64,000 nt of DNA. Source: Candidatus Poribacteria bacterium (lineage in GTDB: Bacteria; Poribacteria; WGA-4E; WGA-3G). The stretch is taken from contig VXMD01000083.1 of NCBI GenBank assembly GCA_009841255.1, forward strand, positions 124,001 to 188,000, given 5' to 3'. The notes below the pieces were generated by a model that was given only the letters and a program-made list of their open reading frames with translations, was not told where the DNA came from and did not search any database. This document shows, one piece after another, positions 1 to 64,000 of the stretch. A program made the position numbers and the translations under genes. Position 1 is the stretch's first letter. The number at the start of each line of letters is the position of its first letter.

Positions 1-246
1 GCAAAGATTTTTGGCGATGTGATACATCCACGTCTCAAAGTGCGCCCGCCCCGGTTCATAACGATGCGCCGCTTTAAACATGCGAATGAACGTCTCCTGC
101 GCCAAATCCTCAGCATTATCCCGATCATTGATGAACCGAGCAATGAAATTGATGAGTGGCTGCTGATGTCGGCGCACGAGGAGCGTAAACGCGCCTTCAT
201 CCCCTTTTTGGTAGCGTTCCATTAATTCATCATCTAAGTCAAGCAT
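1..246 (-). CDS. ECF-type RNA polymerase sigma factor (partial, N-terminal part)
   Basis: The open frame runs off the left edge, so only about 82 N-terminal residues are visible. The protein begins MLDLDDELMERYQKGDEGAF and continues with a typical sigma-70 region 2: an FIARFIND-RDNAEDLAQETFIRMF stretch followed by an H-F-E-T-W-M-Y-H-I-A-K-N segment. Region 2 binds core RNA polymerase and the -10 element. The start at 246 is well supported by a GGAGG ribosome binding site about 8 bases upstream (near 253-262). Region 4 and any anti-sigma partner lie outside the window, so the regulon is unknown. The gene is divergent from the methyltransferase at 570. Confidence 0.9.
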   Translation of the reverse strand, partial: MLDLDDELMERYQKGDEGAFTLLVRRHQQPLINFIARFINDRDNAEDLAQETFIRMFKAAHRYEPGRAHFETWMYHIAKNLC

Positions 247-392
247 CTGGTGCCTCCGGAGGTGCTTATCCATAATATACACCAAACTTCAGATTTGGTT
301 GCAAATTTTTTCGGGGCATAAGATGGCCACCAGAAACCGGTAGGAGGAAACTCCGATTCCCGACTCACAACAGGACAAATTTCCCAATCCCT

Positions 393-418
393 ACTGACAA
401 CTGATAACTGAAAACTGG
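393..418 (+). repeat. Degenerate heptamer repeat (ACTGAYA units)
   Basis: Three and a half tandem 7-base units (ACTGACA, ACTGATA, ACTGAAA, ACTGG). The same degenerate unit recurs between genes near 22314, 24693, 26208, 38370 and more weakly 59798. Confidence 0.7.
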
Positions 419-439
419 ATGCTATTTACGGCGCGTGTC

Positions 440-469
440 TTGACCTTAAAACAGGTTTTCGTGTATGAT
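440..469 (+). promoter_or_regulatory. Sigma-70-type promoter for the O-methyltransferase gene
   Basis: TTGACC (440-445), an 18-base spacer and TATGAT (464-469) fit a housekeeping promoter. A transcript would begin near 476, which rules out the in-frame ATG at 465 as the start and favours the one at 570. Confidence 0.6.
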
Positions 470-569
470 TATCTTCATAAAGTGCTACACAGTCTTACAA
501 AAATTTAGTATATCTATAGAACGGATGTCAAATTCAGAACGGAACAACCGCTTCCAGATGGAGGTTCAG

Positions 570-1142
570 ATGTTTGATCAAGTCTTACAAGAAGTTGAAT
601 CACAGTGTAAAGAAGAGAGGATCCCGATGTTGGGAGAAGAAAAGGCGAAATTTCTCGCTGGCTGCGTTGAGAAAGCAAAACCGTCTCTTATTGTCGAATG
701 TGGAACCGCTATCGGTTATTCCGGACTCTGGATGCTACGTGTGTTGGAAGCCGCTGGCACCGGACGCTTGATAACGATTGAAATAGATGCCAACCGTGCC
801 GCACAAGCGCGAACGAATTTCGAGCGCGCCGGAATGTCTGATCTTGTCGACTCACACATTGGCGATGCCCAAGAAGTCCTCAAAAGCATTCAAGACCCTG
901 TCGACTTTCTGCTCCTCGATAACAATTTCGACAACTATTTCCCATGTTTTCAAGCAATTGAACCGCAGTTAACGAATCCAGCGACCGTTGTGGCTGACAA
1001 CGTCGGTATCGGTGCCGATTCAATGGCGGATTATCTGGCGCACGTCCGAGGGCGTTATGCATCCGAAACACACTGGTTTGACATCGACCTACCGTGGGTG
1101 AAACAGGACGCAATCGAAGTGAGTATCTATCGCCATCTTTAA
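570..1142 (+). CDS. O-methyltransferase (class I SAM-dependent, COG4122 type)
   Basis: A 190-residue protein with the Rossmann-like fold of the caffeoyl-CoA/catechol O-methyltransferase family. The SAM-binding segment is IVECGTAIGYSGLWML, followed by an acidic ITIEID end of strand beta-2. A VDFLLLDNNF segment corresponds to the metal-binding aspartate region of the family, and VVADNVGIGA follows. The frame is open back to 465, but ATG 570 has GGAGG 5-6 bases upstream and the promoter at 440-469 overlaps codon 465, so 570 is preferred; 525 is possible. The substrate cannot be told. The gene is monocistronic and followed by a dispersed repeat. Confidence 0.8.
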   Translation: MFDQVLQEVESQCKEERIPMLGEEKAKFLAGCVEKAKPSLIVECGTAIGYSGLWMLRVLEAAGTGRLITIEIDANRAAQARTNFERAGMSDLVDSHIGDAQEVLKSIQDPVDFLLLDNNFDNYFPCFQAIEPQLTNPATVVADNVGIGADSMADYLAHVRGRYASETHWFDIDLPWVKQDAIEVSIYRHL

Positions 1143-1143
1143 T

Positions 1144-1408
1144 TGTTCGCAAGGCGTTAAATGAAGTTATTTGTTCATTGAAGATTTTTTCTTATATCCG
1201 CCTGCGTGTTTTTGCGAACGCTGAAATCCAATGCGAAGAAAGTATTTCTGCGTATTGTTGCAGGCTACCATCTTCGGTTATAGTAGTAAAATAAAACTAT
1301 AGCAAGTCCAAGAATTACAGTAAGCCCGTAACGAAGTGGAGGGCAAATCTACGGAGGAGACCGTGAAAACCACAAACCTTTTGACCGAACCGCAAGGAAA
1401 ATTAAAAA
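1144..1408 (+). repeat. Dispersed intergenic element, CCGCAAGG family (long copy)
   Basis: This stretch matches copies at 30163-30381 and 62537-62807 block by block: a TTCGCAAGGCGTTAAAT-like left end, a TGCGTGTTTTTGC / GTATTGTTGCAGGCTAC block, a GTAAGCCCGTAACGAAGTGGAGGG block and a terminal CCGCAAGGAAAATTAAAAAA. Unusually, its right part lies inside the reading frame of the downstream uxaA-like gene. Confidence 0.65.
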
Positions 1409-4116
1409 ATTTCGACTCTGTTGCGCGATTACCTTCGCCGGGCGATAACGTCGCTATCGCAGCCCAAACGTTGGAGCGTGGTACACGCATCCGTTATGAT
1501 GAACACAAGTTTGAATTGTCACACACTATTTTAGAGGGACATCGGTTTGCTGTCCAATCGATTTCGGAAACCGAGCCACTCTTGTCATGGGGGCTACCTT
1601 TCGGTTTCGCGACGCGTCCTATTTCCCCTGGTGATTACGTGTGCAATCAGAAAATGATCGATTCGTTGTCGATTAGAAACTTACCCTTCGAATTGCCAGA
1701 GGCCCCTAACTTCAGCGATAAAATGGCACCCTACCAATTAGATGAAACAGCATTCCGGCCTGGGAAGCAGGTGCCGCGTCATCCAAACGAACGCTCCTTC
1801 CTGGGTTACCAGCGTCCGGGGAATCGCGGCGTTGGCACGCGAAACTATATCGTCGTTATGGGAACGACTGCACGCACCTCTGGTTTCGCGAGAAGATTGG
1901 CAGATATGTGTTCAGTAGGAGGGGTTTGTAACCCCGATACATTTCCGCACATAGACGGTATTGTCGCCGTAACACACACAGAAGGCGGTGAGAGCCAGAC
2001 CCCAAATAACATTGATATGTTGCTCCGCACACTTGCAGGTTTCACCGCCCACCCGAACATCGGTGCGATCCTGCTTGTTGACTACGGCACCGAGGCAGTT
2101 ACCAACGAAATGCTGAAAGCGTATATGGAACGCGAGGGATATGCTCTGAATGACGTTGTCCACCATTTTTATCGACTACAAGGCAACTTCGATACAGATT
2201 TAACCGGGGGCGCAGAGATTATTGATGGATGGTTAGATACCGTGAACAGCGTTCCACGGACCGAACAGTCCTTGGCACATCTCAAAATCGCCTTGCAGTG
2301 TGGCGGATCCGATGCGTTCTCTGGAGTATCGGGCAATCCGCTTGCCGCCTACGTTGCGAAAGAGGTTATCCGTTATGGCGGGTGTGCCAATCTCGCAGAA
2401 ACCGATGAACTTATCGGTTCCGAGGCGTATGTGCTTCAGAACGCCCGCGACCTGCCGACAGCGCGTAAATTCCTCAATACGATTGAACGTTTCAAAGAGC
2501 GCGCCGCGTGGCACGGGCACTCCACAGAGGCAAATCCATCCGGAGGCAACAACTTTCGTGGACTCTATAACATCGCTATTAAGTCAATCGGTGCGGCAAT
2601 GAAACGGCATCCGGAGGTCTGCCTCGATTACGTCATTGATTACAGCGAACTCATGGAGAATCCAGGTTACTACTTCATGGACAGCCCCGGCAACGATTTG
2701 GAGAGCATTGCAGGGCAGGTGGCATCTGGGTCTAACATGATTTTCTTTGTCACCGGGAACGGTTCAATCACCAATTTCCCCTTCGTGCCGACCCTTAAAA
2801 TTGTCACGACGACAGGGCGATATGAAATGCTTGAGAAGGACATGGACGTGAATGCTGGCGCGTATCTTGACGGCACACCGATGGAAGCACTCGGTGAGTC
2901 TATGCTCGACTTGACGGTCGATGTTGCGTCGGGTGAACGGTCTGTGGGTGAGAAAGCCGGACACTCTCAAGTCTCGCTGTGGCGTGACTGGAAACAGACG
3001 GGTCCCGTGGATTTGGATCCATTGTTGACAGAATCCGAATTGAAGTCAGGCGACCCGATTTCAATTGAGACCCCCGACGTAAGCGTAACGCCTCGGGAAC
3101 TCAAATTCCGCGCGCTCCAAACGGAAGATGGATGCCGCACGGATCAAGTGGGATTGATTTTACCGACAAGTCTCTGTTCTGGACAGATTGCACAGATGAT
3201 CGCGCACCGTTGCAACGAACGGGAAATTGGCAAATCACAAGGTATCTCACGGTTTGTCGCGCTTCCACATACGGAGGGCTGCGGTGTCTCCAGCGGGCGT
3301 TCCGAAGAGATTTATACCCGCACAATGATTGGACACCTCACGCATCCGACGGTTGCTCTCGGTCTGCTCCTTGAACACGGCTGCGAAAAGACACACAACG
3401 ACCACGTCCGACATGAGATTCAGCAGTTGGGAATATCACCGGAACGCTACGGTTGGGCGAGTGTGCAACTGGATGGTGGGATTGATGCCGTCATCGAGAA
3501 AGTGCAAGACTGGTTTTCGGAGGAACTCGCCGATAAACCGACTGTTCCAGTCATTGACGCAGGATTAGAACATCTCTGCATCGCCATGACATCAACCGGG
3601 ACACCGACTCAAGAGGTTTCAGAGTCCTTGATGCAATTGATGCATAGAGTTGTCGCTGCGGGGGGAACGGTTGTCGTTCCAGCGAACGCAACATTTATAC
3701 GCACGTTCGGGGTTACTAGGAAAACACCCAAGCAAAAACACCCCTCGCACAGTGTGCCTACTACTTTAGCATACGGACAACGGGTTGAGCAGGCAGGTTT
3801 CCATATCATGGAGACGCCTACCGATCAACAGACGGAAACGCTGACAGGGTTAGGCGCGACGGGTGTGGATTTGGCACTCGCTCATATTGTCGGTGCGCCT
3901 TTACAATCGCATGTAATGGTGCCGCTACTTCAGGTCTCCACAGACGCCACAACACAAGCCACCTACGGCGCGGATCTGGACTTGGCGACTGCTAATGTTG
4001 ATGAGCTGTTAGCATTAATTGTAGAAGTGGCATCGCGGCGGTATACCCCGAAGCTACACGGTAAGGGAAATACGGATTTTCAGTTGACGCGGGGTTTGTT
4101 GGGGATTTCGATGTGA
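1363..4116 (+). CDS. UxaA/GarD-family sugar-acid dehydratase, double-length
   Basis: 917 residues, about twice the roughly 500 of altronate or galactarate dehydratases. Residues 20-110 form an SAF-like domain. Residues about 140-545 are a full UxaA core (RPGNRGVGTRNYIVV, CGGSDAFSGVSGNP, and an ending with VASGE-SVGEKAGHSQVSLW). Residues about 560-917 hold a second UxaA-like half (PHTEGCGVSSG, LLEHGCEKTHND, TGLGATGVDLALAHI). The family dehydrates aldonate or aldarate sugar acids using a metal. The frame is open from ATG 1336, but GTG 1363 has GGAGGA 4 bases upstream and is the better start. Residues about 785-795 (TRKTPKQKHPSH) are encoded by a dispersed intergenic motif also found near 10410 and 12432. 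The stop lies 5 bases from that of the convergent gene. Confidence 0.85.
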   Translation: MKTTNLLTEPQGKLKNFDSVARLPSPGDNVAIAAQTLERGTRIRYDEHKFELSHTILEGHRFAVQSISETEPLLSWGLPFGFATRPISPGDYVCNQKMIDSLSIRNLPFELPEAPNFSDKMAPYQLDETAFRPGKQVPRHPNERSFLGYQRPGNRGVGTRNYIVVMGTTARTSGFARRLADMCSVGGVCNPDTFPHIDGIVAVTHTEGGESQTPNNIDMLLRTLAGFTAHPNIGAILLVDYGTEAVTNEMLKAYMEREGYALNDVVHHFYRLQGNFDTDLTGGAEIIDGWLDTVNSVPRTEQSLAHLKIALQCGGSDAFSGVSGNPLAAYVAKEVIRYGGCANLAETDELIGSEAYVLQNARDLPTARKFLNTIERFKERAAWHGHSTEANPSGGNNFRGLYNIAIKSIGAAMKRHPEVCLDYVIDYSELMENPGYYFMDSPGNDLESIAGQVASGSNMIFFVTGNGSITNFPFVPTLKIVTTTGRYEMLEKDMDVNAGAYLDGTPMEALGESMLDLTVDVASGERSVGEKAGHSQVSLWRDWKQTGPVDLDPLLTESELKSGDPISIETPDVSVTPRELKFRALQTEDGCRTDQVGLILPTSLCSGQIAQMIAHRCNEREIGKSQGISRFVALPHTEGCGVSSGRSEEIYTRTMIGHLTHPTVALGLLLEHGCEKTHNDHVRHEIQQLGISPERYGWASVQLDGGIDAVIEKVQDWFSEELADKPTVPVIDAGLEHLCIAMTSTGTPTQEVSESLMQLMHRVVAAGGTVVVPANATFIRTFGVTRKTPKQKHPSHSVPTTLAYGQRVEQAGFHIMETPTDQQTETLTGLGATGVDLALAHIVGAPLQSHVMVPLLQVSTDATTQATYGADLDLATANVDELLALIVEVASRRYTPKLHGKGNTDFQLTRGLLGISM

Positions 4117-4121
4117 TTTGA

Positions 4122-5300
4122 TTAGAACGAGATTCGCAGCAATTCCATAGGAAAATTCGCCATGAAAGTTGGTTTGCGGAATGCCATCAAACCGAGCGTC
4201 AACCATTTATCAACTGAAGGTAAGGAAACGACAAATCTGTCTGATTTCGGTATGAGATCGTTCCTCGTAAAAGGCGTTCCCTCGCCCCAACCCCGTGTAG
4301 AACGGTGTGCCAACCACATGCCAGCGGCGGATCCAAGGATACTCGCGACAACATAAGGTTCATGACTTTTCGCATTCGCCACCGAAACGATCCCATTGCC
4401 GAATAAGGCACCCGCACACGCGCCAATTTGTATCAAAGCCGCTCTGCCGGCTGTGTATTCACTCTCAGTCGTCAACTGATAGCCAAGATACGCGCCTGCC
4501 GGTAAGCCGAGCATGGCGGCGAATACATAGGGGCGCGATGATTCTATATCCAATAGGGAGACAATTCCGCTTGCATAGGCACTCCCGACCAATCCCCCAA
4601 AGGAGATGAGATGTGAGCGTCCCTCACTTATCGGTTTGTTGTAAATCAACTTTATTGTGGTCCACGCTCCGATAGGAACTCCAACCATCATGGACGCAAT
4701 ATAGATTTTGGATTGCGTCCTCTCCTCAAGATCTTCAATATTGGCGACATATGGAATCGCGAACCCGTACAATCCCCCCACAAATCCGCCATTGGTCATC
4801 AAATAGGATTCCCCTTTTTTAAACCATCTGTGATCTGTAAGCCTATGGGCAATCAGTCCTCCTATTGGCGTAGCGAGCATCGCAGAAGCAAAGTAAACCT
4901 TGGGATTCTCTGATTCAAACAACACGGGCACTCCGAAACCGTAGAAGGTCCCCGCGAAACTGCCCGATAGGATTAGATTGGATCGTCCGACACCGAGCCG
5001 ATGATTTTTTGTAGCCATAAGCCCGCCTATAAAGGAACCACCGCCAATGAGTAATTCCAAACCAGCCAATTGGCGTTCTGATTCAAGGTCAAGGAGGATT
5101 GCTGTCCCTGGTCCGTAGAGAGAAAGCCCATAGAGTGTCGAGGCGGCAACAAGGAGTGTCCTGCCTTCCTGTTGCTCTTTTAAGGGGACACCCTGTTCGC
5201 TTTGCGTTTGGGAATAGCCTTCAGGCACAAAAAGCAGAAAAATAAAAACGACCACGCAAAGAAGAGGAGCGACTTTGTGAAGCATAAAACGAATTCTCAT
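4122..5300 (-). CDS. Membrane protein built of about five 60-residue glycine-rich repeats
   Basis: Not recognised. The 392-residue protein starts with a signal peptide (MRIRFMLHKVAPLLCVVVFI, likely cleaved after GYS). The body contains five imperfect repeats of roughly 55-65 residues. Each has a G-R-[SA]-x-L-I-x-x-G-[GA]-x-x-G-x-x-[YF]-G-x-G-[IV] segment followed by [YF]-x-x-[AS]-x-[ML]-L-[GA]-x-P-x-G and a short polar stretch such as L-T-x-x-x-x. Each unit could make a pair of small-residue membrane segments or beta hairpins. The start at 5300 is chosen over 5360 because AAGGA lies just upstream and the signal peptide begins there. Its role is unknown; an integral envelope protein is likely. 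Confidence 0.7.
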   Translation of the reverse strand: MRIRFMLHKVAPLLCVVVFIFLLFVPEGYSQTQSEQGVPLKEQQEGRTLLVAASTLYGLSLYGPGTAILLDLESERQLAGLELLIGGGSFIGGLMATKNHRLGVGRSNLILSGSFAGTFYGFGVPVLFESENPKVYFASAMLATPIGGLIAHRLTDHRWFKKGESYLMTNGGFVGGLYGFAIPYVANIEDLEERTQSKIYIASMMVGVPIGAWTTIKLIYNKPISEGRSHLISFGGLVGSAYASGIVSLLDIESSRPYVFAAMLGLPAGAYLGYQLTTESEYTAGRAALIQIGACAGALFGNGIVSVANAKSHEPYVVASILGSAAGMWLAHRSTRGWGEGTPFTRNDLIPKSDRFVVSLPSVDKWLTLGLMAFRKPTFMANFPMELLRISF

Positions 5301-5493
5301 TTTTTCCTTTTTAGATATACGCGACTGAATCTGCTGCGTTCCAACATACCGAAGACTCACTGCTGGCGAACGAGTATCAGCCTGTGTTAATTAACGTGCG
5401 TTTAATATAAAAAAGTCGAATTTCTCTAAATTTTTAAGTTCAGACTCACGCCATTAAAGATACAATTTTCCAGCAAAACGTTACGTCAAGGCA

Positions 5494-5514
5494 CCCACAC
5501 GCTAAAGCGTGGGG
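5494..5514 (-). repeat. Right-end hairpin of the IS element, possible part of omega-RNA
   Basis: CCCACACGCTAAAGCGTGGGG folds on either strand into a stem of about 9 pairs with one bulged A and a 2-base loop. Subterminal imperfect hairpins of this kind are what IS200/IS605 transposases recognise. In intact elements the TnpB guide RNA covers the tnpB 3' end and this right end; whether one is made here is unknown. Confidence 0.6.
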
Positions 5515-5557
5515 AAACCTGTACTTCGTAGACAATAGCGTTTTATAGAAAAACGTC

Positions 5558-6708
5558 TTACGTTGTCTCCACAGAGGGATCCAAGGCGGTTTCCCTCAAG
5601 ATGTTTATCGCAGCATTTATGTCTCGGTCGTGGTGTGAACCACATTCGGGACACGTCCACTGCCTATCAGAGAGAGAAAGGTTTTCGTTTTTATGTCCGC
5701 AATCGCTACACGGTTTTGTCGTAGAAGTCCATTGTCCGACTTAAAGGAACTCGCGCTTATGTTTGATGCACTTATACTTCAATATCTCAACAAACTGACC
5801 GAAGGCAAGATCGGAGACTTTGCGTCCCCACAAGCGTTTCATGCCCGAAAGGTTCAGCGTCTCGGTAACAATGGTATCAAAGCGTTTACAAAGTTCTGTA
5901 GCGACCTTGTAGTGCCAGTCCTTGCGTTGGTTGGCGATATGCCGACACAACCGCGCAAGTTCTCGGACACCACGCCACCAATTGTGAGAACCTTTGACCT
6001 TTCGGCTCACAGCTTTGTTGAGTGTGCGAAGTTCTTTCAAGGCGTGTTTGAAAAATTGTGGCGAGTGTTCTTTTCACCGGTGCTAAATGTCAAATAGGTC
6101 TCCATACCGAAGTCTATTCCTACGCTCTCACCTGTAGCAGAACAAGGTTCGGTTGTGGAAGCATCTGTAATCACGTAAAGCCAATAGGTTCCAACACGAT
6201 CGCGAAGGATTTGGATATAGCAAACTTTACCCTCATAGTCGCGGTGTTGGTGAAAAGAGAACCAGCGTTTGTTGAACTTCAAGCGGTGCTGACGGTCGTC
6301 CCACGCTTTGAAAGAAAGCCGGACACGTCCTTCTTCAAGGAGATACGCCGATGGGAACTTCGCAGAACGATAGCGATCTTTACGCTTGAACTTTGGAAGT
6401 CCGCCGAGTCCATCAAAGAATCGTTCATAAGTGACATGGATACGGATAATCACTGCGTCAAGCGTATCCCTCGGTATCCATGCCCAGTGTTGCTTCGTGC
6501 GTTCGAGCAACTTCGTCAAGTGCGGTTGCAGGCGAAAACGCCCCGCATATTTCCCGTATCTACGGTAATATCGCTTTTCCAACGCAAGAAAGTGGTTATG
6601 GACATCCGCAAGGTCGTCAAGCATATTCCCGAGACGCACATTCTTGGGGTGTTCGCGCAGTTGGAACTTGTATGTTCTGCGATTCTTTTTCTTTTTTCGT
6701 TTCCTCAT
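5558..6708 (-). pseudogene. tnpB: TnpB-family RNA-guided nuclease, inactivated by a frameshift and a nonsense codon
   Basis: The first segment (6708 down to about 6075) has the basic N terminus and ends in the first RuvC motif, SVGIDFGMETYLTF, carrying the catalytic Asp. One base appears to be missing around 6070-6080, since the next frame resumes with S-P-Q-F-F-K-H-A-L-K-E-L-R, the usual continuation. The second segment holds the RuvC Glu (IVTETLNLSGM). It meets an in-frame TAA at 5741-5743 after REFL, where a Lys codon (AAA) would be expected. The same frame continues with a zinc-finger region, CSDCG then CPECG, and the last RuvC motif HHDRDINAAINI, ending at 5558. All catalytic residues are still recognisable, so decay is recent. 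In intact relatives TnpB cleaves DNA guided by omega-RNA and helps retain the element. Confidence 0.85.
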
Positions 6709-6721
6709 GGAGTTTCACGTA

Positions 6722-7027
6722 TCACGCCTTTTTATAGAGGGCGAGTGAATCCAACGAAGACAGTCCATCAAAATCACCAGATTTCAGCGTCGTAATATTT
6801 TGCTCGCTCAGATTGAGATTTTTAATTAAAGATAGATGCGCAGCGGTTACATCTTTGGCAGCATCTACACCTGGCACCAGTGCTACAATCGCATCACGGA
6901 TCTGTGGGGTCCGGTCGCTGACTGGTGTGAACGGCTGTTGTCCGTAGCTTGTAGTTTGGACACCATATATTAACAACATCGTGAAGAGCGATATCACGAT
7001 TTTTCGATTTACGATTAGCGATTTCAT
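6722..7027 (-). pseudogene. Secreted leucine-rich-repeat protein, truncated by the IS element
   Basis: The 101-residue remnant begins with a signal peptide (MKSLIVNRKIVISLFTMLLI, cleavage likely after SYG). A PQIRDAIVALVPGVDAAKDV segment of the kind seen before leucine-rich repeats follows, then the start of the repeats (LSLIKNLNLSEQNITTLKSG, DFDGLSSLDSLALY). After LALY the consensus is lost: the last residues KKA and the stop codon come from the IS end. No continuation of the repeats was found on the far side of the element, so the 3' part has been lost. AAGGAA about 7 bases upstream fixes the start at 7027 rather than 7114. Confidence 0.75.
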
Positions 7028-7146
7028 GATAAGTTCCTTTTTACCATTGTCGATTGCGAGATCCAATCGGACTCTTAAATAAAAATAGAAGTACGGAAAG
7101 GGGCTAAGTTTCATACTCCTATTTTATCATATTTATTGGAAAAATG

Positions 7147-8859
7147 TTACTTTCTTATCAACATCTTTCGTGTCGCAGTAAAATCGCCAGCGGTAAACGT
7201 ATAGAAATACACACCACTCGCCACAGGTTCGCCGAACTCGTTTTTACCATCCCAATATGCCGCACGACTGCGGTTCTGATATACACCTGCAGCTTGATGT
7301 CCAAGGGACAATTGCCTTACTAATGTGCCATTTACAGCATAAATGTGGAGAGTAACAGCCGCCGGTTTGGACAACTGATACGGTATCCACGTCTCAGGAT
7401 TGAAAGGGTTTGGGTAGTTCGGCAGCAAGGCGGTCTCGTGGGGGCGCACTGCAGCCAAAATCCCTTGGAGAATGGCAAGCGTTTTGTGGTAAACAACCGA
7501 GCCATCGCTGTCGGCCTGCAGAAGATTTAGCCACGTCTGAAGCGTTTCGGGTGAAACCGCAACTAACGCCTCACGGAGCGCAGGTGCTGCAGGAACCGCC
7601 GAATCATCAAGGTTTTCGACAATTATCAGTAAGTCAGTCTTATCAACGCTTCCATCACTGTTGACATCAACTCGGGGATTAATGGGAGCCGTTTGTCCTA
7701 AGGCGCGTATCACCAAAATTAAATCGTCGATGTCCACTTGCCCATCTTCATTGACATCGGCGGCAACTGATGGCAGTTCGCTTGTCATATAGATAGAAGT
7801 CTTGTATTCTGTGGGTTCGAGATAGATTTTAAAGAACATCCCCCAATTCTCCATGTTATCGTTGACTTTGACTAACAAGGGGTTGTTACCTGCCTCCAAA
7901 TTGACATCGAACTTGTCTTGTATACCACTCGTTTTTCTATCGGCATTATTCCTGTGAACCACAGCACCATTGAGCCAAACTTTGATGGCATCGTCACTGC
8001 CCACTCCCATCTTCACAGCCTGATCTTGCGGTGAGATAATATTCATAAAGGCGTAAGCCGTGTAGTAGTTCAGGTCCTGAACCGTACTCAGCCCAGTCGC
8101 ATTCACGACATGCTGAACATTATTGGATTTACAACGGTGGACAGGAATAATGAAGACCCATTCTGTTGTACAGTGAACCGATGGAGGAATGACTTCAGGC
8201 GTCCATTGCAAATCGCCCAAGGTGTCTCCTGACTTCACACCCTTTATGGAAATGAGAACTTCAGAAACTTCGTCGTTGCTCAATGCAGAAAGGTAATCGG
8301 TATCTATATCTGAACCTTCGGCGATCATCCAGAGCCAGGGACCCTGTATGTATTCCAATGTATCGGTCGTATCCTCTGGTTCTGTTCCCTGCCGTGGAGG
8401 GTCCGAGACATCTCCTACTGGCACCTGTTCTGCTGACGCGGTGACAGAGACTTGTGCAGTCAGTGCGGGACCGTCGTAGGCTTCTATTGCACCTGCACCG
8501 ACGGTGAAGGTGAGTCTGCTATCGGTGTCAATGTCACCCTCAAATCCAAGTTCAACTTCGATTTCAGTGTCGCTGACACGCTCTATACCGAACCATGCCA
8601 CACCCAATGTTCCAATGGTTATCCCGGGAATTCCGGATACCGTCAAGGCATCTGCGATATCCCATCTAAAACGCACATAAGTTCCGCCTTGCAAACTCAG
8701 CGTTACAACGCCCTCATTCAATGCGACTTCTGACAGTTGCTGAGGCGACGCGCTTAAGGTTAAATTCTGACCATCGCTCACACCAAGCACGCCAAAAACG
8801 AACAAAACGGCGAATAGCATTAACGCGAGGCATTTGAAATTCACAAGTACGCCTTGCAT
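7147..8859 (-). CDS. Secreted protein with dockerin-like EF repeats and C-terminal sorting/FlgD-like domain
   Basis: 570 residues, exported by an N-terminal signal peptide (hydrophobic LALMLFAVLFVFGVLGV, cleavage near SDG). Residues about 30-140 look like a beta-sandwich. Residues about 270-350 (VGSDDAIKVWLNGAVVH, then LEAGNNPLLVKV) resemble PA14/NPCBM-type carbohydrate-associated modules. Two calcium-binding dockerin-type repeats follow: DVNEDGQVDIDDL and DVNSDGSVDKTDL. The last about 90 residues carry NYPNPFNPETWIPYQLS and ASGVYFYTF...TRKMLIRK, a FlgD-like Ig fold of the type-9-secretion-like C-terminal family, shared with the protein at 12609. AAGGAG sits 8 bases before the ATG. The catalytic or binding target is unknown; an extracellular, glycan-related role is inferred. 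Confidence 0.8.
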   Translation of the reverse strand: MQGVLVNFKCLALMLFAVLFVFGVLGVSDGQNLTLSASPQQLSEVALNEGVVTLSLQGGTYVRFRWDIADALTVSGIPGITIGTLGVAWFGIERVSDTEIEVELGFEGDIDTDSRLTFTVGAGAIEAYDGPALTAQVSVTASAEQVPVGDVSDPPRQGTEPEDTTDTLEYIQGPWLWMIAEGSDIDTDYLSALSNDEVSEVLISIKGVKSGDTLGDLQWTPEVIPPSVHCTTEWVFIIPVHRCKSNNVQHVVNATGLSTVQDLNYYTAYAFMNIISPQDQAVKMGVGSDDAIKVWLNGAVVHRNNADRKTSGIQDKFDVNLEAGNNPLLVKVNDNMENWGMFFKIYLEPTEYKTSIYMTSELPSVAADVNEDGQVDIDDLILVIRALGQTAPINPRVDVNSDGSVDKTDLLIIVENLDDSAVPAAPALREALVAVSPETLQTWLNLLQADSDGSVVYHKTLAILQGILAAVRPHETALLPNYPNPFNPETWIPYQLSKPAAVTLHIYAVNGTLVRQLSLGHQAAGVYQNRSRAAYWDGKNEFGEPVASGVYFYTFTAGDFTATRKMLIRK

Positions 8860-9035
8860 GAAAAACTCCTTAAATTTACTCTTTTTGTTTTTTCAAATAA
8901 AAACACTACAAAGGGTATCCTATAGATTTACAAACAGCGCGTTGGATTATAATAAGCCTATTTTTATTATTATTCAAACGAAAAATAATACAGATCATAT
9001 CTAACTATAACGCAAGCCATTTTTTTATTCACATA

Positions 9036-9102
9036 GCACCCCTACGGGGTGCGACTTCCTGAATGTCCGATTTTCTATAGACATAACACCCCTACGGGGT
9101 GT
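9036..9102. repeat. Pair of CACCCC-TAC-GGGGTG palindromes
   Basis: Two perfect 7-bp stems with a TAC loop, 9036-9052 (GCACCCC/GGGGTGC) and 9086-9102 (ACACCCC/GGGGTGT). Their outer pair differs but is compensated (G-C versus A-T), which suggests that structure is kept. A third copy core is at 12452-12462. Confidence 0.8.
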
Positions 9103-9239
9103 AGAGAGAAATTCTTACTTGAAAATTTCTGTTTAAACGCTCAAGACTTATTAGGTAGCAACTTGGGTCAACTATAGATTATTGGATTTTCGCGGGTGAG
9201 AAAAAAATCCGATCAGAAAAGCAAATCTTGGGGAGTCAG

Positions 9240-9261
9240 GGGCGGATAGAGGGGTCCGCCC
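9240..9261. repeat. GGGCGGA palindrome
   Basis: A perfect 7-bp stem, GGGCGGA (9240-9246) and TCCGCCC (9255-9261), with an 8-base loop. It lies just downstream of the minus-strand oxidoreductase at 9316, so it could terminate that transcript. The same arm recurs at 51258 and 51721. Confidence 0.65.
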
Positions 9262-9315
9262 TATAACGTATGGCAGGAGATTGTGGGATTGTTTCTACAA
9301 AAAATGGAGACGCAC

Positions 9316-10377
9316 CTACAGTGGCAACGAAATCGGTGCGCCGATTTGCGAGGAACGATACGTCGCTTCCGCCAACGCAATGCCGTCTCTGCCGATGCGT
9401 CCGTGGGTTGTCGGTTCGGCTTCACCGGCGATACACTGGAGCCAATGGTCAATGCTCGTGCCTTTTGCAGCGATCCCCCAATACCGCTGCTGCCGCCGCT
9501 CCTCGGGCATGTTGCGGTAGGTATCATCATCTGGCACAGGTGCAGTGAATTCTTCCTCGTCTGCCATATCATGTGTTTTCCAACGGAGTCCATTCTGAAT
9601 CAACGTCGCGGAACCCTTGCTCGTGACGAGCCCGTTCCCGCTGTTCCGAATCTCAGCCGCCCAACTCTTCATCATCATACCGACACCGCCGTTCTTGAAA
9701 TGCACGGTCAGCACGGCATTGTTCTCTACGGCTTGGTCAGCGGGTGGGTAAGTGCCACCGAGCGGCACATGACTCGTGAATCCGTAGACAGTAGAAGCGG
9801 GACCGTAGAGCCACAGCCAGATATCGAGTTCGTGAATCGCTTGCTCCACCAGCATACCGCCCGATTCCGCCTTCACAAAGAGCCAGGGATGCCGTTCCGG
9901 TGAAAACCAACCGACCTGATTCGAATACGTCATCTGTAGTGTGCCGAGTGTGCCATCTTCCAACAACGATTTTAGTTTCATGTACCCTGGATTGAACCGC
10001 ATCATATAGGCAACCATCAGAAGAACACCCGCTTCTTCAGCAGCAGCGATCATTGCCTCACCTTCCGCGACGTTGCAACACATCGGTTTCTCCATCAAGA
10101 TGTGTTTGCCAGCAGTCGCAGCCGCCCGCGTGATTTCAAGGTGCGGACGCGGATGGACACACACATCCACGGCGTCTATATCCTGTCTGTCGAGGAGGGC
10201 GCGGTAGTCCGTGTAGGCATCTGCACCAAACTGGGCTGCCTGCTCGTTTGCGGATGCCTCGTTGATGTCAGCGATTGCGACGATGTCTGCGCGTCGCGTC
10301 GGTTCCTGGTAATAGGGAGCGTGGAGACTGCGGAAGATGCCGCCACATCCGATAATGCCGACTCTGATTCTGTCCAT
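9316..10377 (-). CDS. Gfo/Idh/MocA-family oxidoreductase
   Basis: 353 residues. The N-terminal Rossmann domain has the NAD(P)-binding GIIGCGGIF near residue 8 and DVCVHPRPHLEITRAAATAGKHILMEKPM, whose E-K-P is the family hallmark. The C-terminal alpha/beta domain contains the conserved GGMLVEQAIHELDIWLWL helix with the catalytic-type His. Members oxidise or epimerise sugars, inositols or related polyols with bound NAD(P); the substrate cannot be told. The ATG is preceded directly by an A/T-rich dozen bases and CCGCAAGG, the end of a dispersed repeat. It follows the selenoprotein gene on the same strand and may belong to the same catabolic cluster. Confidence 0.9.
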   Translation of the reverse strand: MDRIRVGIIGCGGIFRSLHAPYYQEPTRRADIVAIADINEASANEQAAQFGADAYTDYRALLDRQDIDAVDVCVHPRPHLEITRAAATAGKHILMEKPMCCNVAEGEAMIAAAEEAGVLLMVAYMMRFNPGYMKLKSLLEDGTLGTLQMTYSNQVGWFSPERHPWLFVKAESGGMLVEQAIHELDIWLWLYGPASTVYGFTSHVPLGGTYPPADQAVENNAVLTVHFKNGGVGMMMKSWAAEIRNSGNGLVTSKGSATLIQNGLRWKTHDMADEEEFTAPVPDDDTYRNMPEERRQQRYWGIAAKGTSIDHWLQCIAGEAEPTTHGRIGRDGIALAEATYRSSQIGAPISLPL

Positions 10378-10500
10378 ATTTTAATTTTTCCTTGCGGAGG
10401 AATACGCAGAAACACCCAAGCAAAAACACGTGCGTTTGAACTTTGGCGTGCGTTCCTCAAATCCGCCTGCGCCGTTGTTGCAGGCTACGGGTTTGGGTTA
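10378..10500 (-). repeat. Dispersed intergenic element, CCGCAAGG family (minus-strand copy)
   Basis: On the minus strand the copy ends CCGCAAGGAAAAATTAAAAT directly before the ATG of the oxidoreductase (CCGCAAGG at 10390-10397). It also contains ACACCCAAGCAAAAACAC (about 10411-10428) and CGCCTGCGCCGTTGTTGCAGGCTAC, both found in other copies. Confidence 0.65.
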
Positions 10501-10531
10501 TAAGGGTTGGGGAACCCAACCCCTACGACAA

Positions 10532-11263
10532 CTATTGGCGTTGCCTACTGTTTTTAAGGATAGGCGGTGGTGTCTCGTCCGCCAAGAGCGCGAGTGCCTC
10601 AGCGATAATCGCGTGTTGCAATTCTGGGTTGTTCGGTTCTCCGAGCGGATGTCCAAATGGATATGGAACAAGTAAAGCACGCGGCGGTTTTACCTTCCGC
10701 GTCATACTTTCAACAAGCGTAATTGAAACCGTGGAGACTCCCGCCGCTTCAACAGCGCGTTGTATCAATCCCACGGATTGATTGCACATCGGTCAGACAG
10801 GGGTTAAGAAAGCAACGTCTACACCATCCGCTTTCAGTTTATGTGCGACCTCAGGTGCGGATTGGGTAATGAGCGGGCGCGGTTTTGTAATGGATCCCAT
10901 AAAACTGAAGTGCCTATGGTTTAGGGATCCGATTTTACCTTCGGCCGCCAACTCCTTGAATCTATCCAGCGGAAACGCAAGGTTCGCATCAGTTTCGAGA
11001 CCGCGTTCGTCGTAAGCCGCGCTCTTATGTCCGTTTATGAGTGCTTGTGTCTGAATGGAATTTGGAATCTCGCGGTAGGAACAATCTCCCCTCTCAAAGG
11101 GATCCTGCCCATCGAGGAAAAAACCGGCAGTTGTAATGAGAGCAATTCTACATTCATTCAACGGCACGCGCAGCGGTGTGTGAGGAGATGCTTTATAACG
11201 CAGACCACCGTAAAACTTCATAAAGAATCGAGAGAGAGGATCAAGTTTCCACACAGATGCCAT
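10532..11263 (-). CDS. GrdB-like selenoprotein (glycine/sarcosine/betaine reductase selenoprotein B family), Sec at codon 157
   Basis: Two abutting open frames (11263-10793 and 10789-10532) are one gene interrupted only by an in-frame TGA at 10793-10795. Reading through gives VAFLTPV-U-PMCNQSVGLIQ, a U-x-x-C motif at residues 157-160, where cysteine homologues of the family have C-x-x-C. The protein is 243 residues with family segments GGLRYKASPHTPLRVPL, AAYDERGLETDANLAFPLDR and RHFSFMGSITKP before the Sec, and TVSITL and PPRALLVPYPFGHPLG after it. A perfect hairpin 10 bases past the UGA is a good SECIS candidate. The start at 11263 has GAGGT 7 bases upstream. The 13-base gap from the oxidoreductase at 11277 suggests co-transcription. 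Family members are redox selenoenzymes; this one's substrate is unknown. Confidence 0.85.
10764..10795 (-). promoter_or_regulatory. Candidate bacterial SECIS element with the UGA(Sec) codon
   Basis: In the mRNA, UGA is followed by 10 bases and then AUCAAUCC-GUG-GGAUUGAU (stem 10764-10771 with 10775-10782), a perfect 8-bp stem with G first in the apical loop. The loop starts 18 bases after the UGA. Bacterial SECIS hairpins are typically placed at this distance inside the coding sequence and bind SelB. The whole hairpin is also protein-coding. Confidence 0.75.
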
Positions 11264-11276
11264 TACGGACCTCGAA

Positions 11277-12302
11277 TTAGCCGTTCGCGAAGATGAGTCG
11301 TTTCCTGTTCTCGCACGGGAGTTGGACGGTCTGTCCGGTAATGCCGCTTTCAATGGTAGCAAAGCCGATTTCGTTGACAGCGGTATAATCATCACGGGCG
11401 CAATCGGGTAGCAGTCCACCGTCTAAGTAATCAGTAATCTGTTTATAGGCGATATTGAAGGGTCCGGCGTTCTCAGGAAGACCGAGGGTCGCGTTATCAA
11501 CTAACTCGCCGCCTTTATGTACAGTCGTGCCGCTATAAAATCCTGCTTGAACGCTGCCTTCGCTGCCGAGAACATCAACGGAGAAGCCGCCCCGTGTTCC
11601 ATGGTTTCCAACATGGAAACCGATCACACCACTCTCAAATTGGATGGTCGATCCGACAATTGCGGGTTCAGGTTCGTAAGACTCCGGCACATCTCCACCC
11701 CCAGAAACGAATCCAGTCACCGAAATAGGATCATAACCAGCAAACTGGCAGATCATATCCGTCGTGTGGATAGCGAAGGAGAGCACACCACCCCCACAAT
11801 AGCCGATGACGGTTTGGACTTCACCGATGAGTCCGTCCTTGATAAGCGATTGGAGGCGGATGAGGTGAGGTCCCCAATGCCGTGTGTAGTCGACAACAAT
11901 AGGGATGCCTTTCGCGTCAGCACCCGCCGTCATTGCATCCACCTCTTCGAGGGAACATCCCGCGGGTTTTTCGAGGAAGATGGCTTTGATGTCCGCCTTC
12001 AAAACGTTTTGCATGACCTTAAAGTGATGCGGTCCGCGGACACAGACAGCAACGATATCCAAATCTTCACTTTCAAGCATCTGCGTATCAGTTTCGTAGT
12101 AGTTGATGGAATTGTCTGGGAAAGCAGGTCCCCACACCTGTTGAAACTCTGCTTGGCGTTCCTGGGACATGTCCGCGACAGCGACCAATTCGGTCGTCTC
12201 ACAAAAACGGATACCGCCTGTGTGGCAATAGGGATACGCGTCATCCGGCGTTGAATAACGGGAGGCGATATTGCCTAATCCGATGATACCGACACGATAC
12301 AT
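11277..12302 (-). CDS. Gfo/Idh/MocA-family oxidoreductase
   Basis: 341 residues. The nucleotide-binding loop is GIIGLGNIASRY at the N terminus. VAVCVRGPHHFKVMQNVLKADIKAIFLEKPAG carries the family E-K-P motif, and VDYTRHWGPHLIRLQSLIKDGLIGEV leads into the C-terminal domain with GGGVLSFAIHTTDMICQF. AAAGGAG precedes the ATG with good spacing. It is the first gene of a short minus-strand unit with the GrdB-like selenoprotein 13 bases downstream, so the two probably act on one substrate or its product. The sugar or polyol substrate cannot be inferred. Confidence 0.9.
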   Translation of the reverse strand: MYRVGIIGLGNIASRYSTPDDAYPYCHTGGIRFCETTELVAVADMSQERQAEFQQVWGPAFPDNSINYYETDTQMLESEDLDIVAVCVRGPHHFKVMQNVLKADIKAIFLEKPAGCSLEEVDAMTAGADAKGIPIVVDYTRHWGPHLIRLQSLIKDGLIGEVQTVIGYCGGGVLSFAIHTTDMICQFAGYDPISVTGFVSGGGDVPESYEPEPAIVGSTIQFESGVIGFHVGNHGTRGGFSVDVLGSEGSVQAGFYSGTTVHKGGELVDNATLGLPENAGPFNIAYKQITDYLDGGLLPDCARDDYTAVNEIGFATIESGITGQTVQLPCENRKRLIFANG

Positions 12303-12608
12303 TGCGATTGCTCCTTTATTTCAAGGTTGCCTAAGAGGATAGCACGAATACAGGAAATTGGCAAATTGTTGTATCGGTTGAATTTACGCTACAATCTATT
12401 GTAAAATAGATATATTCTATAGACATACTGAAGAAACACCCAAGCAAAAACCCCCTACGGGGTGAGGACGCGTCTGAAAAATCCCGTTGAAAGTTCCAAA
12501 ATTTGTTAGTAGCAACTTGGGTTTGCATAGTATTTTCCTAAATAACTGAAACTTACTAAAAACCGACGCGCTACAGAACGCATCTATTGGGGAATAATTA
12601 CACACCTA
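12303..12608. other. Gene-free stretch with a repeat related to 9073-9176
   Basis: 306 bases without a gene. From 12414 it shares TTCTATAGACATA, ACACCCAAGCAAAAAC, CCCCTACGGGGTG (hairpin 12452-12462) and TAGTAGCAACTTGGGT with other spacers. ACCCAAG and CTTGGGT frame the central part as an inverted pair. No promoter could be placed with confidence for either flanking gene. Confidence 0.6.
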
Positions 12609-15600
12609 ATGCGCCTCTTAACATCAATTTCTCTTATCTTTTTTCTCGTTAGCGGTTTTGTGTTCGCGGATCCGTGGTTGTGTGGAACACCGCTGCTGCA
12701 TCAGGAACATATCCATCAACACTCCCCTGAAGAGGTCCCCGCGGCACCCGCCGCCCCCGTCCAGATCGGACACGTCGAGCGATTTTTTATCCACATCCCT
12801 GAGACAGAGGTAACAGCCATCTGTATTGCGAAGAGTGAACACCTCTATGTTTACGTCGACAATTCAGTGCGCCACCTGTTCACGAATGCCGAAGCTGCTG
12901 CTGTTGCAAGAGAATTTGACAACCGTATCTATCCGAATGTTCGCAAGTGGATGGGAACGGAATGGAAACCGGGACTCGATAGAGACAACCGCATCACCTT
13001 GCTGATGCACGATGTCGGTATGAACCAATCCGGAGCGGACTACGGTGGGTATTTCGCGCCGGCGGATCAGTTGCCGACAGTGCCAAATAGTAACCGCCGT
13101 GAAATGCTCTACATGGACGTTTTCCAGTTCAGAGAACGGGATCGACATACTTTTTATAGCAGTCTTGCCCATGAGTTTGCGCATCTCATCAATTGGTTTC
13201 AGAACGGTGGGACCACTGACCAGCGGTGGTTAGAAGAAGGCACAGCGAGTTTTGTCGAATGGGCGGTTTACGGCACGGTCCATAACATTTTCGTTGATGG
13301 CTATCTGGCAAACCCCGGTATTTCGCTCGCCTATACAAACACAGCAGATGTGTATTACGGCGGGGCCTTTCTACTCATGCTTTACCTCTATGAGCAGTAT
13401 GGAGGACCGGAGACTATCCGCAGTATCATAGAGACGGACGCACTCGGCGAACAGGCAATTGACGCTGCTTTGGCAGACAGCGGAAGAAGCGACCGATTCT
13501 CCGAAGTCTTTCTGAAATGGGGGATCGCGAATTGGGTGAATACGCAGGCACAAAACAAACAACTCGGTTACGCGTCCCTCCGTAACCGAAAGGTGAGCGC
13601 TGTAGTGCCACGCGTCCGCAGTTACCCAAACGAGGCGAATAACATTCCCATCGACCAATGGAGCGCCCACTATATTGTCTTTCAGAATCTACCTGAAACC
13701 TTGGATCTATCGGTGATCGGAAGTGGATTCGGAAATCTCTACGCGACAACGCTTTATTTGCCGTCCAACGGACGTCCTGTCACTACACCCCTCCCATTTA
13801 ACACAAAAAACAGAGGGCATTTGCGCCGAGAAGGGCTCCTGCGCGACGGAAAGATTCTATTAATGGTAACCGCAGATGTTCCACAGACCTTCCGCTATGT
13901 CGCGGTAGATGTGCCGGACCCCAACAACGTGGACGTAGTAGAGGCTCCACGACAGCATGTGCCGGACACCGCACCTGACGCTATAACTTATGCTCTCGGC
14001 AATCTCGCCCAACCGAGTGTCGCGCTCGCGAAACCTACGCCGGAAACGCAACTTGAACCGAGAACGCAAATTCATCTTGCCAGCGATTACGCCGATGTTG
14101 CAATTGGTGGTCCGAATGCCTCTCATCTTTACGCGGCGAGTGATTGGGGACTTGAAATCTTCACGTTGATAGAACCGACACAACCCGCCCGAATCGGTGA
14201 GATTGCTACGCCGGGCAGGGCGCGATCTCTCGCTGTTGAGGGAAATACGGCTTACGTCGCTGATGGTGCCGCAGGCGTACAGGTCATTGATATCACGGTC
14301 CCAAGCAAACCGAGTCTTGTAAAGACGCTCGGAGGGTTCACGAGTGTCCACAGCGTTCGAGTTGCTGATGACAAACTATACACACTCGACCGTGAGCGCG
14401 GCATGCTTGTGTTCAACTTACCGGATATCCACAACATGCAAATACCACGCCCCCGACGTTTCTTTCGTACTGCAGGCAGACCGATCAACGTTGCCATTCA
14501 CAACGGGACAGTCTATTTCAGCGATGACAGACACGGACTCCTTATTCTCGATCCGAGCCCCTTCGGTGATTTTGTTGTACGCAGCATTGTGCCAATTTTA
14601 GCCACTGCCCATCAGATCGAAGAAACACGAGGGACAACCCATGCCTATGTTGCCTCAGGTAACCTCATCTTAGTCGATGTTACGGATGACCAAAACCCCG
14701 AAATAGATTCCCGCCTTAACACGCCAGGACGCGCAACAGGTATCCAATTCCGTAACGACACCGTCTATCTTGCAGACAGGCAAACAGGACTTCATATTAT
14801 TAATGTCCGTAACCCACAACAGCCACGACGAATTTCCACACAACTTACATTTGGCAATGCAACCGAGGTCGTCCTCAGAGATACACTCGCTTATGTCGCT
14901 GATGGAAAGGGCGGAATTCAAACAATAGACATAAGCGCATCAGAATCACCGAAATGGTTACATCGGTACGCCTCTGATGGTGCTGCTTATGGAATCGACG
15001 TTGTTGAGACCGATACGGGGGAACGGACTGTCTACGTCGCAAACGGCGTAGGTGGATTGAAAACCCTCGAATTTACGACGCCTTCTCACGGCACTGTGAG
15101 GAAACAACTGCCGCTGTCCACGAATATCATCACTTCTAACAACCGATTTGAGGCTGCCAACTGCACCAAAGTCCGTGTCCAAAACGGTCACGGCTTCGTC
15201 GCCACTGAGACAGGAATGTACGTTGTCAATCTCGCCACAGATACCATTGCGGCGCATATTCCGACACCTTCACCCGTTTCGGATATGGCGTTGCACGAGG
15301 GCTACGCTTACCTTTGCGCAGGCTCTCTAATTGTTGTTGATAGCCGGGTTCCCCAGCAAAGTAGAGTCGTATTCACACGCGACATGCCAGGCAGTGCTTA
15401 TCGCGTTGTCGTCGATGCCAACCCGCCCGCACACATTTATGTTGCTGCCCTTGAAGGAGGACTGCATATTTTTGACATCACAGAACCCGCAGTCCCGCGT
15501 TTGGTCGAAAGTCACGCCACACACGGAAATGCAACAGGCGTTGCCCTCGCGGATGAACGTGCTTACCTATTGGACAGTGGTATCGGCGTCGCAGTACTGG

Positions 15601-16196
15601 ATGTGTCTGAGCCGAACAACCCGAAGTTGCAAGACGCATACGAGAATGATGCGCTCCCAATCGATGCGAAAGTAGCTGGCAACCATCTCTATCTACTCGA
15701 TAGCAATAGCGTTCAGGTGATTGACGCACGCAGGTTGACAGCCACTTCAAACTTTCGTGGACTCAGATTCCCGTTTGAATTGCAGTTGGTAGGGAGTACC
15801 CTTTATGTCGCGGATCTGTATCAACTTCGTATCTTTCGTGTGCATCCAGAAGGCTATTCTCTTGCTGTGGAAGAACCTCTGCAATCTGATTGGGTTCCCA
15901 ATGCCGTTCAGTCTGTATTCGTCAATCGTTTAAACCAAAATTTTCCTAACCCATTTAACCCAGAGACCTGGATCCCGTATCAACTCGCCTCAGATACGAA
16001 CGTGTCGCTTCATATTTACGATGCGCAAGGGAGGCACATCTATTCTAAAGCACTGGGTTACCGCAAAGCGGGTTCACACACCGCGCATTGGAACGGTCGC
16101 AACGCCGCCGGTGAGTCTGTCGCGAGCGGTGTCTATTTCTACACAATCCAAGCTGGAACTTTCCATGCGACTCGGAAAATGCTCATCAAGAGGTGA
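12609..16196 (+). CDS. Secreted gluzincin-type metalloprotease with LVIVD beta-propeller and C-terminal sorting domain
   Basis: 1195 residues. A signal peptide (SISLIFFLVSGFVFA, first about 20 residues) is followed by a protease domain with HEFAH at residues 188-192 and WLEEGTASFVEW about 20 residues later. The His pair plus downstream Glu is the zinc site of HExxH peptidases with the third ligand in an E-G-T/A segment. Residues about 490-1080 contain roughly a dozen LVIVD-type propeller repeats (for example YVADGAAGVQVIDITVPSKP). The last about 90 residues carry NFPNPFNPETWIPYQLA and end TRKMLIKR, like the protein at 7147. The propeller may bind ligand or surface and the tail probably directs export or anchoring. 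No ribosome binding site is obvious before the ATG. Its substrate is unknown. Confidence 0.85.
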   Translation: MRLLTSISLIFFLVSGFVFADPWLCGTPLLHQEHIHQHSPEEVPAAPAAPVQIGHVERFFIHIPETEVTAICIAKSEHLYVYVDNSVRHLFTNAEAAAVAREFDNRIYPNVRKWMGTEWKPGLDRDNRITLLMHDVGMNQSGADYGGYFAPADQLPTVPNSNRREMLYMDVFQFRERDRHTFYSSLAHEFAHLINWFQNGGTTDQRWLEEGTASFVEWAVYGTVHNIFVDGYLANPGISLAYTNTADVYYGGAFLLMLYLYEQYGGPETIRSIIETDALGEQAIDAALADSGRSDRFSEVFLKWGIANWVNTQAQNKQLGYASLRNRKVSAVVPRVRSYPNEANNIPIDQWSAHYIVFQNLPETLDLSVIGSGFGNLYATTLYLPSNGRPVTTPLPFNTKNRGHLRREGLLRDGKILLMVTADVPQTFRYVAVDVPDPNNVDVVEAPRQHVPDTAPDAITYALGNLAQPSVALAKPTPETQLEPRTQIHLASDYADVAIGGPNASHLYAASDWGLEIFTLIEPTQPARIGEIATPGRARSLAVEGNTAYVADGAAGVQVIDITVPSKPSLVKTLGGFTSVHSVRVADDKLYTLDRERGMLVFNLPDIHNMQIPRPRRFFRTAGRPINVAIHNGTVYFSDDRHGLLILDPSPFGDFVVRSIVPILATAHQIEETRGTTHAYVASGNLILVDVTDDQNPEIDSRLNTPGRATGIQFRNDTVYLADRQTGLHIINVRNPQQPRRISTQLTFGNATEVVLRDTLAYVADGKGGIQTIDISASESPKWLHRYASDGAAYGIDVVETDTGERTVYVANGVGGLKTLEFTTPSHGTVRKQLPLSTNIITSNNRFEAANCTKVRVQNGHGFVATETGMYVVNLATDTIAAHIPTPSPVSDMALHEGYAYLCAGSLIVVDSRVPQQSRVVFTRDMPGSAYRVVVDANPPAHIYVAALEGGLHIFDITEPAVPRLVESHATHGNATGVALADERAYLLDSGIGVAVLDVSEPNNPKLQDAYENDALPIDAKVAGNHLYLLDSNSVQVIDARRLTATSNFRGLRFPFELQLVGSTLYVADLYQLRIFRVHPEGYSLAVEEPLQSDWVPNAVQSVFVNRLNQNFPNPFNPETWIPYQLASDTNVSLHIYDAQGRHIYSKALGYRKAGSHTAHWNGRNAAGESVASGVYFYTIQAGTFHATRKMLIKR

Positions 16197-16404
16197 ATTT
16201 CCTAACATTCGTTTCGGGCAATTGTTATGGTATAGAAAACCGTCCTAATCTTTTGACGGACGTCCCAAACAACTGAACAAAAAAAATAAAAAATCTTGTA
16301 ACATTACTTGGACAAAAAACGTTAAATAATTTAGCCTGATATCATATTACCTAATCGACGTTCGGTGTTATTATAGATGAGCAATTCGCAAGGAGAAGTA
16401 TAAC

Positions 16405-18003
16405 ATGCCCAAGAACAGCGTAACAGGTCGTTTCCGAGATATTGAGATAGTATTTAGTATTGAAGGCGCTCGGACGTACATGAGTGTCCGGAATCTGATT
16501 AGCGACGAAAGACAAGTGCGCGTAATGTATCAGAAATCAGCCATGAGCGGACTCGCCAATTGGAGGCAGTTTCAGTTAACCCACATCCCCGTCTCGATGC
16601 GCATCCCAGCGGAGGTCCTTGAAGCATATCGATTCACCTTTTTTATTGACAATGCGGAACCTATTTCCGCGCGTATTGAAAAAATAGTGGCGGAATTGAA
16701 TCAACTCAGAATTGAGTTGCCAACAGAGGATTTAGTAGATGACTTGGTACCGCCTGTAGCTGATATATCGCCTTTGAAGAACCATAGTAACATAGACGTA
16801 TACATTAATCCCGAGTCCGAGATTGCGACAACACAACCGATTGAAAAAGTAGTCGTTCCTTGCAAGCCTATCTCCGTAGAAGAACAGATTGGAAAAATAG
16901 TCGCTCCCCCAGAATCCGAACCGGCAGCAGGAGTCGTCAATCCGAGTGATCCGAAAGCACATACTGCGGAACCGAAACAGCTGATTCTCCCTGAAAACAA
17001 ACAGGAATCGACGGAAGAATCCTCGCCTATACGTGTCATTCCTAAATCACGGGCAGTCAATGTAGATGCTAACCTTGAGTTTAAAATCACAATTCCATCT
17101 GTACCAGCGAGTGCGCTTGCAAAGCAAAGGAAATCGCAGGCGACAGCAACCGGGAAAGACGATTCCTCTAATACCGGAAGCCCAACTTCGAAACAGAAGA
17201 AGAAAGGTATCTTTGGGCAATTTGCTAAAGCATTGGGACTTTCTGCTGATAGAAGACGTGGCAAAGCTTACTATCAGGCAATAAGTGAAGCCATTCAAGA
17301 CGAATTTCAGGATAAACTCTCCAAGTTAGAGAAGGATTACAATGAAGGCTACGGACTCGATCTTACCCATTGGGACCCAGAAACGCTCAGTGAAGAGGAA
17401 ACCGCAATTTTGCTGCTTAACCTGATGGTGACCGAGGTGACCGCATGGCAGAAAAATACAGGGCGTCGTACACCTGAAGTCAAACAACTTGGTGAAACCC
17501 TCACTGAGATTGGCACGCAACTCAGGCAGACACTCAAACAGACGCGTGGTATTTCTACCCCCTCACCCACACTGTTTCCTGACCTCCTTGCCGAAAGCGC
17601 GAGCGATTTAGAAAAAATTCAGAGTGAATGTGATGCCTATCTCACACGTTTCGCGAAAAAGTTAACCGAGCAGGAAAAGAAACACGCAATGAAGATTGAG
17701 GTGATCATTTTCAAGAAGTTCCTCATCGAGTTCATCCGCGACTTTCTTTTTGTTGAGATTGCCAAAAGTACGCACGGTAACGCGTTACCGAAGCGTCTCA
17801 CTTGGTTTTTAGATCTCGTTGATTCCGAAGTCATTCCGATTGAAATTGGGAAAACGAAGGTATCGTCTAACCACCACAAGGTAAAAGGTGCCTGCGCCAG
17901 TGAATTCGAGTCAGGAACCATCGTTGAGGTCGTCACATCCGGCTTGCAATCCAAGGACGGAAAACGGGTCAGTCAAATGGCTGTCGTTATTGAAGCGGAG
18001 TAG
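16405..18003 (+). CDS. Hypothetical protein with GrpE-like C-terminal segment
   Basis: Not recognised as a whole. 532 residues, no signal peptide. The N-terminal about 100 residues look like a compact alpha/beta domain (FRDIEIVFSIEGARTYMSV). Residues about 110-275 are a low-complexity Pro/Glu/Ser linker, and residues about 290-440 are mostly helical (YYQAISEAIQDEFQDKLSKL). The last 100 residues have a long helix, then VIPIEIGKTK, H-x-V-K-G and ESGTIVEVVTSGLQSKDGKR. This order resembles the GrpE beta domain (P-I-E-x-x-G, H-x-A-V, G-T-V-V-E-V-x-x-x-G-Y). A protein-folding or scaffold role is only a guess. AAGGAG 9 bases before the ATG supports the start. The next gene begins 4 bases after the stop. 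Confidence 0.6.
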   Translation: MPKNSVTGRFRDIEIVFSIEGARTYMSVRNLISDERQVRVMYQKSAMSGLANWRQFQLTHIPVSMRIPAEVLEAYRFTFFIDNAEPISARIEKIVAELNQLRIELPTEDLVDDLVPPVADISPLKNHSNIDVYINPESEIATTQPIEKVVVPCKPISVEEQIGKIVAPPESEPAAGVVNPSDPKAHTAEPKQLILPENKQESTEESSPIRVIPKSRAVNVDANLEFKITIPSVPASALAKQRKSQATATGKDDSSNTGSPTSKQKKKGIFGQFAKALGLSADRRRGKAYYQAISEAIQDEFQDKLSKLEKDYNEGYGLDLTHWDPETLSEEETAILLLNLMVTEVTAWQKNTGRRTPEVKQLGETLTEIGTQLRQTLKQTRGISTPSPTLFPDLLAESASDLEKIQSECDAYLTRFAKKLTEQEKKHAMKIEVIIFKKFLIEFIRDFLFVEIAKSTHGNALPKRLTWFLDLVDSEVIPIEIGKTKVSSNHHKVKGACASEFESGTIVEVVTSGLQSKDGKRVSQMAVVIEAE

Positions 18004-18007
18004 AGAG

Positions 18008-19021
18008 ATGAAAATCGGTGAGGTCTTAATTCAGAAAGTTTCACAGATACCACAAGTGGACCTCGGCCACTTTCCGACACCGCTTGAGGAATGCCCGCGA
18101 CTCTCTGAGGCACTTAACGGTCCGCGGATTTTCATGAAACGCGAAGACTGCTCAGGTTTGGCATTTGGTGGAAACAAGGTCCGACAACTTACCTTCACGC
18201 TGGGTGATGCTGTTGCACAAGGTGCCGATACAATTGTTCACGGCGCGGCATCGCAATCGAATCACTGTAGACAAGCCGCCGCCGCTTGCGGTAAACTTGG
18301 ACTCAACTGCTACTTACGTCTCACACGGGACCACAAGAGTATCGTTCAAGGCAATCTTTTGTTAGATAACTTAGCAGGTGTCGACGTCGAAATTGTCGAT
18401 GTTCCATTCGGACTGGAATTAGATGCCGTGAAATACGAACTGGCGGACGATCTCAAGAAACAAGGTCTGAAGCCTTATGTCGTTGCTTCTCCGCGATCCA
18501 CTGCACTTGCCGCCGTTGCTTTCACATGGTGCATTGCTGAAATTGCACAACAACAAGAGCAGTTGGGTATTGATGCGGATTGGATTTATACCGCTTCCGT
18601 AGGGGGCACACAGGCAGGACTCGTCCTCGGCACGAAAACGCTTGCGCTGAGAATGAAGCCGTTCGGTATTGCGCCTATTGTTTGGGAAAATAAACTTGAA
18701 CGGCTCAGTGCTGCTGCCAACAGTGCCGCCGACCTTTTAGGAGTGGATACCCGCGTTACCGAAGCAGACATTCAAAATACAGATGACTACATTGGAGAGG
18801 CTTACGGCTATCTCACGCCAGAATGTATTGATGCCCTTAAACTCGTCGCCAAAACCGAAGGTATTTTCCTTGACCCCGTCTACACCGCTAAAGCGATGGC
18901 GTGCCTTATTGATCACATCCAAAAGGGCAAACTCGGACGCGACGATACTGTCATCTTCTTGCACACGGGCGGCACCCCGGCACTCTTTGCATACCACGAA
19001 GAATTAGTCGCCGATCTGTAG
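18008..19021 (+). CDS. PLP-dependent D-cysteine desulfhydrase / ACC deaminase family enzyme
   Basis: 337 residues, fold type II PLP enzyme (COG2515). FMKREDCSGLAFGGNKVRQL holds the PLP lysine (K57), and GAASQSNHCRQAAAACGKLG is the substrate-binding S-x-N-H-x-R loop. IYTASVGGTQAGLVLG binds the PLP phosphate, and FLHTGGTPALFAY closes the active site. Relatives degrade D-cysteine to pyruvate, sulfide and ammonia, open the ring of 1-aminocyclopropane-1-carboxylate, or act on sulfo-analogues; sequence alone does not choose among these. The start is at 18008, directly after the preceding gene, with GGAGTAGAGAG as ribosome binding site; an upstream in-frame extension to 17888 overlaps that gene and is not likely. 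The pair is probably co-transcribed. Confidence 0.85.
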   Translation: MKIGEVLIQKVSQIPQVDLGHFPTPLEECPRLSEALNGPRIFMKREDCSGLAFGGNKVRQLTFTLGDAVAQGADTIVHGAASQSNHCRQAAAACGKLGLNCYLRLTRDHKSIVQGNLLLDNLAGVDVEIVDVPFGLELDAVKYELADDLKKQGLKPYVVASPRSTALAAVAFTWCIAEIAQQQEQLGIDADWIYTASVGGTQAGLVLGTKTLALRMKPFGIAPIVWENKLERLSAAANSAADLLGVDTRVTEADIQNTDDYIGEAYGYLTPECIDALKLVAKTEGIFLDPVYTAKAMACLIDHIQKGKLGRDDTVIFLHTGGTPALFAYHEELVADL

Positions 19022-19056
19022 TCGTCGATCTCCCTTCCTTAATAATTCCCAAAAGC

Positions 19057-19983
19057 ATGTCCTACATATATTGCGCCCATGATAACTATTATAAACCCAG
19101 TGAAAGTCTAAAGAACCTATTTGAAGAGCTCAGCATAAAACCGTTTGAACACGACCTACCAGCACTCGCGGCAGATGTTAAAAATAACAGAATATACTAC
19201 TGGGAAGATATAGCGCGCATCCTGAGTCAAGGGCAGAGCGATTTTGATGAAGTTTCATTTGATAAACCCTCCAATGAATATTATTTCCCAAAAGACAAGG
19301 TGTCTATCTATTGTGTCCATCACATGCCCAGGCATCTTTTTGGTTCTTACCACGTTTTTACGAATTGCCTCACACCAATAAGCGAAGAGAATAAAGTCGT
19401 ATTCATCGACTTCGGTTGTGGTCCCCTAACTTCAGGGATCGCTTTTCGCGCTTTTGCAGGACAGTGCGACATCACTTATTTAGGAATTGATAGTTCGCAA
19501 ACCATGCTGAATAAGGCGGCAGCAATCAACACATACGGTCCCAATACGTATAGAGAGCCTTTCTTTGAGAAAATTGCGTTAATTCGCGATTACGATCATT
19601 TGATGGAATTACTGGACAGGTACATTGAAAAGGATGATAGAACACAGATTATATTTAATTTCTGCTACTTTTTCTCGAGTCCGACATTAGACATTAATAA
19701 CTTATCCGATGTACTCATCCAGATGATGACGGAATACAATCGGCATAAAACGTGTTTAATATACCAAAATCCAGATCATCGATCATTATCCGAGTCCCGT
19801 CGTTTGAACTTGTATGGCAAGTGGGAACAACTTAAAACCAACCTTTCGACACTTAGAAGTCAGACTATCCAATCAGATGTTGAAACGTTTTCTTATTACA
19901 GACTGATAAACGGTTTACCGCACAATAATGCCAATGTCTACTATGAGATACTTTGCATGCGTCCAGTTCATCCATTGGAATAA
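19057..19983 (+). CDS. Putative SAM-dependent methyltransferase
   Basis: 308 residues. Residues about 125-165 contain VFIDFGCGPLTSGIAFRAF, a class I SAM-binding loop, followed by ITYLGIDSSQTMLNKA with an acidic residue at the end of strand beta-2. The N-terminal about 110 residues match nothing I recognise. By eye the coding sequence is more A/T-rich than its neighbours, and the ATG lacks a clear ribosome binding site, so the gene may have been acquired by transfer. It ends just before a strong hairpin that serves the opposite strand. The substrate is unknown. Confidence 0.65.
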   Translation: MSYIYCAHDNYYKPSESLKNLFEELSIKPFEHDLPALAADVKNNRIYYWEDIARILSQGQSDFDEVSFDKPSNEYYFPKDKVSIYCVHHMPRHLFGSYHVFTNCLTPISEENKVVFIDFGCGPLTSGIAFRAFAGQCDITYLGIDSSQTMLNKAAAINTYGPNTYREPFFEKIALIRDYDHLMELLDRYIEKDDRTQIIFNFCYFFSSPTLDINNLSDVLIQMMTEYNRHKTCLIYQNPDHRSLSESRRLNLYGKWEQLKTNLSTLRSQTIQSDVETFSYYRLINGLPHNNANVYYEILCMRPVHPLE

Positions 19984-20007
19984 AAAAGCGCGGTCAACAG
20001 ACCGCGC
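19982..20007 (-). terminator. Rho-independent terminator for the minus-strand gene at 20031
   Basis: GCGCGGTC (19988-19995), loop AACA, GACCGCGC (20000-20007): a perfect 8-bp GC-rich stem. On the minus strand it is followed by six T residues. No T-run follows on the plus strand, so it mainly serves the gene ending at 20031. Confidence 0.85.
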
Positions 20008-20030
20008 CAAATGAAACCAAACGACTGTTT

Positions 20031-20696
20031 TTAGAACCGTTCCGCTTTAATCTTGCCCCACTGCGTCGCCAATTTTTCTCTGGGGTCAACAGGGAAAGGT
20101 GTATCGCGATTTAGATCGTCTTCCGGTTCACCTTCAAAGTATCGGAAGTTATCGATCCAGAAATCGACATCCGATTGGGCAATCGACAAACCGACCCACA
20201 TGTCTCTTTCAACATCGTCAGTCGAATTGTAGGTAATATGGTACTCTTCCCATTCCGGTCCTATTAGATTGATAGCACCGCCTTGGTAGAAAGTCCATGG
20301 ATCGTGTTGCATCTGGACGCTGAGTTGCACCTCGCGCGGTTTCTCGGCGCGCGCCCAAAAAATTACGGTGTACGTTTCGCCGGCTTTCATCGACATATCT
20401 TTTTGCCGAACCTTCGCATGCCATGCGGTCCCTGTTGCTTTATGTCCGATAACTTTGAGTGATTGTTTTCCGTGTTGCGGGTTCTTCTTATCGATTTCCA
20501 TCGTATAGAGTCCACCACGTCCACAACACGCGCCGTCTTCTAAACCCCAAGCGGCTAAGTCTTCTTCAAAACTGTGGTTTTCGAGGAGGAGTTCACCTTC
20601 CTTCCACTTTCCCCATTCTTGTGGGGTTCCCGCTGACGCGCTCAAACCTATGAGGAACGTGAGCAGGAGTATACTTATAGTAATAGACTTCGTCAC
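20031..20696 (-). CDS. Secreted carbohydrate-binding-module-like protein
   Basis: 221 residues from a GTG start. The signal peptide is SITISILLLTFLIGLSASAG. The remainder forms one beta-sandwich of the CBM4/9-like type: LLLENHSFEEDLAAWGLEDG, then SLKVIGHKATGTAWHAKV, YTVIFWARAEKPREVQLSVQ, WEEYHITYNSTDD and VDFWIDNFRYFEG. Such modules bind glycans or serve as accessory domains in secreted enzymes, and no catalytic domain is attached. GTG 20696 has AAGGAG 9 bases upstream and leads straight into the signal peptide, so it is preferred over ATG 20747, which overlaps the upstream gene. The 3' end is followed by the terminator at 19982-20007. Confidence 0.75.
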   Translation of the reverse strand: MTKSITISILLLTFLIGLSASAGTPQEWGKWKEGELLLENHSFEEDLAAWGLEDGACCGRGGLYTMEIDKKNPQHGKQSLKVIGHKATGTAWHAKVRQKDMSMKAGETYTVIFWARAEKPREVQLSVQMQHDPWTFYQGGAINLIGPEWEEYHITYNSTDDVERDMWVGLSIAQSDVDFWIDNFRYFEGEPEDDLNRDTPFPVDPREKLATQWGKIKAERF

Positions 20697-20736
20697 GTTA
20701 ACTTTCTCCTTCGTGTGTGAAAGTACACCTATAAAA

Positions 20737-21105
20737 TCAATCTTCACTTCGCATCAAAGATTCGACTTCAGGCAGCACTTGTGTCACCGCGGTTTGATCG
20801 ACCGCTTCAGCAACACCGGCGTAACCCGCTGTGTGAATCATCTCCACGAGATTTTGTCCTAATTGTTCAATCGTCCATGCGACTGAATCTGGCACACTCG
20901 CTTTATCGAGGGGTCGCTGATCGTTTTTCCCAGAGGGATCGTAATGATAGTGCGGCTCCTTGCGAAAACAGTCAAAGCGGAGGAGTTGCACATTTTCACC
21001 GTCCACCGCGCCGTAAATACGGACAGAGGGCCCACCATCTGATCCGAAATTGCGGTTGTCGACGTGAAGTTCAACACCACCGACATGGAACACTTTTTCA
21101 TTCAT
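20737..21105 (-). CDS. Hypothetical protein, 122 residues
   Basis: Not recognised. A compact soluble protein without signal peptide. The N-terminal half looks like a beta-rich domain (VFHVGGVELHVDNRNFGSDG, SVRIYGAVDGENVQLLRFDCF). It is followed by HYHYDPSGK, a His-rich segment that could bind metal, and an all-helical second half (SVAWTIEQLGQNLVEMIHTAGY). GGAGA 8 bases before the ATG supports the start. It is followed after about 40 bases by the CBM-like gene and is probably co-transcribed with it. Confidence 0.65.
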   Translation of the reverse strand: MNEKVFHVGGVELHVDNRNFGSDGGPSVRIYGAVDGENVQLLRFDCFRKEPHYHYDPSGKNDQRPLDKASVPDSVAWTIEQLGQNLVEMIHTAGYAGVAEAVDQTAVTQVLPEVESLMRSED

Positions 21106-21219
21106 CGCTTTTCTCCAAGTTTCAGAAATATAGAAGCATTATACATCACACCGATACGGGTGTCAATATAAAAAGTCTTTTCGGATGCGCAATTCAATTC
21201 CCTCCACTTCACCGATAAA

Positions 21220-21249
21220 TATTTTTTATAGTCTTTACTATAAAAAATA
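21220..21249. promoter_or_regulatory. A/T-rich 12-bp perfect inverted repeat between divergent genes
   Basis: TATTTTTTATAG (21220-21231), loop TCTTTA, CTATAAAAAATA (21238-21249). It sits directly upstream of the moaA promoter and in the upstream region of the divergent minus-strand gene starting at 21105. It may be an operator for a dimeric regulator or a cruciform-prone element. A bidirectional terminator is less likely, because the flanking genes point away from it. Confidence 0.6.
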
Positions 21250-21252
21250 AAC

Positions 21253-21281
21253 TTGCAAAAAATAGAGGGATGTGATATACT
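21253..21281 (+). promoter_or_regulatory. Sigma-70-type promoter of moaA
   Basis: TTGCAA (21253-21258), 17-base spacer, TATACT (21276-21281). Transcription would start near 21288, giving a leader of about 25 bases before the moaA ATG. Confidence 0.75.
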
Positions 21282-21314
21282 ATTATAAATTTGAATCTGA
21301 CTGTCTAAACCAAT

Positions 21315-22310
21315 ATGAAGCAACAGATGCTCGACCGCTTTGGACGGATCCATACAAATCTCAGAATCTCGGTTACAGACGTATGTAACTTCCGTTGCAT
21401 CTACTGTATGCCGGAAGACATAACCTTCATGCCAGACGCGGCCCTGATGACGTTCGACGAGATTCTGCACCTCGCCCGCATTTTTGTCGCGTTGGGTGTT
21501 AACAAGGTTCGTATCACCGGAGGTGAACCCCTTGTCCGTCCCGAGGTGCCTACACTCATAAGGCAATTGACGCAACTACAAGGGCTCAAAGACATCAGTT
21601 TAACAACAAATGGCATTGGTCTTATTAACCAAGCTCAAGCCCTTTATGATGCTGGGCTCCGCCGTATCAATGTCAGTTTAGATACACTCAACGAGGAGAA
21701 GTTCGAGCAGATGACGCGTCGGAAGGTGCTCTCACGTGTGCTTAAAGGGCTTAAGACCGCACACGAATGTGGTTTCAACCCGATTAAAGTCAACGCTGTC
21801 GCAATGCGAGGTTTTACTGATGATGAGATTGTTGACTTAGCCACCTTTGCACGTCAAAATGAGTATCAACTTCGATTCATTGAATTTATGCCCCTTGATG
21901 CCGACGATGTTTGGGGACGTAACATGTACATCCCCGGAAAAGAAATCATCGAGAAAATTAACGCCGTCTATCCACTCACACCCGTAGCTTTAAACGGCGA
22001 AGCAAAAAGCGACACTGCACAACGGTATCGCTTCTCGGATAACGGAAACGAAGTAGGAGTCATACCCTCCGTGAGCGAACCATTTTGTGAAAATTGTAAC
22101 CGAGTGCGTCTCACTGCTGACGGAAAGTTTCGGACCTGCCTTTTCTCGTTAACGGAAACAGACTTGCTTACACCGCTACGTGAAGGGGTGACAGATGAGG
22201 TGATTGCGGCGTTAATTCTCGACGCAGTCGCACAAAAAGAGGCAGGGCATAAGATTAACGCAACAGACTTCATTAAACCAGAAAGAAATATGTCAAGAAT
22301 CGGCGGATAA
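21315..22310 (+). CDS. moaA: GTP 3',8-cyclase MoaA (molybdenum cofactor biosynthesis)
   Basis: 331 residues, the usual family length. A radical-SAM enzyme that, with MoaC, turns GTP into cyclic pyranopterin monophosphate, the first step of molybdenum cofactor synthesis. The SAM-binding [4Fe-4S] motif C-x3-C-x2-C is C24, C28 and C31 (VCNFRCIYC). RITGGEPLVR follows. The second cluster is bound in the C-terminal part by FCENCNRVR and RTCLF. The chain ends in RIGG, matching the conserved C-terminal double glycine. No other mo genes are nearby; the gene lies directly upstream of the suf cluster, which fits its need for iron-sulfur clusters, but a heptamer-repeat spacer separates them. Confidence 0.95.
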   Translation: MKQQMLDRFGRIHTNLRISVTDVCNFRCIYCMPEDITFMPDAALMTFDEILHLARIFVALGVNKVRITGGEPLVRPEVPTLIRQLTQLQGLKDISLTTNGIGLINQAQALYDAGLRRINVSLDTLNEEKFEQMTRRKVLSRVLKGLKTAHECGFNPIKVNAVAMRGFTDDEIVDLATFARQNEYQLRFIEFMPLDADDVWGRNMYIPGKEIIEKINAVYPLTPVALNGEAKSDTAQRYRFSDNGNEVGVIPSVSEPFCENCNRVRLTADGKFRTCLFSLTETDLLTPLREGVTDEVIAALILDAVAQKEAGHKINATDFIKPERNMSRIGG

Positions 22311-22313
22311 ATA

Positions 22314-22410
22314 GTTATCAGGGGTCAGCTATCAGTTTTCAGTCAAGAGCATTCTATGGTTTGCCCAGAGAACGCAACTGCCACAGAAGTTAACTGATAA
22401 CTGACAACCA
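22314..22410. repeat. Inverted pair of heptamer-repeat arrays before sufC
   Basis: GTTATCAG, GGTCAGC, TATCAGT, TTTCAGT (22314-22343) face TAACTGATAACTGACAAC (22391-22408). The two arms can pair into a long stem with about 45 bases between them. Confidence 0.65.
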
Positions 22411-22436
22411 CTAAAAAATGGAGTTCAAAACAACGG

Positions 22437-23222
22437 ATGAGTAGAGACTTGATGATTAAAGACTTGCATATTAGTGTGCAAGAAAAACCAATTATCAAAG
22501 GATTAAATTTAACCGTCAAACAGGGCGAAATCCATGCCCTGATGGGCCCAAACGGGTCCGGTAAAAGCACCCTCGCGAATGGTTTGATGGGGCATCCGCT
22601 CTATGACGTTGATTCCGGCGAAGTGATTTTTAACGGGGTCGATATTCTGGAGCTGGAGCCAAACGAACGTGCGAAACTCGGACTGTTCCTCGCTTTTCAA
22701 TATCCAACGGCGATCCCCGGGGTCAGCTTAGCAAATTTCCTACGACTCGCAGTGAGTGCGGTCCGCGCCAAAGACGGAAATGGCTCTGGCGACGACGGGC
22801 TTATTCCAATGCGCGAATTCCGCCGTGAACTTCGCGAAAAAATGAAACAACTCGGTATCGACGATTCCTTCGCAAGACGATATCTTAATGACGGATTTTC
22901 TGGTGGTGAAAAGAAGCGTGCCGAGATTCTACAACTCGCAATGCTTGAACCCCAAATTGCGATCCTTGATGAGACGGATTCCGGACTGGATATTGATGCT
23001 ATCCGAGTCGTGGGTGAAAGTGTCAGTCAACTGATTGGCCCAGAGTTGGGCGTATTGATTATCACGCACTATCCACGATTATTGGATTACATCCGTCCGC
23101 AGTTCGTGCATATCCTGCTCGACGGTCAGATCGTTGAATCCGGTGGATGGGAACTCACACAGATGTTAGAAGCAGAGGGCTACGATCCGATTCGTGAAAA
23201 ATACGGCATTATTGAGGCTTAA
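22437..23222 (+). CDS. sufC: Fe-S assembly ATPase SufC
   Basis: 261 residues, normal length. The ABC-type ATPase of the SufBCD scaffold that builds iron-sulfur clusters in the cytoplasm. Walker A GPNGSGKS is at residues 37-44, the signature FSGGEKKR near 155, and Walker B with the following D-x-D (IAILDETDSGLD) near 175, as in SufC proteins. ATG 22437 and ATG 22452 are both possible starts; the family often begins M-x-I-K-D-L, which would favour 22452. It heads a cluster with sufB about 50 bases downstream. Confidence 0.95.
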   Translation: MSRDLMIKDLHISVQEKPIIKGLNLTVKQGEIHALMGPNGSGKSTLANGLMGHPLYDVDSGEVIFNGVDILELEPNERAKLGLFLAFQYPTAIPGVSLANFLRLAVSAVRAKDGNGSGDDGLIPMREFRRELREKMKQLGIDDSFARRYLNDGFSGGEKKRAEILQLAMLEPQIAILDETDSGLDIDAIRVVGESVSQLIGPELGVLIITHYPRLLDYIRPQFVHILLDGQIVESGGWELTQMLEAEGYDPIREKYGIIEA

Positions 23223-23272
23223 TTCAGAGTAGTGGTGCGCGGCACCCCGCATAACATAATAGGAGAAGCGAA

Positions 23273-24691
23273 ATGGCGAATTCTGAAAGGAACACCATAG
23301 AAGAACTCGGGATTAGTAAAGAATATCAATACGGGTTCCATGATGACGTTAAACCGACATTCAAGTCCCGGAAAGGGCTGGATGAAGATGTTATTAATCA
23401 GATGTGCGACATCAAAGAGGAACCCGACTGGATGCGCCAGTACCGGCTCGATGCCTACAAAATTTTCAAGCAGAAGCCGATGACCAAATGGGGGGGCGAC
23501 CTCTCCCAACTCGATTTTGACGACATCTACTATTATGTCAAAGCCTCCGACCGGAGTGAACGGAGTTGGGATGATGTACCCGATGACATTAAAAAGACCT
23601 TCGATCGGCTTGGTATTCCAGAAGCCGAACGGAAATTCCTCGCAGGTGTCGGTGCACAGTACGACTCCGAAGTCGTTTACCATAACATCGTTGAGGAATT
23701 GGACAAAATCGGTGTCGTCTTCCTGGATACTGATACCGCTGTCAAAGAGTACCCCGACCTGGTGAAGAAATACTTTGGCACCATTATCCCATCTGCGGAC
23801 AATCAGTTCGCGGCACTCAATAGCGCAGCCTGGAGCGGTGGAAGTTTCGTTTATGTCCCACCCGGTGTAAAGGTGGAATACCCGCTGCAAGCCTATTTCC
23901 GAATCAACAGTGAGAACATGGGACAGTTTGAACGCACGCTCATCATCGCTGATGAAGGTTCACAGGTTCATTACGTTGAGGGGTGCACCGCCCCGACCTA
24001 CAGCAGCGAATCCTTACACAGCGCGGTTGTCGAAATTGTTTGTATGAAAGGCTCGCGGGTCCGCTACACGACTATCCAGAATTGGGCGAATAATGTATAT
24101 AATCTGGTCACGAAACGTGCAATTGCCCACGAGGACGCGCAGATGGAATGGGTCGATGGTAACCTCGGCAGTAAGTTAACGATGAAGTACCCAAGTGTCT
24201 ACATGATGGGACCCGGGGCGCGTGGTGACATTCTCTCCATTGCGTTCGCCAGCAAGGGACAACACCAAGATGCAGGCGCAAAAGTCTATCACTGCGCACC
24301 GCACACCACGTCGCAGATAACCTCAAAGAGTATCAGTAAAGATGGGGGTAGGTCCAGTTATCGCGGGTGGGTCGATGTAGCGAAAGGCGCGAGGGGATGT
24401 AAATCGCACGTCGTTTGCGACGCACTCATCCTTGACAAAGACTCCCGTTCAGACACCTATCCGGTCATTGAGATCGGTGAGAACGATACGAACATCGAAC
24501 ACGAGGCACGTGTTAGCAAAATCGGAGAAGAGCAACTCTTCTATCTGATGAGTCGCGGGCTTTCCGAAGAAGAAGCTTCTACGATGATTGTCAATGGGTT
24601 CATTGAACCGCTCGTCAAGGAACTCCCGATGGAATACGCTGTCGAGATGAACCGTCTCATCCAACTGCAGATGGAAGGGTCAGTAGGTTAA
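23273..24691 (+). CDS. sufB: Fe-S cluster assembly scaffold SufB
   Basis: 472 residues, typical length. Subunit of SufBC2D on which new clusters form. Conserved segments include [75 protein letters not shown] and the C-terminal [25 protein letters not shown] sits well placed before the ATG. It follows sufC and is separated from sufD by a heptamer-repeat spacer. Confidence 0.96.
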
Positions 24692-24692
24692 G

Positions 24693-24831
24693 GGGTTATC
24701 GGTTGTCAGTTGTCAGTCATCGGTTAAGAGACGCTTTGTAACAGTCCACCCAAACTTGGAGTACGCCAAGAGGTGGCAATTGTTACGTCAAGACATCTTA
24801 ACTGAAACTGAAACTGAAAACCGACAACCAA
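24693..24831. repeat. Inverted pair of heptamer-repeat arrays between sufB and sufD
   Basis: Left arm GTTATCGGTTGTCAGTTGTC and onward (24695-24727), right arm ACTGAAACTGAAACTGAAAA and onward (24801-24831). The inner GGTTAAGAGACGCTTTGTAAC block is shared with the copy near 26256 and more weakly with 38401 and 59821. Confidence 0.7.
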
Positions 24832-24849
24832 TAAAGGATACAAATAAAA

Positions 24850-26208
24850 TTGCAAAAGGGACATTTTTCAAAAGAATTTCTTCAAAAAATAGCAGCGACC
24901 GAGCCAGAATGGATGCGTGAGAAACGGTTGGAGGCTTACGCATTCTACGAATCCTTACCGATGCCACATACCACTGAAGATGATGTGTGGCGACGCACTG
25001 TCGACATGCGGACCCAAGATTATTGGAGGCGCACGCGACGCCATCTCCGTGGCTTTGATCTCGCAAAATATCATCTCAGTGCTCCAACCAACGGGAAACC
25101 CTGCACCGAAGATTTAAATGACGACGCAGAAACGGCAGGCGTGATCGTGCAAGTCGATGGGCAACTCCAACACGTCTCTACGACTGAAACATTGAAAAAA
25201 AAAGGCGTATACTTCGCAAATCTTCACGTCGCACTACAAGAGCAACCCGAGCTACTTCGTACCTACTTCATGAGTAAGGCGGTAACTTTGGAGACAGCGT
25301 TAAAAAGCGGGAACATTGCCCAATATAACAAATTTGACGCACTTCACGGTGCCTTTTGGCAAGGGGGTTATGTCCTGCATATCCCGAAAGGCGTTAGGAT
25401 CGAAGTCCCGCTGCGGGTTTATATTAAAATGTCCGAGGCGGAACATGCCGACTTATCGCATACGCTTATCATCGCTGAAGAGGGAAGTGAGGTTGTAATC
25501 TTAGAGGACAATTCGTCTACCCATCCAGATGCAGGTGGGGTACATAGCGGAGCGGTGGAAATTTTCGCGGAACAGAATGCGAACGTGACTTACGTGCAAG
25601 TTCAACAGTGGAATCGTCAGGTTTGGAACTTCGCCTCGCACCGCGCGATGGTCGCCAGAGATGCCCAACTTTGCTGGGTAACCGCCACTTTCGGTAGCAG
25701 GTTGAATAAGGTAAACCAAGCTGTCGTCTTAGAAGGTGCTGGATGTACTGCCCAAATGTTGGGATTGGCTTTCACCGATTCCCGGCAACATTTGGACGTC
25801 AGTACTGCCCAAGAACACATTTCACCGCATACCTCCAGCGATCTGCTCTATCGGACAGTTCTGAAAGATAGGTCGCAGACAGCCTGGGGTGGGAACATTT
25901 ACGTTTATCCGTCGGCGAACTACACCGATGCGTACCAGAAAAATGACAATTTACTGCTCAGCGAGCGTGCGCATGCGGATACACTGCCCGGATTGGAAAT
26001 TCAAGCGCACGAGGTGCGTTGTACACACGGTGCCACCGCTGGAAAGATTGATGCCGAGCAGGTTTTTTATCTAATGAGTCGCGGTGTGCCTTATGCACAA
26101 GCAGAAAAATTGATTGTTGACGGGTTTTTTGCCCCTGTCATGGAACGTATTCCGTTAGAATCAGTTCGTGAAGAGCTGAGTACATCTGTTGCACGCAAAC
26201 TTGAATAG
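24850..26208 (+). CDS. sufD: Fe-S cluster assembly protein SufD
   Basis: 452 residues from a TTG start. Partner of SufB in the scaffold complex. Family segments: EPEWMREKRLEAYAFYESLP and DDVWRRTVDM at the N terminus, GAFWQGGYVLHIPKGVRIEV, NVTYVQVQQWNRQVWNF, TAQEHISPHTSSDLLYRTVL and GATAGKIDAEQVFYLMSRGV. TTG 24850 is chosen because the residues after it form the conserved N-terminal helix; the first ATG, at 24913, would cut into that helix. AAAGGA lies about 11 bases upstream. The weak start and the repeat spacer in front may tune its level relative to sufB. Confidence 0.94.
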   Translation: MQKGHFSKEFLQKIAATEPEWMREKRLEAYAFYESLPMPHTTEDDVWRRTVDMRTQDYWRRTRRHLRGFDLAKYHLSAPTNGKPCTEDLNDDAETAGVIVQVDGQLQHVSTTETLKKKGVYFANLHVALQEQPELLRTYFMSKAVTLETALKSGNIAQYNKFDALHGAFWQGGYVLHIPKGVRIEVPLRVYIKMSEAEHADLSHTLIIAEEGSEVVILEDNSSTHPDAGGVHSGAVEIFAEQNANVTYVQVQQWNRQVWNFASHRAMVARDAQLCWVTATFGSRLNKVNQAVVLEGAGCTAQMLGLAFTDSRQHLDVSTAQEHISPHTSSDLLYRTVLKDRSQTAWGGNIYVYPSANYTDAYQKNDNLLLSERAHADTLPGLEIQAHEVRCTHGATAGKIDAEQVFYLMSRGVPYAQAEKLIVDGFFAPVMERIPLESVREELSTSVARKLE

Positions 26209-26301
26209 TTATCAGTTCGGATTTTCGTAGGAAATCCTTTCGGTTGTCAGTTGTCGGTTAGGAGACGGGTTTGTTAACCGACAACCGATAACCGATAACC
26301 C
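26208..26301. repeat. Inverted pair of heptamer-repeat arrays between sufD and the glutaredoxin gene
   Basis: GTTATCAGTTCGG and CGGTTGTCAGTTGTCGGTTA (26208-26260) face GTTAACCGACAACCGATAAC (26273-26292) and a further unit. The arms pair over more than 15 bases. Confidence 0.7.
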
Positions 26302-26323
26302 ATAAAAAAAGGAGTAACTCACC

Positions 26324-26665
26324 ATGAGTCAACCCAAAATTATCGCTTACATGAAGCCCGTCTGCGGGTGGAGCAATGGTGTCCGTGCCATCTTCGCCAA
26401 ATACGGTTTGGACTACGAAGATAGAGACATCATTAACAATGAAAACAACTATCGTGAAATGGTTCAGAAGACGCGGCAGCCTTATCAGCCGTGTGTTCAG
26501 ATCGACGATGTGATGCTCGCCGATGTCAGCGGCGATGAAGTCGAACACTATCTGGTATCGGAAGGGATTGTCAAATCCAGCGATGCTGAGACCGAGGTCC
26601 CAACCGATCAGGCGTGTGAGGACCACGGACCGTCTGTTGTCAATATTGGTTTCCCCAGTAGATAA
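26324..26665 (+). CDS. Monothiol glutaredoxin-like protein in the suf cluster
   Basis: 113 residues. A glutaredoxin fold with KPVCGWSNGVRAIF, active-site C14-G-W-S, close to the CGFS of Fe-S carrying monothiol glutaredoxins, and the glutathione-binding QPYQPCVQIDD segment with the cis-proline. A C-terminal tail (QACEDHGPSVVNIGFPSR) adds another Cys and His. By analogy with Grx4/GrxD it may accept or hand on [2Fe-2S] clusters from SufBCD. AAGGAG lies about 10 bases before the ATG. It sits between sufD and sufS. Confidence 0.8.
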   Translation: MSQPKIIAYMKPVCGWSNGVRAIFAKYGLDYEDRDIINNENNYREMVQKTRQPYQPCVQIDDVMLADVSGDEVEHYLVSEGIVKSSDAETEVPTDQACEDHGPSVVNIGFPSR

Positions 26666-26778
26666 GAGTACCCACAAAGCCAAGATTGGAAGCGACTTGG
26701 ATGGAAGGGCGGAAGGATGCATGCCCCCTAACCGTCCAATCTTCCAATCTCTGATTCCACCCCAACAAGGTAACAAAT

Positions 26779-28026
26779 ATGCACGTCCCACACTTTCGTC
26801 CCCTCAATGTAGAAGGCATTCGCGAAGATTTTCCGATCTTCGCGATGTCCCCACCGTTGGCTTTTCTCGACAACGCAGCGTCGACACAAACACCCCGACC
26901 CGTCGTCGAAGCGATGGATGCCTACTACGATACGTATCGTTCTAACATCCATCGCGGCATCTATCGTATTTCAGAAGAGGCAACGGCACAATATGAACGC
27001 GCCCGTGAGAAGGTAGCCCAACTCGTTAATGCACCACGCGCACGGCAGATTATCTTTACACGGAACACGACGGAATCTATTAACCTCGTCGCTTACAGCT
27101 GGGGCACCGCGAACATCCGAGAAGGCGATGAAATTGTCCTCACCGTCATGGAACACCATAGCAACCTTGTGCCGTGGCAGTTGTTGGCACAGCGCACGGG
27201 TGCAGTGCTTCGATTCATAGAGATAACCGATGAAGGGTTGCTTGACTTTACACAACTCCAGGACCTCCTCACTGAAAAAACGAAACTTGTTGCCATAGGA
27301 CACGTTTCTAATGTACTCGGGACAATCAATCCAATCCAGTCCGTCATTACGGCTGCGCACACCGTTGGCGCAAAGGTAGTTGTTGATGCCGCCCAATCGG
27401 TGCCGCATTTTCAGGTTGACGTCCAACAACTGGATTGCGATTTTCTGGCGTTCTCTGGACATAAAATGTGTGGTCCGACCGGTATCGGTGTCCTATATGG
27501 TAAATTGGAACTCCTTGAAGAGATGCCGCCCTTCCTCGGTGGCGGTTCAATGATTCGGAGCGTCGAACGCGACATATCAAGTTACGCGGAGCTTCCCGCC
27601 AAGTTCGAGGCGGGCACCCCCAGTATCGCCGAAGCCATTGGGCTTGGACACGCAGTCGACTACATTACACAAGCAAATTTAGCAGCACTTCAGGTCCACG
27701 AACAAGAACTCTTAAAATACGCACACAATCGCTTACAAGACATCGAAGGCATTACCCTCTATGGACCCTCTTCACCACATCAAAAAGCCGGTGTTATCTC
27801 TTTTAATCTGGAGGGTGTCCATCCGCATGACGTGGCAGGTATCTTGGATACACACGGTATCGCCATCCGCGCAGGACATCACTGTGCCCAACCACTCATG
27901 AAGCGGTTAGATGTGATCGCCACCGTCCGTGCAAGTTTTTACCTCTATAACACAATCGAAGACGTGGACCGGTTATACGAAGGGCTGTGCAGAACACAAA
28001 AATTAATGACTCGGAGAAGAATATGA
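26779..28026 (+). CDS. sufS: Cysteine desulfurase SufS
   Basis: 415 residues, group II (SufS/CsdA) size. A PLP enzyme that removes sulfur from cysteine for cluster assembly. The PLP lysine is in FLAFSGHKMCGPTGIGVLYG, and the persulfide-forming cysteine is in IRAGHHCAQPLM. The N-terminal FLDNAASTQTPRPVVEAM and NIHRGIYRISEEAT are typical. AAGGTAAC precedes the ATG. The stop codon overlaps the sufU start (ATGA), implying translational coupling with its sulfur acceptor. Confidence 0.96.
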   Translation: MHVPHFRPLNVEGIREDFPIFAMSPPLAFLDNAASTQTPRPVVEAMDAYYDTYRSNIHRGIYRISEEATAQYERAREKVAQLVNAPRARQIIFTRNTTESINLVAYSWGTANIREGDEIVLTVMEHHSNLVPWQLLAQRTGAVLRFIEITDEGLLDFTQLQDLLTEKTKLVAIGHVSNVLGTINPIQSVITAAHTVGAKVVVDAAQSVPHFQVDVQQLDCDFLAFSGHKMCGPTGIGVLYGKLELLEEMPPFLGGGSMIRSVERDISSYAELPAKFEAGTPSIAEAIGLGHAVDYITQANLAALQVHEQELLKYAHNRLQDIEGITLYGPSSPHQKAGVISFNLEGVHPHDVAGILDTHGIAIRAGHHCAQPLMKRLDVIATVRASFYLYNTIEDVDRLYEGLCRTQKLMTRRRI

Positions 28027-28409
28027 ACATATATCAGGAAGAGCTGCTTGACCATTACGAGAATCCAAGTAACTATGGAACATTGCCGAATCCTGATATT
28101 TCCCATGAAGAGGACAATCCGCTGTGTGGGGATCGGATCCGCATCGACCTCATTGTTGAAGACGATATCATTACAGAGGTGCGTTTTTCCGGGCACGGTT
28201 GTACCATCAGCCAGGCTGCTGCCTCTATGTTAACCGAGGAAATTGAAGGTAAAAGTCTTACCGAAGTTAAGAAACTCTCGCGAGACGACATCTTAGATAT
28301 GATCGGTATCCCTTTAGGTCCCGTCCGTGTCAAATGCGCGTTATTGGCACTCAAGGTTCTCAAAGCCGGTGCCTACGGTATCACAAGCTGGCCCGGCGAA
28401 GAAGAATAA
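28023..28409 (+). CDS. sufU: SufU (IscU-like) sulfur acceptor / scaffold
   Basis: 128 residues. Contains the three conserved cysteines in NPLCGDRI, SGHGCTISQAAASM and RVKCALLALKVL, plus the extended insert typical of SufU between the second and third Cys. SufU is a zinc protein that takes the persulfide from SufS. The true start is at 28023, overlapping the sufS stop by 4 bases; an upstream in-frame ATG at 27987 lies within sufS. Confidence 0.94.
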   Translation: MNIYQEELLDHYENPSNYGTLPNPDISHEEDNPLCGDRIRIDLIVEDDIITEVRFSGHGCTISQAAASMLTEEIEGKSLTEVKKLSRDDILDMIGIPLGPVRVKCALLALKVLKAGAYGITSWPGEEE

Positions 28410-28460
28410 AAATAAAAACCGTTTTGTTAATTCGTTACTTTTACCGAGAAAAAGGAAATT

Positions 28461-28772
28461 ATGGCAGAATTCTATAAAGTTGCGAGAGTGAGTGAAGTGC
28501 CACCCGGCACGAAACATTTAGTCGAAGTTGACTTCGTCCCTGTGTTACTCTTCAATGTTGATGGAGAGTTCTACGCTATGGAGGACGTTTGCACACACGA
28601 CGACGGTCCCTTGGGAGAAGGTTGGTTCCACGGTGAGGAGATAGAATGCCCGCGGCACGGTGCCCGCTTTTGCGTGAAAACTGGAAAGCCGCTCTGTATG
28701 CCCGCCGTCGAACCCGTCGATTGTTACACCGTTAAAATCGAGGGTGACGATATTCTTATCAGTCTCGACTAA
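28461..28772 (+). CDS. Rieske [2Fe-2S] ferredoxin-like protein
   Basis: 103 residues. The Rieske cluster ligands are visible as C-T-H near residue 49 and C-P-R-H near residue 68 (VCTHDDGPL, EIECPRHGARF). The protein matches the small ferredoxins of non-heme iron oxygenases, but no oxygenase subunit is adjacent; its place in the suf cluster suggests a redox partner in cluster assembly. AAGGAAATT lies just before the ATG. Confidence 0.9.
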   Translation: MAEFYKVARVSEVPPGTKHLVEVDFVPVLLFNVDGEFYAMEDVCTHDDGPLGEGWFHGEEIECPRHGARFCVKTGKPLCMPAVEPVDCYTVKIEGDDILISLD

Positions 28773-28805
28773 TTAATTACCCCGACCTCAGAGGAGAAAA
28801 TCTCG

Positions 28806-29105
28806 ATGGTATCCGAAGAAACCGTATTAGAAGCTATCAAGCAAATTATCGATCCAGAGATTGGCATCAATATCGTCGATATGGGACTTATCTACGGCGT
28901 CGACATCAACGACACGACTGTAGATATTACAATGACCCTCACGAGTCCTGGATGCCCTGCTGGCGGGCAAATTGTGAACGGCACACAGCACGTCACGCAG
29001 CAGATGGAGGGTATTGAGGAAGTCAATGTTAATGTCGTCTGGACGCCGCGCTGGACACCTGAAATGATGACTGAAGACGCAAAGGACGAACTCGGTATCT
29101 TTTAA
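28806..29105 (+). CDS. sufT: SufT / MIP18-family (DUF59) Fe-S maturation factor
   Basis: 99 residues. The DUF59 core is complete: IIDPEIGINIVDMGLIYGVDI, ITMTLTSPGCPAGGQIVNG with the conserved Cys, then VNVVWTPRWTPEMMTEDAKDELG. Family members mature [4Fe-4S] proteins and are regularly encoded in suf operons. GAGGAG lies upstream of the ATG. Confidence 0.92.
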   Translation: MVSEETVLEAIKQIIDPEIGINIVDMGLIYGVDINDTTVDITMTLTSPGCPAGGQIVNGTQHVTQQMEGIEEVNVNVVWTPRWTPEMMTEDAKDELGIF

Positions 29106-29141
29106 AGTAGTCGACACACTCCGTGTAACATAACCTGTATC

Positions 29142-29504
29142 ATGAACAGGCTCGCGAAACAACCGAAACTCCTCAAGAAACATCCCAATGCCTTTCAGGT
29201 AGAGTGGAAGGACGGACATGTCAGTTGGTATCCATACACCTATCTCCGACAGATGTGCCCGTGCGCGGAATGCGCGACCCTTCGGCACAAAGGTAGAGAT
29301 GTCCATTCCCTCTTTTCCCCACAAGGCGATGGAGATATAACCCTCATTGAGGTCTCAGACGATATTCAACCCCTTGACATCCAGTTAGTCGGTCGTTACG
29401 CACTCCAATTCAGTTGGAACGACGGACACGATACCGGTATCTACCCATTTGAAGTCCTACGTGAGACGTGTCCGTGTCCAGAATGTGCCCCCGTTGGAAC
29501 ATAG
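29142..29504 (+). CDS. DUF971-family protein (GBBH-like N-terminal domain)
   Basis: 120 residues. Has the beta-rich domain also found at the N terminus of gamma-butyrobetaine hydroxylase: FQVEWKDGHVSWYPYTYLRQMCPCAEC, then QLVGRYALQFSWNDGHDTGIYPFEVLRETCPCPEC. The two C-P-C-x-E-C motifs could bind zinc or an iron-sulfur cluster. DUF971 proteins often sit beside iron-sulfur assembly genes. The exact role is not settled. Confidence 0.85.
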   Translation: MNRLAKQPKLLKKHPNAFQVEWKDGHVSWYPYTYLRQMCPCAECATLRHKGRDVHSLFSPQGDGDITLIEVSDDIQPLDIQLVGRYALQFSWNDGHDTGIYPFEVLRETCPCPECAPVGT

Positions 29505-29534
29505 TCCGTTAGGAAACTAGCACCTAGATGGTAT

Positions 29535-29632
29535 CCTTAAATAGCAGCCTGCAACAACGGCGCAGGCGACTCCTCATCCGAAAACCATCAAATCACAAAC
29601 CCTGTCGTTTAACCGCAAGGTATAATTTAAAA
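29535..29632 (+). repeat. Dispersed intergenic element, CCGCAAGG family (short copy)
   Basis: Contains AGCCTGCAACAACGGCGCAGG (an inverted form of the GTTGTTGCAGGCT block of other copies) and ends CCGCAAGGTATAATTTAAAA directly at the ATG of the rhodanese gene. Confidence 0.6.
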
Positions 29633-29968
29633 ATGCAGACTATGCCGTCACTTCCTGAAATTTCCCCACAAGAACTGAAACAGAAACTCGACGAAAACGA
29701 ATCCGTGTTTCTATTAGATGTCCGCGAACCGAGCGAATACGACATTGTGCATCTTGAAGGCGCACAACTCATACCGCTTAATACATTGCCACACCACGTC
29801 GATACGCTTCCATCAGACCGAGAAATTGTCGTCTATTGCCACCACGGAACGCGAAGTCTTTATGCCACCGCCTATTTACATCAAAACGGATTTCGTGATA
29901 CCAAAAATCTCACAGGCGGTATTGACCAATGGGCAACCGAAATTGACCCAACCCTACAGAGATATTAA
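29633..29968 (+). CDS. Single-domain rhodanese (sulfurtransferase)
   Basis: 111 residues. The rhodanese fold is complete: VFLLDVREPSEYDIVHLEGA, then VVYCHHGTRSLYATAYL with the persulfide Cys in the active loop C-H-H-G-T-R-S, and LTGGIDQWA. It transfers sulfane sulfur. The frame is open back to 29528, but ATG 29633 follows the dispersed-element leader and starts the conserved domain. Its place at the end of the suf cluster suggests a sulfur-relay role. Confidence 0.9.
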   Translation: MQTMPSLPEISPQELKQKLDENESVFLLDVREPSEYDIVHLEGAQLIPLNTLPHHVDTLPSDREIVVYCHHGTRSLYATAYLHQNGFRDTKNLTGGIDQWATEIDPTLQRY

Positions 29969-29981
29969 GAGGAGAATCGGT

Positions 29982-30161
29982 ATGATCGTCGAATTTGAAA
30001 ATCGCTCCGGTGAAATAGAACACGCCGAAATGGAAATTGATGAACCGTGTCCTATCTGTTGCGGAATGCTCTTCCCACTTGTGGAATCCCAACCGGACAG
30101 TGGATACCGTTGTAGTAGCTGCGGACTCGTCTTCTCTGCTGTAGAAGAAGAGTTTGTTTAA
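29982..30161 (+). CDS. Small zinc-ribbon protein
   Basis: 59 residues: MIVEFENRSGEIEHAEMEID, then two cysteine pairs, C-P-I-C-C-G and C-S-S-C-G, 24 residues apart, forming a zinc ribbon, and an acidic C terminus. The start is fixed by AAGAGGAG a few bases upstream; the longer in-frame opening to 29718 overlaps the rhodanese gene. Its function is unknown. It is 13 bases behind the rhodanese gene and ends the suf cluster. Confidence 0.8.
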   Translation: MIVEFENRSGEIEHAEMEIDEPCPICCGMLFPLVESQPDSGYRCSSCGLVFSAVEEEFV

Positions 30162-30162
30162 C

Positions 30163-30381
30163 GATTCGCAAAGCATTAGATAGATCAATGTGTTCAATAG
30201 ATATTCCCGCATCAGATTCGCTTGCGTGTTTTTGCTTGGGCATTTCTGCGTATTGTTGCAAGCTGCTGTCTTTGGCTATTCTTTCCGCGCCTAACCGTAG
30301 TCCGTAATGAAATGGAGGACGGATTTAGGGAAAGTACATCCAAGATTCAAATTCACGCTGTTTCTCCGCAAGGTAAAATTA
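30163..30381 (+). repeat. Dispersed intergenic element, CCGCAAGG family (long copy)
   Basis: Contains the left end TTCGCAAAGCATTAGAT, the TGCGTGTTTTTGCTTGGGC and GTATTGTTGCAAGCTGCTGTC blocks, GTAGTCCGTAATGAAATGGA and the right end CCGCAAGGTAAAATTAAAG. Here no plus-strand gene follows: the right end overlaps the stop codon of the convergent oxidoreductase. Confidence 0.65.
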
Positions 30382-31470
30382 AAGATCAATTTTTCGGAAA
30401 TCTGGCACTTCCATCGGTGCGCCACCGTTCGCAATGGATTGCTCCGAAACCAAGCCCGGTACAGTGAAATCCATCGCCGTATAGACATCAAGCGGCGGTG
30501 GTGTGTCGGTGAGGACGCTATCTACAAAATCCCGCACCTTAAAATACTCGCCGAGGTCACCAGCGTTTTCTGCCTCAGCAGGCGGATTTTTCCATCGCTC
30601 AGGCAGGAGGTCTTCAAACTGCGAGAGCGGTCTCCACTGCTCAGTCACCGAGAACTCATCCAACCAAATCTTCGGTGCAGCGTTGAGCCCTCGAGAACTT
30701 TCATAGCACCCCTTTGTCCCCTGCAAACTGAAATACGAATTCGCAGGCCGATTCGAGAGCATGTCAATCCGGATCTTGATTAACCCCCCACAATCTGTTT
30801 TACACAACATCATCACCGTATCTTCCATGGCGTGCTCAGGATCGGTGTTAACGCCAGTGCCGAGACAACAGACACTCGCGACACGACTGCCAAACCACTG
30901 GAGTACTGGACCGAGACTGTGTGTCGCATAGTTGCAGCGATTAATACCGACCTGCCAGTAGTAACGCCACGTCGGATTGCCGCTTTCATCGTGATGGAGC
31001 GACTTGATGTTGTGGAGGTATTCCCCCTCCCCGAAATAGACATCCCCGAACATGCCCGCCTCCGTCATACTACGGATCAGGACATTTGACTTGGAATAGC
31101 ACGTGTTTTCAGCCATTGTGTATTTAGCAGACGCTTTCCGGACTGCCCGAACCAAGTCGTAACACTCTTCCAATTTGACGGCAGCGGTCACCTCACTGAT
31201 AACATGTTTTCCCGCCTCTAACGCCTCGATCGCCTGCGGTACGTGCAGATTTTCCGGCGTAGCAAGGACCACAAGATCAACGGCGTCCAGCATAGCTTGA
31301 TAATCCGTGAACTGTTGCGGAATATCAAATCGTTCTGAGGCGTTTTGGAGTGTTTCTTCGTTAAGATCACAAACCGCCATCATATCGGTTTCCGCTATCG
31401 CTTTAAAAGGTGCTACGTAGGAACTCCCTCGATGCGCCCCTACAATTCCCACTTTCAGTTGATTCGCCAT
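30379..31470 (-). CDS. Gfo/Idh/MocA-family oxidoreductase
   Basis: 363 residues. VGIVGAHRGSSYVAPFKAI at the N terminus is a variant of the dinucleotide loop. LVVLATPENLHVPQAIEALEAGKHVISEVTAAV has S-E-V where most members have the family E-K-P. The C-terminal domain holds DVYFGEGEYLHNIKSLHHD and INRCNYATHSLGPVLQWFG with the His that replaces the usual H-x-x-D context. The missing Lys suggests altered chemistry or substrate. GGAGGAG before the ATG supports the start. Confidence 0.85.
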   Translation of the reverse strand: MANQLKVGIVGAHRGSSYVAPFKAIAETDMMAVCDLNEETLQNASERFDIPQQFTDYQAMLDAVDLVVLATPENLHVPQAIEALEAGKHVISEVTAAVKLEECYDLVRAVRKASAKYTMAENTCYSKSNVLIRSMTEAGMFGDVYFGEGEYLHNIKSLHHDESGNPTWRYYWQVGINRCNYATHSLGPVLQWFGSRVASVCCLGTGVNTDPEHAMEDTVMMLCKTDCGGLIKIRIDMLSNRPANSYFSLQGTKGCYESSRGLNAAPKIWLDEFSVTEQWRPLSQFEDLLPERWKNPPAEAENAGDLGEYFKVRDFVDSVLTDTPPPLDVYTAMDFTVPGLVSEQSIANGGAPMEVPDFRKIDL

Positions 31471-31801
31471 TACATTTCTCCTCCGATTTCGACGTAGCTT
31501 CGCAAACTGAAACTTGCTCTACAACGGACTATAGCCGTAGCATAGCATATTGTGCGCAATTTATCAGTAAAATTCTCGGTCGCTTTAACTGTCAAACCAC
31601 GCCTATATCGGACGTTGCACTCACCATTTTAATTTGCCAGCAGGGTACAGATTTGATATACTTAACACGGTTGCTGGAGTACCGTTGATAAGGTTTCAAA
31701 GCGTACCTCAGCGCAGTATACAAGAAAAAATAACACGAGAGGCAAATTGAACGCAGCCAATGCTTCAACAAGGGCTTGAAAGCTGCATCCTATATTAGAC
31801 A
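31471..31801. other. Spacer between divergent genes, promoter only
   Basis: 331 bases without a gene. A good promoter for the plus-strand gene is at 31634-31662. No repeat of the dispersed families was seen. Confidence 0.6.
31634..31662 (+). promoter_or_regulatory. Sigma-70-type promoter of the sugar-phosphate transferase gene
   Basis: TTGCCA (31634-31639), 17-base spacer, TATACT (31657-31662). The -10 element is the same as that of moaA. It gives a leader of about 130 bases. Confidence 0.65.
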
Positions 31802-33214
31802 ATGAACAACAAAACGCTCGACCATTTGCTTATCGCGATTACAGTTCTATTAGACCTCTGTTTCGTCGCTACCGCAATTGTTGTAGCATATTGGGTCCGG
31901 TTTGAATCGGGTTGGACACCTGAAGTCCTTGCCTTGCACAAAGGGGGTACCCCACCCCTTGACGACTATTTTCGGCTTATCCCACTGATGGTGATAATCT
32001 GGCTAATGACGTTGAAGGCGTTAAAACTCTATCGTCCGGAAAGCAACGCGACATTCTCGGCGTTCTGGACGCTCTGCAAAGCCGCGGGTATCTCCCTCAT
32101 CGCCACGTTAGCGGCACTCTTTTTCATCTACCATCACGATGCCTACTCGCGCTGGGTCATGCTCTTGGCTACCGGTTTCAGTCTCGTCGGGTTGTTCTTG
32201 GGTCGATGGGTCCTTTACCGCTTTCGACAATCAATTCACGCCCAAGGCGTCGGCGTAAATCGACTGGCAATCGTCGGAAACTACGATGTCCGTGTCGAAA
32301 AGTTCATCAACGCTCTAAACGCTACAGCAGATAGTGGCTACGAAGTGGTAGGGATAATCGCTGGAACAACAGATGCTGATAATCCACCCGTGCGGTCCCT
32401 TGGGAACAGCCAAGACATCCTTGAACTTGTGCAAAAACATCGACTTGATACGCTTTTCATCGTATCCCCGACGGTCCCAAATGACACGATCCTGCAGATT
32501 CTCCACGCCTGCGAAGGTATCCCAGTTCAAATCAACGTTCTGCCCGAACTCTCCGAATTTATCAGGGACAGCAGGAGCACTATCACCTTTTTTGAGGATA
32601 TACCGGTGTTACAATTAAGGGAAACACCGATGCAGGGCGGACGTGGCATCGTTAAGCGCCTTATAGACATCGTCCTGAGTGCATCGGCGTTGATCGTCTT
32701 AAGCCCGCTCATGTTAAGCATCGCGATCTCCATCCGCCTAACTTCATCCGGCAGAGCGATTTTCCTTCAAGAACGGGTCGGGAGAGGTGGAAAGCGGTTC
32801 AAGATTTGCAAATTTCGTTCCATGCGCGCCGATGCTGAGGAACAGGTTGGACATGTGTGGGCAAAAAGCGATGATCCGCGGCAAACCGCACTTGGAAAAT
32901 TCCTGAGACGCTGGAGTTTAGACGAACTGCCGCAATTCTTCAATGTTCTCAAGGGCGATATGAGCCTCGTCGGTCCCCGCCCAGAGATGTCTGGATTAAT
33001 TGATACGTTCAGTGAATCCATTCCGCATTATCTCGCTCGGCAGCGTGTTAAATCTGGTATGACCGGGTGGGCACAAGTCAACGGTTTGCGCGGTAATACC
33101 TCCCTTGAAGAACGGATCTCTTACGACCGGTATTACATCGAAAATTGGTCTCTTGGCTTGGACCTCAAGATCATTTTGAAAACATTATGGGCAATTAAAA
33201 AAGGTTCGCGCTAA
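31802..33214 (+). CDS. Undecaprenyl-phosphate sugar-1-phosphate transferase (exopolysaccharide initiation)
   Basis: 470 residues. Membrane enzyme that links the first sugar phosphate to undecaprenyl phosphate. Four to five N-terminal membrane helices are followed by a CoA-binding-like domain (VNRLAIVGNYDVRVEKFINAL). A further membrane segment and the catalytic bacterial sugar transferase domain follow: VKRLIDIVLSASALIVLSPL, FKICKFRSMRADAEEQ, LRRWSLDELPQFFNVLKGDMSLVGPRPEM, and MTGWAQVNGLRGNTSLEERI. Glucose-1-phosphate or galactose-1-phosphate is the likely donor sugar. No other polysaccharide genes are adjacent. Its stop overlaps that of the convergent esterase gene. Confidence 0.92.
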   Translation: MNNKTLDHLLIAITVLLDLCFVATAIVVAYWVRFESGWTPEVLALHKGGTPPLDDYFRLIPLMVIIWLMTLKALKLYRPESNATFSAFWTLCKAAGISLIATLAALFFIYHHDAYSRWVMLLATGFSLVGLFLGRWVLYRFRQSIHAQGVGVNRLAIVGNYDVRVEKFINALNATADSGYEVVGIIAGTTDADNPPVRSLGNSQDILELVQKHRLDTLFIVSPTVPNDTILQILHACEGIPVQINVLPELSEFIRDSRSTITFFEDIPVLQLRETPMQGGRGIVKRLIDIVLSASALIVLSPLMLSIAISIRLTSSGRAIFLQERVGRGGKRFKICKFRSMRADAEEQVGHVWAKSDDPRQTALGKFLRRWSLDELPQFFNVLKGDMSLVGPRPEMSGLIDTFSESIPHYLARQRVKSGMTGWAQVNGLRGNTSLEERISYDRYYIENWSLGLDLKIILKTLWAIKKGSR

Positions 33215-34245
33215 TTCTGGAAATACCGTCGCACAAAGGGCCAAGCCCCCGCTTTGTAATAGCGGTGTCCACCCTCTCCGATAAAGAGTTCACACCTATC
33301 TGCCACACCAGCAACCCTGTAGATATTTTTTAAGCGTTCATAAGCCAATTCGACGTGATCTATCGGGAAAATCCCGTCCCCTCGTCCGGCAATCGCACAA
33401 AACGGACGCGGTGCGATTAAGCCTGCGACATCGTACATCTCTCCAAGCCGCATCACCCCAGGCACATAGTTGCATTCGCAATGTCGGATCATGCCGATGC
33501 TCCCTTCAAACGTACAGAAATAGCAACTCGGCACCGCTACAGCGATGCGTGTTTCACATGCCGCCGCAAAAAGCGACACCGTCCCACCGCCGGAGTTCCC
33601 AGTAATAGCGATGCGTTCAGCATCTATTGGTAAATCCTTTATCGCCCAATCAATGAGACGAGACATGTCCCATACCCGCTCACCGATCGGGGTCCGTCCA
33701 AGGAGTATACTATGAACCAATTGGTGTCGGCAAGAGTGCGTATTATTCGCTTGCTTATCCGCTTCGGTGCGCGTCTCACCAAACGCTCGCGTCGTCGGTG
33801 CAATAGCGATGTAACCCTCCTCAACGGCTGCCTGTCGAGCGATGTCGCGCTCGCCTTCCAACATGTGTTCTTCCTCTGCTTCTGTGTGTGCGATCCCAGC
33901 ATAGAGATGTGGATGGTTATGTCCGTGCGGTGCAAGGATCAGCGGCACTTTCCCTTCAACCGTTTTCGGACGAAGCAGGTAAAACGGCAGGGGTACCGTT
34001 GGTTCGACCCACAGATACCAACTCTCTCGGAAATGATTATCCATATCCAAGACTTCGAGTTGCTCCGCTTTCGGGACGTACTCCTTCAGATCGGATTCCA
34101 TGTTGTCCAAACCGAGGATCTCTCGCAACTTCGGACGAAAATTCGCCTGCCATGCTAACAACTCTTCCCGTTTGGTCGCCTGAAATTCAAACGCTCTCGG
34201 AACGGTATCGTATAAGTTTTTGAAATGCGTTTCAGCGTTGTACAT
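33211..34245 (-). CDS. Alpha/beta hydrolase, acetyl-esterase-like
   Basis: 344 residues, no signal peptide. LPFYLLRPKTVEGKVPLILAPHGH provides the oxyanion-hole strand. ERIAITGNSGGGTVSLFAAA holds the nucleophile Ser in G-N-S-G-G. IAGRGDGIFPIDHVE carries the acid residue, and FIGEGGHRYY the catalytic His. The arrangement matches esterases of the acetyl xylan esterase/dienelactone hydrolase type. GGGGAGA before the ATG supports the start. The natural ester is unknown; the surrounding sugar genes suggest deacylation of a sugar ester. Confidence 0.82.
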   Translation of the reverse strand: MYNAETHFKNLYDTVPRAFEFQATKREELLAWQANFRPKLREILGLDNMESDLKEYVPKAEQLEVLDMDNHFRESWYLWVEPTVPLPFYLLRPKTVEGKVPLILAPHGHNHPHLYAGIAHTEAEEEHMLEGERDIARQAAVEEGYIAIAPTTRAFGETRTEADKQANNTHSCRHQLVHSILLGRTPIGERVWDMSRLIDWAIKDLPIDAERIAITGNSGGGTVSLFAAACETRIAVAVPSCYFCTFEGSIGMIRHCECNYVPGVMRLGEMYDVAGLIAPRPFCAIAGRGDGIFPIDHVELAYERLKNIYRVAGVADRCELFIGEGGHRYYKAGAWPFVRRYFQN

Positions 34246-34392
34246 TACGGTTCTCCCCTCTATGGATGCGGTTCACTTGACAAAATTTTTAACACTGCTA
34301 TAATGCGCATAATCATAGACGACACTTGCAGATGTGTCAACTCTTTTAACAACCTCAAACATTCTAAGGTCCTTCAGACAATCGATCCTGAT

Positions 34393-34503
34393 CCATTTAA
34401 AATAGCAACCGAAATTTAGTCCGAAACGAAGTGGAGGACGGCTCCGACGCGAAAATCTTGAAGTTTCAAACGACGTTACTTCTCCGCAAGGAATAATTAA
34501 AAA
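34393..34503 (+). repeat. Dispersed intergenic element, CCGCAAGG family (medium copy)
   Basis: TTAGTCCGAAACGAAGTGGA and the right end CTTCTCCGCAAGGAATAATT, which reaches the ATG of the epimerase gene (CCGCAAGG at 34484-34491, 12 bases before the ATG). Confidence 0.65.
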
Positions 34504-35385
34504 ATGAAAATTCTGATAACCGGTGCGAGCGGCAGGCTTGGCGAATTTGTGATCCGAGAATTGGCGGATCAACACTCACTCGTCCTCATGTCGCGCCGAA
34601 CACCACCTGCCGAATTCTCACACCTCCCATTTATTCAGGGCGATCTGAACAACTTTGAAGACTGCCAGCGTGCTGTTGAAGGTGTGGATGCCATTCAACA
34701 CCTCGGGGCACAACCCGGTCCCGTTGATCACCCAGATTTACGTGCCCGTGCCACTGAGCAAGGCATTCCCTTTGACGCGACCTTCAAAACGAATATGCTC
34801 GGCACTTACTACCTGATGCAAGCGGCAATTGCGGCAAACGTCCACACGGTTGTGATGTCCGGTAGCAACTGCGCCTTAGGACACGGCTTCCGAATTAGCC
34901 GAACACATATTCCAATAGATTACCTACCCATAGATGAAGAACACCCGTGCTATCCTGAAGATTCCTACAGTTTTTCTAAACGGTGTGGTGAAGACTTGTT
35001 GGCAAGTTATACCCGTGCTTATGGCGTCCGCACCTACGTCACGCGTCCTGCCGGTATCAGTCCAGAAGAACGGAGGAAGCAGATGGCAGAAGGTGCCTCA
35101 CCCACAACCGCTTGGACACCGTGGCTTTGGTGTTGGGTAGGGAGCGAAGATGTCGCAAGTGCACACCGTCTGATTATGGAAAAAGCGGACACGCTACCCG
35201 CGCACGATGTCTACTTTCTGAACGCCGATGACACCTCAGCCTTGGAACCTTCTCAAGAGTTAGTTGAGCGTTTTAAACCCGAATTTCTTCCGAAGGTGAG
35301 AACGCTTGAAGGACATCAATCGTTTATTAATTGCGATAAACTCAAAAATGCCGTCGGGTGGCAACACGAAACGTCGTGGCGATAA
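34504..35385 (+). CDS. NAD-dependent epimerase/dehydratase (extended SDR)
   Basis: 293 residues. ILITGASGRLGEFVIREL binds the dinucleotide (G-x-x-G-x-x-G). DAIQHLGAQP, VVMSGSNCALG and the catalytic Tyr/Lys pair YSFSKRCGEDLLASY follow in SDR order. VTRPAGISP is the usual substrate-loop start. It probably acts on a sugar or nucleotide-sugar; the length and missing C-terminal extension do not say which. It begins directly at the end of a dispersed element. Confidence 0.85.
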   Translation: MKILITGASGRLGEFVIRELADQHSLVLMSRRTPPAEFSHLPFIQGDLNNFEDCQRAVEGVDAIQHLGAQPGPVDHPDLRARATEQGIPFDATFKTNMLGTYYLMQAAIAANVHTVVMSGSNCALGHGFRISRTHIPIDYLPIDEEHPCYPEDSYSFSKRCGEDLLASYTRAYGVRTYVTRPAGISPEERRKQMAEGASPTTAWTPWLWCWVGSEDVASAHRLIMEKADTLPAHDVYFLNADDTSALEPSQELVERFKPEFLPKVRTLEGHQSFINCDKLKNAVGWQHETSWR

Positions 35386-35496
35386 TTTCTAATTTTGCTT
35401 GCGCTCAGTCAAGGCTATTGGGCAAAAGTCTCTTTTTGTTGGTTCCGCACGCGCCGTTGTTGCGTGCTACGATTTTTGGCTTTTGGAGGAAACATT

Positions 35497-36579
35497 ATGT
35501 CAAACAGTGACAGAGTACGCATCGGTGTCGTCGGTGTAGGGAGCATCTCCGTGCGCGGCATCCTGCCACACCTCACACAAGACGATGTCCAAGATAGATT
35601 ACAGGTAACGGCTGTCTGTGACCCCGTTCCGGGTCGAGCACAAGCGGCATCTGAAAAATTTAAGGTCCCGTATGCGTATGAAACCTATGAAGCACTCTTA
35701 GCAAACGGACATGTAGATGCGGTCAGCATCGCATCACCTATCGGATTGCATTATGAGCAGGGAAAACTCGCCATTGAACACGGTCTCCACGCACATTTCA
35801 ACAAAACGATGACAACGACCGTCGATGAAGCGGACGATCTGATTGAATCGGCAGCGCGTAAAGGCGTGAAGTTAGTGGCTTCCCCGGGGGAGATGCTCCG
35901 CCCAATCCACCAAGAAATTCGTAGCCTTATTGCTGACGGTGCCATTGGAACGTTGACGTGGGCAGCCGCCGGTTCCGCCTTCGGAAGATACCACGAAAAC
36001 GAATCTGTTAGACACGGTAATGATCCTCTCTCCAATATCAACCCAGCATGGTACTTCCGCAAACCGGGGGGCGGACCGCTCTATGATATGACTGTCTACG
36101 GCTTGCATACGCTGACCGGCATCCTCGGACCTGCGAAACGTGTAACCGCGTTCTCCGGTGTTCGCCTCAAGGAACGCGAATTTCGAGGCGAAATGCTCCC
36201 CTGCGATATGGACGATAACACCTTTATTCTCTTGGACTTCGGCGCGGCATTCTACGGCTTTGTCTACGGAGCAGCGGCAGGTTCTGTCGTCAGAGGCAGG
36301 CTGGCAATTCACGGCACCAGTGGCACGATCGAAGGCAATTTGCTGAATGGTACACCCATTGATGCACCGGACGGGGAACTTCCACACGTTGTCGGACCAC
36401 ACCGTAGCATTCAGGAATCGCACGTCTACGAGGACATTATGCAGTTGGTGGATTGGATTCGTGAGGATAAACCGACGATTGTTACGGCAGAGCATGCACG
36501 GCATGTCATAGAAATCTTCGATGCAGGATATCGATCCGCACAGACAGGACAGGCCCAAAACCTACGCACCACATTTTGA
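35497..36579 (+). CDS. Gfo/Idh/MocA-family oxidoreductase
   Basis: 360 residues from ATG 35497, which has GGAGGAAACATT upstream; the longer opening to 35395 is encoded by a degraded dispersed element. The dinucleotide loop is VRIGVVGVGSISVRG, and VDAVSIASPIGLHYEQGKLAIEHGLHAHFNKTM has N-K-T where most members have E-K-P. The C-terminal domain contains FRKPGGGPLYDMTVYGLHTLTGIL with the conserved His. It is followed closely by a PfkB-type kinase, suggesting oxidation or epimerisation of a sugar that is phosphorylated by its neighbour. Confidence 0.88.
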   Translation: MSNSDRVRIGVVGVGSISVRGILPHLTQDDVQDRLQVTAVCDPVPGRAQAASEKFKVPYAYETYEALLANGHVDAVSIASPIGLHYEQGKLAIEHGLHAHFNKTMTTTVDEADDLIESAARKGVKLVASPGEMLRPIHQEIRSLIADGAIGTLTWAAAGSAFGRYHENESVRHGNDPLSNINPAWYFRKPGGGPLYDMTVYGLHTLTGILGPAKRVTAFSGVRLKEREFRGEMLPCDMDDNTFILLDFGAAFYGFVYGAAAGSVVRGRLAIHGTSGTIEGNLLNGTPIDAPDGELPHVVGPHRSIQESHVYEDIMQLVDWIREDKPTIVTAEHARHVIEIFDAGYRSAQTGQAQNLRTTF

Positions 36580-36593
36580 AGGAACACTCCACT

Positions 36594-37544
36594 ATGCCAA
36601 AAGCTTTATGTATCGGTGAACTCCTTATCGACTTCGTCTCCACAACCCCTGATGTGACACTCGCCGAAGCCCCAGGATTTGTTAAAGCTCCAGGCGGTGC
36701 TCCCGCTAACGTTGCTGTCGGTTTAGCGAAACTCGGCATGGATACCGGATTCATCGGTAAAGTGGGGTCAGATGCGTTCGGCGATTTCCTACGCGAAACG
36801 CTCCAACAGAACAGCGTTGATACCGATTACCTCATCGCAGGTGAAGGGTCCCGCACGACCTTAGCCTTCGTTGCTACGCGCTCTGACGGTATGAAGGACA
36901 TCACCTTCTATCGACACCCAGGTGCCGACATCCAACTCGCCCCTGATGAAATCAATACCGACTATATTCAATCAGCGGATCTATTTCACTACGGCTCTGT
37001 CAGCCTTAGCCATTCGCCGAGTCGAGAAGCGACACTTCACGCAATTGCGTCTGCCAAAGCGGGGGGTGCGATGCTTTCTTACGATCCGAATTTGCGGTTG
37101 ATGCTCTGGGATAACGCAAACGATGCCAAGCACTGGATCTGGGAAGTGATGCCCTACGCCGATATCGTCAAACTCTCAGAGGAAGAATGGGAATTCGTCA
37201 CAGGTGATGCAGGATTGGAGTACGGTATTGACCGCATTCTTAGACTCGGGGTGAAACTGCTCGTTGTAACTTTAGGAGAGCGAGGCTGCTATTACACCAA
37301 CGGGATCACCAACGGTTTCGTTGACGGTTTTATCGTTGACGTGGTGGATACACTAGGAGCCGGGGATGCCTTCGTCGCCGCCATGCTCACCCAACTGATG
37401 CAGCACACCGACCTATTAGCACTTGAAAGAGTCAGACTTGATGCTATTATGCGGTACGCAAACGCAGCAGGAGCATTGGCAACTCAGAAGGTCGGCGTAA
37501 TTCCAGCACTACCCACCGCTTCTGAGATTGAAAATTTCTTGTAA
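36594..37544 (+). CDS. PfkB-family carbohydrate kinase (fructokinase-like)
   Basis: 316 residues. First PfkB signature KAPGGAPANVAVGLAKLG and second signature VVDTLGAGDAFVAAMLT with the catalytic Asp in G-A-G-D. GELLIDFVS at the N terminus and SYDPNLRLMLWD are as in bacterial fructokinases. It phosphorylates a ketose or related sugar with ATP. AAGGA about 10 bases upstream fixes the ATG at 36594, 14 bases after the oxidoreductase stop, so the two form an operon. Confidence 0.9.
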   Translation: MPKALCIGELLIDFVSTTPDVTLAEAPGFVKAPGGAPANVAVGLAKLGMDTGFIGKVGSDAFGDFLRETLQQNSVDTDYLIAGEGSRTTLAFVATRSDGMKDITFYRHPGADIQLAPDEINTDYIQSADLFHYGSVSLSHSPSREATLHAIASAKAGGAMLSYDPNLRLMLWDNANDAKHWIWEVMPYADIVKLSEEEWEFVTGDAGLEYGIDRILRLGVKLLVVTLGERGCYYTNGITNGFVDGFIVDVVDTLGAGDAFVAAMLTQLMQHTDLLALERVRLDAIMRYANAAGALATQKVGVIPALPTASEIENFL

Positions 37545-37587
37545 AGTCCCGAGAACCCCGTAGGCGTGATATGTCTGTAGCCGTACA

Positions 37588-38367
37588 TTAACCCACGCGC
37601 CTCGCTTTAACGATGTACATGGGCCAGGAGAAATAGAAGTCATCACCCTCCGGACGGACAGTGTAGTGTTCTCGTGCCTCATCAGGCGAGAGTTGCGCAA
37701 ACGCATCACGAATCTCTTGCACGACCCCCGGTGGGGTTTTCTCCGGACGTACCCACCAGAGGAACGACATCTGTGCGTTCCGGGCATGTGCCGTCTTTTC
37801 AAGAGAAAATCCAGCATCTATAATCATCGCATCCCATTGCGAAGGCGGGTAGCCGTATACGTGCGAATTATCTCGGAGTCTCTCTACGCGGTTCTGCCAC
37901 ACTCTCAATTTCTCTGATTCCGGTGAAACAGAATCCGTCATGCAGAAGAGTCCGCCCGTCCGTAACACCCGATGAACCTCGCTTAAAAATGCCCGGACAT
38001 CCTGAAAGTGATGCGGTGCCAACCGACAAGTTACCAAATCCAACGAGGCATCACCAAACGGCAACGCTTCAGCAGCCGCGACGGAAAACGCAATATTTTT
38101 TATGGCTTGCTCTTGTGCAAACTCAACCGCCTTCTCGACCATCTCCGGGGTTAGGTCCGTCGCCACAACATGTGCGACTTTTGGGGCAAGCGCGAATGCC
38201 GTAAACCCGGTTCCCGTCGCGATGTCTAACGTCTGTTCTGTACCTTTAGGGTCTGCAAAGTCGAGGAGTACGTTTATCGTATTCCCTTTAGCATGCGCGC
38301 TACTCTGGGCGTAGTAGTCGGCATGTTGGCTAAACTGGTCTCGGACCGTGCTATGGATGGTTTTCAT
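37588..38367 (-). CDS. Class I SAM-dependent methyltransferase (UbiE/Methyltransf_11 type)
   Basis: 259 residues. LDIATGTGFTAFALAPK is the SAM loop, and VVATDLTPEMVEKA the acidic end of strand 2. AAEALPFGDASLDLVTCRLAPHHF and EVHRVLRTGGLFCMTDSV match motifs II and III of small-molecule methyltransferases. The substrate is unknown. The ATG lies in a heptamer-repeat array and has no evident ribosome binding site. It is convergent with the kinase gene. Confidence 0.85.
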   Translation of the reverse strand: MKTIHSTVRDQFSQHADYYAQSSAHAKGNTINVLLDFADPKGTEQTLDIATGTGFTAFALAPKVAHVVATDLTPEMVEKAVEFAQEQAIKNIAFSVAAAEALPFGDASLDLVTCRLAPHHFQDVRAFLSEVHRVLRTGGLFCMTDSVSPESEKLRVWQNRVERLRDNSHVYGYPPSQWDAMIIDAGFSLEKTAHARNAQMSFLWWVRPEKTPPGVVQEIRDAFAQLSPDEAREHYTVRPEGDDFYFSWPMYIVKARRVG

Positions 38368-38369
38368 AT

Positions 38370-38446
38370 ATCAGTTTTCGGTTTTCAGTCATCAGTTCTC
38401 GGTTAAAGAGGTTTCTGTGGAAAAAACCGATACTGAAAACCAGAAC
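38370..38446. repeat. Inverted pair of heptamer-repeat arrays
   Basis: TATCAGT, TTTCGGT, TTTCAGT, CATCAGT, TCTCGGT (38369-38403) face AAACCGATACTGAAAACCAG (38425-38443). Clear 7-base period; the central GGTTAAAGAGG block is shared with other copies. Confidence 0.75.
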
Positions 38447-38484
38447 CTATCTTCGGGATATGATTTCAAAAATTTTTCCACTAA

Positions 38485-39588
38485 CTAATTGAAAAGAATA
38501 ACCCCGCGCGCGTTTTCCCCCGCTTCCATATCCGCAAACGCCTCATTAATCTGCTCAAGTCGATAGTGGCGTGTAATGAGTTCATCAAGTTTCAATTTGC
38601 CTTCGGCATGCAGATTCAGAAGCTTCGGCATATCCACCCGCGGTTGGCAAGATCCATAAAATGAACCGATTAATCGTTTCTCACTTGAGACGAAACGTTG
38701 TGCCGGAATGCTGAATTCGGATTTATGATGTGCCATACCGACAATGACAGCACTCCCAGCAGGTCGGACCATATCGTATGCTTGCACAATCGTTTTTGGA
38801 TTTCCGATCACCTCAAACGCGTAATCCACCCCCAAACCATCTGTCAACTCACGAACGGCTTCAACCGGATCATTCTCAGCGGCGTTGACGACATCCGTTG
38901 CCCCGAAATTCTTCGCAAAATTGAGCTTCCGCTCCGCAATATCAACAGCGATAATCCGTTCCGCTTGCGCCAGCACTGCCCCTTGGATAGCGTTCAAACC
39001 GACACCACCGGTCCCGATAACGGCTACAGTGCTGCCCGGCTTAACCTTTGCTGTGTTAAGCACTGCCCCGACGCCTGTCGTCACGCCACATCCGACGAGT
39101 GCGGCTTTCTCTAACGAATACTGTGGATCAATTTTGACGAGATTTTGTTGCGGTACAACCATGTACTCCGACATTGTTGCGATCCTTGCCATTTGGAGAA
39201 TTCCATCACCTGCGCTGTTATGGAGACGATAAGTGCCATCCAATAAGAATCCGCGCGGCACATCATAACTTTCACACAGGCAGACGCGTTCCATCTGACA
39301 CATCCGACAACTGCCACAATAACTCACAAAAGACAAAATTACCGGATCCCCGGGCTGAAAACCGGTTACGCTGTTCCCAACATGCTCAACCACCCCAGCC
39401 CCCTCATGCCCGAGTGCGACAGCCGCGTCGTAGTAGATGGTCCCGGTTACTACGGAAAGATCGGAATGACAGACCCCGCTCGCAGCGGTCCGGACGAGCA
39501 CCTCGTCTTCTTTAGGATCATCTAACTCAAGCTCCTCAACAACGACGGGTTGATTATGTTCATACATAACAGCAGCACGTGTTTTCAT
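38485..39588 (-). CDS. Zinc-dependent alcohol dehydrogenase (MDR family)
   Basis: 367 residues. The catalytic zinc site is visible as SGVCHSD, GHEGAGVVEHVG and VGCGVTTGVGAVL. The structural zinc is held by the four cysteines of YCGSCRMCQMERVCLC. NAD binding is by AVIGTGGVGLNAIQGA, and an acidic ending IIAVDIAERKL indicates NAD rather than NADP. It resembles class I/III alcohol dehydrogenases that oxidise primary alcohols. GGAG 9 bases before ATG 39588 makes this start better than 39615. It is probably co-transcribed with the sugar isomerase upstream. Confidence 0.92.
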   Translation of the reverse strand: MKTRAAVMYEHNQPVVVEELELDDPKEDEVLVRTAASGVCHSDLSVVTGTIYYDAAVALGHEGAGVVEHVGNSVTGFQPGDPVILSFVSYCGSCRMCQMERVCLCESYDVPRGFLLDGTYRLHNSAGDGILQMARIATMSEYMVVPQQNLVKIDPQYSLEKAALVGCGVTTGVGAVLNTAKVKPGSTVAVIGTGGVGLNAIQGAVLAQAERIIAVDIAERKLNFAKNFGATDVVNAAENDPVEAVRELTDGLGVDYAFEVIGNPKTIVQAYDMVRPAGSAVIVGMAHHKSEFSIPAQRFVSSEKRLIGSFYGSCQPRVDMPKLLNLHAEGKLKLDELITRHYRLEQINEAFADMEAGENARGVILFN

Positions 39589-39617
39589 TTGCTTGCTCCC
39601 TCTACGGTGCGGCACAC

Positions 39618-40415
39618 TTACAATAAGGACTCCAGATAACTTCTCGCCTTACGCATTGAGTCAACCGGGTCAGATTCACCTTCATAGACAACTGAGAGAC
39701 ACCCGTTATAATCCACCCCGCGCAGAATATCCAAAACACGCGGATAATCCAGCCATTCCTCCACACCGCTATCAATCTGATAAAACTTTGTACGGACATA
39801 GACGGCGTGAGGTGCTGTCTGTTCAATACTTGCATAGCAGTCATAGCCTGGGTGTGAAGACCCTCTATGCCCACTCGCGCCGGGGGACCCTGCGTATTGC
39901 CCAGTGTCTAAAATATGTGTGAAATAGGGATGATCCGTTTCATTCAAGGCGCGTAAAACGGCAGCACCATCGCGTGTAACGTTGTTGTGGTTGTGATTCT
40001 GTAAACCGACGAGGATTCCTGATTCATAACCGTATTCAGCAACCTCCTTGAAGGCTTCAATCATCGGGGGCCACAAAGTCTCTTCATCACAATCCTCAGG
40101 AACATAGGCAGCGAAGACCCGGACAAGCGGACAACTCATAAAAGCGGCAACGTCAATCCACTGCTTGATGAGAGCAACCTGTTCTGGATGTTCGGCAACT
40201 GGACGACCAAAGTTGTTGCTAACCCCGATATAACCTAACGGTAATCCTTTCCGCGCAAGATCTTTCTTCAGGTCTCTTAGGTAGTCTGCATCGGTGGATT
40301 CAAACGCGCTTGAATGTAACTCAATAACATCAAAACCGAGATCATACACGATTTGTGCGAAAGCAGAAGCAGTCGTGCTTCTCACATTCAGAGACATCGT
40401 CCCTAATTTCATCAT
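39618..40415 (-). CDS. Sugar phosphate isomerase/epimerase family protein (xylose-isomerase-like TIM barrel)
   Basis: 265 residues. The barrel shows MKLGTMSLNVRSTTASAFAQ at the start, VIELHSSAFES, LVGLQNHNHNNVTRDG with the metal-ligand region, THILDTGQYAG and a final LSVVYEGESDPVDSMRKARSYL. Members use a divalent metal to isomerise or epimerise sugars, inosose or related compounds. AAGGAGAACC precedes the ATG. The alcohol dehydrogenase follows 29 bases downstream. Confidence 0.85.
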   Translation of the reverse strand: MMKLGTMSLNVRSTTASAFAQIVYDLGFDVIELHSSAFESTDADYLRDLKKDLARKGLPLGYIGVSNNFGRPVAEHPEQVALIKQWIDVAAFMSCPLVRVFAAYVPEDCDEETLWPPMIEAFKEVAEYGYESGILVGLQNHNHNNVTRDGAAVLRALNETDHPYFTHILDTGQYAGSPGASGHRGSSHPGYDCYASIEQTAPHAVYVRTKFYQIDSGVEEWLDYPRVLDILRGVDYNGCLSVVYEGESDPVDSMRKARSYLESLL

Positions 40416-40472
40416 AACGGTGGTTCTCCTTTTTTCGTCCGAATGGCGGGAAGAGTTTCAAGTGCGTTCGTC

Positions 40473-41360
40473 TCACTCGTCCTCTTCTGTTTCATCGGGG
40501 TATTCTTGAAGGGATATCCGGGCTTGCTGGTGTAACGCTGAGAGGAATTTCCGCAAGGTTTGCTGCAGATTATGGAGTTGATATCGATCCTCCTCAAGGT
40601 CCTGAATTCGTGAATCGAAAAGTTCCAATCGGTTGAGTCGGTCGAAAAGGTCTTCAATCAGGTTCTGGATCTCGCTGATCCGCTGCCGTTCCTCGGCAAT
40701 CTGCTGTCGTTCCTCTACAAACTGCCGAACTCTATCTGCCGTATCAGCGAGTTCTCTGCGCGTCTGCGTCAACTCTTTTTGGAGATTTTGCGTAAAACCT
40801 ATTAATTTTTCTAAAGTATTCGTTGTTTTATAAACGGGTTGTCCCGAATTACTCAAATTTATTTCTTCCTGAAGCGCCGAATTCTTTTCTGGTGAAATTG
40901 GTTCGTCAATTTCATCCGATGGGCTAACTGGCTCGGAGGCATTTGTCGCTTCAAAAATGCCAATCAATTTAATATGATACGAAAATAGGGTATAAGCTTC
41001 TCTCCGTTCGCTGCGCTCGCTGTATGTAATTTGCACCCGTATCTCTTCATCCACCCTCAAGGCATTGAGACGCGCATGTATATTCCGAATCACTACCTCA
41101 TTGTATCCGAATGAGTTATTTTTCTTTGGATTCAACTGCCGGAGGTACCGGTAGAGTTCCAAACCATCGACACTCTCGCGTTTCAACCCTTCAGTCGTTA
41201 AAACGCCGACGACCGCAGGATTGTCAGGATCTGATGATCCATACTCGTCGGGTATGACGATATCCAAGGGCACCTCTCCATTAACAGCCTTCATCCCGAG
41301 AATCCAGTCCGTTGTCGATGTTTTTCTACTATACACAATGAAGTCGTAGGTAATTGCCAT
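40473..41360 (-). CDS. Hypothetical coiled-coil protein
   Basis: Not recognised. 295 residues without signal peptide or membrane segment. The N-terminal about 135 residues look like a folded alpha/beta domain (TYDFIVYSRKTSTTDWILGM, IRVQITYSERSERREAYTLF). A polar linker follows, and residues about 180-285 are a strong coiled coil (LQKELTQTRRELADTADRVR, ERQQIAEERQRISEIQNLIE). The very end is acidic. A structural or adaptor role is likely. ATG 41360 has GGAAAGAG upstream; 41384 is an alternative start. Confidence 0.65.
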   Translation of the reverse strand: MAITYDFIVYSRKTSTTDWILGMKAVNGEVPLDIVIPDEYGSSDPDNPAVVGVLTTEGLKRESVDGLELYRYLRQLNPKKNNSFGYNEVVIRNIHARLNALRVDEEIRVQITYSERSERREAYTLFSYHIKLIGIFEATNASEPVSPSDEIDEPISPEKNSALQEEINLSNSGQPVYKTTNTLEKLIGFTQNLQKELTQTRRELADTADRVRQFVEERQQIAEERQRISEIQNLIEDLFDRLNRLELFDSRIQDLEEDRYQLHNLQQTLRKFLSALHQQARISLQEYPDETEEDE

Positions 41361-41464
41361 AATTTTCTCTTTCCATGAAGGCATTCATTTTTTTAAGTGC
41401 GCTTTGAATCCTGATGTCTTTTTGCGGGTTAACCCTCACATTACGACATCCTAACTTTCGCGAA

Positions 41465-42334
41465 CTACGTCTGTAATCTCGATATGACCTGTGCAAGTCT
41501 CGGGATGCAAGAGGTGCCGACACCCTCTACAGCGAAAGATGCGACACAATGTGCAAAGTTCAGCGCCTCCTTGATAGAACGGCTTTGATAATAGTTAATC
41601 AAAAAGGCGGCAGCGAAAACATCCCCAGCCCCCGTCGGATCTACCTCTGTAACGGAGTAGGCAGCGGATTCAAGCTGCGTTCCATTTTGAAAAAGGGTCG
41701 CACCCTGCGCGCCTTGTGTCAGGACAACGATCGAGGTTAATCCTATATATCTTTCAAGTTCATCCGGATAACTACGGAGATCCTCATCACTCAGGATTAA
41801 TATATCAACATGAGGTAAAATATCCTTCGCTGTTTCCCATCGTTTTGGCTCAACGCGACCACTGGCATCCCACTGTCGGAGCCAACCTTGCGGCGTCGCA
41901 CCTATTAAGGTCTCGTCGCTGAAACAGTGAACGACTTCAGCGGAAACCTCATCTGCAATCGGACACAAATAGGCTATATCACTCGTACGCCATTCGACAG
42001 GAATATCGTTTCCCTTTAATTGTCGTGCACTCCCAAGGATGAATTGCTGCCGACGTCCCTTCGCGTCGTATTGGTTATCAAAGATTGTTGTCTCAGGAGA
42101 TTCATGATAGACTGTCTTTATGCCTTCTAAGAGTGAATTCTCCCGATCAAAGTCCGTGCCAACAGCTGTAACCGCTCGCGCATGGTGTCCGAGGTTTCGC
42201 GCGGTTAGTGTTGAGTACGAAGCAGATCCACCAAGGATGTAACCAGTTGGCGCGACATCATAACAGAAATGACCGACGGATAAAAAAGTCGTAGGCATCG
42301 GAGAGGATATACTCATTTTCGCGTTATAATTCAA
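41465..42334 (-). CDS. PfkB-family sugar kinase
   Basis: 289 residues. SVGHFCYDVAPTGYILGGSASYSTLTARNLG carries the N-terminal substrate-binding region, and VTEVDPTGAGDVFAAAFLIN the catalytic G-A-G-D. The chain is shorter than fructokinases and lacks part of the lid. It starts either at TTG 42334, with GGAG 8 bases upstream and an 11-base overlap with the mutarotase gene, or at ATG 42316. The coupling with L-rhamnose mutarotase suggests a deoxy-sugar or rhamnose-derived substrate, which is an inference. Confidence 0.82.
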   Translation of the reverse strand: MNYNAKMSISSPMPTTFLSVGHFCYDVAPTGYILGGSASYSTLTARNLGHHARAVTAVGTDFDRENSLLEGIKTVYHESPETTIFDNQYDAKGRRQQFILGSARQLKGNDIPVEWRTSDIAYLCPIADEVSAEVVHCFSDETLIGATPQGWLRQWDASGRVEPKRWETAKDILPHVDILILSDEDLRSYPDELERYIGLTSIVVLTQGAQGATLFQNGTQLESAAYSVTEVDPTGAGDVFAAAFLINYYQSRSIKEALNFAHCVASFAVEGVGTSCIPRLAQVISRLQT

Positions 42335-42656
42335 AGACAGGCTCCATATGTGCCCACCATTCGTCTGGCTGTGCCTCCGCTACTGGTTCTTGGAAGGTTC
42401 TCATTAACGCATCCCAGTCTTTGCACTTCGAATTTTCTTCGAGATAGCGCGGAAAATCGCGTTCTATATCAAAGGTATCAATCGTTTCCATTGCCATAAA
42501 CAGACGGCATCCGAGCAGGTAGATATTCATTTTCGTGATGCCAACTGATTTCAGCGCATCAAGCACTTCGGGCCATGCATCCCGGTGATATGCTTTATAC
42601 GTCTCAATAACAGACGGATCGTTTTTGAGATTCAGTGTTAAGCCGTAGTGTTTCAT
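42324..42656 (-). CDS. rhaM: L-rhamnose mutarotase
   Basis: 110 residues, the family size. Interconverts alpha and beta anomers of L-rhamnose. KHYGLTLNLKNDPSVIETYKAYHRDAWPEV holds the catalytic-site His and Tyr region, IYLLGCRLFMAMETID is the central strand pair, and the chain ends CKDWDALMRTF then W-W-A-H-M-E-P-V-F. No rhamnose isomerase or aldolase is in the window; a PfkB kinase overlaps downstream. Confidence 0.9.
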   Translation of the reverse strand: MKHYGLTLNLKNDPSVIETYKAYHRDAWPEVLDALKSVGITKMNIYLLGCRLFMAMETIDTFDIERDFPRYLEENSKCKDWDALMRTFQEPVAEAQPDEWWAHMEPVFEL

Positions 42657-42794
42657 TTTAATTTTTTTAGTGCCTTTCGAATTCTTTTAGCATGGTCAAA
42701 CGCGAGCCTCGGTTGCTGGATAAACCGACACTCTCTTTTTACCAGTGTTTATATGATAGCAAATTTTAACATTTTCGTCAACTTTTTTCTTTAC

Positions 42795-42824
42795 TTGAAG
42801 TAACTGTATACATAGTGCTATAAT
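42795..42824 (+). promoter_or_regulatory. Sigma-70-type promoter of the VWA-domain gene
   Basis: TTGAAG (42795-42800), 18-base spacer, TATAAT (42819-42824). The -10 is perfect; the leader would be about 50 bases. Confidence 0.65.
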
Positions 42825-42880
42825 AATTTCTGGACTCGCGGACAGTACCTGAATAAATTACCAAGGCAGGTAAAATCGAA

Positions 42881-43960
42881 ATGAAGGTCCTCCTGAAAAA
42901 AAACATCCCAAATGCCCTTCTCATTTCTATTGGGTTTCATATTCTCCTGATGATGCTACTTGGGACCTTATATAAACAAAGACTCGATTGGCAGCCCAAA
43001 CCGGTCACGGAGTTTGACATCGTCAAGATTCGATTACGGGGTTCCGTGCGTCCACTGAAAAAGATTCGCCACCTGCCACTACAACCCTCTACAATTCCTG
43101 AAAATATGCAACAGATGGAGACAGTTGAGGTGCAACCCCCCGCGCTTCAGACATTAGCAGCACCCGTATCGCATCAAGACGCTACCGTCGAACTGCAAAC
43201 ACCCGAACTTGCCGCTACTGTCCAAGGCGAACATACCTACGGAAAGGGGTTACGGGCTAAACCTGTATCAGGATTAGGCAGTAGTGGCACAGGGGGTGGA
43301 GTGGGTTCACGTATCTCAGGTAATGGAAAAACTGGGGGTACCACTCGAGGCTTTTTAGGCGGGATGAATGATCAACCCGCTTCCGACATTGGAGGATTAA
43401 CGCTGCCTGATCTGGCACTCACCAAGGTCGGAAAACATATCGTCGCAAACCGTAGCTCCGACCTCGTTGACATCGTCTTTGTTATTGATGGTAGCGGGAG
43501 TATGAAAAACGATGTTGCCGCAGTGCGTGAACACCTCAGTGCTATGACGGATCTCTTCGACAGGGCAAATATGGACTTCACAATCGGCATCGTTACCTTC
43601 CGAGCTGGCACAGGATACGGTTTACTCGGTTTTGACTTTGAGGTGATCCCTCAAACGCGCTCCGTCTCCCAGATTAAAAAGGTGCTGGCACAATTGAAAT
43701 TCCGTGGAGATGAGAACGGCCTGGACGCACTCATCCGAGCCGCTGATGAAGTGAAATTCCGAGAGGACGCTGAGGTCCATTTCATATTTGTCACAGATGA
43801 ATACGTAAGCGGGGCATACTCTTCAATAGATGTGATGGTAAAGATGAAAACTGCTAAAATCAAGGTAGATGTTATCGGACGCGATGAACCGTTTCAGAAG
43901 TTTATTGCAAAGAGTACAGGTGGTTTATGGCTACCGATTTCAAGTCTCACGATCCAGTGA
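42881..43960 (+). CDS. Membrane-anchored von Willebrand factor A domain protein with TonB-like N terminus
   Basis: 359 residues. One membrane helix at residues 12-31 (ALLISIGFHILLMMLLGTLY) and a Pro/Gln-rich periplasmic stretch resemble the N terminus of TonB/energy-transducing proteins. A Gly-rich linker (about 125-165) leads to a VWA domain at about 190-355, with the metal-ion site D-G-S-G-S at 203-207 (IVFVIDGSGSM) and FIFVTDEYVSG. There is no TonB C-terminal domain. VWA domains bind partners through Mg2+. Its own promoter lies upstream and the glycosyltransferase follows 28 bases downstream. Confidence 0.82.
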   Translation: MKVLLKKNIPNALLISIGFHILLMMLLGTLYKQRLDWQPKPVTEFDIVKIRLRGSVRPLKKIRHLPLQPSTIPENMQQMETVEVQPPALQTLAAPVSHQDATVELQTPELAATVQGEHTYGKGLRAKPVSGLGSSGTGGGVGSRISGNGKTGGTTRGFLGGMNDQPASDIGGLTLPDLALTKVGKHIVANRSSDLVDIVFVIDGSGSMKNDVAAVREHLSAMTDLFDRANMDFTIGIVTFRAGTGYGLLGFDFEVIPQTRSVSQIKKVLAQLKFRGDENGLDALIRAADEVKFREDAEVHFIFVTDEYVSGAYSSIDVMVKMKTAKIKVDVIGRDEPFQKFIAKSTGGLWLPISSLTIQ

Positions 43961-43988
43961 AACTACACTCAAATAGCAGGGATAACTG

Positions 43989-45527
43989 ATGCACAAAAAG
44001 GATAAACACTACGCTTTGGGATTGGCGTTTCTTTTCCTGGGTGTCAGTGCGTTTACCGCCAGCCACCATGAAATGTGGCGCGACGAGATTCAGGCATGGC
44101 TGATCGCCCGGGATAGCGGTTCCGTCTTTGAACTTTTCGCGCATCTCAAATATGAGGGACATCCGGGCTTGTGGCACTTGTGTCTTATGCCACTCACGCG
44201 CATCACGCACTCCCCGGTCATTATGCAGGTGTTCCACCTCCTGATCGCCGGGATTGTCGTTTATCTCTTCGTTCGATACGCACCTTTCAATCTTCTCCAG
44301 AAATTCCTTTTCTGTTTCGGTTACTTCGTTCTCTATGAATACGCGATTCTGGCGCGAAACTACGCCCTCGGACTTCTACTGATAATCGTTTTCTGCATCT
44401 TATTCAAGGCACGTTACAAACGCTTTATTTGGGTGGGCTGTGTGCTATTCCTTCTGGCACATACGAGTGTTCACGCTTTAATTCTCACTATAGCCATAGG
44501 CGTCGCACTCTGCTGCGAATACGTTTGCCACTGCTGCCGTCTCAACCCATTTATCCAAGAGGGCGAGACGACTGCAGATAAACGAGCCGTCTGGATCGGG
44601 TTCGTTCTCATAGGGATCGGTATCACAACATCGGTTTTGCAACTCAATCCACCACCCGATACAGGGTTCGCTGTGGAATGGAAGTTTGCCTATGAATCGG
44701 AAGAGTTCAGCAAAGTTATCCACCTCATTTCTCGGGCATTTCTTCCCATTCCCGAATTCTCGCTTAATTTTTGGAACAAGCACCAATTAGAAACCTACAT
44801 GCTCTTCCAATCCATTCAAATCCCGCTCTGTTGCCTTCTGATGCTTTGCGGCGTGCTATTATTCCTCAAGCGTCCGACTGCCCTTCTGATATATCTCGTA
44901 GCGATGTTTGGACTTTTAGTATTTTTCTATATCAAGTATTACGGTAGCATGCGGCACCACGGATTTCTATTTATCACACTCCTAATGACGGGTTGGATTC
45001 ATAAAGACTGCTCTGAGATAGATCTTCGATCCAAAATTCTCAACGAATTACCGCAACGGCTGTTTTCTGTGTTTTTCACCTTCATCTTTATCTGTCATTT
45101 CATCGGGGGTATAACCGCCACTGTATTGGAGCACCGACACGTCTTCTCTTACGGGAAACATGTCGCTGAATATATTAGCGCAAACGACATGCAAGATATG
45201 CAGATGGTCGGCGAGATAGATTATGCTGCCAGCACTATCGTCGGATACCTCAAAAAAGATGAAATTCATTACGTACACGGCAATCGTCCAGGCTCTTTTG
45301 TCAGATGGGACAACGTCCGCATGCCCGATGTCGATATTCCGGATCTCCAAGTCATTGAGGTGGCTAACGCCCTGCGGCCCCAAACATCTCAGGATATTCT
45401 CATTATCATGAACCGTCCTCTGGAACCGGAATTGATTGCACAGCATAACCTTAATCTCCTAACTGAATTCATAGGTTCAATCGTTGATGACGAAGGCTTC
45501 TATCTCTATTTAATGCCAGCACCGTGA
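43989..45527 (+). CDS. GT-C-type membrane glycosyltransferase-like protein
   Basis: 512 residues with about ten hydrophobic segments. The first loop contains HHEMWRDEIQAWLIARDSGS, the acidic D-E motif after the first membrane helix typical of GT-C enzymes, which use lipid-phosphate sugars. KYEGHPGLWHL follows. The last about 110 residues are a soluble domain (ADIDYAAS-like beta/alpha stretches). The acceptor is unknown. It is distinct in sequence from the second GT-C protein at 53887 although of the same length. Confidence 0.72.
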   Translation: MHKKDKHYALGLAFLFLGVSAFTASHHEMWRDEIQAWLIARDSGSVFELFAHLKYEGHPGLWHLCLMPLTRITHSPVIMQVFHLLIAGIVVYLFVRYAPFNLLQKFLFCFGYFVLYEYAILARNYALGLLLIIVFCILFKARYKRFIWVGCVLFLLAHTSVHALILTIAIGVALCCEYVCHCCRLNPFIQEGETTADKRAVWIGFVLIGIGITTSVLQLNPPPDTGFAVEWKFAYESEEFSKVIHLISRAFLPIPEFSLNFWNKHQLETYMLFQSIQIPLCCLLMLCGVLLFLKRPTALLIYLVAMFGLLVFFYIKYYGSMRHHGFLFITLLMTGWIHKDCSEIDLRSKILNELPQRLFSVFFTFIFICHFIGGITATVLEHRHVFSYGKHVAEYISANDMQDMQMVGEIDYAASTIVGYLKKDEIHYVHGNRPGSFVRWDNVRMPDVDIPDLQVIEVANALRPQTSQDILIIMNRPLEPELIAQHNLNLLTEFIGSIVDDEGFYLYLMPAP

Positions 45528-45694
45528 TAAGGCCCTTCTGGCAGGAGCAACCTCCGAATCCTGACGCTTATCGTAAAGCCACAATTGCATGTGCGCCTAC
45601 TGATCCGTGCGGTTAGGTGAAAGGCCCTACCGGGGAAAGGATGCTGTCTTGGGCTTATTGAAAATTGAATGCTCTGATAAGCAAAACTTTTTGC

Positions 45695-45723
45695 TTGACA
45701 GAATCTGCAAGAAGTGCTACCAT
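45695..45723 (+). promoter_or_regulatory. Sigma-70-type promoter of def
   Basis: TTGACA (45695-45700), 17-base spacer, TACCAT (45718-45723). The perfect -35 box and ideal spacing compensate for a weak -10. Confidence 0.6.
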
Positions 45724-45777
45724 AATTGAATGTTGTTTTCGTCGGAGATACACTAAACACGGAGAGCGTCCTAACAC

Positions 45778-46377
45778 ATGCCGAAACGTAAAAGAAAGCC
45801 CAGGAACGCCGATGCTTCGGACGTGAATGGAGAAGATAACTTAGTCCTGCGTGAGACAGCCCCCTTGCAACTGCGCTACTACGGCGACCCAGTTCTTCGC
45901 AAAAGAGCCGAACCGGTTGCAGAGATCACAGAAGCAGAACTCCAGTTCGCTGAACAGATGTTCGTGACGCTCGAGGCTATAGGTAACGGCATTGGACTTG
46001 CTGCAACGCAAGTCGGTGTTTTGAAGCGGATCATCATCATTAATATCGGTGAAGTTGACGACGAAGTATATGAACCGCTGGTGCTGTTTAACCCCGAAAT
46101 TCTCAGTGCTGAGGGAGAAATTGTTATCGAGGAAGGATGTCTCAGTATCCCCGATGTGACGGCTGATGTGAAACGTCCAGAACGAATCGTCGTTGAGGGA
46201 ATTAATGCCCAGCGTGAATCCATCCGTATTGAAACTGATGGCTTATTCGCACGCGTTTTGCTACACGAAATAGATCACCTCAACGGGGTCCTTTTTATTG
46301 ACCGGATTAGTGGATTAAAGCGTCGTCTGCTGAGTGACGAATTGCTGAGACTGCAACAGGCGCAGCGACCTTTTTAA
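45778..46377 (+). CDS. def: Peptide deformylase
   Basis: 199 residues. Removes the formyl group from nascent proteins. All three metal-site motifs are present: GIGLAATQVG (71-80), EGCLSIP (119-125, metal Cys) and HEIDHLNG (163-170, two His ligands and the catalytic Glu). The N terminus has a basic, charged extension of about 25 residues before the domain. The end of the gene is a 13-base tandem duplication (GCGACCTTTTTAA twice), the first copy supplying the stop. No fmt gene follows. Confidence 0.95.
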   Translation: MPKRKRKPRNADASDVNGEDNLVLRETAPLQLRYYGDPVLRKRAEPVAEITEAELQFAEQMFVTLEAIGNGIGLAATQVGVLKRIIIINIGEVDDEVYEPLVLFNPEILSAEGEIVIEEGCLSIPDVTADVKRPERIVVEGINAQRESIRIETDGLFARVLLHEIDHLNGVLFIDRISGLKRRLLSDELLRLQQAQRPF

Positions 46378-46394
46378 GCGACCTTTTTAAAAGT

Positions 46395-46425
46395 AGTAGG
46401 TACACGCCGGATGGGCGTGCCTACT
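46395..46425. terminator. GTAGG...CCTAC hairpin after def
   Basis: AGTAGGTACACGCC, loop GGAT, GGCGTGCCTACT: two 6-bp stems separated by a 2-base bulge. It has no T-run, so it is either an intrinsic-like attenuator or one of the dispersed GC-rich palindromes. Confidence 0.45.
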
Positions 46426-46444
46426 GTTACATGTTGAGCAGTTT

Positions 46445-47278
46445 ATGTCAAAACAGAAACTTGAACCTATTCTACAAACAAAACTGGACCGCCTCTATAC
46501 GTGCTTGCGGACGTATGAGAAGGTCATCGTCGCATTTTCTGGTGGCGTTGACAGCACATTTCTGGCAGAGGCAGCACAACACGCACTCGGTGATAATGCG
46601 CTTGCCGTTACTGCCATTTCGGACTCCTATCCGATCCGAGAAATGCGAGCCGCGCAAGACATTGCTAAGCAGATTGGGATCCGTTTTGAAACCGTTCACA
46701 CGCAAGAATTAGATCTGGAGGGCTACGCCAGCAATCCGACGAACCGGTGCTTTTTCTGTAAGACCGAGCTGTTCGATAAATTACGTCCCATCGCCGAAAA
46801 ATATGACGTGGGAACGATTGTTTACGGCGCAATTCCAGACGATGTCGGTGACCATCGCCCAGGGATGGATGCTGCGAAACAGATGGGTATCCAAGCCCCC
46901 TTGATCGATGTGGATCTGACGAAAGCAGAGATTCGCCAGATTTCAAAGGTGTGGAACCTTCCAACATGGGACAAACCCGCATTTGCCTGTCTCTCCTCAC
47001 GGTTTCCTTATGGCATGCGTATCACCCGTGAACTCCTGCGACAGGTGGATGCCGCCGAGCAATTTCTTTACGATTTAGGCATCCGTCAATTCCGAGTTCG
47101 ACACCACGGCGATCTCGCACGCATTGAACTCGAAGCGGAAGAGATCGCGCGGATGCTTTCAAAAACCGTGCGCCGTGACATCAGCACGCACTTCAAAACA
47201 CTCGGATATACGCATGTCGCGCTCGATCTGCAGGGGTATCGTTCCGGGAGCCTTAACGAGGGGGTCACGACTTCGTAA
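46445..47278 (+). CDS. larE: LarE-type sulfur transferase (nickel-pincer nucleotide cofactor synthesis)
   Basis: 277 residues. PP-loop ATPase SGGVDS at 32-37, SDSYPIREM after it, and three conserved cysteines: C102 and C105 in NRCFFCKTELF and C182 in FACLSSRFPYG. LarE adds sulfur to a nicotinate-derived dinucleotide for the nickel cofactor of lactate racemase. Proteins with a single Cys sacrifice its sulfur, while three-Cys members (described for Thermotoga maritima LarE) bind a [4Fe-4S] cluster and can turn over. This one has the three-Cys pattern. larB, larC and larA are not in the window. The GlcF-like gene begins 3 bases downstream. Confidence 0.88.
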   Translation: MSKQKLEPILQTKLDRLYTCLRTYEKVIVAFSGGVDSTFLAEAAQHALGDNALAVTAISDSYPIREMRAAQDIAKQIGIRFETVHTQELDLEGYASNPTNRCFFCKTELFDKLRPIAEKYDVGTIVYGAIPDDVGDHRPGMDAAKQMGIQAPLIDVDLTKAEIRQISKVWNLPTWDKPAFACLSSRFPYGMRITRELLRQVDAAEQFLYDLGIRQFRVRHHGDLARIELEAEEIARMLSKTVRRDISTHFKTLGYTHVALDLQGYRSGSLNEGVTTS

Positions 47279-47281
47279 TAT

Positions 47282-48616
47282 ATGTCCAACCAACAAACAC
47301 AATCGCTTATCGGCGTAGAGACCTTTAGTTGGAAGAAGTGGGATGCTTGCACACACTGCGGACTTTGTCTGCCAACCTGTCCAACCTACCGAGAATTAGG
47401 ATTAGAAACGGATTCACCAAGGGGTAGATTATACCTCATGGGAAGTGCCTTCAAGGCTGAAGATGCTACTCCACTCAACGAGGAATGGTCAGAATATATT
47501 TATAGGTGCTTAGACTGTCGGGCGTGTGAAACCGCCTGCCCTTCCGGCGTTCACTTTGGAGAACTGCTTGAGGAGGCACGCGCTATTTATGAACAGAATG
47601 CACCCCGTTCAGCGGCTTACCGATTCTGGACGAACCTTGTCTTTAAACAAATTTTACCCAATAAAGAACGGTTGGACTTAATTTTTGAACTGATGTGGCT
47701 CTACCAGAGACTCGGTCTCCGATGGCTCGTTCAAAAAACGGGTATTCTGAAGCTGATGGGACAACTCGGGCAGATGGAATCATTACTCCCGAAGATCCCA
47801 CCGCCACAATTGAAATATACGATACGCGACATTACACCTGCTGAAGGTGAAACCCGATATCGTGTCGGATTCATACCCGGATGCATTATGAATCAAGTCT
47901 TCACAGAGACAAACGTCGCAACTATTCGGGTATTAGCACAGAATGGCTGTGAGGTCGTCACCCCACGCCAGCAGACCTGTTGTGGAGCGTTACACCTTCA
48001 CAACGGCGTGCGAGATGTCGCCTCATCTCTCGCGAAGCAGAACATTGATGCATTTGAAACAGAAAACTTAGACGCGATTATCATCAACTCCGCCGGTTGC
48101 GGTGCGACGCTTAAAGAATACGAGGCACTTTTAGAGGGAGATGCGGCTTACGCCGAGAAGGCAGAACGGTTCAGCCATAAGATGCGAGACATCAGCGAAT
48201 TCTTAGCAGAGATTGAGATGGTCGCACCGACAGGAAAAATCGAAAAACGCGTTACCTACGATGAACCGTGCCATCTCCTTCATGGGCAAAGCGTTCAGAC
48301 ACAACCGCGTAAGGTTCTTCAAACGATACCCGGGTTGGAGTTGATTGAATTAACCGAATCCGAATGGTGTTGCGGGAGTGCGGGGATCTATAACATCACA
48401 CAACCGGAACTATCACAGGAAATCTTGGAACGGAAGATGGCACACATCGCTGAAACCGATGCGGACATCGTCGCGACAGGAAACCCCGGTTGTCTGCTCC
48501 AGATTCAACTCGGCATTCAAAAACACGGATTATCGATGAAAGCAATGCATCCTGTGAATCTCTTAGACTATGCTTATCGGGATATCCCTCCAGAGGATTT
48601 TTTGCCTGATCAATAG
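47282..48616 (+). CDS. GlcF-like Fe-S subunit of glycolate/lactate oxidase (two 4Fe-4S, CCG domains)
   Basis: 444 residues. Two ferredoxin-type [4Fe-4S] motifs near the N terminus, CTHCGLCLPTCP and CLDCRACETACPSG, are followed by two cysteine-rich CCG domains (FIPGCIMNQVF ... TCCGALHLHNG and YDEPCHLLHGQ ... WCCGSAGIYN). It passes electrons from a flavoprotein 2-hydroxyacid dehydrogenase to the membrane quinone pool. GlcD and GlcE partners are not adjacent. Its coupling to larE, 3 bases upstream, fits a link to lactate/2-hydroxyacid metabolism. Confidence 0.88.
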   Translation: MSNQQTQSLIGVETFSWKKWDACTHCGLCLPTCPTYRELGLETDSPRGRLYLMGSAFKAEDATPLNEEWSEYIYRCLDCRACETACPSGVHFGELLEEARAIYEQNAPRSAAYRFWTNLVFKQILPNKERLDLIFELMWLYQRLGLRWLVQKTGILKLMGQLGQMESLLPKIPPPQLKYTIRDITPAEGETRYRVGFIPGCIMNQVFTETNVATIRVLAQNGCEVVTPRQQTCCGALHLHNGVRDVASSLAKQNIDAFETENLDAIIINSAGCGATLKEYEALLEGDAAYAEKAERFSHKMRDISEFLAEIEMVAPTGKIEKRVTYDEPCHLLHGQSVQTQPRKVLQTIPGLELIELTESEWCCGSAGIYNITQPELSQEILERKMAHIAETDADIVATGNPGCLLQIQLGIQKHGLSMKAMHPVNLLDYAYRDIPPEDFLPDQ

Positions 48617-48637
48617 GGAAGGTTATAGAAACATATA

Positions 48638-49216
48638 ATGTTTTTATCAGACAAAGATATTATCCAATATATGAACAAGGGGAAAATTAAAATCTCCCCC
48701 GCGCCCGACTTGGAAACACAACTTGGCAGTTGTTCTATCGACTTCAGATTGAGCAACACCTTTCGTGTGTTTGAGCATAGCAAATACCCATACATCGATC
48801 TACGTGCAGAGATTGATACCAATGACCTGATGCGGAGGGTTGATGTTCCTGATGGAGATGCCTTCACGATGCAACCCGGTGAGTTCGTCTTAGCAGCAAC
48901 GAAAGAGACACTTGAATTAGCAGACGATGTCCTGGCACGGCTTGAAGGCAGAAGCAGTTTGGGGAGACTCGGCATTATTGTCCACAGCACCGCAGGACTC
49001 TTTGATCCGGGTTGGATCGGCATTCCGACCTTAGAGTTAGGGAATCTCGGTCGCATGCCGGTCAAGTTATACCCCGGTATGCGGATCTGTGCGTTCACTT
49101 TTGCGCAGCTTTCTTCCAGTGCCCACGTGCCGTATCAGCTCAAACCTGCGAACAAATATGCGGGGCAAGACGGTCCAGAGACGAGCCGTTTTGCCAAAGA
49201 CATAGAATTCTCGTAG
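48638..49216 (+). CDS. dcd: dCTP deaminase
   Basis: 192 residues. Converts dCTP to dUTP on the way to dTTP. LETQLGSCSIDFRLSNTFRVF, LARLEGRSSLGRLGIIVHSTAGLFDPGWIGIPTLELGNL (with the catalytic Glu just before the R-S-S-L-G motif), and MRICAFTFAQLSS are typical. Trimeric enzyme of the dUTPase superfamily. The start lies 21 bases after the GlcF-like stop. Confidence 0.92.
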   Translation: MFLSDKDIIQYMNKGKIKISPAPDLETQLGSCSIDFRLSNTFRVFEHSKYPYIDLRAEIDTNDLMRRVDVPDGDAFTMQPGEFVLAATKETLELADDVLARLEGRSSLGRLGIIVHSTAGLFDPGWIGIPTLELGNLGRMPVKLYPGMRICAFTFAQLSSSAHVPYQLKPANKYAGQDGPETSRFAKDIEFS

Positions 49217-49751
49217 GAGCGACCGTACAGTCGCAATCTTGGTAGAAGTGGTCTTTAGCTCGGGACTCGAAGATCAGGCGATCACGATGATCGTGATGGC
49301 GTGTCTTCGCAGTTGCGCGCAAAAAACGGGCAATGCCATGCCTAATAATTTGGCAATATCTTGGAATGTGCATTGTTAGGCGTGAAAAAAAAGATCGTGG
49401 CAGTAACACGTTTATGCTGCCCTTCTTGCTTTGTCCCTGTGTCTCGTGATTTCACACGAGAATTAATCACCTATTTTCGTCGACAAACATTATCTTATGC
49501 TCGTCAAAGTCGATTGGCATAAATTTTGCTTAACCATTCAGTAAGACACTCGTCAAGTGGTATGAGTTGCACGTTCAGTTGACGAAGTTAGGACATTTTT
49601 CTGAGTAATTGAAACGGGTTTTAAGACGACTAAGCCTTTCGTGCCACGTCCGCTTACACCGTTTTATCAGATTATAGTCTCGGTCCCTGGATCGAGAGAG
49701 TTTTGATAGTAAGTTTCGGCCTCAACTTAGCCGGAATTAGGAGGATATGTA
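49217..49751 (+). other. Long leader/spacer upstream of glnA
   Basis: 535 bases without a gene. Seen in it: GTAGGAGCGACCGTACAGTC (49214-49233), a hairpin with arms ATCACGA/TCGTGAT near 49277-49293, a shorter CGTG/CACG inverted pair near 49446-49462, and a sigma-54-type promoter at 49514-49531. No tRNA or conserved riboswitch was recognised. Confidence 0.6.
49514..49531 (+). promoter_or_regulatory. Sigma-54 (-24/-12) promoter candidate upstream of glnA
   Basis: TTGGCATAAATTTTGCTT has GG at 49516-49517 and GC at 49528-49529 with exactly 10 bases between, matching the T-T-G-G-C-A-[CT] and T-T-G-C-[AT] halves of the consensus. It would give a leader of about 210 bases. It fits nitrogen control of glnA, but no NtrC site was recognised. 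Confidence 0.6.
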
Positions 49752-51167
49752 ATGACACCAAGTGAGGTGGTTGCACTTGCAAAAGACAATGATATAAAGA
49801 TAGTCGACCTGAAATTCATGGATCTGCCGGGGATGTGGCAACACTTCTCCATGATGGCAGACGAGCTGACCGAAGACCTATTTGAAGAAGGTGCGGGTTT
49901 TGACGGTTCAAGTATCCGTGGTTTCCAGGCTATTAACGAGAGCGATATGTTGCTCTTTCCCGATCCGACGACTGCCCTTATTGATCCAGTCTGCAAGGTG
50001 CCGACGTTAAGTATTACGTGTAACATCAAAGATCCGATCACGTTGGAGAACTATACGCGCGATGTCCGACACATCGCACAAAAGGCAGAGGCGTATCTCC
50101 AATCCACCGGAATTGCGGATACAAGCTACTGGGGTCCTGAAGCAGAATTTTATCTCCTGAACGACATCCGCTACGGACAGAATCAGCATTCCGGTTTCTA
50201 TTCCGTCGATTCTGTTGAAGGCAGTTGGAATTCGGGGCGAGAAGAGAACCCGAACCTTGGGTACAAACCGCGCTACAAAGAGGGTTACTTCCCGGTACCG
50301 CCATCCGATACACTCCAAGACCTCCGCTCCGAGATCTGTCTCAAACTTATAGAAGCTGGCGTTGATGTGGAAGTTCACCACCACGAAGTGGGAACCGCAG
50401 GACAAGGCGAAATCGATATCCGTTTTGGAGAGTTAACCGAGACTGGCGATAAGATTGCGTTGTATAAGTACATCATCAAGAACATGGCGCGTGCCAATAA
50501 CCTCGTAGCGACTTTCATGCCGAAACCGCTTTTCCAAGACAACGGTTCCGGGATGCACGTCCACCAAAGTCTCTGGAAAAACGGGAAGAATATCTTCTAC
50601 GATCCACAGGGATATTCGCTGCTGAGTGAGGATGCCCTCTATTACATCGGCGGCTTGCTCACGCATGCCCGCTCACTCTGTGCAATCATCGCCCCAACAA
50701 CCAACTCTTACAAACGGTTGGTCCCAGGGTATGAAGCACCCGTGAACATCGCCTACTCGCAACGGAACCGTAGTGCATGTGTCCGTATTCCCGTCTACTC
50801 AAAGAGTGAGAAGGCGAAACGGGTCGAATTCCGCACACCGGATCCGTCCTGTAATCCTTACCTCGCCTTCAGCGCACTGCTCATGGCAGGACTTGACGGC
50901 ATACAGAACCGCATCCATCCAGGCGATCCACTGGATAAAGATCTCTATGACCTTGAGCCCGAAGAACTCGCCGACATCGAGTCCACGCCAGTGTCCCTCG
51001 GCGATTCCTTGGATGCCTTAGAGGAAGACCACGAATATCTCCTGAAGGGCGATGTGTTCACCCAAGACGTTTTGGATGTCTGGCTTGATTACAAACGTGA
51101 AAATGAAGTCGATGCAGTCAACATGCGACCGCATCCGTATGAATTCTTCCTCTATCACGACATTTAG
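49752..51167 (+). CDS. glnA: Glutamine synthetase type I
   Basis: 471 residues, the GSI-beta size. Makes glutamine from glutamate, ATP and ammonia. GAGFDGSSIRGFQAINESDMLL, WGPEAEFYLL, EVGTAGQGEIDIRFG (metal-binding Glu and the N-A-G-Q-x-E site), GSGMHVHQSLWKNG and RNRSACVRIPVYS are conserved. LYDLEPEELADI near residue 397 has the Tyr adenylylated in the E. coli enzyme. AGGAGG stands 8 bases before the ATG. The P-II gene follows after a 200-base spacer with hairpins. Confidence 0.97.
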   Translation: MTPSEVVALAKDNDIKIVDLKFMDLPGMWQHFSMMADELTEDLFEEGAGFDGSSIRGFQAINESDMLLFPDPTTALIDPVCKVPTLSITCNIKDPITLENYTRDVRHIAQKAEAYLQSTGIADTSYWGPEAEFYLLNDIRYGQNQHSGFYSVDSVEGSWNSGREENPNLGYKPRYKEGYFPVPPSDTLQDLRSEICLKLIEAGVDVEVHHHEVGTAGQGEIDIRFGELTETGDKIALYKYIIKNMARANNLVATFMPKPLFQDNGSGMHVHQSLWKNGKNIFYDPQGYSLLSEDALYYIGGLLTHARSLCAIIAPTTNSYKRLVPGYEAPVNIAYSQRNRSACVRIPVYSKSEKAKRVEFRTPDPSCNPYLAFSALLMAGLDGIQNRIHPGDPLDKDLYDLEPEELADIESTPVSLGDSLDALEEDHEYLLKGDVFTQDVLDVWLDYKRENEVDAVNMRPHPYEFFLYHDI

Positions 51168-51180
51168 GTCGTGTGAACTC

Positions 51181-51280
51181 GGAAGTCGCGCGATCACAAC
51201 GGTCGTGTTCTCACTGCGAAGCAGTGCTTCCACAGAGGTTTGATAAATCACTCTATAGGGCGGATTCTCATATCCGCCCA
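51181..51280. repeat. Hairpins between glnA and the P-II gene
   Basis: CACTGC-GAA-GCAGTG (51212-51226) lies within a larger GGAAG...CTTCC fold and is a possible attenuator. A second perfect stem, GGGCGGAT (51258-51265) with ATCCGCCC (51272-51279), has arms shared with 51721 and 9240. Confidence 0.6.
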
Positions 51281-51322
51281 CCGCACTCGTAAGGGCACAG
51301 ATTGCAAGCCCTGATTGAATAG

Positions 51323-51706
<384 letters not shown>

Positions 51707-52145
51707 CTTTCTATTCATGTAGGGGCGGATGTCTTTTATATCTGCCCCTCCTTCCATACCAATTTATTAGGACATACCCTTGCCCCTATCCTATCCGATC
51801 TTTACCTATCACTGTTCTCTCTTCCCATTTTCTATCTGTCCTCAAAATTAATTTTTCTGACTCAAGAAATTTTATTCGATATTAACTGGACTTTGAAGAA
51901 AGAATCAATGTAAAACAATCCTTTTTCGTCAAAACCGCGTATTTTTTGAAATTGACAAATTGACTTGACAAAAAAGAAACTAAAGTTTAGAATGTATTAG
52001 AAGTTGAATAGAAAAGGGTTTTTGATCGCAAGACCTATTATCTACTCTACCCTGTAGAAATGTTAGAAGAAGTATTTCTGATAGAATAGTTTGAACCGAT
52101 CGACATACTTTCACACTCCCTCATTTTCAGAAAAGACAATCTATA
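51707..52145 (+). other. Gene-free, A/T-rich stretch with palindrome and promoter
   Basis: 439 bases. AGGGGCGGAT (51721-51730) pairs with ATCTGCCCCT (51741-51750) through a 10-bp stem with one G-U pair, 14 bases after the P-II stop. A strong promoter lies at 51965-51993. Nothing else was recognised. Confidence 0.65.
51965..51993 (+). promoter_or_regulatory. Strong sigma-70-type promoter
   Basis: TTGACA (51965-51970), 17-base spacer, TAGAAT (51988-51993), in A/T-rich surroundings. It would drive the small envelope-protein genes from 52146 with a leader of about 145 bases. Confidence 0.75.
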
Positions 52146-52328
52146 ATGCGGAAAAAGATTTTGATAATTGCTATCGCAGCACTTTTGATGCTGGGATTTT
52201 TGCCGATATCGTTGGATATTGTATCACCACCGGAAGCCGAAGCAGGCAAGTTCCACATTGAGTGCGATTGGATAATTGAGACCAACGCTATATACTTATT
52301 CTGTTGGTGGGAGACCCACGACCACTAA
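52146..52328 (+). CDS. Small secreted or membrane-anchored peptide, 60 residues
   Basis: Not recognised. A signal sequence (MRKKILIIAIAALLMLGFLP) is followed by PPEAEAGKFH, a probable cleavage region after A-E-A, leaving a mature peptide of about 27 residues rich in Trp and His with two Cys (CDWIIETNAIYLFCWWETHD). A disulfide is possible. The strong promoter upstream and a hairpin just after the stop support it as a real gene, but there is no clear ribosome binding site. Confidence 0.55.
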   Translation: MRKKILIIAIAALLMLGFLPISLDIVSPPEAEAGKFHIECDWIIETNAIYLFCWWETHDH

Positions 52329-52359
52329 TAGCAAAACCCAGTAGTAACCTGTATAGAAG

Positions 52360-52381
52360 GGCGATCTCATTGTTGATCGCC
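52360..52381 (+). terminator. Hairpin after the small peptide gene
   Basis: GGCGATC (52360-52366), 8-base loop, GATCGCC (52375-52381), followed by TTCCAATTATT. Without a true T-run it is more likely an attenuator between the small gene and the lipoprotein gene. Confidence 0.5.
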
Positions 52382-52403
52382 TTCCAATTATTATGGAGAA
52401 ACA

Positions 52404-53015
52404 ATGCGATTCGTTATTATTTTTAGCAGTCTCATTTGTCTATCGCTCTTCAATTTTGGATGTATCGGCAACCATCAGAAAACCTCGAATCAAGAGCAGA
52501 AACCTATAGCCGGTGAACAAAACACTACCGCTACTGAAGAATTGATAGATTCCGGAGAAAAATCATCCTCCAAAGATAGTCAAGTAGAAAATAACCCCCT
52601 CGAAACCCCTCAACAAGGAAAGGTATCTATCGATCCCACGGTAGATGAGGCGCAAGAGCATTATCTGGCATTTTTTTCACTGCTGAAAACAGACATAGAA
52701 GCAGCAGAGATTGAACTCTCAAAGTACGTAAAAACGCGTTTCGGCGCACATCCACTTGGTGACAAATGGGTCAAACTCTTTGTCCGTCTCGTCCGTAACC
52801 AAAAAGGAACTTTCGCAGATATACAACATGCCACCCAATGGCATGTTCAGATGCTTACAGATGTTAAGCCTGAAGAACGCACGCAAGCACACACCGAATT
52901 GCTCAAAGATCTACAAGAGGCTCTGAGAGGGCTGGAATCAATAGGTAAATTACTTGAAAGCCAGGGCAAAGATCTCGAAACTTATGAGATGTCAGGCAGG
53001 TTTGATTCACCATAG
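52404..53015 (+). CDS. Putative lipoprotein, 203 residues
   Basis: Not recognised. The signal peptide with lipobox L-F-N-F-G-C places the lipidated Cys at residue 20. A polar, disordered stretch rich in Gln, Glu and Ser (about 21-75) leads to a helical domain of about 110 residues (EAQEHYLAFFSLLKTDIEAA, FVRLVRNQKGTFADIQHATQ). This domain is related to that of the next gene. TGGAGAAACA before the ATG is a good ribosome binding site. Confidence 0.7.
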   Translation: MRFVIIFSSLICLSLFNFGCIGNHQKTSNQEQKPIAGEQNTTATEELIDSGEKSSSKDSQVENNPLETPQQGKVSIDPTVDEAQEHYLAFFSLLKTDIEAAEIELSKYVKTRFGAHPLGDKWVKLFVRLVRNQKGTFADIQHATQWHVQMLTDVKPEERTQAHTELLKDLQEALRGLESIGKLLESQGKDLETYEMSGRFDSP

Positions 53016-53051
53016 CCAGGGTGCTCTGTTTTCTCATGAAAGGAGGGAAGG

Positions 53052-53774
53052 ATGTACATTAAGATCTTAGGTATTGCCACTATTCTCGTTATCTTCTTTT
53101 GCGTTGGCATCTTTTTTTTCACGCGCTGGGAGAATCAACGTTTTGTGACAGCACTTCCACAGTTACCAAATTTTGACGTTCCCTCGACTCCCGCGGAACA
53201 AAGAACATTAACGATAAAAGAAGGCCCAGAGCAGTCCTACCCTACGGCAATAATTGAACCCGAAGTTTTGGAAACCCCTTCTATAACCCCCGAAATATCC
53301 GATGTCGAAACAGAAATGCAGGCGTTTCAAGAAACAGATACAGCTGAGTTTGATTTGGAATTGGATCCACTTTCCCTTTCCACAATAGAACTTCCGGAAG
53401 CATTACCGGAATCCCCTGTAGAGGGAATCGACTGGGTAAAGATAAAGGCAGCCAGTCAAGACTACAATGACTTTCTTGACACCGATCCTGATTATGCTTA
53501 TGATCGGCTTACGGACCGCTTTAAAGAGATGTTTGGAGACCGTCCTGAAATTGAAACATTGGTTGAAAATATTAGACGTTCAAATGAAGGTACCTTGACT
53601 GTTGATGACGCAATTACCATGACGGAAGCATCTATAAGTCTTCTACCAGCAGATGAGACTGAAGCGATAAGACAGCTATCGGAAAATCTTGAAGTCTTCC
53701 GAGAAATCAAGGCATTTCAAGAGGAAGGCGGGCATGTGAATATCGAATTCAACATCTCCGTGGGAGGAGAGTAA
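53052..53774 (+). CDS. Membrane-anchored protein with domain paralogous to the preceding lipoprotein
   Basis: Not recognised. 240 residues with one N-terminal membrane helix (ILGIATILVIFFCVGIFFF), a Pro/Glu-rich acidic linker (about 35-130) and a helical domain (DYNDFLDTDPDYAYDRLTDR, IRRSNEGTLTVDDAITMTEA, LPADETEAIRQLSENLEVFR). The domain follows the same order of conserved positions as the lipoprotein at 52404: Y-x-x-F, K-x-x-F-G-x-x-P, N/S-x-x-G-T, then T-E and L-x-x-x-L. AAGGAGGGAAGG precedes the ATG. The two look like products of an old duplication with different membrane anchors. Confidence 0.7.
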   Translation: MYIKILGIATILVIFFCVGIFFFTRWENQRFVTALPQLPNFDVPSTPAEQRTLTIKEGPEQSYPTAIIEPEVLETPSITPEISDVETEMQAFQETDTAEFDLELDPLSLSTIELPEALPESPVEGIDWVKIKAASQDYNDFLDTDPDYAYDRLTDRFKEMFGDRPEIETLVENIRRSNEGTLTVDDAITMTEASISLLPADETEAIRQLSENLEVFREIKAFQEEGGHVNIEFNISVGGE

Positions 53775-53886
53775 AACAAACGCTATCTCCACTTTCCTTG
53801 GATGCGGTATCTCTGCAGTGCTCTGTTTAATGCTTCTGTATCACGTCTACATGCTGTAGAGGTGCCTTTCAAACCTGCCCGACAGC

Positions 53887-55425
53887 GTGCCTATTCTTCA
53901 AGTGAAGTCAGATCTGAATATATCAAAAACTTTCAAAAAGCACTCCCCTGTACTCTTATTAGTCATTGTCCTACTTTTTTCGTTCGGACTGAAACTTAAC
54001 AATCTCGGTCACCGAAGTTTTGGTAGTGTTGATGAGTGTTGTCATGCCCTCGTCGCTAAAAATCTTCTCAAACATCCCCTTAAGCCGACACTCATTGATG
54101 TTCCCTATCTTCCTTACAGTGCAGCAACGTGGAGTGAAAACCATATATGGCTCCACAAACCGATTCTTCCACTCTGGCAGATATGTCTCTCCTATTGGCT
54201 TTTAGGTGTTAGCACCCTTGCCCTTCGAATTCCCAGTGCGATTCTTGCCACTCTCGCTGCCGGGCTCACCTATCTGATTGGCACACAATTCTTAACGCGT
54301 CGTGCCGCGGGTATCGCTGCTGCTATTCAGGCGTTCTCGGGGTTTATCATGCAGTTGACGCACGGATACCAATTCAGCGATGCAATTGACATTTCACTGT
54401 TATTCTATTGTGAACTCGGTATTTATGGGCTTGTTCGTGCTATTAAGACTGGTAAGTGGCGTTTCGCCTTATTGGCGGGGATAGCTCAAGGGCTCGGCTT
54501 TCTTTCAAAAACCTATCCAGCATTTATTATCACCGGGGTTGCTTTCGCAACTTGGTTAGCACCCAAATTTAGTTTAGCAAAAAAGAAGGAGTGTCACCTC
54601 CGTGGACAGCATATTTTAGGCATGCTAATAACGACAATCCTCATCGCTGGACCGTGGATGTTGTACACCGCCCTTCAGTATCCAGTTGAGTTCAAAATTG
54701 AACATAATTACATTTTCAGGCATTTAACAGAAGACGTTGAGGGGTGGCGTGCCCCTTGGTCCAAAGCGTTTCTGTACAGTGCTCAGATATTGAACCTACT
54801 GACTCTCCCGGTTGTTGTGGCAGTTTGTTGTTCGTTTTTTCGCCTTTTCCGCGAGAAAAATATCGGTCTCTATCTACTTTATGCCTGGGGGTTTGGGGTT
54901 TTACTCCCTTTTTCGCTCGCCACCACGAAAACGCCGAGTGCGACACTCATCAGTATGCCCGCGTTTTTATTGATACTCGGTGGCTTCGTAGAGCGGACCA
55001 CATACCACAAACCCAACGACTCCCCCTACAGACGCGGGATTCGTGTCGTTTGGGCAACCCTGCTCGTGATCCTATGCATTGGAGAGGGTATTCAGGCTTG
55101 GCGGGTCACCCAAACTCACAATGAACATACGCTCTCTGAGATTGCGGCGTTTGCAGAGGAACACCTGCCGAAAAATGCTGTGCTTCTCACCGAAATTAAT
55201 GTCCGGAAAAGAGAAGCCCACTATGATTACCTCCGTCTGATGTTCTTCACAGAGCATACCGCGCGTCCCTACTATTTAAAAAGTGAATGGAAATCTCTCA
55301 GCCAACAGGTTCAAGAACACGGTGGCATTCCCTACGTTGTCACCTTTCGCGAGCTCGACTTACCTTTACTCTTCAAAAGCGAAGCAGATAAGCGGACAAT
55401 ATATTTGGCGGAACCCAGCGACTAA
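53887..55425 (+). CDS. ArnT/PMT-like membrane glycosyltransferase (GT-C, family 39 type)
   Basis: 512 residues with about ten membrane helices. LNNLGHRSFGSVDECCHALVAKNL contains the catalytic D-E of the first periplasmic loop, followed by IWLHKPILPLWQ, the conserved H-K-P motif of ArnT-like enzymes that move a sugar from undecaprenyl phosphate, and RIPSAILATLAAGLTYLIG. The last 90 residues form a soluble domain. The start is uncertain: GTG 53887 and GTG 53902 are in frame and neither has a clear ribosome binding site. The acceptor is unknown. Confidence 0.82.
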   Translation: MPILQVKSDLNISKTFKKHSPVLLLVIVLLFSFGLKLNNLGHRSFGSVDECCHALVAKNLLKHPLKPTLIDVPYLPYSAATWSENHIWLHKPILPLWQICLSYWLLGVSTLALRIPSAILATLAAGLTYLIGTQFLTRRAAGIAAAIQAFSGFIMQLTHGYQFSDAIDISLLFYCELGIYGLVRAIKTGKWRFALLAGIAQGLGFLSKTYPAFIITGVAFATWLAPKFSLAKKKECHLRGQHILGMLITTILIAGPWMLYTALQYPVEFKIEHNYIFRHLTEDVEGWRAPWSKAFLYSAQILNLLTLPVVVAVCCSFFRLFREKNIGLYLLYAWGFGVLLPFSLATTKTPSATLISMPAFLLILGGFVERTTYHKPNDSPYRRGIRVVWATLLVILCIGEGIQAWRVTQTHNEHTLSEIAAFAEEHLPKNAVLLTEINVRKREAHYDYLRLMFFTEHTARPYYLKSEWKSLSQQVQEHGGIPYVVTFRELDLPLLFKSEADKRTIYLAEPSD

Positions 55426-55469
55426 CATACTATAGTAGAGTCAACAATTAAGTGGACACTGGACAAATT

Positions 55470-55490
55470 GGCGAGGTTAGAAACCTCGCC
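55470..55490. terminator. Perfect 9-bp hairpin after the glycosyltransferase gene
   Basis: GGCGAGGTT, loop AGA, AACCTCGCC, 45 bases past the stop codon and followed by TACC. It has no T-run; it may end transcription or belong to the dispersed GC-rich palindromes. Confidence 0.5.
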
Positions 55491-55665
55491 TACCAGGGGC
55501 GGAGAGTGTCTATTTATTTTTAGGATCCACTATATTAGGACATTCATAGCAGATTTTAGTAGGATTTGGACACCCTCAAAGAGGTTCCCCAAGGCTCACC
55601 TTTAGCGTCCCTTCACGTAGTACAGACTCACAGTCTATGCTACAATTCTCTCACATTCATCCGCA

Positions 55666-57018
55666 CTAATTTAGCAATGAAGCCACGAGTGTCTCCATCG
55701 TTGGTACTGTTCCAACAGCCGGAAGTGAGGATTTCGCTGCCCATGTCTCGTATCCACCTTCCTGTGTCAATGCCTTGTCCGTGCAGATGTAACCGATATA
55801 CCCATTCGCTAAGCTGACGAGAAACGTTGGATTCGCATCGGATTTCGACTTGATATTCATCCCCGTTTCAACGAAAACTTCTCCCGGCAATGCCACAATC
55901 GCGGCTTCACCCAGACGGATGACTTGAACCGGAGCGGTCATCTGCGTCGGTAACTTCGCCAACCGTTGGCATTCATGCGCGTAGACATCAACCAATGCCT
56001 GCGGTATCGGCTCCCCGACGACCCAACTGAACGGACCCGTTTCGTAAGCATCATAAGTTCCTTGTGGCACAGACAACACCTGTTCAGCAACTTCAAGGTC
56101 TTCAGCAGTAATCTCTTTACGCTGGAACGTCAGGGTGGCAAGGTCTCCGCTGAGATCAAGCGTTTCGTGCATCTCCATGAGTTGCTTCTCAACAATAAAA
56201 TGTCCCGCGAGAACGTTCGCCATTTTCACTGCTTGTTGGTGTCCGCTCGCTGTCCATTTCGTCCGTCCACTAAAGTCGGTGTTGTTAATCTGTCCCGATG
56301 CGGCGTTCCAGAGGAGTGAGATACACGTATCCCCCAGATAGTGTCGCATGAGCCGATCGAAATGTCCAAAATAGTCTGCGGAGAGGGCATTGCCGTTGTC
56401 TGTACCGATATAGTGGAGCGAAAAGTTAGCAACCGCCGAGATCGGAGTCCCATCATCGGTAGCCTCAACGTACATCATCGCCACCTCTGGATCGATTGTA
56501 CCGGTCGGCTTCACAAGATTCGGGTTTTCGATACCCGGGTTAAAACGGACAGTCCCATCTTTCATGTGCCATCGTCGATTGAAGGTAATACGTTCTTCAT
56601 CAACACTAGCGAAACCTACCCGTGCTGGCTTAAGTTGCCACACCGCAAGTTCAACTGCATCGGCGATTTTCAGTGGGACCCATTCGGTATACTCAGTATC
56701 TTCATCAACACCGAGTAGATCAGAGATGGCGACAGCGGTATGTGTATGTGTGGCATTCACCATGACGTGTGCCGCCGGAATATCGCATCTATCAGCGATA
56801 CGCGCTTTGGCGGCATCCGCGATTTTCTCCGGTATAGCGATGAGATCACACGTAACGATTGCGATACGCGTTGTGCCGTTATCAATGACGACTGCCTTGG
56901 CAAAGAGTTCATCGTCAACATTTTCAGCGTATCTCGGTCGGAAACCGCCCGGTATTCTCGTGCCGAGGGGCGGCGTGATATTCGCGCTCGCGCTTCCTGC
57001 TTTAAGAGTCGTTTGCAT
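55666..57018 (-). CDS. Neutral/alkaline ceramidase-like hydrolase
   Basis: 450 residues, no signal peptide seen. The N-terminal part matches the neutral/alkaline non-lysosomal ceramidase domain: GSASANITPPLGTRIPGG, DDELFAKAVVIDNGTTRIAIVTCDLI, VMVNATHTHTA (zinc-ligand His in H-T-H), FSLHYIGTDNGNALSADYFGHF and NAASGQINNTD. Relatives hydrolyse ceramides, but in environmental bacteria many such proteins are of unknown substrate, and this one lacks the usual C-terminal Ig-like domain and export signal. The ATG follows an A/T-rich dozen bases after CCGTAAGG, a variant of the dispersed-element end. Confidence 0.8.
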   Translation of the reverse strand: MQTTLKAGSASANITPPLGTRIPGGFRPRYAENVDDELFAKAVVIDNGTTRIAIVTCDLIAIPEKIADAAKARIADRCDIPAAHVMVNATHTHTAVAISDLLGVDEDTEYTEWVPLKIADAVELAVWQLKPARVGFASVDEERITFNRRWHMKDGTVRFNPGIENPNLVKPTGTIDPEVAMMYVEATDDGTPISAVANFSLHYIGTDNGNALSADYFGHFDRLMRHYLGDTCISLLWNAASGQINNTDFSGRTKWTASGHQQAVKMANVLAGHFIVEKQLMEMHETLDLSGDLATLTFQRKEITAEDLEVAEQVLSVPQGTYDAYETGPFSWVVGEPIPQALVDVYAHECQRLAKLPTQMTAPVQVIRLGEAAIVALPGEVFVETGMNIKSKSDANPTFLVSLANGYIGYICTDKALTQEGGYETWAAKSSLPAVGTVPTMETLVASLLN

Positions 57019-57060
57019 CTTTTTAACCTTTCCTTACGGGTAAACAACGGAATTTGAGGC
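57019..57060 (-). repeat. Dispersed intergenic element, CCGCAAGG family (end fragment)
   Basis: CCGTAAGGAAAGGTTAAAAAG directly before the ATG of the ceramidase-like gene (57032-57039 is the CCGTAAGG block). Confidence 0.5.
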
Positions 57061-57155
57061 TTTAGCGTTTTCCGTATTTGAATTGAAGAAACACCCCTCT
57101 ATTTCATTATGGGCTATGGTCTCGTATCGGGTGAAAACACAATAGTTAAAAAGCC

Positions 57156-58622
57156 TTAATCCGAACCTCGTGAAGAAATAAGATTTACCTCACAGATAAG
57201 ATCGCCGTGTAAGCGAAATGGGATATGTACCGCTGTCTGCGTGAGATAAAGTGCCTCCGGTGTAATGGTATCTACGGTACCGCGCAAAACAACGTACGAA
57301 CCGATTCGGCGTTCTGCAATCACATCCGCCAACTTCTTGTGAAGTTTGGTGAGCCGATCCTCCAATGGAAAGACGAGTTTCTCTTCAACCGTTGTTCGGA
57401 GGTTCGGAAAAAAACCTTCTCCGGCAGCTTGTGCGATATCCAAGAGTAGGCTTTGTGTCGTTAGGGCATAGTCAAATTCAGTAACAAAAACCGACATCGT
57501 TGTCGCGTCATATATAGGTGTTCCAAGCAGATAGAGTTGTCCCGCTGCACCTAATGAAGGCATACTGAATTCAATCCCCGCGGCCAGCTGGGTACCGCTG
57601 CCGTAGAGGGTCAGATTTTTTACGAGTGTATCAATCCCCTTGAGTTTGTGTGGCTTTTCAACACGAGGTTTGGCAAAACTTTCAATCCCGGCGTAAGTGA
57701 TCTCAATCGGGGCAATGATATGATAGCCGGATTCAAGGGCATCTACGAACCGAATGTCTGGCAAATCGGCAATCACACTATGAGGAGAATCCGTTACAAC
57801 ATCTCCCATATCCGCTTGAATATAGGTTTCTATGCCGAGGCTGAAAGAGAGTGTTTGCGCGTCACTCGACAACTGTTGCGCAAGGATCTTTAGCGGCTTT
57901 ACGGTGAGTGCGATTGACGGTTCTTTCTTGATGACTATCGGTTCATAGAGTTTTGCCCATAAACGGGCGACGCGAGTCCTTACGTCTATGTTAGTGATGT
58001 ATTTGACAATGAGACTCTCTAATTTGGGAAGGACTGCCTCTTGGACCAATTCCGTAAGGATTCGACGCACCGAAATTGTAATGCCCAAAATTTCAATTTC
58101 CGCTCTCTGGATGGAAATATCGGAGCTTGTTTGGGCAGTAATACGCCAATCCGAGTTAAGCGTTGGGGTAAGGGTGAGTGTAGCAGTCGCGCTTCCTTCA
58201 ATATCTTCACGTTTCTGGACGACTTGTCCGAAGATTTTTTTCGAGACGCGTGCCCATCCGCTGAACTGGAACGGAACGTTTACCGATAGAGTCCCATCTG
58301 CTGTACCTGTCATTGTGAGAGGGTCAAGATTCAGTTTGATCGCGGCTGTAATAGCACCATCTTTTCGCTGGATGGGTTTGCTGAGATAGTCTCTAAGTGC
58401 GGACTCGGCTAACGTCTTGACCTCCTGTATCGGCAGATTTGCCTTCACAGCAATGACTGAGGGGATTGGTGGCGGCAATGGAACAGGCGTAACCTTTCGC
58501 GGCGGCGCGGGTGCTTCGATGGTGAGATCAGAACCACGCCGCATGAGGAGAAACAGTGTCATGCCGATTAACACAACGGCAATGAAAATTACACCCACAA
58601 TTAGTCTTGTCTGTTTCGTCAT
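57156..58622 (-). CDS. DUF4403-family protein
   Basis: 488 residues. One N-terminal membrane helix (LIVGVIFIAVVLIGMTLFLL) anchors a large beta-rich, tubular lipid-binding-like protein: PSVIAVKANLPIQEVKTLAE, a repeat of paired domains, and LRGTVDTITPEALYLTQTAVHIPFRL at the end, as in DUF4403 proteins. It probably faces the periplasm. Function is unknown; the family is thought to resemble lipid-transfer folds. Its start overlaps the stop of the upstream amine oxidase gene (ATGA), so the two are translationally coupled although not obviously related in role. Confidence 0.78.
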   Translation of the reverse strand: MTKQTRLIVGVIFIAVVLIGMTLFLLMRRGSDLTIEAPAPPRKVTPVPLPPPIPSVIAVKANLPIQEVKTLAESALRDYLSKPIQRKDGAITAAIKLNLDPLTMTGTADGTLSVNVPFQFSGWARVSKKIFGQVVQKREDIEGSATATLTLTPTLNSDWRITAQTSSDISIQRAEIEILGITISVRRILTELVQEAVLPKLESLIVKYITNIDVRTRVARLWAKLYEPIVIKKEPSIALTVKPLKILAQQLSSDAQTLSFSLGIETYIQADMGDVVTDSPHSVIADLPDIRFVDALESGYHIIAPIEITYAGIESFAKPRVEKPHKLKGIDTLVKNLTLYGSGTQLAAGIEFSMPSLGAAGQLYLLGTPIYDATTMSVFVTEFDYALTTQSLLLDIAQAAGEGFFPNLRTTVEEKLVFPLEDRLTKLHKKLADVIAERRIGSYVVLRGTVDTITPEALYLTQTAVHIPFRLHGDLICEVNLISSRGSD

Positions 58623-59791
58623 GACTGCAGCCTCGGGATACCGCTTGAGATTTTGTGTTCTCGGTCAATACGAAATGGATGAATGTCAAAACCGGTCTGA
58701 CCGTTTCGGGCAAGTTCGCTCATAATACGTCCGACGAGGGCACAAAACTTGAAGCCGTGCCCTGAAAAACCTGCCGCAATCAGCAGATCCGGACAGTGCG
58801 GGTGCGCGTCAACGATAAAGTCTTCGTCTGGCGTTTCCGTATAGAGGCAGACTTCAGCATGCGTGGCTTGCCCAAGTTCTGGGAGGCGTTCCTGGATGTA
58901 AGCATCTATATGGGCAATGTAATCCACATCAGGCATGCGGTTGGGTGTATCAGGAGAGATGATTTGTCCTCTTCCGTGCCGTGCAATTTTTACCCCGCCC
59001 CCTTTATCAAAAGAACCAAAAGCCGGAACGGCATAGATGAATTCCCCATCAGGCGTTACTTCCGTAAAGACTGGAAACCGGTCTGGCTGGAAACGTCTGC
59101 TGTCCGTAGGCTGATAGTAGCACACCTGTTGTTTCGTGACCGTGAGTGGGAGATCCAACTCGGCGAGTAAAGTGCCAACCCACGCCCCCGCTGTCACGAT
59201 GACTTTCCTACCACGAAATTGACTGTCTTCGGTCCGAACAGTTGGAACATCTGCCTGCCAATCAATGTTGGTTACCTTGGTCTCTTCCCGGATTTCCGCG
59301 CCGTGTTGTTCCGCCAACTGCAAGTGGGTGGAGACACACTCGGCGGCACGGAGAAAACCCGTGTCCTTCTGATAGAGGATCTCCATATTACTCGTTAATC
59401 GGAATTGCGGAAAACGTTCCGCTAACTGTGCCACGTTCCACCACTCGGATTCAACGCCTGCGGCATCTAAGCTTTGCCGTGTCGCGCGTCCATACGGGTT
59501 TCCCTTTGCACCGATACCTACACTCCCTGTAATAAACAGCAGCGATTTCCCGGATACCGATTCGAGGTCGCGCCATTCGGCGTAGGCGGTTTTCATCAAT
59601 TCCGTGTAAAAGGGCTTATCATAGAAGAATCGGATGATACGGGTTTCACCGTGCGAACTGCCGAACGTGTGTCCACGCTGAAATTGTTCTAAAACAAGCA
59701 CGTCCGCGCCAGATTTAGCGAGATGGTATGCGGTCGCGCTCCCCATACCGCCAGCACCGATGACAATCGTATCGTATATACGAGATCGCAT
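58619..59791 (-). CDS. FAD-dependent amine oxidase, monomeric sarcosine oxidase / N-methyltryptophan oxidase family
   Basis: 390 residues, the family size. FAD-binding TIVIGAGGMGSATAYHLAKSGADVLVLEQ at the N terminus, then FGSSHGETRIIRFFYDKP, VIVTAGAWVGTLL, PVFTEVTPDGEFIYAVPAFG, VCLYTETPDEDFIVDAHP and a C-terminal AAGFSGHGFKFCALVGRI that contains the Cys usually bonded covalently to FAD. It oxidatively demethylates N-methyl amino acids such as sarcosine. It lies near PhyH and creatininase-family genes, which would fit use of creatinine, creatine or sarcosine, though this is inferred. Confidence 0.9.
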   Translation of the reverse strand: MRSRIYDTIVIGAGGMGSATAYHLAKSGADVLVLEQFQRGHTFGSSHGETRIIRFFYDKPFYTELMKTAYAEWRDLESVSGKSLLFITGSVGIGAKGNPYGRATRQSLDAAGVESEWWNVAQLAERFPQFRLTSNMEILYQKDTGFLRAAECVSTHLQLAEQHGAEIREETKVTNIDWQADVPTVRTEDSQFRGRKVIVTAGAWVGTLLAELDLPLTVTKQQVCYYQPTDSRRFQPDRFPVFTEVTPDGEFIYAVPAFGSFDKGGGVKIARHGRGQIISPDTPNRMPDVDYIAHIDAYIQERLPELGQATHAEVCLYTETPDEDFIVDAHPHCPDLLIAAGFSGHGFKFCALVGRIMSELARNGQTGFDIHPFRIDREHKISSGIPRLQS

Positions 59792-59797
59792 TTTTTT

Positions 59798-59880
59798 AGT
59801 GGTTGTTGGTTGTAGGCTATAGGTTACAAGAGGGTTTTGTTAAACGAATACCTATTTACCAAAAGCCGATGGCTGACTGC
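59798..59880. repeat. Degenerate heptamer-repeat inverted pair
   Basis: GTGGTTGTTGGTTGTAGGCT and GGTTACAAGAGGGTTTTGTT, then a weaker right arm near 59862-59880. A decayed copy of the family seen at 24693 and 26208. Confidence 0.5.
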
Positions 59881-59882
59881 CA

Positions 59883-60632
59883 TTAAAACGGATTCGGTAC
59901 GGTAGTGAAATTCTGGTACCGGTCTTCGCCGCGCAGTAGAATCGGTTTCCACGGACGCTTCAGTGAATTCTCTTCCGCTTGCCTCACCGACGGGTCTATG
60001 TAACGAATCGTCAAGCCACACCGTCGACGCGTAGAATGGTTCGGTAGACTACCGTGGATCATCTGTCCGTGGTGGATGGACATCTCACCCGCTTTTAGCA
60101 CTAAATCTACGGCGGTTTCCGCCTCCGCTTCAGTGACCGGAATCTCCTGATTGATGCTCAACAAGTTGCCTGCCTGCTCAGATGTCCCGTGTTCTTTGAT
60201 GCCACGCTGATGGCTTCCCGGGATCACCTGCATGCAGCCGTTCCCTGTATCGCTGTCATCTATGGCATACCAAGCAGTGATCGCATCCGGCGGTTCAAGC
60301 CCCCAATACGTCACATCTTGATGCCACGCTACGAACTTGTCGCGGGGACCGTACTTGCAGAAGAAATGCGTGGCTAACAGCATCACATCCGGACCGATAA
60401 GTGACTCAATGACCTCCACGATTTTTGGATGTGTCGCGAGTTCCCAGATAAATTGATAGTCGAAATGCCAATCAACAAGACCGATTTCACATTTCTCTGT
60501 CCCGACTTCTGCTTCCAACGCATTGTAGGCTTGCCGATGACGGGTCGCTTCATCTTCATCAGAAATACGGATACCGGTCAAAAATCCGTTTTTTCGGTAC
60601 TTGTCAGCAAGTTTTCCGTTTGTGGTTTCCAT
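59883..60632 (-). CDS. Phytanoyl-CoA dioxygenase (PhyH) family protein
   Basis: 249 residues. Fe(II)/2-oxoglutarate dioxygenase core: KFVAWHQDVTYWGLEPPDAITAW gives the H-x-D iron ligands, and MSIHHGQMIHGSLPNHSTRRRCGLTIRYI supplies the distal His and the Arg that binds 2-oxoglutarate. GNGCMQVIPGSHQRG lies between. It hydroxylates an unknown small molecule. The ATG follows CCGCAAGGAATAATTAAAC, the end of a dispersed element. It probably shares a transcript with the creatininase gene 33 bases upstream. Confidence 0.9.
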   Translation of the reverse strand: METTNGKLADKYRKNGFLTGIRISDEDEATRHRQAYNALEAEVGTEKCEIGLVDWHFDYQFIWELATHPKIVEVIESLIGPDVMLLATHFFCKYGPRDKFVAWHQDVTYWGLEPPDAITAWYAIDDSDTGNGCMQVIPGSHQRGIKEHGTSEQAGNLLSINQEIPVTEAEAETAVDLVLKAGEMSIHHGQMIHGSLPNHSTRRRCGLTIRYIDPSVRQAEENSLKRPWKPILLRGEDRYQNFTTVPNPF

Positions 60633-60660
60633 GTTTAATTATTCCTTGCGGTTCGGTCAG
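60633..60660 (-). repeat. Dispersed intergenic element, CCGCAAGG family (end fragment)
   Basis: GACCGAACCGCAAGGAATAA on the minus strand (CCGCAAGG block at 60644-60651), directly before the ATG of the PhyH gene. The GACCGAACCGCAAGG part is identical to 1383-1397. It lies within the 33-base gap between two genes. Confidence 0.6.
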
Positions 60661-60664
60661 GGAG

Positions 60665-61552
60665 TTAGGACATTTCCGGAAGCTTGCACTGGCGGAACCA
60701 TTGTGAATCTTCCGGGGGCGATTCTTCTGGCGTCTTCATCGTCTCAAAGGTTTTCAAAGCCGGTGATACGGTTTCAGTCCATATCTGTTCGACTTCCTCA
60801 AAAGTTACAGGCTGGCGTTCGGTAATGCCCAGTTGTTCGTAAGCCGTTAGCAATTCCTGCACCTTTCCTCCGAGCCACTCAACCTCATCGTTAACCATAC
60901 GTTCACCGATACGGCGATCTGATTCAAAGGCATTTGCACCCATCGCAAAGTGCGGTCCCTGTGCGTCCGTCGCAGGCATCCGCGACATATCAACACAGTC
61001 CGGTTCCAATGCCCATAGCAGTGAGGTCTCGACTCTACCGGCATGGTCTCCACCGTCGCCCTGGTGATCAAATCCGGGTGTGTTTGCCTCGAAATCGGGA
61101 AGTCCGTAGAGTCGCATAGCGAAGTGCGGTTGAATTAGAGATAGGAGGGTCTTGAGGTCCTGCCAATTCGGACCGTAGTGCCCTGTGAGGAAAATAGCGG
61201 CGTGGAATCCGAGGGCATCGGCAGCACGGACATGATAGCAAACGTTTTTGAAGTGTTGCCACGCCGGCATAGCGGTGAGCCAACTGCGGACTTCACCAAC
61301 ACTCCGATATGCCCAGTTCGCATACATACCGTGTTCATGGATATGCCAATAGTCGGGTGGCGCGACAATACCGCCATGGGTTCGCGCCGCACGACAAGCG
61401 ATCGCATGTGCCTTGAGCGCATCCAAGCCTACCGTATTTTGTGGTCCATGTGGCTCGCAAAGTCCATACGTGAAATAGACAGCGGGACATTCGTTGAATG
61501 CGGCTTCTAATTGATCCGGGAACATCCGTTCCCAGCGTACCTCTTTTTGCAT
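60665..61552 (-). CDS. Creatininase-family hydrolase
   Basis: 295 residues. A creatininase/formamide-hydrolase fold: VYFTYGLCEPHGPQNTVGLDALKAH gives Glu/His/Asp metal ligands, and LTGHYGPNW and GDGGDHAGRVETSLLWAL, with the second His and Glu, complete the site. Members hydrolyse creatinine or related cyclic amides. ATG 61552 has GAGG about 10 bases upstream and is preferred to 61579. It heads a unit with the PhyH gene. Confidence 0.88.
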   Translation of the reverse strand: MQKEVRWERMFPDQLEAAFNECPAVYFTYGLCEPHGPQNTVGLDALKAHAIACRAARTHGGIVAPPDYWHIHEHGMYANWAYRSVGEVRSWLTAMPAWQHFKNVCYHVRAADALGFHAAIFLTGHYGPNWQDLKTLLSLIQPHFAMRLYGLPDFEANTPGFDHQGDGGDHAGRVETSLLWALEPDCVDMSRMPATDAQGPHFAMGANAFESDRRIGERMVNDEVEWLGGKVQELLTAYEQLGITERQPVTFEEVEQIWTETVSPALKTFETMKTPEESPPEDSQWFRQCKLPEMS

Positions 61553-61606
61553 TAGGTGTACCTCTAATAAACATGTCACGATTCGGAGATCGCTCCTACA
61601 TTCGTT

Positions 61607-62464
61607 TTACCCCAAAAGCGAACCCATATTGAGTGTTTGGCAGATTTTCTTAGCACCGGTAAGGCGGGGTTGCAATTCAAATGCCATTTTCAAAACCGTC
61701 CGTGCCTCCGGGAATCGATCAATCTCAACGTAGAACTCCGCAATTTTTTTGTACATCCATGCCGTCTCGCGTTTCGAGAGTTCCAATTCACGGATTTTCG
61801 TCAATGGAATTGGGTGCGTTTGGTCGTAACCCTCAACACTGAAATGGTAGAGGTAGATGAACTTGAGACGGTCTTTGACCTCTCGGGTAAAGTGTCTGAA
61901 ACAGGGACGCTTTGCTTCGGCAGACAACAGGGATTCATACATTAGCATCGCCTGCTCAATTTTGTAGGATCGATCTTGGTCGCCATTAGAAAACCCAAGT
62001 TTCTGGTATGCTTCGGCGACAAGAAATTCGCAATCCCGACTTTCTTCGTAGCTCAGGAAGTCGTCAATGCGCAACGCCTTCCCGATCTCCTGAGAGTGGT
62101 GCTGCAGTTGCTCATACATGGAAACGCCGGTTTCATAATTGTGATGGAGCAACGCTTGCAACAGCAATTCCAACTTGGCATAGGTTTGATTGAGTCTATT
62201 CAACCTGTCGAGATAGACTTCATGGGACTTCTGCTGACGCTCGATCGTCTGTAACGTCCGATCATAGTCCAATTTCCGTTTTCTGTCCTGGAGCGTGTTA
62301 TAGGCATTACAGACTTCGCGGAACATTTTTTCCGCAAAGGCGGGACGCTCTGGGTTTTTATCGGGATGGTAGCGTTTTGCGAGTTTCCGATAGGCTTTCT
62401 TTATTTCGCGAGCGGTAGCATCCCGCTCGACCTCTAAGATTTGATAGTAATTTGGAATCTGCAT
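61607..62464 (-). CDS. DnaJ-domain protein
   Basis: 285 residues. The J domain fills residues 6-72 with the Hsp70-activating HPD at 33-35 (LAKRYHPDKNP). No Gly/Phe region, zinc finger or CTD of a true DnaJ follows; residues about 85-285 are all-helical, with TPR-like pairs at the end (WMYKKIAEFYVEIDRFPEAR, VLKMAFELQPRLTGAKK). A co-chaperone that brings DnaK to particular clients is likely. ATG 62464 begins the J domain; the frame is open to 62509. No ribosome binding site is clear. Confidence 0.85.
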   Translation of the reverse strand: MQIPNYYQILEVERDATAREIKKAYRKLAKRYHPDKNPERPAFAEKMFREVCNAYNTLQDRKRKLDYDRTLQTIERQQKSHEVYLDRLNRLNQTYAKLELLLQALLHHNYETGVSMYEQLQHHSQEIGKALRIDDFLSYEESRDCEFLVAEAYQKLGFSNGDQDRSYKIEQAMLMYESLLSAEAKRPCFRHFTREVKDRLKFIYLYHFSVEGYDQTHPIPLTKIRELELSKRETAWMYKKIAEFYVEIDRFPEARTVLKMAFELQPRLTGAKKICQTLNMGSLLG

Positions 62465-62812
62465 TATGGACACGACATTTTTAATAGATACAGTATTATC
62501 ATTCCACATATCTCAAAATTTGTCAAGGTTTTTTAATCATTCGCCAAGCGTTAGATCAAACGCTTGGTTCCCTAACAGCTCTCGCCCCAGGGTCGCCTGC
62601 GCCATTGTTGCAGGCTGCTGTCTTAGGAAATAAAACGCAACCGTAAGCCCGTAATGGAGGGATTTTTGCAATGTAATACTAAGGAGGGAAATGTAATACA
62701 AGGAACGGATTTAGTCTATTCCCAGAATAAATCCAGTATTTCTTCAGATTTAAGAAACATGACTTGAGAAACGAAAACGGAAGGGAATCCGCAAGGTAAA
62801 ATAAAAAATGTT
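62465..62812. other. Gene-free spacer holding a long dispersed element
   Basis: 348 bases between two minus-strand genes. Nearly all of 62537-62807 is a copy of the CCGCAAGG family in plus orientation; the rest is A/T-rich. Confidence 0.65.
62537..62807 (+). repeat. Dispersed intergenic element, CCGCAAGG family (long copy)
   Basis: Contains the left end ATTCGCCAAGCGTTAGAT, CGCCTGCGCCATTGTTGCAGGCTGC, GTAAGCCCGTAATGGAGGG and the right end CCGCAAGGTAAAATAAAAA followed by ATG (62808). The ATG opens only a frame antisense to uvrA, whose stop is 6 bases away, so no gene is started here. Confidence 0.65.
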
Positions 62813-64000
62813 CTACAACACCTCACGTAAAAAGCGCGCAGTGTGGGATGCTTGGACCGACGCGACATCCTCTGGCGTGCCCATCGCAACGACTTCTCCG
62901 CCACCTTTACTGCCTTCCGGTCCCAAGTCGATGATCCAGTCTGCGGACTTGATAACGTCGATGTTATGCTCTACAGCGATAATCGTGTTGCCAGCATCGA
63001 CGAGTCGGTTCAGCACCTTGAGGAGTTTCTGGATGTCGTCAAAATGGAGTCCTGTCGTCGGTTCGTCCATGATATAGAGCGTCGAACCCGTTTGACGACG
63101 CGCTAATTCCTTCGCAAGTTTAACGCGCTGCGCCTCACCACCGGAGAGGGTCGTCGCTGATTGCCCCAATTCTATATAACCGAGTCCGACATCCGTTAAC
63201 ATCTGAAGCGTCCGGCAGATGCGCGGACTTTCACTGAAGAATGCAAGTGCCTCATCTACCGTCATATTTAAGACTTCAGCGATATTCTTCCCGTTGTAAC
63301 GGATTTCAAGTGTCTCCATACTATAGCCGGTGCTATTACACGTCTCACACGGCATCCATACATCAGGTAGGAAATGCATCTCGACGCGATTGAAACGGTG
63401 CCCCTCACAGACATGACACTGCCCCGCCGCGAGGTTGAAACTAAACATGCCCATACTATACCCCCGTTGCTTTGCATCGTGTTGTTCAGCGAAGAGTTCA
63501 CGGATTTTCGTGAAGAGGTCCGTATAGGTCGCAGGATTCGAGCGCGGCGTTTCCCCAATCGCCTTCTGATCTACATTAATGAGACGTTTGATATGGCTAA
63601 CCCCGCGGATACGTTCATACTCCGGCAGCCCATAGTCGTTATATATCGGTTCTCGATGCCCATCGCTCATATAATGGGTATAACGCCGGTCATTCGGGTC
63701 CCCCGTTTTGATAGAACTACGACTTTCAAGGGCAGGTTTTAGAGTCCCTTCAACGAGCGAACTCTTTCCACACCCTGAAACCCCGGTTACACAGGTGAGC
63801 GTTCCGAGCGGAATCTTGACATCAATGTCTTTGAGATTATTCGTTTTCGCTCCAGATATTGTTAACTGTTTGCCTGTGCCTTCACGCCGAGTTTTTGGAA
63901 CAGGAATTTCCACTTCATCGGAAAGATAGGCTTGCGTCAAGGATTTGGCGGATGATGGTCCATCAACAGGTCGCGATTCGGAGGATACGCCCCCTACAGA
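62813..64000 (-). CDS. uvrA: Excinuclease ABC subunit A (partial, C-terminal part)
   Basis: About 395 C-terminal residues; the frame runs off the right edge. UvrA recognises DNA damage with UvrB in nucleotide excision repair. Seen are the linker E-I-P-V-P-K-T-R-R, Walker A GVSGCGKSSLVEGTL, the zinc-binding CHVCEGHRFNRVEMHFLPDVWMPCETC, the ABC signature TLSGGEAQRVKLAKEL and Walker B LYIMDEPTTGLHFDDI, then the end region TIIAVEHNIDVIKSADWIIDLGPEGS. The second part of the zinc region (CNSTGYSMETLEI) differs from the usual C-x-G-x-R-Y. An internal TTG near 63940 is not the start; the upstream residues are in frame. Confidence 0.96.
   Translation of the reverse strand, partial: SVGGVSSESRPVDGPSSAKSLTQAYLSDEVEIPVPKTRREGTGKQLTISGAKTNNLKDIDVKIPLGTLTCVTGVSGCGKSSLVEGTLKPALESRSSIKTGDPNDRRYTHYMSDGHREPIYNDYGLPEYERIRGVSHIKRLINVDQKAIGETPRSNPATYTDLFTKIRELFAEQHDAKQRGYSMGMFSFNLAAGQCHVCEGHRFNRVEMHFLPDVWMPCETCNSTGYSMETLEIRYNGKNIAEVLNMTVDEALAFFSESPRICRTLQMLTDVGLGYIELGQSATTLSGGEAQRVKLAKELARRQTGSTLYIMDEPTTGLHFDDIQKLLKVLNRLVDAGNTIIAVEHNIDVIKSADWIIDLGPEGSKGGGEVVAMGTPEDVASVQASHTARFLREVL

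Follow-up and report, generated by a model that had tools for sequence, protein, structure and literature searches.

A predicted selenocysteine-containing, stand-alone relative of the D-proline reductase subunit PrdB in Candidatus Poribacteria

Introduction

A 64,000-nucleotide stretch of the genome of a sponge symbiont, Candidatus Poribacteria (assembly GCA_009841255.1, contig VXMD01000083.1), here called the window, carries on its minus strand a reading frame that is interrupted by a TGA. The locus raises two questions, namely whether this codon is read as selenocysteine (Sec) and, if so, to which kind of enzyme the joined frame belongs. An earlier note on this DNA had proposed a GrdB-like selenoprotein. 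We read the region 11263-10532, with a probability of about 0.9, as a genuine gene for a predicted Sec-containing protein that is a stand-alone relative of the D-proline reductase subunit PrdB.

The frame starts with an ATG at 11263, with a GAGG ribosome-binding-like motif immediately on its 5' side, runs through the TGA at 10795-10793 and ends with a TAG at 10534-10532. Joined in this way, it gives the 243 residues and the context LTPV-U-PMCNQS that the earlier note had described. The same note expected automatic gene calling to split the gene, and the standard list indeed holds two ORFs in its place, 11419-10793 and 10789-10532.

10532..11263, minus strand: stand-alone PrdB-like selenoprotein gene (predicted), 243 aa with one Sec; homologues occur phylum-wide with one TGA inside
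10793..10795, minus strand: in-frame UGA, predicted Sec 157, which opens the UxxC motif U157-P-M-C160

Relationship to PrdB and GrdB

The protein matches PF07355 above the gathering cut-off of 22 (35.2 bits, E 1.1e-8), and the match covers only the model's C-terminal region (222-345 of 347). The best NCBIfam model is PrdB (TIGR04483) with 157 bits, compared with 41-51 bits for the GrdH, GrdF and GrdB models. The label 'GrdB-like' is sound at the level of the superfamily (PF07355) and imprecise below it, where PrdB (157 bits) is nearer than GrdB (41 bits). The protein nevertheless lies outside the PrdB equivalog.

That the gene encodes the PrdB of a working D-proline reductase is highly unlikely. 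PrdB is the best family match, and clostridial PrdB is 37-38% identical, similar in length and carries Sec at the same place; however, the score of 157 bits remains below the equivalog cut-off of 300, which true PrdBs pass. The control PrdBs, from Terrisporobacter, Ligilactobacillus and Enterococcus (each adjoining prdA) and one from Peptoclostridium, reach 310-425 bits. They are 31-38% identical to the Poribacterial protein, display the motif AGUGTCHR (TAGUGTCHR versus TPVUPMCNQ) and group apart from it on their own branch, supported at 100/100. A search for PF09338 (PrdA/GrdE), positive in all three prd/grd plasmids that served as controls, found no match in 85 Poribacterial genomes, nor in 29 relative-bearing genomes from other phyla. 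Because the PrdB score falls below the cut-off and PF09338 was not found in these genomes, the protein is best described as a stand-alone PrdB relative, not as the PrdB of D-proline reductase.

A GrdB-type subunit of a glycine, sarcosine or betaine reductase would agree with the PF07355 match and with the UxxC motif, which is as in GrdB. This reading is nonetheless very remote, as the GrdB model (TIGR01917) scores 41 bits against a cut-off of 602 and far below the PrdB model, the 85 Poribacterial genomes yielded no GrdE (PF09338), and 243 residues compare with a model length of 431. PrdA and GrdE bind their substrate through a pyruvoyl group. Since these pyruvoyl partners were not found in the genomes searched, amine-cleaving chemistry is unlikely, and neither D-proline nor glycine is a probable target of cleavage by the Poribacterial protein.

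Conservation of the UGA codon

The stand-alone PrdB relative was compared with the 80 best relatives from a scan of GTDB genomes, which come from Poribacteria, Acidobacteriota, Latescibacterota, Chloroflexota and Actinomycetota. In all 80, across the five phyla, a TGA stands at the Sec codon within the UxxC motif. A homologue is found in 68 of the 85 Poribacterial genomes; nearly all full-length matches contain one internal TGA, which is present in every Poribacterial homologue with a readable site. A second TGA in the homologue of one genome (G061) was considered as a sign of decay and rejected, being apparently that homologue's own terminal stop. With dN at 0.06-0.18 versus dS at 0.47-1.44, and dN lower than dS on either side of the TGA, both halves of the gene are by this measure under purifying selection. 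Two alphaproteobacterial relatives (~30% identity) have Cys at the Sec position.

In another family of the same class, relatives (L055 4010-4621, L056 4001-4594, L057 3-560) carry the motif TPAUGxCHxS, intermediate between the Poribacterial PVUPxCNQ and the AGUGTCHR of PrdB. A distant relative (26% identity) is encoded on an unannotated Photobacterium plasmid (L158 4001-4573); it has TGA at the aligned position (STUGTC) and is possibly a selenoprotein as well.

The SECIS hairpin

Downstream of the UGA, the sequence AUCAAUCC-GUG-GGAUUGAU can form a hairpin that begins 10 nt past the codon and has G as its first loop base, as the earlier note had stated.

10764..10782, minus strand: SECIS hairpin, 8-bp stem, 3-nt loop GUG, UGA-to-loop distance 18 nt

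A published model of bacterial SECIS elements calls for a loop of 3-9 nt with G within its first two positions, a stem of 4-16 bp, a spacing of 16-37 nt and an energy limit of -7.5 kcal/mol (PMC13188914). The loop of 3 nt, the stem of 8 bp, the leading G and the spacing of 18 nt fall within these ranges, while the energy of the 19-nt hairpin alone is borderline, at -7.4 kcal/mol (z -2.9) slightly short of the published limit. Folded within 38 nt of context the value is -10.9 kcal/mol (z -1.5), and within 56 nt it is unexceptional (z -0.72). The single-sequence fold was accordingly rejected as proof of a SECIS element and counts as weak evidence, because its z-score in 56 nt of context is only -0.72. 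Across the whole window, 4 of 2240 TGAs on both strands precede a perfect Watson-Crick hairpin of 8 bp at SECIS-like spacing, and none of the window's other candidates of this kind has a redox motif like UxxC.

Comparison among 75 distinct relatives is more telling. Their stems form a mean of 7.57 of 8 pairs, versus 5.30 when synonymous codons are shuffled, and the observed pairing is reached by 3.5% of such resampled sequences at the median. The stem is fully paired in 50 of the 75, single stem pairs have undergone compensatory exchanges (U-A/C-G/G-C, A-U/G-U/G-C and U-A/A-U), and G occupies one of the first two loop positions in every one of the 75; since these sequences share kinship, neither pairings nor exchanges are counts of independent events. 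On this comparative evidence, the hairpin is retained beyond what protein coding demands. The retention of hairpin and TGA among relatives is a stronger argument than the fold of a single sequence. Whether Cys forms lose the hairpin is only weakly tested by the two Cys-containing relatives, because they are distant (~30% identity).

Selenocysteine machinery

All four genes that the earlier note had proposed to look for, selA, selB, selC and selD, are present in the same genome. SelB (353 bits) is encoded at C50:153489-155384 next to the gene for tRNA-Sec (78 bits), and the SelA match reaches 519 bits. SelD has an in-frame TGA of its own at a CAGUASK site (L069 1399-2442, minus strand; matched part G000:C31:125360-126283) and is likely to be a second selenoprotein of this genome. 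The Sec gene goes together with SelA, which occurs in 62 of the 68 Poribacterial genomes that have the gene and in 10 of the 17 that lack it (Fisher p 0.003). Three of the six SelA-less genomes with the Sec gene have SelB above the cut-off; the remaining three have a completeness of only 81-83%.

A tandem duplication of ~3.3 kb lies near selB (L065 3466-12446; G000:C50, around 153465-162445). It has produced a chimera that joins the SelB N-terminus in frame to the LepA C-terminus, and has left a signal-peptidase pair in two identical copies. Besides the chimera, the genome retains selB and lepA in intact form. The duplication may be either real or an artefact of assembly.

These parts suggest how UGA 157 would be decoded: SelB with Sec-tRNA would bind the hairpin just 3' of the codon, leading to insertion of Sec. 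The conserved parts lend this SelB- and hairpin-dependent decoding strong support, and the proposal that the gene encodes a genuine selenoprotein and carries a SECIS element is upheld by the TGA of the 80 relatives and the conserved hairpin. Near-cognate readthrough, or another amino acid at the UGA in place of the predicted Sec, is scarcely credible in a genome that has tRNA-Sec, SelB and a SECIS-like hairpin, given also that the alphaproteobacterial relatives have Cys there. A real stop or a sequencing or assembly error in a split or decayed gene, raised by the earlier note itself, would account for the two ORFs of standard gene calling and has a negligible probability, contradicted as it is by the TGA kept in 80 of 80 relatives from five phyla, by purifying selection on both halves, and by the conserved SECIS and full Sec machinery.

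Genomic context and proposed role

The Sec-containing PrdB relative is flanked by two genes of one oxidoreductase family.

11277..12302, minus strand: upstream Gfo/Idh/MocA-family oxidoreductase, 341 aa, PF01408 E 4e-15; ends 13 nt before the selenoprotein start
9316..10377, minus strand: downstream Gfo/Idh/MocA-family oxidoreductase, 353 aa, PF01408 E 1.3e-32

The earlier note had pointed to such a neighbour, and the arrangement recurs: among 51 Poribacterial loci, a Gfo/Idh/MocA gene lies upstream in 40, downstream in 42 and on both sides in 36. Co-transcription and a shared pathway, like the 'catabolic operon' previously suggested, are inferred. Conserved neighbour genes, Gfo included, were not found around the Acidobacteriota relatives, so the pathway link may be specific to the lineage. 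Against the NCBIfam inositol 2-dehydrogenase model the two neighbours score 127 and 57 bits (cut-off 355), and their PDB matches are varied sugar and inositol dehydrogenases. No substrate is assigned to them because the NCBIfam matches fall under the cut-offs.

An AlphaFold2 model of the selenoprotein (pLDDT 91.9) places U157 between a strand (150-154) and a helix (160-173). The junction of a strand with the start of a helix is a common site for a reactive selenol. Foldseek found nothing credible in the PDB for this model (best E 1.4e-3, TM 0.3), and a sequence search of the PDB returned nothing relevant. Lacking a credible match among solved structures, the model suggests no activity; the PrdB-like fold seems to be structurally unexplored, and a solved structure would be informative because the predicted fold matches none of those available.

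In the mature protein, a redox-active U-x-x-C would thus follow a beta strand and lead into a helix. Its most likely role would be that of a selenol/thiol oxidoreductase or a reductive enzyme acting on a small substrate, perhaps one handled jointly with the two NAD(P)-dependent Gfo/Idh/MocA neighbours. A redox role in a pathway shared with these neighbours is a tentative assignment, with the odds somewhat against it. The wider proposal comes close to an even chance: the PrdB-like Sec proteins that stand alone in Poribacteria, Acidobacteriota and other groups may be a selenoenzyme in their own right, one that catalyses a distinct, non-Stickland reaction and needs no pyruvoyl partner; in Poribacteria it would work with two sugar/cyclitol-type dehydrogenases and would partly explain the enrichment of selA and selB in sponge symbionts.

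Implications

Enrichment of selA and selB in sponge-symbiont genomes has been reported (PMC5649159), and this was the only paper found in a literature search for a link between Poribacteria and selenoproteins. The present gene offers a concrete target for that enrichment. The annotation of Poribacteria gains a selenoprotein whose gene standard calling splits. More broadly, for a clade of 'PrdB' relatives that is widespread, no PrdA half could be detected, and the label 'D-proline reductase' would therefore predict the wrong metabolism for its members.

Comparison with known systems

The protein class is not new, as PrdB/pfam07355 selenoproteins with UxxC have been reported from the sea. PrdB with UxxC is among the commonest selenoproteins both of the 2005 Sargasso Sea data, with 42 genes (PMC1088965), and of the 2008 GOS data, which contain it (pfam07355, UxxC) in 235 Sec and 110 Cys forms (PMC2398784). 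Compared by description, these marine proteins resemble the Poribacterial one in family label, in UxxC and in being mostly Sec forms; the passages that describe them mention neither the absence of PrdA nor neighbouring Gfo/Idh/MocA genes. What is added here is the lack of a detected partner and the Gfo-Sec-Gfo gene order.

The proteins of Roseomonas and Haematobacter annotated as 'glycine/sarcosine/betaine reductase selenoprotein B family protein' are ~30% identical to the Poribacterial protein, and the gene lists for the 5 kb around them likewise show neither PrdA nor GrdE, but they carry Cys in place of Sec, are ~300 aa long and fall on a separate branch. GrdB, GrdF and GrdH (PF07355) share the C-terminal homology and the UxxC motif, whereas the Poribacterial protein is ~190 residues shorter, has no GrdE partner and scores poorly against their models. 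Clostridial PrdB (TIGR04483) differs in its AGUGTCHR motif, where the Poribacterial protein has PVUPxCNQ, in its PrdA and prd operon, and in exceeding the equivalog cut-off; it resembles the Poribacterial protein in its ~240 aa and its Sec within UxxC, at 37-38% identity.
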